Below are positions 1 through 20,026 of a stretch of DNA of 20,026 nt, one piece after another. The stretch is from IMG/VR virus record IMGVR_UViG_3300009008_000309, positions 1 to 20,026 of that record; one strand, written 5' to 3'. Origin of the DNA: a virus. A program made the translations under genes and the position numbers. Position 1 is the first letter of the stretch, and the number at the start of each line of letters is the position of its first letter. The notes below the pieces were generated by a model. That model saw only the letters and a list, made by a program, of their open reading frames with translations. It had not been told where the DNA came from and did no database searches.

Positions 1-2
1 CC

Positions 3-185
3 GTGGCCGAGCAGGAGGGTTCCCCCGACCACGTCTTCGTCATCATCGACGGCGAGGATGTCGAGGTGCCGCTGACCGACCTGACGCTCTCGGCGGAGGC
101 GAAGGCCGAGCGCGACGAGCACCTCAAGGAGGCCCGCAGGCAGACCGAGGCGATGCTGGCGGAGATGTGGGCTGAGACGGCCTAG
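3..185 (+). CDS. Small acidic protein of unknown function, possibly 5'-truncated by the window edge
   Basis: An open frame of 60 codons runs from a GTG at base 3 to a TAG at 183-185. The frame is open to the left edge, so the true start and ribosome binding site may lie outside the window. The product is charged (many Glu, Asp, Arg), with a short beta-like segment (VFVIIDGEDVEVPL) followed by a probable helix rich in Glu, Arg and Ala. I recognise no family. It converges on the leftward GIY-YIG gene, and the two TAG stops share one CTAG palindrome at 182-185. The codons look like those of the neighbouring real genes (GC-rich third positions), which is the main support for it. Confidence 0.6.
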   Translation: MAEQEGSPDHVFVIIDGEDVEVPLTDLTLSAEAKAERDEHLKEARRQTEAMLAEMWAETA

Positions 186-574
186 TCGTCTTCGCGGGGC
201 CGCGTCAGGTCGATTCGACCCGCCATCCACCCCCTCGGGGGACCGGGCGGGTGGATCGGCCCGGCGGCCGTCTCCCACCACGAGTTGACCACTTCGAGAT
301 CGAGCAGGTCGTACAGGTCGTCGGGCAGGCTCCCGAGGCCGGGCTCGATGAACCACTCCCCCTTGTACGTCCCCTGCGAGCGGTAGCCCCGGAGTGCGTG
401 GTGGACCCGCCGCTCCCGCCACCCCGCGTTCTCGACGACAAGAATGATGCGCAGCTCGAACGGTGAGCCGACCTGAAGGTCCCGCAGCCGCCGTTCGGGG
501 TCAGAGCTTCGTCCGACCTTGAAGGCCCCCGTCGTGTGGCTCTGGATCACATACAAATGGGCTCCGCCCCTCAT
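182..574 (-). CDS. GIY-YIG nuclease domain protein (T5orf172/MUG113-like)
   Basis: About 130 residues. The N-terminal part carries the hallmarks of the short GIY-YIG class found in T5orf172/MUG113 proteins: LYVIQ (GIY position), FKVGRSSDPERRL (YIG position plus the conserved Arg), RERRVHHAL with the likely catalytic Glu, and the closing GEWF. These enzymes cut DNA and in phages are often stand-alone homing or recombination nucleases; this one's target is unknown. I chose the ATG at 574-572 because it overlaps the TGA of the upstream HNH gene as ATGA, and because the GIY motif follows within a few residues. The open frame extends to 667, but that part is only the HNH gene read in another frame. 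The C-terminal tail (after residue 90) is Pro/Gly/Trp-rich and not assignable. Substrate and activity are inferred. Confidence 0.85.
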   Translation of the reverse strand: MRGGAHLYVIQSHTTGAFKVGRSSDPERRLRDLQVGSPFELRIILVVENAGWRERRVHHALRGYRSQGTYKGEWFIEPGLGSLPDDLYDLLDLEVVNSWWETAAGPIHPPGPPRGWMAGRIDLTRPREDD

Positions 575-1152
575 GCCGCCCTCTCGTACCAGTCGAGGTA
601 GCGGCGGCAGTAGCCCGCCAGCTCCTCGAAGGTGAAGTTCTGCTTCATCCGGTTGAACGCCCAACACGCCAGCACGACGTTGCCCTCAACGTACCCCTCG
701 GCGGGAACCCTCCGGTCGAGGCTGATGGCCGTGTCCGCCCTGTCGCTGGCCCAGGTGAGTTCGGTGCCCGTGTAGAGGCACTTGCCCTCCTGTTGCTCCC
801 ACAGAGCCTCCAGGTGGGTGACGGGGAGGTCGAACGGGACGCCCTGCTTCCGGGCGTTGTTCCGGGCGGCGTTCCGCAACTGCTTGAGCTTCCGCTGCGG
901 CGACGAACATCGCCAGGCGTTCTGGTAGTCGCGGTGGCAGGCCCGGCAGAGCGTGTTGCCCCCGGTGAACGCCGACGCGGGCAGGTCTTGCTCGCAGTGC
1001 GGGCAGACGCGGTTGGGCATGGCGGCCAGCCTCTCCCTATACCGCTGCTGCTTCTGGCGGTTGGCTTCCTTGCGGCACTCCAGACACCGCTGGGCCTTGC
1101 CGGGGAACTCGTCGAGAGGTTTGGGCTTCTCGCAGACGGTGCAGGTTCGCAT
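571..1152 (-). CDS. HNH endonuclease with two N-terminal zinc-binding CxxC pairs
   Basis: 193 residues. Two tandem treble-clef or ribbon-like units come first: Cys4/Cys7 with Cys23/Cys26, and Cys50/Cys53 with Cys69/Cys72. They are followed by a basic helix (residues 80-103) and an HNH-type core at about 120-172: KCLYTG near 124-129, SLDR near 144-147, GYVEGNV at 153-159 and NRMKQ at 167-171. This core is typical of phage HNH nucleases with a YTG..LDR..GY..GNV..N.MK signature. Expected activity is metal-dependent DNA nicking or cleavage; the zinc units probably bind DNA or stabilise the fold. It starts at ATG 1152 with a GGAG-type ribosome binding site just upstream, and it is coupled by ATGA to the downstream GIY-YIG gene. 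It lies directly downstream of thyX on the same strand. Homing nuclease is the likely role, but a packaging or repair nuclease is possible. Confidence 0.85.
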   Translation of the reverse strand: MRTCTVCEKPKPLDEFPGKAQRCLECRKEANRQKQQRYRERLAAMPNRVCPHCEQDLPASAFTGGNTLCRACHRDYQNAWRCSSPQRKLKQLRNAARNNARKQGVPFDLPVTHLEALWEQQEGKCLYTGTELTWASDRADTAISLDRRVPAEGYVEGNVVLACWAFNRMKQNFTFEELAGYCRRYLDWYERAA

Positions 1153-1164
1153 CAGGGTCTCCGC

Positions 1165-1198
1165 TGGTCACACTATACTGCGGAGTATAAGGTGACTA
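1165..1198. promoter_or_regulatory. Imperfect palindrome / promoter-operator-like element upstream of the HNH gene
   Basis: In the 59-bp gap between the thyX stop and the HNH start lies a long dyad. The outer arms are GTCAC (1167-1171) and GTGAC (1192-1196), the inner arms TATACT (1174-1179) and AGTATA (1184-1189), and the centre is GCGG. It is markedly AT-rich in otherwise GC-rich DNA. On the minus strand it reads TTATACT then TATAGT about 20 bp before the HNH ATG, so it could contain a -10 element, an operator, or an attenuator hairpin. A related element lies upstream of thyX (2226-2246). Confidence 0.45.
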
Positions 1199-1211
1199 AC
1201 GGGGGCTCCAT

Positions 1212-2183
1212 CTACCCGCTGGGCGTGAGCAGGCGGTTGAGCTTCGCGGTCAGCTCCTTCTTCTCGCGGCCCTTGACCCCGGCCTCGGCCACCCCGGCGG
1301 CGACGATCTCGGCGACGCTCTTGTCGATGGCCTCGGGGAGCATCCGCAGGAGGCTGGAGAGCCCGACCACGTCGGCCCGCGTCAGGTACATGGCCTGGAG
1401 CCGGTAGTCCTCGAACGCCTCCCACGCCCAGGGCACCCACACCTTCACGATCTCGGCGATGGCGTTGGCGTACTCGCGAATCTCCTGCTGCGCGTGGGGG
1501 TCGAGCCGCAGGCCGAGGAAGTGGAACAGGTTGTGGAGGTCCATCTTCCAGTACGCCTCGGTGTACGTGGAGAGCGGGAGGTCCTTGCGGGCCTGCTCCT
1601 TCGCGACGCCGAAGGACAGCCGCTCCTCGTACACCTCGCGGGCCGTGCGCTGCGCCTCGCTCTCCCGCTCCGTCAGGTAGTTGGCCGGGCTGGTGAAGTA
1701 GTCGCTGCCGACCCACCCGCCGAACGGGAACTCGCCGTTGTCGTCGTCCATGCGGATCTCGAAGCCCTCGGGCCAGCCGCCGACCTCGCCCGCCGACCCC
1801 TGCTTGTTGTCCTTGCTCTGCGACCGCCAGGTGGTGACCTTCTGCGCGGAGTCGATGGCCGGGGCGTAGCGGGTCGAGGACTCGTTCACGTTCGCCGTGC
1901 GGTGGCGAATCCACTGCCGCCAGGCGTCCATCGGGACCCGCACGCGGATCTTCAGCTCGCACATCTCGAACGGCGTCGTGTGCCGCCCCCGCATGAGGTA
2001 GCGGAGCAGGCTGCGGTTCTGCGCGTCGGTGTGCTCGGAGGAGTGGCCGAAGAAGCTGACGCGGGCGGCGTCGATGATGGCGAGGTCGTCCCCCATCACG
2101 TCGATGAGCTGGATGTGGCCGTCGTCGAGGACGGGCATGGGGGTCGTGAACTTCTGGAGTCGCTCGGGAACGGGCATGTGCAT
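1212..2183 (-). CDS. thyX: Flavin-dependent thymidylate synthase ThyX
   Basis: 323 residues. The enzyme makes dTMP from dUMP using methylene-tetrahydrofolate, FAD and NADPH; it is common in large phages, where it supplies dTTP for replication. The family signature RHRX7S is present as RHRTANVNESS followed by TRY, preceded by TTPFEMCELKIRVRVP. Further family-like blocks are the WRSQSKDNKQGS segment, the EARKDLPLSTYTEAYWK-like stretch (here EQARKDLPLSTYTEAYW), and HNLFHFLGLRLDPHAQQEIREYA near the C-terminal half, which carries FAD/dUMP-binding residues. Two starts are possible: ATG 2183 has GGAG only 2 nt away, while the ATG two codons later (2177) has the same GGAG at 8 nt and may be the one used. 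There is no intein or frameshift. It opens a leftward block whose next genes are the HNH and GIY-YIG nucleases, and is divergent from the virion operon. Confidence 0.97.
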   Translation of the reverse strand: MHMPVPERLQKFTTPMPVLDDGHIQLIDVMGDDLAIIDAARVSFFGHSSEHTDAQNRSLLRYLMRGRHTTPFEMCELKIRVRVPMDAWRQWIRHRTANVNESSTRYAPAIDSAQKVTTWRSQSKDNKQGSAGEVGGWPEGFEIRMDDDNGEFPFGGWVGSDYFTSPANYLTERESEAQRTAREVYEERLSFGVAKEQARKDLPLSTYTEAYWKMDLHNLFHFLGLRLDPHAQQEIREYANAIAEIVKVWVPWAWEAFEDYRLQAMYLTRADVVGLSSLLRMLPEAIDKSVAEIVAAGVAEAGVKGREKKELTAKLNRLLTPSG

Positions 2184-2225
2184 CTCTCCGGGCCGAAGCC
2201 GGTCGCTGGTGGGGTGGTGGTCTTC

Positions 2226-2246
2226 CTATACCCGGCAGAGGATAAG
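2226..2246 (-). promoter_or_regulatory. TATA-rich promoter-like element upstream of thyX
   Basis: The divergent thyX/virion-operon gap (2184-2273) holds CTATAC (2226-2231), AGAG (2237-2240) and ATAAG (2242-2246). The same blocks occur, with 2 bp less spacing, upstream of the HNH gene: CTATAC 1173-1178, GGAG 1182-1185, ATAAG 1187-1191. On the minus strand the order is CTTAT, CTC, then GTATAG, pointing toward thyX. The flanks CTTC and GAAG form a partial dyad. A leftward promoter is my preferred reading; I cannot exclude that it drives the rightward operon. Confidence 0.35.
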
Positions 2247-2273
2247 AAGCTGTCCCCCTGACCGGAGGAACCG

Positions 2274-2549
2274 ATGGACAAATCAAAGTGGACAGACCTC
2301 GCGTTCAAGATCCTGTCGGTCCTGGTCATTCCGTTGCTGCTGTGGGGCGTGAAGCTCGAAGTCGGACAGGCTGTGCAGGACGAGAAGATCGAGCGGCTGG
2401 AGTCCGAGGTGGCGGCTGCGAAGGCGATCAAGGACGGCGTGACCGCGAACACCACGTCTCTCGGCAGGGTGGAGGAGAAGCTCGATGCGACCAACAGGCG
2501 ACTGGACGACATTCGCTCTGACCTTCGGCGCTCTCTGCCTCCTCGGTAG
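2274..2549 (+). CDS. Small single-TM coiled-coil protein (candidate inner-membrane spanin)
   Basis: 91 residues. An ideal ribosome binding site (GGAGGA, about 7 nt before ATG 2274) fixes the start. A short charged N-terminus (MDKSKW) is followed by one hydrophobic segment at residues 9-25 (LAFKILSVLVIPLLLWG). The rest is a heptad-like coiled coil (about 29-87) rich in Glu, Lys, Arg and Leu. This N-in, one-TM, coiled-coil layout is that of phage inner-membrane spanins (lambda Rz type), and also of some small phage membrane accessory proteins. The next gene starts inside it in another frame and encodes a proline-rich protein with a possible lipoprotein signal, as expected for an Rz/Rz1 pair. 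I see no endolysin or holin in the window, so a lysis role is inference only. Confidence 0.75.
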   Translation: MDKSKWTDLAFKILSVLVIPLLLWGVKLEVGQAVQDEKIERLESEVAAAKAIKDGVTANTTSLGRVEEKLDATNRRLDDIRSDLRRSLPPR

Positions 2550-3195
2550 CGGCTGCCAGCGAGAGGCCAGCGCAGAGGCCGAGCCGGTCGCCTACGAGAT
2601 GATGGCGGCCGACGAGATGGCCCCGGTGGCCGTCGAGGTCGTCGAGGACCCCGTCGCAGACGAGGTCGAGGCCATGCCTGAGCCCGAGCCCATGCCTGCG
2701 ATGGCGATGGCGGCCCCGCCCCCGGTGATGGCCCCCACGCCAGAGCCGGTCCTGCTTGCGCAGCTCGCGACGCCGGTCGGTGCGGCCCCGGAGCATGTGG
2801 AGGTCCAGCCTGCCCCGGACCCCTCGGGCGAGGTGGATGCCGGTGCGGAGGGGCCGACGCCCCCGATGCTCGCACAGGCGGTGACCCCGACGCCGAAGCC
2901 CACACCGAAGGCGACCCCTGATCCGACGCCCGAGCCGGTCAAGGCGGTGCAGGCACAGCAGAAGGTCGTCAAGCGGACCTACAAGAAGATCAAGGCGCTG
3001 GACCGGGATGTCGAGGATCTCGCCCTTGCGGTGAAGCAGCAGCGGTACGAGCGCCTGTCGGAGTTCGCCACCGTCCACAACTGGCAGTTCGACACGCCCC
3101 CGCCCGAGGCTGCGAACAACCCCGAGGTGATGAGCTGGTGGAGCGAGTGGCGGGAGCTGAAGCTGCTGTTCGAGCCGCCGGAGCCGACGAAGTGA
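2485..3195 (+). CDS. Proline-rich, possibly exported lipoprotein (candidate outer-membrane spanin or structural protein)
   Basis: 236 residues. The start at ATG 2485 lies inside the preceding gene in another frame (65-nt overlap) and has a very strong GGAGGAG 7 nt upstream, which makes it convincing. Residues 8-23 are hydrophobic and end in LLGSGC at Cys24, resembling a lipoprotein signal, although Gly rather than Leu at -3 is not ideal. Residues about 30-155 are low-complexity Pro/Ala/Glu/Met with PTPKP-like repeats. The C-terminal part (about 155-236) is helical and charged, ending in a Trp-rich stretch (WWSEWRELKLL). Rz1-type outer-membrane spanins are proline-rich lipoproteins overlapping the i-spanin gene, but they are usually much shorter. 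A structural or surface-exposed protein is the alternative. The next gene overlaps its stop as GTGA. Confidence 0.75.
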   Translation: MRPTGDWTTFALTFGALCLLGSGCQREASAEAEPVAYEMMAADEMAPVAVEVVEDPVADEVEAMPEPEPMPAMAMAAPPPVMAPTPEPVLLAQLATPVGAAPEHVEVQPAPDPSGEVDAGAEGPTPPMLAQAVTPTPKPTPKATPDPTPEPVKAVQAQQKVVKRTYKKIKALDRDVEDLALAVKQQRYERLSEFATVHNWQFDTPPPEAANNPEVMSWWSEWRELKLLFEPPEPTK

Positions 3196-3416
3196 GCGAG
3201 CACCCGACCAAGCGCGAGATCCAGGCGGCCTTCGGGCAGCGGGTCTACGAGTACAGGGACGACGAAGGCGTCGTCTACTACTCCTTCACGCGGGCTCCGA
3301 ACATCATCAGCCCGCCGAAGCGGTTGCGGATGAAGAGCAAGGTCGGGGTCCACCTGATCAACTTCCTGACGCGGCTGCGGCGGCTGAGCGAGAGCCTCCA
3401 GGGGCCAGAGGGGTAG
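3192..3416 (+). CDS. Small basic protein of unknown function
   Basis: 74 residues. I place the start at GTG 3192, whose GTGA overlaps the stop of the preceding gene, the coupling used repeatedly in this operon. A longer open frame from ATG 3138 would lie entirely within the preceding gene. The product (starts MSEHPTKREIQ) has an N-terminal helix, a segment with several tyrosines (RVYEYRDDEGVVYYSF) and a strongly basic, leucine-rich C-terminal helix. I recognise no family. Its position between the proline-rich gene and the virion genes gives no firm functional clue. Confidence 0.68.
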   Translation: MSEHPTKREIQAAFGQRVYEYRDDEGVVYYSFTRAPNIISPPKRLRMKSKVGVHLINFLTRLRRLSESLQGPEG

Positions 3417-3450
3417 GGTGGCGCTCGGCTACCCGAACCCGGAAGGAAAC

Positions 3451-3825
3451 ATGAGCGACGACAACAACAACGCGACCGTCCAGCAGCACCCCGGCCAGCC
3501 CGGCCAGATCGTCCTCGGCGAGGTTCTCCCCGAGGCCCTGGCGAAGCTCACCGGCCTGAAGCAGCAGGCGGATCAGACGGTCCACCAGATCGGCGTCCAC
3601 CGGGTGCAGGAGCACCGGCTGATGGATCAGCTTCGTCGCCTGGAGAACGCGACGAACCAGGTGGTGATGGAGGAGGGCAAGCGGCTCGGCATCCCCGAGG
3701 GGACCGCCTGGTCGGTGACGCAGGACGGCAAGGCCGTGCAGGTCGGGGCTCCCCCGATCCTCCGCCCGGTGCCCAACCCGCCCGCCGACAACCCCGAGGC
3801 CCCGGAGGCCCCCGAAGCGGGGTGA
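3451..3825 (+). CDS. Small coiled-coil protein of unknown function in the virion operon
   Basis: 124 residues. ATG 3451 follows GGAAGGAAAC, a good ribosome binding site; the frame is open back to a GTG at 3418, but that start has no such site. The N-terminus is polar (MSDDNNNATVQQHPGQPGQ). It is followed by a helical region at about 30-82 with coiled-coil character (Gln, Leu, Glu, Arg) and a globular-looking segment, RLGIPEGTAWSVTQDGKAV. The tail is proline-rich with repeated PEAP. Small proteins of this layout are common between phage structural genes, but I cannot assign a role. The next gene begins 12 nt downstream. Confidence 0.75.
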   Translation: MSDDNNNATVQQHPGQPGQIVLGEVLPEALAKLTGLKQQADQTVHQIGVHRVQEHRLMDQLRRLENATNQVVMEEGKRLGIPEGTAWSVTQDGKAVQVGAPPILRPVPNPPADNPEAPEAPEAG

Positions 3826-3837
3826 TACGAGGTGTAG

Positions 3838-5244
3838 ATGACGACCGCGTGGCAGTGGACGAGCGCGGGGGCGGCAGGCAAGCCGCTCCCCCCAAAGAAC
3901 CCGCAGGTCGTCAGCCCCTACGTCATCGGGATGCTCGACATCCGGTGGGAGGACCCCTCTGTGCTTGCCCGCAACGCGGGCTTCACCATCGTCGGGGTCA
4001 ACATCTACCGCTCCGAGGCGTCTGACCGAGGCCCGTTCCGCCGCATCAACGAGTTCCCCATCGGCGGCGGGTTCTACCGCGACCGCACGAACTACTCCCG
4101 CGTCACCAAGGAGACGGTGGTGTGGGGGTCGAGCTGGCGCTACCGGGGCGACGCCCCGAACGACCGGCGATGGGTGTTCTGCACCAAGAACCCCATCGCG
4201 AAGCGGTACGACTCGGCCCCCAACCAGGACGTGAACTTCGCGGACTCGCCGACCGACGTGCAGCTCTTCGTCAACGGCGAAGAGGTGGTGGTCGAGACGG
4301 TCTTCGGGAAGACCGGCGAGGTCACGCTCATCAACCGGCCGACCTTCGACGTGGGCACCGAGCAGCAGGTGGACCCGGTCTTGCCCACCGAGGCCGACCG
4401 GGTGGAGATCAGCTACTACACGCCGACGAACCACGTCCCGTCCGGGCTGGAGCACAACATCTGGTACAGGGTGACCACGGTCGCCGTGGACGCCACGACC
4501 CCGAGCGGGTACGTCGAGTCGCCCCTGGAGTGGGCCGAGCCGAAGTCCGTCGTCCAGGTGGAGGAGCTGGACTACATCTGGCGTGAGGCCATGCGGCGGA
4601 ACGCCTGGATTCTCCAGCAGGGCGGCGAGCGGGTGAAGATGTTCGTCCGCAAGATCCTCGGCATCCCCTGCGACTGCACCATCGAGGACAAGACCAGGGA
4701 GTACAGCAAGCAGCCCTCGAACCGCTGCCTGACGTGCTTCGGCACGGGCTTCAAGGGCGGGTACGAAGGCCCCTACGAGGTCATCATCGTCCCCGACGAC
4801 GCCGAGCGGCGGATCTCGCAGGCGGTGTCCGGGCGGCGGAAGGAGCACACCTACGAGGTGTGGACCGGCCCGAGCCCGCTGCTCACGCAGCGCGACTTCG
4901 TGATCAAGCAGACCAACGAGCGGTACTCGGTCGGTCCGGTGCGGCGGCCTTCCCATCGGGGCAACCTGATGCAGCAGCACTTCAACATCGCCTACCTGGA
5001 CCAGGGCGACATCCGCTACAAGGTCCCGGTCTACGGCACGACCGAACTGGCCTGGCCCGAGACTCGCGGCCAGCACTGCGTGCGGCCCTTCACGCCGCAG
5101 CCGGTGGACCACCCGATGGCGGGTCCGGCCCCGTGGCCTGTGGGCACCGATGCGCAGCACCCGATGCAGACCGAGAAGGCTGAGATCTGCGACGAGAACG
5201 AGCGCAGGGGCCGCACGAGGGTCTGGGAGAACACCGAATACTGA
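3838..5244 (+). CDS. Virion structural protein with FnIII-like N-terminus and Cys4 cluster (neck/connector candidate)
   Basis: 468 residues, start ATG 3838 after an AGGTG-type site. Residues about 20-85 resemble a fibronectin-III or FnIII-like beta fold (IRW..P...NIYRS....GPF..IN...). Residues 141-198 form the beta module VxxxVNGEEV...GKTGEVTL...RVEISYY, also found in the sheath encoded downstream. A probable zinc site follows: Cys278-x-Cys280 and Cys297-x2-Cys300, then FGTGFKGGY, a motif I know from other phage virion proteins. The rest is beta-rich. The one-base overlap TGATG with the next gene, and the downstream sheath, support a role in the neck, head-tail connector or baseplate. The exact position in the particle is not determinable from sequence. 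No truncation is seen. Confidence 0.85.
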   Translation: MTTAWQWTSAGAAGKPLPPKNPQVVSPYVIGMLDIRWEDPSVLARNAGFTIVGVNIYRSEASDRGPFRRINEFPIGGGFYRDRTNYSRVTKETVVWGSSWRYRGDAPNDRRWVFCTKNPIAKRYDSAPNQDVNFADSPTDVQLFVNGEEVVVETVFGKTGEVTLINRPTFDVGTEQQVDPVLPTEADRVEISYYTPTNHVPSGLEHNIWYRVTTVAVDATTPSGYVESPLEWAEPKSVVQVEELDYIWREAMRRNAWILQQGGERVKMFVRKILGIPCDCTIEDKTREYSKQPSNRCLTCFGTGFKGGYEGPYEVIIVPDDAERRISQAVSGRRKEHTYEVWTGPSPLLTQRDFVIKQTNERYSVGPVRRPSHRGNLMQQHFNIAYLDQGDIRYKVPVYGTTELAWPETRGQHCVRPFTPQPVDHPMAGPAPWPVGTDAQHPMQTEKAEICDENERRGRTRVWENTEY

Positions 5245-5858
5245 TGGGCGACCTCGGACGAATCCGGGGCGTCTACGGTGGCCCCGTCGCGAGCAAGATG
5301 CAGATCCCGGTCACCAGGGACCTGCTGGAGAAGCTCGGCGAGTGCCTGGTGGACGCCTTCATCAAGGAGGCGAAGAAGGACTTCGCCAAGCGAGGCTGGT
5401 CGGGTGAGGCCGAGGACGGCTCGGCCATGATCTGGGACTCGTTCAGCTTCAAGATCCGGGGGGAGAGCACCCTCGAAGTCCTGAGCACGTACCCCCACCT
5501 CGACGAGCTGACCACCCGCAACACCCCCCGCTACCGGATGACCTGGCTCACCCAGGAGGCGAAGAACACCAGGCCCACCCGCTACCCGCTGACGGACGCC
5601 GAGAAGAAGAAGGGGATGAAGCGGGCGGGTAGGGTGCGAGACGGGGACCGGATGCCCTTGGTGGTCCCCATCAAGCCCCGAGGAGGTGGCACGGTGGTCT
5701 TCCGAACGGCCCCGCTGAAGTTGGAGGACGCCTGGGTCCACCCCGGTATCGCCCGCTTCACGTTCATCGAGCGCGCGGTCAGGACGGGCAAGGCCGGGTG
5801 CATCAAGATCCTCCAGGCGGAGGCTCTCAAGGGCGTCGTCAAGGCGTTGAGCCAGTGA
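5244..5858 (+). CDS. Putative neck / tail-completion protein (HK97 gp10-like)
   Basis: 204 residues. The ATG at 5244 overlaps the preceding stop (TGATG). An N-terminal amphipathic helical region (about 20-50, LLEKLGECLVDAFIKEAKKDF) leads to a central part with YPHLDELTTRNTPRYRM and a basic loop with several lysines (about 113-121). The C-terminal part contains TVVFRTAP, then WVHPGIARFTFIERAV and a final helix. The HPG...F...A arrangement near the C-terminus resembles HK97 gp10-type and related phage neck/tail-completion proteins, which cap the tail or join it to the head. The similarity is by motif and context only. The downstream gene starts at GTG 5855, overlapping its TGA. Confidence 0.78.
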   Translation: MGDLGRIRGVYGGPVASKMQIPVTRDLLEKLGECLVDAFIKEAKKDFAKRGWSGEAEDGSAMIWDSFSFKIRGESTLEVLSTYPHLDELTTRNTPRYRMTWLTQEAKNTRPTRYPLTDAEKKKGMKRAGRVRDGDRMPLVVPIKPRGGGTVVFRTAPLKLEDAWVHPGIARFTFIERAVRTGKAGCIKILQAEALKGVVKALSQ

Positions 5859-6511
5859 TCGAGGCCCGCATCGAGTGCGAGTGCCAGGGGATCACCCTGT
5901 CCGACCTGGACCTGCACCTGACGAGGGGTCAGGTGGTGTTCATGGACGCCGCGAAGGCCCGTGCCTCGAAGGACATGCAGAGGGCCTGGCGAGTAGGCGC
6001 GGTGGCGGTGAAGTACGTCGAGCGATTCAAGGAGCGCAGGAAGGCCCCCGTGGCCCCGCACCCCCTCATCCCGGCTCGCGGCATGGTCGCAGCTCCGCCG
6101 GAGCCCATTGACGAGGCGACCACCGAGATCGTCATCGTGGACCCTGGCGAGATCGCCGCACGGGTCGTTCACGAGCTGGGCCGCAACCCCATCACGGCCG
6201 CCGTGCGGGTAGAGGTGGGTCGCCAGGTACAGGCCCTCGAAGACCGTCTCGTGGCCCGCGTGGTCGAGGGGGTCCTGGCGTCCCTGAAAGTCAATCCGGT
6301 GCAGCAGGTGGCGGCACAGGCCCCGCAGGCGGGTACGGTGCCTGTCGATGGAGACGTGCCCGTGTTCGTCCCGTCGAAGATCGACGGACTCCAGGCCGAT
6401 CTGGGGCTGGAGTCGGAGAAGGCGGACGAAGGGGTAGTGTCGGACGCAGCAGCCGCTCTGCGGGCAGCCCGTGGGGCTGGTAAGAAACGACGCACGGAGA
6501 AGCCGGAATGA
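5855..6511 (+). CDS. Virion-operon protein of unknown function with conserved N-terminal block
   Basis: 218 residues from GTG 5855, which overlaps the preceding stop as GTGA; the open frame reaches back to 5798 but that part is a shadow of the previous gene. The N-terminal 60 residues (ITLSDLDLHLTRGQVVFMDAAKARAS, then an RAWRVGAV block) look compact and conserved-like; I have the impression of similar small phage proteins next to neck genes but cannot name a family. The middle is predicted helical (VRVEVGRQVQALEDRLVARVVEGVL). The tail is Ala/Gln/Pro/Val-rich, acidic, then ends in a basic cluster (GAGKKRRTEKPE). It is coupled by ATGA to the actin-like gene, so the two products may work together. 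Confidence 0.75.
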   Translation: MIEARIECECQGITLSDLDLHLTRGQVVFMDAAKARASKDMQRAWRVGAVAVKYVERFKERRKAPVAPHPLIPARGMVAAPPEPIDEATTEIVIVDPGEIAARVVHELGRNPITAAVRVEVGRQVQALEDRLVARVVEGVLASLKVNPVQQVAAQAPQAGTVPVDGDVPVFVPSKIDGLQADLGLESEKADEGVVSDAAAALRAARGAGKKRRTEKPE

Positions 6512-7518
6512 GCGCGAAGAAGAAGCAGACCTTCGGGGTCGGGCTGGACATCGGGACGATGAACATCGTCTCCGCTCGCCGGGCCGCCAGCGGCATCGAG
6601 ACGAAGCGGATGCGCGACGCCTTCATGTCCTTGCCGAAGAGCAAGAGCCGGATGCTCAAGCTCTCGGACACGAGCTACGTCGAGCGTGAGGACGACATGC
6701 TCATCCTCGGCGACGCGGCGATGGAGATGGCGAACGTCTTCGGCGGCGATCCGCGACGCCCGCTGGCCGGGGGCCTGATCTCCGCCAGCGAGCAGGACGC
6801 CCTCGGCGTGCTGAAGCTGCTCATCCAGAACGTGCTCGGCGACCCCGCGACCTCCGACGAGGTCTGCTACTTCTCGGTGCCCGCTCCGCCCCTGGACCAG
6901 CCGGACCGGGACATCATCTACCACCGGGGCGTCTTCGAGCGCATCGTGGAGGAGTGCGGCTTCGACCCGTTCCCCGCGAACGAGGCGATGGCGATCATCT
7001 TCTCCGAGTGCGCCCCCGAGGGCTTCAGCGGCCTGTCCTTCAGCTTCGGCTCGGGCATGACGAACGTGGCCCTGGCCCTGAACACGACCGAGGTGCTGTC
7101 CTTCTCCGTGCAGCGGGGTGGGGACTGGATCGACAAGCACGCCGCTCAGGCGGTGGGCATGACGCAGGCTCAGATGTGCGCCCTCAAGGAGGCGGGCATC
7201 GACCTGGTGACGCACGAGACGCAGCCGGAGGAGGCGCTCGCCCTGTACTACAAGGCGATGATCGAGTTCGCGCTCGACCAGGTCGTGGCCCACTTCGCCT
7301 CGAAGGCCGGGCAGTACACCTTCCCGAAGCCGATCCCGATCATCGTCTCCGGCGGCACGAGCCAGGCGGGCAGCTTCCTCGACCTCTTCAACAAGGTCTG
7401 GCGGAAGAAGAAGCGCAAGTTCCCCATCGAGGTCAGCGAAGTCCGCGCGGCCAAGGACCCCCTCAACGCCGTCGCCTTCGGGATGCTGGTCCAGGCGATG
7501 CAGGAGTACGAGGAATGA
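6508..7518 (+). CDS. Actin-like ATPase (MreB/ParM/FtsA-PilM superfamily)
   Basis: 336 residues, near the usual size for bacterial actins. Visible motifs in order: phosphate-1 loop GLDIGTMN (Asp14, Gly16, Thr17, Asn19); the helix with Glu159 in FPANEAMA, matching the connect-1/catalytic Glu region; phosphate-2 loop GLSFSFGSGMTN (176-186); GGDWIDKH; adenosine motif IIVSGGTSQAGSF (278-290); and a closing NAVAFGM segment. In phosphate-2 the usual Asp is Ser179, so hydrolysis may be altered. Family members bind ATP and polymerise (DNA segregation, cell shape) or act as membrane-bound assembly factors (FtsA, PilM). Here it sits inside a virion operon, coupled by ATGA overlaps on both sides, so a role in particle assembly or phage positioning is possible but unproven. 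An Hsp70-like or non-polymerising relative is the alternative. Confidence 0.85.
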   Translation: MSAKKKQTFGVGLDIGTMNIVSARRAASGIETKRMRDAFMSLPKSKSRMLKLSDTSYVEREDDMLILGDAAMEMANVFGGDPRRPLAGGLISASEQDALGVLKLLIQNVLGDPATSDEVCYFSVPAPPLDQPDRDIIYHRGVFERIVEECGFDPFPANEAMAIIFSECAPEGFSGLSFSFGSGMTNVALALNTTEVLSFSVQRGGDWIDKHAAQAVGMTQAQMCALKEAGIDLVTHETQPEEALALYYKAMIEFALDQVVAHFASKAGQYTFPKPIPIIVSGGTSQAGSFLDLFNKVWRKKKRKFPIEVSEVRAAKDPLNAVAFGMLVQAMQEYEE

Positions 7519-7751
7519 GCGACGAAGGCTTCGAGCAGGTTTCTTTTCTGGACGAGCGGCCCGCGCAGGGCGCACGGGTGACCGTCGAGTTCGCCGACCC
7601 GGACGTGCCGAAGACGGTGTTCGACTTCGACGAGCTGCACATCGAGCAGAGCCGCGAGGTCCACAAGAAGACGGACGGGGCGGGCAACGTGGTCGAGCTG
7701 GTGCCCGACAAGCTCACCGTCACCGTGCTGACCGGGAAGAAGACCGACTGA
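7515..7751 (+). CDS. Small beta-rich protein of unknown function
   Basis: 78 residues. The ATG at 7515 overlaps the stop of the actin-like gene (ATGA), and its own TGA overlaps the next ATG (TGATG), so it is embedded in the coupled chain. The sequence begins MSDEGFEQVSFLDERPAQG and alternates short beta-like strands (VTVEFAD, KLTVTVLTGK) with acidic loops. I recognise no family. Because it is coupled to the ATPase it could be a partner or regulator of it; this is inference from position only. Confidence 0.7.
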   Translation: MSDEGFEQVSFLDERPAQGARVTVEFADPDVPKTVFDFDELHIEQSREVHKKTDGAGNVVELVPDKLTVTVLTGKKTD

Positions 7752-7972
7752 TGCAGATCCGGGCTCGGCTCTGCGACCCGGAACGATCCGTCCCGCACCA
7801 GGGCAAGGACTACAGGTTCGTCTGCGCCTCCGAGGCGGACAACGAGACGACCTTCGCTTGCACGGGCTCCGAGCACCGGCTGGAGGGGGTCGAGATCCTC
7901 TGCGACTGCCCCTGCCACGAGGCCCCTGTCGTGGTGGCCCTCCCTGATTCGCCTATCGACGGCGGAGGGTAG
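7751..7972 (+). CDS. Small cysteine-rich protein, possible zinc binder
   Basis: 73 residues from the ATG at 7751, which overlaps the preceding stop (TGATG). It contains six cysteines: one in RLCDPE, one in FVCAS, one in FACTGSEH, and a CDCPCH-like cluster (ILCDCPCHE). Pairs of Cys and His suggest a small metal site, but the spacing matches no standard finger that I can name. The C-terminus is proline-rich. The next gene starts 20 nt later with its own strong ribosome binding site, so coupling ends here. Confidence 0.65.
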   Translation: MQIRARLCDPERSVPHQGKDYRFVCASEADNETTFACTGSEHRLEGVEILCDCPCHEAPVVVALPDSPIDGGG

Positions 7973-7992
7973 ACCCCCGTGGAGGCGACGCC

Positions 7993-9207
7993 ATGTACTT
8001 CCAGCTCACCGAGGCGCTGAAGCGACGCTTCATCGAAGAGCTGCGTCGCTACTGGTCCTACCACCCGAAGTACCGCGACGACCTGGTCGAGAACATCCAG
8101 GGGAAGTTCAGCTTCAAGGAGCGCCCGCAGCACGGGATCATCATCAAGACCGGCTCGGGCAACCGGGTGGACCTCTCCGCCGACAACTACGTCGGCGTCG
8201 TCGAGAGCTACTGCCTGCTCACCAAGGTCAAGAACAAGCCCGGCCTCTCGCTGGAGTGGGTGCGCGAGGATGCCGTCGCGGTCCAGAACAACGGCGGCCT
8301 GTTCCCGACCGACCCCGGCATCTACTACATCGACATCGTGGAGGAGGCCGGGAGCCTGGTCTTCTACGTGGACCCGCTCATCGAGGTGGTCCGCGAGCCG
8401 GTCACCCTGCTCACCGATACGACGGCACAGCTTGCGCAGGCCCCGCTGCCGGGCAGCCTCCGCCTGTTCGAGCAGCCCTCCGGCTTCCGCATGACCGAGG
8501 GGGTGGGCTACACCCTGGACACCGACGCCGGAGGCGAGCAGCTCACCGGGGGCATCACCCTGGCGAGGCCGCTGACGGGTGGGCGGTGGTTGCAGGCCGA
8601 CTACCGCTACCCGCTGGAGTCGCAGGGGCCGTACCCCATCACCGAGATGCACGCCAACAACACCGCCCTGCCGGGCGTGGTGCTGGCCTTCGGTCGCCGG
8701 GCACAGGCCGGTGACCAGCTCGCCATCGTGGTCCACGACATCCGCCGCCCGGCGGCCCTGGAGTACGGCGGCAAGTGGGAGTTGCAGCTCGACTGCGACG
8801 TGATGAGCCGCGACGTGTACTCGCAGCAGGAGATCGTCGATCAGACGGTCGTGTACCTGTGGGGCGTCCTCCGATCCCACCTGTCCCACCAGGGCATCGA
8901 GATCACCGATGTCTCGCTGGGCGGGGAGTCGGAGGAGGTGTACGACGAGAACGGCGACGACTACTTCTACAACGCGAACTTCTCGATCACCTGCCAGACC
9001 GACTGGTCCCTTCACGTCCCCATCGACGGCTGGCTCCGGCAGGCCGCTCCGCTGACGCGGGAGCAGGCAGCGGAGATCGAGGCCCTGTCCGATGATGAAC
9101 TTCGGGGGGAGGACGGTAACATCAAGGCACTGGAAGACCTTGGTGTCCAGGCCGTGCAGGACCCCTTCTGGTCGGGCAAGGCAGGCACCTTCCCGATGAT
9201 CAAGTAG
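7993..9207 (+). CDS. Virion structural protein (404 aa), tail/connector candidate
   Basis: 404 residues; ATG 7993 has GGAGG 7 nt upstream. It opens with a helix and aromatic cluster (LKRRFIEELRRYWSYHPKYRDDL), then IQGKFSFKERPQHGIIIKTGS and RVDLSADNYVGVVESY. I recognise this opening in general terms as that of large-phage virion proteins. The middle is beta-rich and includes a segment like the module of the sheath (ITLARPLTGGRWLQADYRYP, about 189-208). The C-terminal third has an acidic loop (ESEEVYDENGDDYFY), then a helical, acidic tail ending in a Pro-Met-Ile-Lys stretch. Head-tail connector, tail terminator or tail-tube-associated protein are all possible. Confidence in virion function comes from context and composition, not from a named family. 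Confidence 0.82.
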   Translation: MYFQLTEALKRRFIEELRRYWSYHPKYRDDLVENIQGKFSFKERPQHGIIIKTGSGNRVDLSADNYVGVVESYCLLTKVKNKPGLSLEWVREDAVAVQNNGGLFPTDPGIYYIDIVEEAGSLVFYVDPLIEVVREPVTLLTDTTAQLAQAPLPGSLRLFEQPSGFRMTEGVGYTLDTDAGGEQLTGGITLARPLTGGRWLQADYRYPLESQGPYPITEMHANNTALPGVVLAFGRRAQAGDQLAIVVHDIRRPAALEYGGKWELQLDCDVMSRDVYSQQEIVDQTVVYLWGVLRSHLSHQGIEITDVSLGGESEEVYDENGDDYFYNANFSITCQTDWSLHVPIDGWLRQAAPLTREQAAEIEALSDDELRGEDGNIKALEDLGVQAVQDPFWSGKAGTFPMIK

Positions 9208-9213
9208 GACCCG

Positions 9214-9504
9214 ATGGAAGAAGTACGACACAAGACGGCGAAGTCCTGGTTCGACCAGCTCGAAGCCTGCCGGGGGCACGAACTCGTCTCCGCCGACGAG
9301 ACGGTGAGGCGGAGCATCGGGTTCATCGACCACACCGATGAGAAGCACCACCTCATCAACCTGAACGCGCTCTCCCACACCATCGACGAAGCTCTCGGGC
9401 CGCCGCTGTCGGTCGAGGAACTGGAGGTGCAGACGGAGCCGACCCTTCGTGGGCTCATCCGCACCCCGGAAGGCCGGAAGATGCTCGTCGGGAGGTTCTG
9501 CTGA
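9214..9504 (+). CDS. Small protein of unknown function
   Basis: 96 residues, starting at ATG 9214 six bases after the preceding stop and ending in TGATG shared with the next gene. The sequence begins MEEVRHKTAKSWFDQL and contains several His and acidic residues (IDHTDEKHHLINLNALSHTIDE), then a leucine-containing acidic stretch and RTPEGRKMLVGRFC at the end. It looks like a compact alpha/beta protein without signal or membrane segments. I do not recognise a family. Its tight packing between two virion-operon genes suggests a particle or assembly role. Confidence 0.72.
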   Translation: MEEVRHKTAKSWFDQLEACRGHELVSADETVRRSIGFIDHTDEKHHLINLNALSHTIDEALGPPLSVEELEVQTEPTLRGLIRTPEGRKMLVGRFC

Positions 9505-9932
9505 TGCCCACCTACGAGTACCAGTGCGCCTGTGGCGTGCGCTTCGACGGGCGTGCGCCTGTCGCCGACCGGCGGAAGCCGAAGGAGTGCCCGGACTGTG
9601 GCGAGGACGCCCCTCCGATGCCGCCTTCGACGGTGGCCGGGCACTTCAACAAGAACGTGGACGGCCCCGGCCCGCAGAACACCGGCATCCACGACCTGGA
9701 CACGCACATCGATCGCGTGATCGGCCAGTCCTCCCGCCAGGGGTGGGATGTCGCCGAGGGCCGGAAGCGGCAGAAGGAAGAGGTCATGGCCGCCGAGGGG
9801 GTCACCGGCAAGGACCTCTCGAAGCGGCCGGACGGCAGCTACGGCGTGCTCAAGCCGGAGGAGCGTGCAGTCCACGACCGAGCACAGAAGATCCACGAGA
9901 AGGCGGGCGAGTGGAAGCGGGACAGCCGTTAG
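9504..9932 (+). CDS. FmdB-type zinc-ribbon protein in the virion operon
   Basis: 142 residues, start ATG 9504 (TGATG overlap). The N-terminus is a clear FmdB-type zinc ribbon: MPTYEYQCACG with Cys8 and Cys10, then ECPDCG with Cys29 and Cys32, giving four zinc ligands. FmdB-like putative regulatory proteins are short and found in bacteria and in phage structural gene clusters. Here the ribbon is followed by about 105 residues of helical, charged sequence (AEGRKRQKEEVMAAEG, EERAVHDRAQKIHEKAGEW). The first half after the ribbon contains GPGPQNTGIHDLDTHIDRVIGQSSRQGWD. Function is unknown; a structural or assembly role is suggested by the neighbours. The TAG stop at 9930-9932 is followed by 51 in-frame sense codons, discussed separately. 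Confidence 0.82.
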   Translation: MPTYEYQCACGVRFDGRAPVADRRKPKECPDCGEDAPPMPPSTVAGHFNKNVDGPGPQNTGIHDLDTHIDRVIGQSSRQGWDVAEGRKRQKEEVMAAEGVTGKDLSKRPDGSYGVLKPEERAVHDRAQKIHEKAGEWKRDSR

Positions 9933-10157
9933 TTAGGCTATCCCGCAGCAGTTACAGCGAAGGGCGAGTTCTTCGGGACGACGCCTGGGCACCTCCTCTC
10001 CCTGCGGGGAGATGGTCACGATGGGGATGAACGACTGGATGGATCACTAGCTGGTGCTCTCCTTCGGGAGATCTGCCTCCCCCCTTGAAGGGGCGGATGG
10101 ATTCGATGCGGACAGCCGGATGCTCGAACCCCGTGGACCAACTCGTGAGGTGCCCTG
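9933..10157 (+). promoter_or_regulatory. Structured 225-bp leader upstream of the sheath gene
   Basis: This is the longest gene-free gap in the window. It contains three small hairpins with UNCG-type loops: GTTC(TTCG)GGAC at 9968-9979, TCTCCC(TGCG)GGGAGA at 9997-10012, and TCTCC(TTCG)GGAGA at 10058-10071. A C-rich/G-rich stem, CCCCT(TGA)AGGGG, lies at 10081-10093. The second and third hairpins are near copies of each other and each hides a GGAG. A 34-codon frame (GTG 10054 to TGA 10156-10158) ends in TGATG over the sheath ATG. I see no convincing -35/-10 pair and no protein family. A translational control or RNA-processing leader for the highly expressed sheath is my inference. Confidence 0.45.
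9997..10071 (+). repeat. Pair of near-identical UNCG-capped hairpins
   Basis: TCTCCC-TGCG-GGGAGA (9997-10012, 6-bp stem) and TCTCC-TTCG-GGAGA (10058-10071, 5-bp stem) are direct repeats, each followed by T (GAGAT). C(UNCG)G loops are unusually stable in RNA. The perfect stems were checked base by base. Confidence 0.6.
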
Positions 10158-13100
10158 ATGGCTTTCCCCGGACTGAACTACGCTCCCCCCAACGTCTACA
10201 CCGAGACGGACTTCGAGAACCCGCTCATCGGGGCCATCGAGTCCCTGAAGGTCCCGGTCCTCATCGGTGAGGGCAACGAGTACCTCTCGCAGACCGACCT
10301 GGAGGTCGTGCGCGGCTCCTCCGCCACGGTGGACCAGCGGATCGTCGGCGAGGACATGACCGGCCGCTCGGTGGTCAGCGTCTCGGCGACCGGGGCGGTG
10401 ACGCGGGGCAACTTCGACGGCACGCTGACGAAGGTGCAGGTGCGGAACCTGCCCATCGTGGACGGCACGGGTCGGGGCACGACCAGCAACAGCCGCAGCG
10501 ACGTGAGCGTCACCATCAACGGGCTGCCCATCGTGGTCCTGTCGGTGACGGGTGCGACCGGCATCATCGAGCTGGCGACGGCTCCGAAGCTCGGCGACCT
10601 GGTCCGGGTCAGCTACTTCTTCAACCGCGAGGACACCCTCGTCACGGACGACGTGTCCGACCAGGTGACGGCCGAGGCGGCCATCATCCGGGCCAGCGTC
10701 GGCATCAAGGACGTGAACGCCCCGACGCCGGGGACCACGACCCTCGACATCCACGCGGACACCCTCGGCCCCAACGGCCAGGTGGTCGTCCCGGCGAACA
10801 ACGTGCTGAACCTCGTCGTGGACGGCACGCAGACCACGCTGACGCTGACGCCCAAGTCCGACTACACGATGCAGCAGATCGCGAACGTGATCTCCGGTGC
10901 GGGCATCGGGACGCTGACGGGCGCGACCTTCGTCAACAACCACGGCGAGAGCACCCTGTCGCTCAACGCCGACCACGACCTGACGGTCCTCGACGGCACG
11001 GCGAACGCGCTGCTCGGCCTGGTGGCCGGGAGCACGAGCACCCGCCGCAAGACCTTCTACACCTTCAACGGCCCCATCGTGGACGGCACCAACGGCGGCG
11101 TCACGACGACCGATCCGAGCCACGTCACGGTGAAGGTGGACGGCACGCAGGTCATCCCCGAGAGCGTGGACGGCGCGACGCGGGCCATCACCCTGACGCA
11201 GGCCCCGGTGGCCGGTGCGACGGTGACGGTGACCTACTGGTTCAACACCTGGCAGGACACCTACGACCACCTGGCGCACGTCAACGTGACGAGCCTCACC
11301 CGCGTCGGCGACGTGCCGGGCGGCAGCCAGTACATCCAGGGCGCGGACTTCGTGCTGGAGAACGACCGGGTCATGTGGGGCACGGCGGCCCTGGTCGCCA
11401 GCGGCATCACGACGACCGGCTCCGAGCTGTTCGACGACACGCAGATCACCCCGACCCTGATCGACAACCGCACCTTCATGTCCCCCTGCACGGCCGTCGT
11501 GTCGTCGCAGGGTGCCGCGAGCGCGACCGAGTTCCAGCTCCCGCTGAACCCGACCCTCGGCAACGGCCGCTCGACGAGCCTCGGGCAGAGCCTCTTCCAG
11601 AGCGTCGCCAACGACCGCATCGGCGTCCCGGTGAACCGGCCCGACGTGGTCGATGTCTACTGGGGCTTCTCGGTGGACGACGCCCTGGCACGGGGCAAGG
11701 TGGACGCCGTCAAGGTCGAGGGGAGCGTGGTCACGCTGCGCGAGCCCGTCCCGGTCGGGGCGAGCGTCTACGCCAGCTTCTACCACTCCCTCATCGTGGA
11801 CATGGCCTACACCCTGGCCGTGGTCATCCCCGGCGTCAGCGGCGTCGGGACCTACACGATTCAGGACTCCGGCAGCAACGACGTGTTCACGCCGACGTTC
11901 GACAACAGCACGAAGTCGGCGGGCCTCACCGGCATCGACATCGTGTTCCCGAGCGGCAGCGAGCTGACCCCGGACCTGCACTTCGAGGGCGGCTCCGGCA
12001 CGACCTTCCAGGGTCCGGTGGAGGAGGTGGTCACGGTCACCTTCTCGGACACCTCGGACACCCCGGCGAAGTACACGGTCGCCGGACCGGCCCCCTACGC
12101 CTTCATCCCCGCCGAGTCCGACCTGGTGGCGATGACCATCAACGGCGACACGGTCCTCCCGGCGGCGGGCACCGACCTCGACACCATCTCCGGTGGTGCG
12201 GCGGGCGTCATGGCCCACTTCGTCGGCGAGCCGCTGGAGTACCCGGACGGCACCGACTTCGACGTGGCCGACTTCACGGCGGGTGCCGAGCAGATCATCC
12301 TCACCGTGGACGGGGTGGAGATCACCGCCACCGTCCCGGCCGTGGCGAACACCACGGTCGCGGACATCGCGGCGGCCATCAACGAGGCGGCGGACGGCCA
12401 CGTCGGCGTCGCGGGCGCGGCTGCCCCGGCGACGACGACCTTCGAGCTGGACGCGACCTACCGCGTGCCCATCGACGACTACTACAACGGCTGGCTCGTC
12501 GTCGTCGGCAACGGGGCGACGGCCATCACGGCGGGCTCGGTCGGCGAGGTCCTCGACTACAACGGGACCACGGGCGTCGTCACCCTGACGGCGGCCATCG
12601 ACGGCGTGAACGCCTTCGTCCTGGCCGACCCCTACAAGCTCTACAACCCGGACACGATGCCGGTCCTGAAGGGCGCGACGCGCTTCAACGGCCCGGTGGA
12701 CCTGGCCGGTGGTGCGGGCTTCGACACCATCACCGTTCGCATCCTCGGCGACACCCAGGCGGCGGTCTCCCTGAGCGCCACCGTGGCGGCCCTGCACAGC
12801 TCGGTCACCGACCTGGCGACGGACCTCAACGAGGCCTTCCGGGGAGCCCCGGTCGGCGGCCACACGTTCCTCATCGGCCCGGCGGCGGCGTCGGCGGTGG
12901 CGACGCTGGCGGCGGCCAACCTCGGCACGGACTTCATCTTCTCGGCGGACGGCGACGGTCGCCTCCAGGTGCAGTTCCAGCCCGGTCCCCTGGACCAGGC
13001 GGCCTACCTGGAGATCGTGGCGCAGGGCGCGGCGGCGGACGACCTCGGTGTCCTCGCCGGGTTCGACGTGGCGGGGGCGGCCGGTCAGCAGGCCAAGCTC

Positions 13101-15500
13101 ATCAGCGGGCCGAACGGCGGCGTCGGCTCCGACGTGGGCATCGCGCGGGGCTACCGCCTCCAGGTGCCCGCCGCGACCGGCACGTTCAACTACGACCGCC
13201 TGGTCCTCCGCAACCGGCTCCAGCCGGGCGGCGTGTCCGTCACGGCGCACGACGCGGTGGACCAGTGCCAGCTCCTCGTCGGGGCGGGCTCGGGCAACAC
13301 GAAGGCCGGGATCAGCAACGCCGAGTACGGCGAGGCCGGTCACGGCGGCACGGTCCTGGCGGCCTCCGTCCTCGGCCGGGTCGGCTTCGCGGGCGGCACC
13401 GACGCCGTGGGCGAGCCGCAGGTCACCTTCTTCGACGGCACGGGCGCGCAGGCGGCCAACAACGTGCTGGAGTTCACCCTCGACGGTGAGCCGGTGCGGG
13501 TCGAGTTCGCGGCTGCTGCGGCGGGGACGGTGAACATCCTCGGCATCGCGGCGGGGGCGGGCAACCGCATCATCCTCCAGATCCAGACGGCCATCGCCAA
13601 CCTGCCGGGTGCCCCCTTCGGGAACCTGGGGGCGGTCCAGGCGGCGGGCATCGTCCAGGCCGAGGGTGCGGGCTTCCGCATCACCAGCCAGGGCTTCCAC
13701 GAGACGCACCGCGTCGAGGTGGGTGCCGGGTCGGCCAACACGCTGCTCGGCCTGACCGAGGGCACGGTGGCGGCTCGGGTGCTGGTGACGGCGGAGCTGC
13801 TGGCCTCGGCCCTCAACTCGCACCGCGAGCCGGGCAGCCTGTCGAACTTCCTCCACGACTTCTCCTCCATCGGCGGAGCGGCGACGGAGTTCGCGGGCCA
13901 GGCGCTCGCCAAGGTGGTGACGGACGCCGCGTCGCGGAAGTACCTGCACATCATCTCGGCGGGACCGGCGGCCACCGACTACGGCACCGGCTCCACCATC
14001 ACCCTGCTCGACGCGACGACCCGCTCCTGGCTGTTCGTCGGGACGGGCATCGACGAGCTGGACAGCAACGGCTCGGCGGGTGAGGCCGGGATCAACGGGT
14101 TCTTCGTCACGTCCTCGGACGCGGTGAACGGCTCCGGCTCGGCGGACACCTCGATCCTGAACGCGGGCACGGGGCAGGACGGCACCATCGGCCAGACCTA
14201 CCGCGACGCGGTGACGGGCCTGACCTTCACCATCCTGCCGCGCGGCTGGCACGACAACTCGGCCGGGCCGTGGATCGCCTACCCGGACGCGGCGACGTTC
14301 CTGTTCCGGGTGAGCAAGACGGTCACGACCGACGCCAACCTGCCCATCCGGTCCATCCCCGGCATCGAGCTGAAGGTGGCGAACACGTCCGACGTGGGCG
14401 TGGGGGACACGGCGACCGTGACGACGTACCCGCGTGGGGGCGAGGAGCCCGCCATCGGGGACCTCTACTACGCCAGCTACGTCTACCAGAAGCAGGACTT
14501 CACGACGGCCTTCTTCACCCGCATGTCGTCCATCATCGCGGCCTACGGCTCCATCCACCCGGAGAACCCGGTGTCGCTGGCGGCCTACCTGGCGATGATC
14601 AACGGGGCGGTCCTGGTCGGCATCAAGCAGGTGCCGAGGGCCGAGGGCAGCAACTTCGCCGACGTGACGACCTACGTGTCGGCCGTCACCGAGCTGGAGG
14701 GCGTGCTGCCCGGCCACATCGAGCCGGACCTCATCACCCCGCTGCTCGGCAGCTCGACGCAGCTCTACCAGCTCCTCTCGCGGTCCAACGACATCCAGTC
14801 GTCCATCCGCTACCGGAGCGAGCGCACGTCGGTCATCGGCATGTCGGCGGGCTCGACGGAGGAGCAGGCGAAGACGCTCGCGGGGGTCCTCTCCAGCGAC
14901 CGGATGCGCCTGGTCTACCCGGACATGGCCCTCATCGACATCGAGGACGACAACGGGACGAGCAAGGAGCACCTGATCGACGGCCCGATGCTGGCCGCCA
15001 TGATGGTCGGCTCGGTCGTGTCGCCGAACTACGACGTGGCGTCCCCGTGGACGCGGCGGAAGCTCGTCGGCCCGAGCCAGCTCGCCCGGACCCTCGACGC
15101 GGTGCAGCAGAACCAGCTCGCCGTCGCGGGCATCACGGTGCTGGACGACAAGCCCCCCTTCATCCGGGTGCGTCACGGTCTGACGACCGACATGACGAAC
15201 ATCCTGACGAAGACGCCGACCGTCCGGCTCATCGCGGATCACGTCCAGCAGCAGAGCCGGGCCACGCTCGACCCGTTCATCGGGCTGAAGTTCCTGCCCG
15301 GCATCCTCTCGCAGGTCGAGGGGCGGCTCGCGAAGATGATGCAGACGCTCGTGAAGCAGCAGATCATCGCGATCTACACCGGCCTGAAGGCCACCCCCGA
15401 CGCCGACGACCCCACGGTCGCCAACGTCGAGGCCTTCTACCAGCCGGTCTTCCCGCTGCTCTACATCGTCCTGCGGTTCCACCTGCGGGCGAGCCTGTAG
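10158..15500 (+). CDS. Giant contractile tail sheath protein with inserted repeat domains
   Basis: 1,780 residues; ATG 10158 follows GAGGTG and overlaps a TGA as TGATG. The sheath forms the contractile cylinder around the tail tube. The N-terminus (PGLNYAPPNVYTETDF..., about 1-60) fits the sheath linker region. The C-terminal part (about 1450-1780: VTTYVSAVTELEGVLPGHIE, LSSDRMRLVYPD, DGPMLAAMMVG, ITVLDDKPPFIRVRHGLTT, ending in LRFHLRASL) is a typical sheath core and terminal strand. Ordinary sheaths have roughly 400-700 residues (T4 gp18: 659). Here about 1,000 extra residues lie between: two 57-residue beta modules (100-156, 307-363) and several repeats resembling flagellar 'IN' domains (from about 214, 708, 855, 1101). 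These probably decorate the outside of the sheath. No frameshift is seen. The identification is strong; the decoration role is inferred. Confidence 0.93.
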   Translation: MAFPGLNYAPPNVYTETDFENPLIGAIESLKVPVLIGEGNEYLSQTDLEVVRGSSATVDQRIVGEDMTGRSVVSVSATGAVTRGNFDGTLTKVQVRNLPIVDGTGRGTTSNSRSDVSVTINGLPIVVLSVTGATGIIELATAPKLGDLVRVSYFFNREDTLVTDDVSDQVTAEAAIIRASVGIKDVNAPTPGTTTLDIHADTLGPNGQVVVPANNVLNLVVDGTQTTLTLTPKSDYTMQQIANVISGAGIGTLTGATFVNNHGESTLSLNADHDLTVLDGTANALLGLVAGSTSTRRKTFYTFNGPIVDGTNGGVTTTDPSHVTVKVDGTQVIPESVDGATRAITLTQAPVAGATVTVTYWFNTWQDTYDHLAHVNVTSLTRVGDVPGGSQYIQGADFVLENDRVMWGTAALVASGITTTGSELFDDTQITPTLIDNRTFMSPCTAVVSSQGAASATEFQLPLNPTLGNGRSTSLGQSLFQSVANDRIGVPVNRPDVVDVYWGFSVDDALARGKVDAVKVEGSVVTLREPVPVGASVYASFYHSLIVDMAYTLAVVIPGVSGVGTYTIQDSGSNDVFTPTFDNSTKSAGLTGIDIVFPSGSELTPDLHFEGGSGTTFQGPVEEVVTVTFSDTSDTPAKYTVAGPAPYAFIPAESDLVAMTINGDTVLPAAGTDLDTISGGAAGVMAHFVGEPLEYPDGTDFDVADFTAGAEQIILTVDGVEITATVPAVANTTVADIAAAINEAADGHVGVAGAAAPATTTFELDATYRVPIDDYYNGWLVVVGNGATAITAGSVGEVLDYNGTTGVVTLTAAIDGVNAFVLADPYKLYNPDTMPVLKGATRFNGPVDLAGGAGFDTITVRILGDTQAAVSLSATVAALHSSVTDLATDLNEAFRGAPVGGHTFLIGPAAASAVATLAAANLGTDFIFSADGDGRLQVQFQPGPLDQAAYLEIVAQGAAADDLGVLAGFDVAGAAGQQAKLISGPNGGVGSDVGIARGYRLQVPAATGTFNYDRLVLRNRLQPGGVSVTAHDAVDQCQLLVGAGSGNTKAGISNAEYGEAGHGGTVLAASVLGRVGFAGGTDAVGEPQVTFFDGTGAQAANNVLEFTLDGEPVRVEFAAAAAGTVNILGIAAGAGNRIILQIQTAIANLPGAPFGNLGAVQAAGIVQAEGAGFRITSQGFHETHRVEVGAGSANTLLGLTEGTVAARVLVTAELLASALNSHREPGSLSNFLHDFSSIGGAATEFAGQALAKVVTDAASRKYLHIISAGPAATDYGTGSTITLLDATTRSWLFVGTGIDELDSNGSAGEAGINGFFVTSSDAVNGSGSADTSILNAGTGQDGTIGQTYRDAVTGLTFTILPRGWHDNSAGPWIAYPDAATFLFRVSKTVTTDANLPIRSIPGIELKVANTSDVGVGDTATVTTYPRGGEEPAIGDLYYASYVYQKQDFTTAFFTRMSSIIAAYGSIHPENPVSLAAYLAMINGAVLVGIKQVPRAEGSNFADVTTYVSAVTELEGVLPGHIEPDLITPLLGSSTQLYQLLSRSNDIQSSIRYRSERTSVIGMSAGSTEEQAKTLAGVLSSDRMRLVYPDMALIDIEDDNGTSKEHLIDGPMLAAMMVGSVVSPNYDVASPWTRRKLVGPSQLARTLDAVQQNQLAVAGITVLDDKPPFIRVRHGLTTDMTNILTKTPTVRLIADHVQQQSRATLDPFIGLKFLPGILSQVEGRLAKMMQTLVKQQIIAIYTGLKATPDADDPTVANVEAFYQPVFPLLYIVLRFHLRASL
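10455..11246 (+). repeat. Duplicated 57-residue beta module in the sheath
   Basis: Residues 100-156 (10455-10625) and 307-363 (11076-11246) have exactly the same length and align end to end: both begin IVDGT, contain a V-x-V/I-N/DG strand, a V-x-GAT turn and a TxAPxxG turn, and end in YFFN or YWFN. A weaker third copy (near 495-550) ends in YASFYHS. Related sequence lies at residues 141-198 of the 468-aa virion protein. Confidence 0.7.
10797..13760 (+). repeat. Series of divergent 'IN'-like repeat domains in the sheath
   Basis: At least four divergent units. Starts are NNVLNLVVDG (residue 214), AEQIILTVDG (about 710), FDTITVRILGD (855) and NNVLEFTLDGEP (1101). Each is followed by a helix with an Ile/Leu-Asn or similar pattern. 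Several close with a GxAxxLLGL-like element: GTANALLGL at 280, the AADDLG segment near 961, and GSANTLLGL at 1191; GSGNTKAGI at about 1044 is a further trace. The pattern resembles the flagellin hook IN motif domain of flagellar proteins. This is a motif-level comparison only. Confidence 0.55.
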
Positions 15501-15510
15501 ACCCTGACCA

Positions 15511-15538
15511 GCCCCGGCGGTTCTTGAGCCGCCGGGGC
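15511..15538. terminator. Strong bidirectional terminator-like hairpin between convergent genes
   Basis: A perfect 10-bp GC-only stem (GCCCCGGCGG at 15511-15520, CCGCCGGGGC at 15529-15538) with an 8-nt loop, TTCTTGAG. It lies 11 bp after the sheath stop and directly before the stop of the leftward gene, so it can serve both transcripts. There is no T tract, so the termination mechanism is not certain; it could instead protect RNA ends. Confidence 0.7.
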
Positions 15539-15539
15539 G

Positions 15540-16067
15540 TCAGTCCTCGTCGTCGCCTCCCAGGAACCGGCTCCAGTCCCAGCCGGTGTTCTCCCGGCGG
15601 GCCGTCTCCAGCGTCTCATCGGCCTTCCTGGCGGCCTCCAGGGCCTCGTCGCGCTCCCTGCGGAGTTCGGTGAGGGCCTGCTCCACGTCGTCGGGCACAC
15701 GCGCCACCATCTCCTTCAGGGACTTCTCGGCGGCCTGCATCCGCCTCTCTGCCGCCAGCCGCTCCTGGGTGAGCCGGTCGTTCTCCAGCCGGAGTTCCTT
15801 GCGCTCCTCGATGGCTGCCGTGCCATCGGCGAGCATCGTGGTCACCAGCTCGTTCTTGCGGGCCAGGCACTCCTGGCGGGCCAGATCTTCGTCGAACCGG
15901 GCCTCACCCTTGGGGTAGTAGTGGCCCCACATGCCGAGGTCCTCGATGACCTTGCGGACCTTGTGGGTGCAGACGGTCACCCGGTCCTTGCGGTCGGACC
16001 GGCCCCAGGGCTGGACCCAGACTTCGTCGTCGCCCACGCAGTTCAGGTAGCGCAGATGCGGCATCAC
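15540..16067 (-). CDS. C-terminal part of a frameshift-split coiled-coil protein
   Basis: As a stand-alone frame this gives 175 residues from a GTG at 16067 (ATG at 16064). However, coding-like sequence in the same frame continues upstream to about 16172, reading HWWSGDITEPSIRPYWIKPA then a basic Arg/Lys stretch. It then joins the upstream frame at a run of six C (16168-16173; G6 in the mRNA). One base fewer there would give a single 334-residue protein from 16545. The visible part has a globular segment with HLRYLNCVGDDEVWVQPWGR and KVRKVIEDLGMWGHYYPKGE. A long coiled coil (about residues 65-155, Glu/Arg/Leu-rich) and an acidic end (FLGGDDED) follow. I know no family. It ends against the strong hairpin that follows the sheath gene. 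Confidence 0.7.
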   Translation of the reverse strand: MMPHLRYLNCVGDDEVWVQPWGRSDRKDRVTVCTHKVRKVIEDLGMWGHYYPKGEARFDEDLARQECLARKNELVTTMLADGTAAIEERKELRLENDRLTQERLAAERRMQAAEKSLKEMVARVPDDVEQALTELRRERDEALEAARKADETLETARRENTGWDWSRFLGGDDED

Positions 16068-16545
16068 GAACTGGAGTCGAGGCCGGAACAGGGTCCGGCC
16101 TTTCCTGGCGGGCTTGATCCAGTAGGGGCGGATGCTCGGCTCGGTGATGTCCCCGGACCACCAGTGGCCCCCCGTTGTCCTGCACGATGCGGTGCAGGCT
16201 GTTGGGGGCGCTGTGGCCCTCCAACCGCCCCGTCGTCTGCCCGATCTTCCGCTCCGTTGCGCGGTCGGGCAGGCCGATCTCGGGCAGGTCGAACGTCCGG
16301 GGGTGTGGCTCGTCGTCTCGGTAGGTGGGCTGATCGAACCCCCTCATCTGCTCCTGCGTCAGCCAGACCTCCTCGACGGTGCCTGTGAACAGGTCGAGCA
16401 GCGGATGGGACACGTAGCAGGAGAGCCGGTCGGTGGTGATGTACTCCTGGCCCTCGTGCATCACTCGTGCGAGCGGGCGCTCGTAGCACGTCGTCACGCG
16501 ATGGCCGGACCCCATCAGGGTCCAGATGTGGGGCTCCTTGTCCAT
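15904..16545 (-). CDS. N-terminal part of the same frameshift-split protein
   Basis: The frame from ATG 16545 is 213 residues, but only the first about 125 look like protein: MDKEPHIWTLMGSGHRVTT, then SCYVSHPLLDLFTGTVEEVW, RTFDLPEIGLPDRATERKIG and LHRIVQDNGG. After the G6 run the unshifted frame becomes Arg/Pro/Gly-rich shadow sequence and stops at 15904, while a normal-looking protein continues in the next frame. I therefore read this as the front half of one gene spanning 16545-15540, broken by a single extra base. Whether this is an error in the sequence, a natural mutation, or a programmed or slippage event cannot be told here. No family is recognised. It follows a hairpin at 16561-16580 on the same strand. 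Confidence 0.7.
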   Translation of the reverse strand: MDKEPHIWTLMGSGHRVTTCYERPLARVMHEGQEYITTDRLSCYVSHPLLDLFTGTVEEVWLTQEQMRGFDQPTYRDDEPHPRTFDLPEIGLPDRATERKIGQTTGRLEGHSAPNSLHRIVQDNGGPLVVRGHHRAEHPPLLDQARQERPDPVPASTPVRDAASALPELRGRRRSLGPALGPVRPQGPGDRLHPQGPQGHRGPRHVGPLLPQG

Positions 16546-16560
16546 ACAGCTACCACCTGC

Positions 16561-16580
16561 GGGCTCGGGGTCTTGAGCCC
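16561..16580 (-). terminator. Intergenic hairpin, terminator- or processing-like
   Basis: Stem GGGCTC (16561-16566) with GAGCCC (16575-16580), loop GGGGTCTT. It touches the stop codon of the leftward gene at 16580 and precedes the next leftward gene at 16545. It shares TCTTGAGCC with the hairpin at 15511-15538. There is no T tract. Confidence 0.5.
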
Positions 16581-16828
16581 TACACGTCCAGGGCTTCGAG
16601 GGCGCGTCTGACGAGCTTCCAGACGGGGTACGAGAGCCGGGGGTAGTCCAGCACCTCGGCGGTGCGCTGGACGGTCCTGGCGGCCCCCTTGCGCATCAGG
16701 CGGACGCCGTAGTTGCCGCGTCGGGGCCGGTTCTTGTGGTCGCCCCGGTTGTGGATCAGCATCCGGCCGATCTCCTCCGCCTGGTCCTCGTGGCCGAGGG
16801 GCCAGATTTCGATCTTCACGACGAGCAT
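16580..16828 (-). CDS. Small conserved-looking phage protein of unknown function
   Basis: 82 residues. The layout (VKIEIWPLGHEDQAEEIGRM at the front, an Asn-Arg-Gly-Asp loop, RGNYGVRLMRK in the middle and YPVWKLVRRALEAL at the end) matches my memory of a small protein family found in many phages, where a strand beginning VKIE-WPxG is followed by NY-VRL and a C-terminal W-L-x-RAL helix. No function is known to me. The start is ATG 16828, 13 nt inside the upstream gene; GTG 16819, which overlaps that gene's stop as GTGA, is an alternative start that would remove three residues. A hairpin follows its stop. Confidence 0.75.
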   Translation of the reverse strand: MLVVKIEIWPLGHEDQAEEIGRMLIHNRGDHKNRPRRGNYGVRLMRKGAARTVQRTAEVLDYPRLSYPVWKLVRRALEALDV

Positions 16829-17079
16829 GAGGGCACCTTGAACATCCCCTGGACGCGGGCCTTGATGGCGTCGGGGTCACGGAGAATCTCGAAGGTGCCG
16901 TTGTCGCTCAGGTGCGACTCGCTCATGCAGATGGCGGCCCCCTGCACGACGAGGATCTCCCCGCTGCGGAGCAACTCGAAGTCCGTCTGCGTCAGCAGGT
17001 CGCCGACGCGGTACTCGCTGTTGACATCCATCCGCCGGGTGGTGTCCCCGTCCTTGAGGAAGACGGTGAGGAATCGCAC
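16816..17079 (-). CDS. Small protein of unknown function
   Basis: 87 residues from a GTG at 17079, five bases downstream of the preceding gene's stop. It begins with a beta-like strand (RFLTVFLKDGDTTRRMDV) and then has YRVGDLLTQTDFELLRSGEILVVQGAAICM. A C-terminal helical section (PDAIKARVQGMFKVP) follows. There is no signal, membrane or metal motif. I do not recognise a family. Its 3' end overlaps the next gene's start, so it is part of a leftward operon. The ribosome binding site is weak, which is consistent with coupled translation. Confidence 0.68.
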   Translation of the reverse strand: MRFLTVFLKDGDTTRRMDVNSEYRVGDLLTQTDFELLRSGEILVVQGAAICMSESHLSDNGTFEILRDPDAIKARVQGMFKVPSCSS

Positions 17080-17084
17080 GGCGG

Positions 17085-17402
17085 CTACTTGATGCCCACG
17101 GTCGTCGTGGTCGTCACGGTCAGCTTGCGCTCGACCTTCAGGACCGCGAAGACGGGCTGCTTCCAGCCGTAGCTGTGCTTCGGGACCTTCGAGAGTTCAG
17201 CCACCTTCGCGTTGAGGGCCGCCTCGTCGGTGGTCACCCAGTGCTCGAAGGTCTCGTTGGTGGCCGTGTGCGCGGGGTAACCGTGCCCTGGGTGGGTGCG
17301 GCTCCGCTCGTCGCCGGGGACGTGGACGCTGTTGCTCTTGTAGACGTGGACCGCGAAGTGCGGCCCCTCGGGGATGTCGGCCGGGGCCTGTACGCGGATC
17401 AT
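17085..17402 (-). CDS. Small protein of unknown function
   Basis: 105 residues. The ATG at 17402 overlaps the stop of the upstream gene as ATGA. The sequence starts MIRVQAPADIPEGPHFAVHVYK, has a His-rich middle (HPGHGYPAHTATNETFEHW), a short helix (EAALNAKVAELSKVP) and an ending rich in Thr and Val (KLTVTTTTTVGIK). The pattern suggests a small alpha/beta fold. I recognise no family and see no catalytic signature. It is the third gene of the leftward block, and by position is probably expressed together with its neighbours. Confidence 0.7.
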   Translation of the reverse strand: MIRVQAPADIPEGPHFAVHVYKSNSVHVPGDERSRTHPGHGYPAHTATNETFEHWVTTDEAALNAKVAELSKVPKHSYGWKQPVFAVLKVERKLTVTTTTTVGIK

Positions 17403-17647
17403 TCGGTTGCCTCCAGCATCTTCTCGGTCTTGCGGTACATGGGGTGGCCGTCCCTCCAGCCATCGCGCAGCTTGGTCAGGTCGGTGATCATGTCGGTGAG
17501 CATCCCCCAGCCCACCTCGAACCGGGCGTCTTCCGCCGGGGTCAACTCCCGGCCCATCGCCTTCACCGCCTCGATGTTCCGCTGTCGTCGGGCCTCCAGC
17601 CCGGCGATCATCTCGTCGATGTCGGCGATGAAGTGCTTCTGCTCCAT
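17399..17647 (-). CDS. Small helical protein of unknown function
   Basis: 82 residues. The ATG at 17647 overlaps the preceding TGA (TGATG), and its own TGA overlaps the next ATG (ATGA). The open frame extends far upstream, but that sequence is a shadow of the preceding gene. The product (MEQKHFIADIDEMIAGLEAR, ..., LTDMITDLTKLRDGWRDG) is almost all helix with coiled-coil character, and has a central Pro-Ala-Glu-Asp turn. It may be an oligomeric accessory protein. I do not recognise a family. Confidence 0.7.
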   Translation of the reverse strand: MEQKHFIADIDEMIAGLEARRQRNIEAVKAMGRELTPAEDARFEVGWGMLTDMITDLTKLRDGWRDGHPMYRKTEKMLEATE

Positions 17648-18315
17648 CAGGGGCCTTCCACCAGCCAGGACTTCGCGGTGTCCCTCCAGCCCGGCCGGTT
17701 CTCGTCGAGCCAGGCTCGGGCCGCGTTCTTCGCCTCGTGGTTGGCGGCGTTGTTCGCCCTGTTGAGGGACTCCCGCTGGTCCTCGGGGAGGGCGTCCCAG
17801 TCGAGGTAGTAGCGCGTCGGCACGTCGTCCCCGTAGGTGCGGATGTCGTCGCGGCTCGTGGGGTACTCGAAGGGGACGGCGTGAACCGGGGTGCCGCCGT
17901 CGAGCACCTGCGCGACCGCGTGCTTGGGGCCTACGTCGGTCTCGCGAATGATGTAGCGGGCGTTGGTGCGGTACGAGATCGGCTCCCACCCGTGGATGTG
18001 CCACCAGAGCCGCTGGCGGCCCTGGTCGTCGAACAGGCCGTTGTGCCCGCCCCCGCCGTGCCGCTTGGCGACCCAGCCCTCGGGGAGCTTGACCCGCATC
18101 GTCGGCTCGCGGCCGACGAGCTTGGTGATGCCCTGCCCCTCGCCGAGCACCTCGATGCCCCACAGGCCCAGAGCCTTGCGGAACTCCGCGTTGTCGGGGA
18201 TCTGACCCTCGGCGAACTTCTGCGCGAAGTCCACGGCCTGGGCGACGCCCTGCGGGCCGCCGTCTTCCTTCGCGAGTTCGAGGGCGAGGTCGCCGAATAG
18301 TTCGTTGCCGGGCAT
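17647..18315 (-). CDS. 222-residue protein of unknown function, first gene of the leftward block
   Basis: 222 residues. I start it at ATG 18315 because of an excellent AAGGAGG site 3 nt upstream; the open frame runs much further, but that is a shadow of the rightward gene. The N-terminus is helical (ELFGDLALELAKEDGG, VDFAQKFAEGQIP). The middle contains GIEVLGEGQGITKLVG, a loop with GGGGHNGLFDDQGR, and a tryptophan-rich stretch (RLWWHIHGWEPISYR). Then come TYGDDVPTRYYLDWDALPED and a helical C-terminus with a Trp-Leu-Asp-Glu segment. No signal or membrane segment is visible. It looks like a globular soluble protein; no family is recognised. It probably heads the leftward operon starting from the intergenic region 18316-18411. 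Confidence 0.75.
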   Translation of the reverse strand: MPGNELFGDLALELAKEDGGPQGVAQAVDFAQKFAEGQIPDNAEFRKALGLWGIEVLGEGQGITKLVGREPTMRVKLPEGWVAKRHGGGGHNGLFDDQGRQRLWWHIHGWEPISYRTNARYIIRETDVGPKHAVAQVLDGGTPVHAVPFEYPTSRDDIRTYGDDVPTRYYLDWDALPEDQRESLNRANNAANHEAKNAARAWLDENRPGWRDTAKSWLVEGP

Positions 18316-18344
18316 ACGCCTCCTTCCCCACAACCACCCTCGAC

Positions 18345-18371
18345 CGGGCCAGGTTGAGCCCCCGTTTTTTT
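18345..18371 (+). terminator. Stem plus T7 tract in the divergent intergenic region
   Basis: GGGC (18346-18349), loop CAGGTTGA, GCCC (18358-18361), then CCG and seven T (18365-18371); an alternative stem CGGG/CCCG abuts the T tract directly. It reads as an intrinsic terminator for rightward transcripts. It sits, oddly, between divergent genes, where it would stop antisense read-through coming from the left. The rest of 18316-18411 shows two strong ribosome binding sites but no clear promoter. Confidence 0.5.
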
Positions 18372-18411
18372 GTCTATCCGGGCCGGAAGGTAGGACCAGT
18401 GGAGGCCCTCG

Positions 18412-19521
18412 ATGACGACGCCCTTGCGACAGGAACTCAAGAAGCTGGCGAACGAGGTGCCCGAGCTGCGGCCGATGCTCGTCCCGGTGCTGGCGGCCGA
18501 GGGCGAGATGCCCCGGTACGTGCCCGAGCACATCATGCGGCACATCGACCGGGTGGCCCAGGCGCACCTCTGCCGTCAGGCGGGCGTGCCCTTCGACAAA
18601 GAGGCCCGAGGCCTGCCCCGCAGAGGGCAGAAGGTCAAAGTCACGGTGGACACGCCGTTCGACAAGGAGAATGGCAGCAGCGTGAAGGTGCCTGCCGGGA
18701 CCATCGGCACGGTCCTCGAAGTGGTCGAGGCGGGGATGCCCTCTGCCGGGCTGCTCGACCAGATGGGGATGGGGGCCTACGACGGCGACACCGTGCTCGT
18801 CAACTTCGGCCGCTACGGCAAGCTGATCGCGGAGGAGTACGACTTCCAGCGGTTCGGCGGCAGCAAGACCCCGCGTCTTGTCCGCCTGGCTGCCTCGAAG
18901 CAGGCGGCGATGCTGTCGGAGCGCGAGTACGACTCGCTGCGTCCTCGCCAGCGGATCTGGTTCGGCCTGTCCACGAGCTACGTCTTCACGAACGACGACG
19001 GGATGGCCGAGTTCGAGGTGGGCCGCAAGACCTACTCGAAGAAGTACGACGTGTACTCCATCCGCCTGTTCCCCATCATCGACGGCAAGCCGCACAAGGG
19101 CGGGGCGAAGTTCATCCTGTTCAAGCGGGAGGGCGGCTACATCAGCCTCAGCCACGGCGGTATGGGGGCCATCGTCAAGAACTACCGGCTGGCCTCGCAG
19201 AAGCAGGCTTCAGCCGTCATCGTCGGCGACATCTTCTACTCGTCCTGGGGCTACGACCAGACGAACATCGACTTCTATCAGGTGACGGGCACGACCCGGA
19301 CGATGGTGAAGCTCAAGAAGATCCAGAAGAAGATCGTCGGTGGGAAGGGGCAGCCGCAGGAGAAGGTGATGCCCATCCCGAACTCGATGGCGGGGCCGGA
19401 GCTTCGCAAGAAGCTCAAGGAGTACCAGGGGCGGGCCTACGTCAACCTGAACAGCTACGCCTCCGCCTACAAGTGGGACGGCAAGCCCAAGTCACAGACG
19501 GGCGGAGCCTACGGCCACTAG
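18412..19521 (+). CDS. 369-residue phage protein of unknown function with WGYDQTN domain
   Basis: 369 residues; ATG 18412 has GGAGG six bases upstream. The N-terminus (LRQELKKLANEVPELRPMLVPVLAAEGE) is a helical segment with an ELRPxLVPxL motif that I associate with several proteins of large uncultured phages. Residues about 70-150 contain an SH3-like beta stretch (VKVPAGTIGTVLEVVE, DTVLVNFGRYGKLIAEEYDF). The C-terminal half has a distinct block: FILFKREGGYISLSHGG, then VGDIFYSSWGYDQTNIDFYQ and TMVKLKKIQKKIVG. I remember that block in many phage and mobile-element hypothetical proteins without known function. It ends GGAYGH. It is a single gene between divergent and convergent neighbours. Its stop TAG shares CTAG with the opposing gene. 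Role unknown. Confidence 0.82.
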   Translation: MTTPLRQELKKLANEVPELRPMLVPVLAAEGEMPRYVPEHIMRHIDRVAQAHLCRQAGVPFDKEARGLPRRGQKVKVTVDTPFDKENGSSVKVPAGTIGTVLEVVEAGMPSAGLLDQMGMGAYDGDTVLVNFGRYGKLIAEEYDFQRFGGSKTPRLVRLAASKQAAMLSEREYDSLRPRQRIWFGLSTSYVFTNDDGMAEFEVGRKTYSKKYDVYSIRLFPIIDGKPHKGGAKFILFKREGGYISLSHGGMGAIVKNYRLASQKQASAVIVGDIFYSSWGYDQTNIDFYQVTGTTRTMVKLKKIQKKIVGGKGQPQEKVMPIPNSMAGPELRKKLKEYQGRAYVNLNSYASAYKWDGKPKSQTGGAYGH

Positions 19522-20026
19522 CAGCCTTCGGGACAGCACAACTGGAGGGTGAGGTCCGCGCGGTCGAAGCCCTCGAACAGGGCCTCGCGGACCTTGGCCT
19601 CGTGCAGCCGGTTCAGGGTGTCGAGGAACTCGTTCAGGGACATCCCGGTAGCCTTGGCCTGGATGAGGACCCCTTCCCGAACCGCATCTGAGACCGCGTT
19701 CCAGTCGTAGGGGTCGGCCTTCGTGTCGCCTTCTTCCTCTTCTTCTGGCTCATCCTCCGCACGCGGCGGCACGAACTGGAAGGGGTCGGCATCGGGCACG
19801 GGCTCGTCGTCCCCCTCCTCTTCGTCGTCATCCCCCAGCACCTTGCCGAGGTCCACGGGGAGCAGGGGCAGCTCGTCCCCCATGTCGGTCGTGTCCGCAG
19901 GCTGCTTGTTGAGCCAGTCGTCGTCGTCCTCGTCGATGCCCGCCAGGGCGGCGGCGATCTCGTCCGGGGCCACCGCGTCCGGTAGGCGGGCCGCGTTCTC
20001 GATGTCCGCCTCCGTGATGCCGGGGG
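19518..20026 (-). CDS. Very acidic protein of unknown function, 5' end beyond the window
   Basis: The frame is open to the right edge of the window, so the true start probably lies outside; a GTG at 19973 is the first possible start inside, but the upstream codons (PGITEADIENAARLPDA) read like protein. The visible part, about 168 residues, has acidic low-complexity runs (DEDDDDW, DDDEEEGDD, EPEEEEEGD) in its first half. A helical C-terminal domain follows (DAVREGVLIQAKATG, LNEFLDTLNRLHEAKVREAL) and the end is LCCPEGC with three cysteines. Acidic tracts may bind basic partners or mimic DNA, but this is speculation. No family is recognised. It converges on the 369-residue gene with a 4-bp overlap at CTAG. 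Confidence 0.72.
   Translation of the reverse strand, partial: PGITEADIENAARLPDAVAPDEIAAALAGIDEDDDDWLNKQPADTTDMGDELPLLPVDLGKVLGDDDEEEGDDEPVPDADPFQFVPPRAEDEPEEEEEGDTKADPYDWNAVSDAVREGVLIQAKATGMSLNEFLDTLNRLHEAKVREALFEGFDRADLTLQLCCPEGC

Follow-up and report, generated by a model that had tools for sequence, protein, structure and literature searches.

The actins that have been described from phages act on DNA. In prophage CGP3 of Corynebacterium, for example, the actin AlpC operates with AlpA, an adaptor that binds DNA, and a similar pairing of actin and adaptor is observed for ParM/ParR (PMC4446434, PMC5539076). Transport of phage particles is known for a tubulin, PhuZ, whose spindle moves capsids in nucleus-forming jumbo phages (PMC8314001, PMC9067925). 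Among cellular actins, volactin (VolA/HVO_2015) represents a family of haloarchaea and Archaeoglobi. In live cells of Haloferax volcanii, its founding protein HVO_2015 assembles into dynamic filaments and is required for rods to become disks on time; it is the only member of the family for which dynamic filaments and a role in cell shape have been demonstrated (PMC10869688).

The window, by which we mean the whole 20,026-bp stretch of DNA analysed, corresponds to IMG/VR virus record IMGVR_UViG_3300009008_000309. One of its genes encodes an actin that shares with archaeal volactin its Pfam family, a serine in the phosphate-2 loop and a similar length. Unlike archaeal volactins, the phage proteins form a clade of their own, reside in a particle operon and are accompanied by a putative adaptor gene (f), whereas a neighbour search found no f-like partner beside the archaeal genes. 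PhuZ is a possible functional analogue, but it is a tubulin and the window’s phage has an actin; a tubulin-family gene (PF00091) is absent from 11 large records of the phage clades considered here. The pairing with an adaptor also recalls AlpC/AlpA, although this locus has no repeats and no DNA-binding fold was recognised in f. None of the annotated phage actins showed detectable sequence similarity to the window’s protein, and a literature search limited to open-licence papers yielded no report of a volactin-type actin in phages.

Family, fold and phylogeny of the phage actin

The product of the actin ORF belongs to the volactin family. Its match to Pfam PF25216 (243.8 bits against a cut-off of 35; E 4e-72) covers residues 11-330 and spans profile positions 3-321 of 321. 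The actin-superfamily motifs recognised in an earlier note on this DNA do occur in the right order, starting at residues 14 (DIGTMN), 157 (ANEAMA), 179 (SFGSGMTN) and 279 (IVSGGTSQAG). Column tables for the phage, archaeal and bacterial groups contain all the volactin hallmarks (DxGT, NE, SxGxGMxN and GGT), with residues D14, G16, T17, E159, G181, G183, G282 and G283 invariant. The ORF begins with ATG and is under purifying selection, and its dN/dS of 0.13-0.22 against relatives that are 83-90% identical indicates a working gene.

Single-protein sequence searches against PHROGs and the PDB returned nothing informative. An AlphaFold2 model that drew on 48 proteins from the window and other loci was of high quality (mean pLDDT 92.8, pTM 0.90), and when it was compared with the PDB using Foldseek, ranks 1-24 were all occupied by the filament formers MreB, Mbl, MamK and BeeR. 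The MamK filament structure matches with a TM score of 0.74-0.77, and the family profile detects MamK from sequence alone (E 1e-8). In its own cells, MamK positions particles, the magnetosomes. MreB, Mbl and MamK are ~16-19% identical to the phage actin and have Asp where it has Ser in phosphate-2, and the phage gene lacks the wall-synthesis or magnetosome context of these proteins. FtsA first appears at rank 29, below MreB and MamK, which disfavours the FtsA- or PilM-like platform once considered for this protein. Sugar kinases and Hsp70 proteins are missing from the best 50 solved-structure matches. With MreB, Mbl, MamK and BeeR on top and these two groups outside the best 50, the protein retains the actin-like fold assigned to it and does not group with non-polymerising sugar-kinase/Hsp70 proteins. 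Hsp70 proteins do turn up in a library of viral structures, seemingly without a close relative of the actin among them. Thus, the initial assignment of an actin fold stands, but it had overlooked both the volactin family and a C-terminal tail on the upstream gene that co-occurs with the actin.

The earlier note had also drawn attention to Ser179 in place of the usual Asp of phosphate-2. This substitution is borne out by the family profile, in which Ser179 stands opposite the Asp in the MamK motif ‘vDiGAGTTD’, but it is no peculiarity of this protein. Ser is invariant at phosphate-2 in every family group examined (phage, cellular archaeal and bacterial) and, judged from these alignments, characterises the volactin family as a whole. 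This invariance led us to reject the idea that Ser179 marks an odd or dead enzyme. The patterns used for the second viral scan and for the genome scan contained the phosphate-2 Ser, which makes the Ser counts from both partly circular, and therefore independent evidence for invariance comes only from the first viral scan and from loci found by HMM. The HMM search yielded ten further archaeal loci, all with the Ser. Haloferax mucosum (L107) carries this residue, and HVO_2015, which polymerises, is assumed to share the Ser of its close relatives; on that assumption, Ser does not preclude polymerisation. As archaeal volactin illustrates, an actin can have Ser in phosphate-2 and still form filaments, which invites biochemistry on such an active site.

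In a phylogenetic tree, the actins of the window’s clade group together on a single branch with good support, separate from the archaeal volactins (~37% identity) and from a bacterial volactin-like group recovered by the genome scan (~40% identity). The archaeal and phage clades are separate branches with support of 98/82 and 96/93 or better. The phage protein is thus a volactin-family member but not an archaeal volactin, and its position outside the archaeal clade speaks against a VolA orthologue. The window’s clade contains hundreds of IMG/VR relatives, the largest of whose contigs measures 618,736 bp, as well as LR745208 (485 kb). The placement of LR756511, which has a very long branch, is unsure. 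Phage volactins are a real and deeply conserved variant of the family, and apparently an undescribed one. Of 295 genomes sampled from the archaeal phylum of locus L037, 69 have a PF25216 match above the cut-off.

Some loci deserve separate mention. One 297-kb contig bears two actin loci (L010 and L013) and another locus bears two adjacent copies (L165), reflecting either duplication of the module or mixed assembly. The bacterial volactin-like genes (L030, L031/L032, L033, L034 and L035) are spread over several phyla. Their products have the same motifs as the phage actin, but the genes are cellular and several are associated with gas-vesicle clusters. Two of them (L033 and L035) directly adjoin GvpL/F gas-vesicle genes, and gas-vesicle clusters may therefore have their own actin.

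Organization of the particle operon

The actin gene overlaps both of its neighbours by ATGA, as previously noted and as can be read directly from the junctions with gene f (CCGGAATGAGC) and with the small ORF that follows (GAGGAATGAGC). The features of the window are listed in Table 1.

Table 1. Features of the 20,026-bp window and the basis for each assignment
Feature	Coordinates	Strand	Basis
T5orf172/GIY-YIG-type protein	182..667	-	
ThyX thymidylate synthase	1212..2183	-	PF02511
Gene d, conserved morphogenesis gene, putative neck-like by position	3838..5244	+	Conserved order; weak phrog_2806 (unknown function) match
Gene e, conserved morphogenesis gene, putative neck/tail-completion-like by position	5244..5858	+	Conserved order; alignment
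Gene f, putative adaptor	5855..6511	+	Alignments, model; present in nearly all phage loci
f C-tail (FVPSKI ... DAAAALRAARGAGKKRR), proposed actin ligand	6353..6508	+	Co-occurrence with actin
Volactin-family actin, 336 aa	6508..7518	+	PF25216 243.8 bits; model pLDDT 92.8; top PDB matches MreB/Mbl/MamK
Small ORF, ATGA overlap with actin stop	7515..7751	+	Junction sequence; poorly conserved, similar sequence in only 2 loci
Gene i, conserved, possibly tail-terminator-like (inferred)	7993..9207	+	Conserved order
Gene k, zinc ribbon (FmdB-like)	9504..9932	+	Pfam PF09723 E 1.5e-8; conserved order
Giant tail sheath, 1780 aa	10158..15500	+	phrog_2839 E 1.8e-21, residues 1432-1776

Conservation of this gene order in related phages had been proposed as a check, and the order is indeed conserved, with d-e-f-actin-i-sheath found on contigs up to 619 kb. 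The series d, e, f, actin, i, zinc ribbon and sheath is kept in most phage loci that have room to show it, and it holds at identities as low as 25-50%. The location between neck and sheath genes given in the earlier note is firm on the sheath side, where the phrog_2839 match is also present in other large records, but the neck label is weak, given that phrog_2806 is a family of unknown function. Scans of d, e, f and i against PHROG, Pfam and the PDB gave weak or unknown-function matches only (for i, no PDB match was found), and the neck and terminator labels of d, e and i are therefore drawn from position and resemblance. The alignment of e contains an invariant W.HPG motif.

The N-terminus of the giant sheath (10158-11700) matches d-family genes (3838-5244) at 33-39% identity in related loci, and the two proteins seem from this similarity to share a domain. 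An HMM built from gene d shifted to the sheath upon iteration, and the d and sheath distances were therefore left unused. The ThyX and T5orf172/GIY-YIG-type genes reside upstream of the structural operon on the opposite strand.

Gene f and its C-terminal tail

Gene f, for which an earlier in-frame start is possible at 5798, encodes a protein in three parts: a folded N-domain (~58 residues), a variable linker in which a helix is predicted, and a C-tail that is conserved, with the consensus [FY][IV]Pxx[IL]...SxDxAxxALRxxRKxK. The N-domain is modelled confidently and is beta-rich, whereas the C-tail is disordered in the model. Comparison of the N-domain with the PDB found no fold match, and no RHH or HTH was recognised.

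A putative adaptor gene directly upstream of an actin gene fits a DNA mover like ParM or AlpC/AlpA, in which the actin would pull or position phage genomes and f would be the DNA-binding adaptor. Known phage actins do act on DNA via an adaptor, as AlpC does through AlpA (PMC4446434, PMC5539076). However, a search for centromere-like repeat arrays found none in positions 5000-8200 and none in the entire window, including any iteron-like array near these genes, and the absence of repeats disfavours plasmid-like segregation. The beta-rich N-domain of f, with neither a fold match nor a recognisable RHH or HTH, does not favour DNA binding, and the actin lies in a late particle operon, not near replication genes. 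We therefore regard movement of DNA as an improbable function.

The distribution of the f tail provides evidence that links this gene to the actin. Complete loci were pooled from those collected earlier and from scans anchored on i and d instead of on the actin. In this pool, the d-to-i interval is complete in 76 distinct loci, 68 with the actin and 8 without, a ratio that overstates how common the actin is because actin-anchored loci are included; in the i-anchored scan by itself, the actin was present in 68 of 75 loci before duplicates were merged. The correlation between f tail and actin is independent of this ratio. Every one of the 68 actin-bearing loci has the f N-domain and every one has the tail, which was detected by HMM in the same ORF in 67 and read by eye as ETFIPGNF in the last (L428). 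By the same HMM, the tail is present in none of the eight actin-less loci. Four of these lack f entirely and four keep its N-domain; the only doubtful case (L407) has a lone SFVPAPV from which the subsequent helix is missing. Flanking genes are contiguous in the six actin-less loci that were read in detail, and PF25216 is also absent from the remainder of each of their contigs (one of 536 kb), which may be incomplete.

When mapped on the tree of i, the actin-less loci require seven changes, at least five of which are forced by well-supported branches. The four that keep the N-domain occupy three separate places, and therefore represent three separate losses of the tail. In most loci f abuts or overlaps the actin gene, but the two are more than 100 bp apart in 9 of 68, and in L163 and L168 they have moved apart with the tail retained. 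A tail that is present with the actin and gone without it, through three separate losses, indicates that f is probably the adaptor of the actin. The tail itself is likely to be the ligand that the actin recognises. The simplest reading is that the tail decays once the actin is lost, and that the N-domain has a separate job in the operon.

The retention of the f N-domain in operons that lack the actin also accords with a different arrangement, wherein the actin-fold protein, as single subunits or in short oligomers bound to the neck or tail, serves as an assembly ATPase, chaperone or minor virion component that helps f or the giant sheath and tail to assemble. The location of the actin within the particle operon, near the giant sheath gene, is consistent with this view, and the closterovirus Hsp70 homologue, which becomes part of the virion, offers an analogue. 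However, the nearest folds are those of filament formers and not Hsp70, and no substrate domain is present in the 336-aa model. The nearest characterised member of the family, moreover, polymerises (PMC10869688). We consider an assembly chaperone unlikely on balance.

An adaptor carried by the particle operon also bears on whether the actin might act on the host by altering or inhibiting its cytoskeleton or its shape, for instance if it mixed or competed with host MreB. A role in cell shape is known for archaeal volactin (PMC10869688), and the phage protein is close in fold to MreB, but a host-directed gene would not need conserved coupling to gene f of the particle operon and its tail. A host-directed factor thus seems very unlikely, and a filament that is joined to particle components through f remains our preferred interpretation.

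A second clade and the proposed filament-adaptor system

A second clade of huge phages (clade B; L027 and L247-L326) encodes a volactin-family actin of ~30% identity in a different conserved neighbourhood. Its members include LR756511 (595 kb) and contigs up to 532,729 bp. Immediately upstream of the actin, clade B phages encode a protein of ~75 aa that is unrelated to f, yet again has a linker and a conserved C-tail, here of the form W[AE]IPDF...K[IL]xFGK, with the IP core in 74 of 79. This core is also found in f, but it is short and may be a chance resemblance. Like architecture at a like position in two clades supports the existence of a filament-adaptor pair. In L250, L263, L280 and L294, a putative GIY-YIG homing endonuclease, recognised by eye, replaces or displaces the clade B partner directly upstream of the actin. 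The terminase profile PF03237 matched clade B records only, and the actin is 12-14 kb from the terminase in two of the three records with such a match.

We propose that the actin and f would be produced together with the particle proteins, late in infection. The actin would then polymerise with ATP into filaments, which, from its fold and family, we consider likely. The f N-domain would attach to part of the virion or to an intermediate in its assembly, such as a neck or tail component, whereas the flexible tail of f, with FIPxxI and a basic helix at its end, would bind the actin filament. Within the host cell, filament and adaptor together could collect nascent tails or particles, keep them in place or move them. 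The actin might thus be a filament that positions particles or a scaffold for their assembly. The existence of eight lineage representatives that lack the actin, including one on a contig of 536 kb, indicates that the actin is not essential for assembly.

That a volactin-type actin and an f adaptor act in particle assembly or placement is, in our estimation, about evenly balanced between right and wrong, and for the actin itself a role in placing or assembling particles is a possibility to which we give somewhat less weight. More tentatively still, huge phages that lack a tubulin spindle might employ a phage-made actin cytoskeleton to capture nascent tails or particles via an adaptor with an actin-ligand tail peptide, with a different adaptor paired with the volactin-type actin in each of the two clades.

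If true, a volactin-type actin with an adaptor tail, encoded within the particle operon of phages whose genomes reach ~600 kb, would constitute a second kind of viral cytoskeleton. It would also make testable how very large phages organise assembly within the cell, and the f tail, being a short peptide, is itself readily testable. These findings suggest that some giant phages use actin filaments of their own when building or placing their particles.
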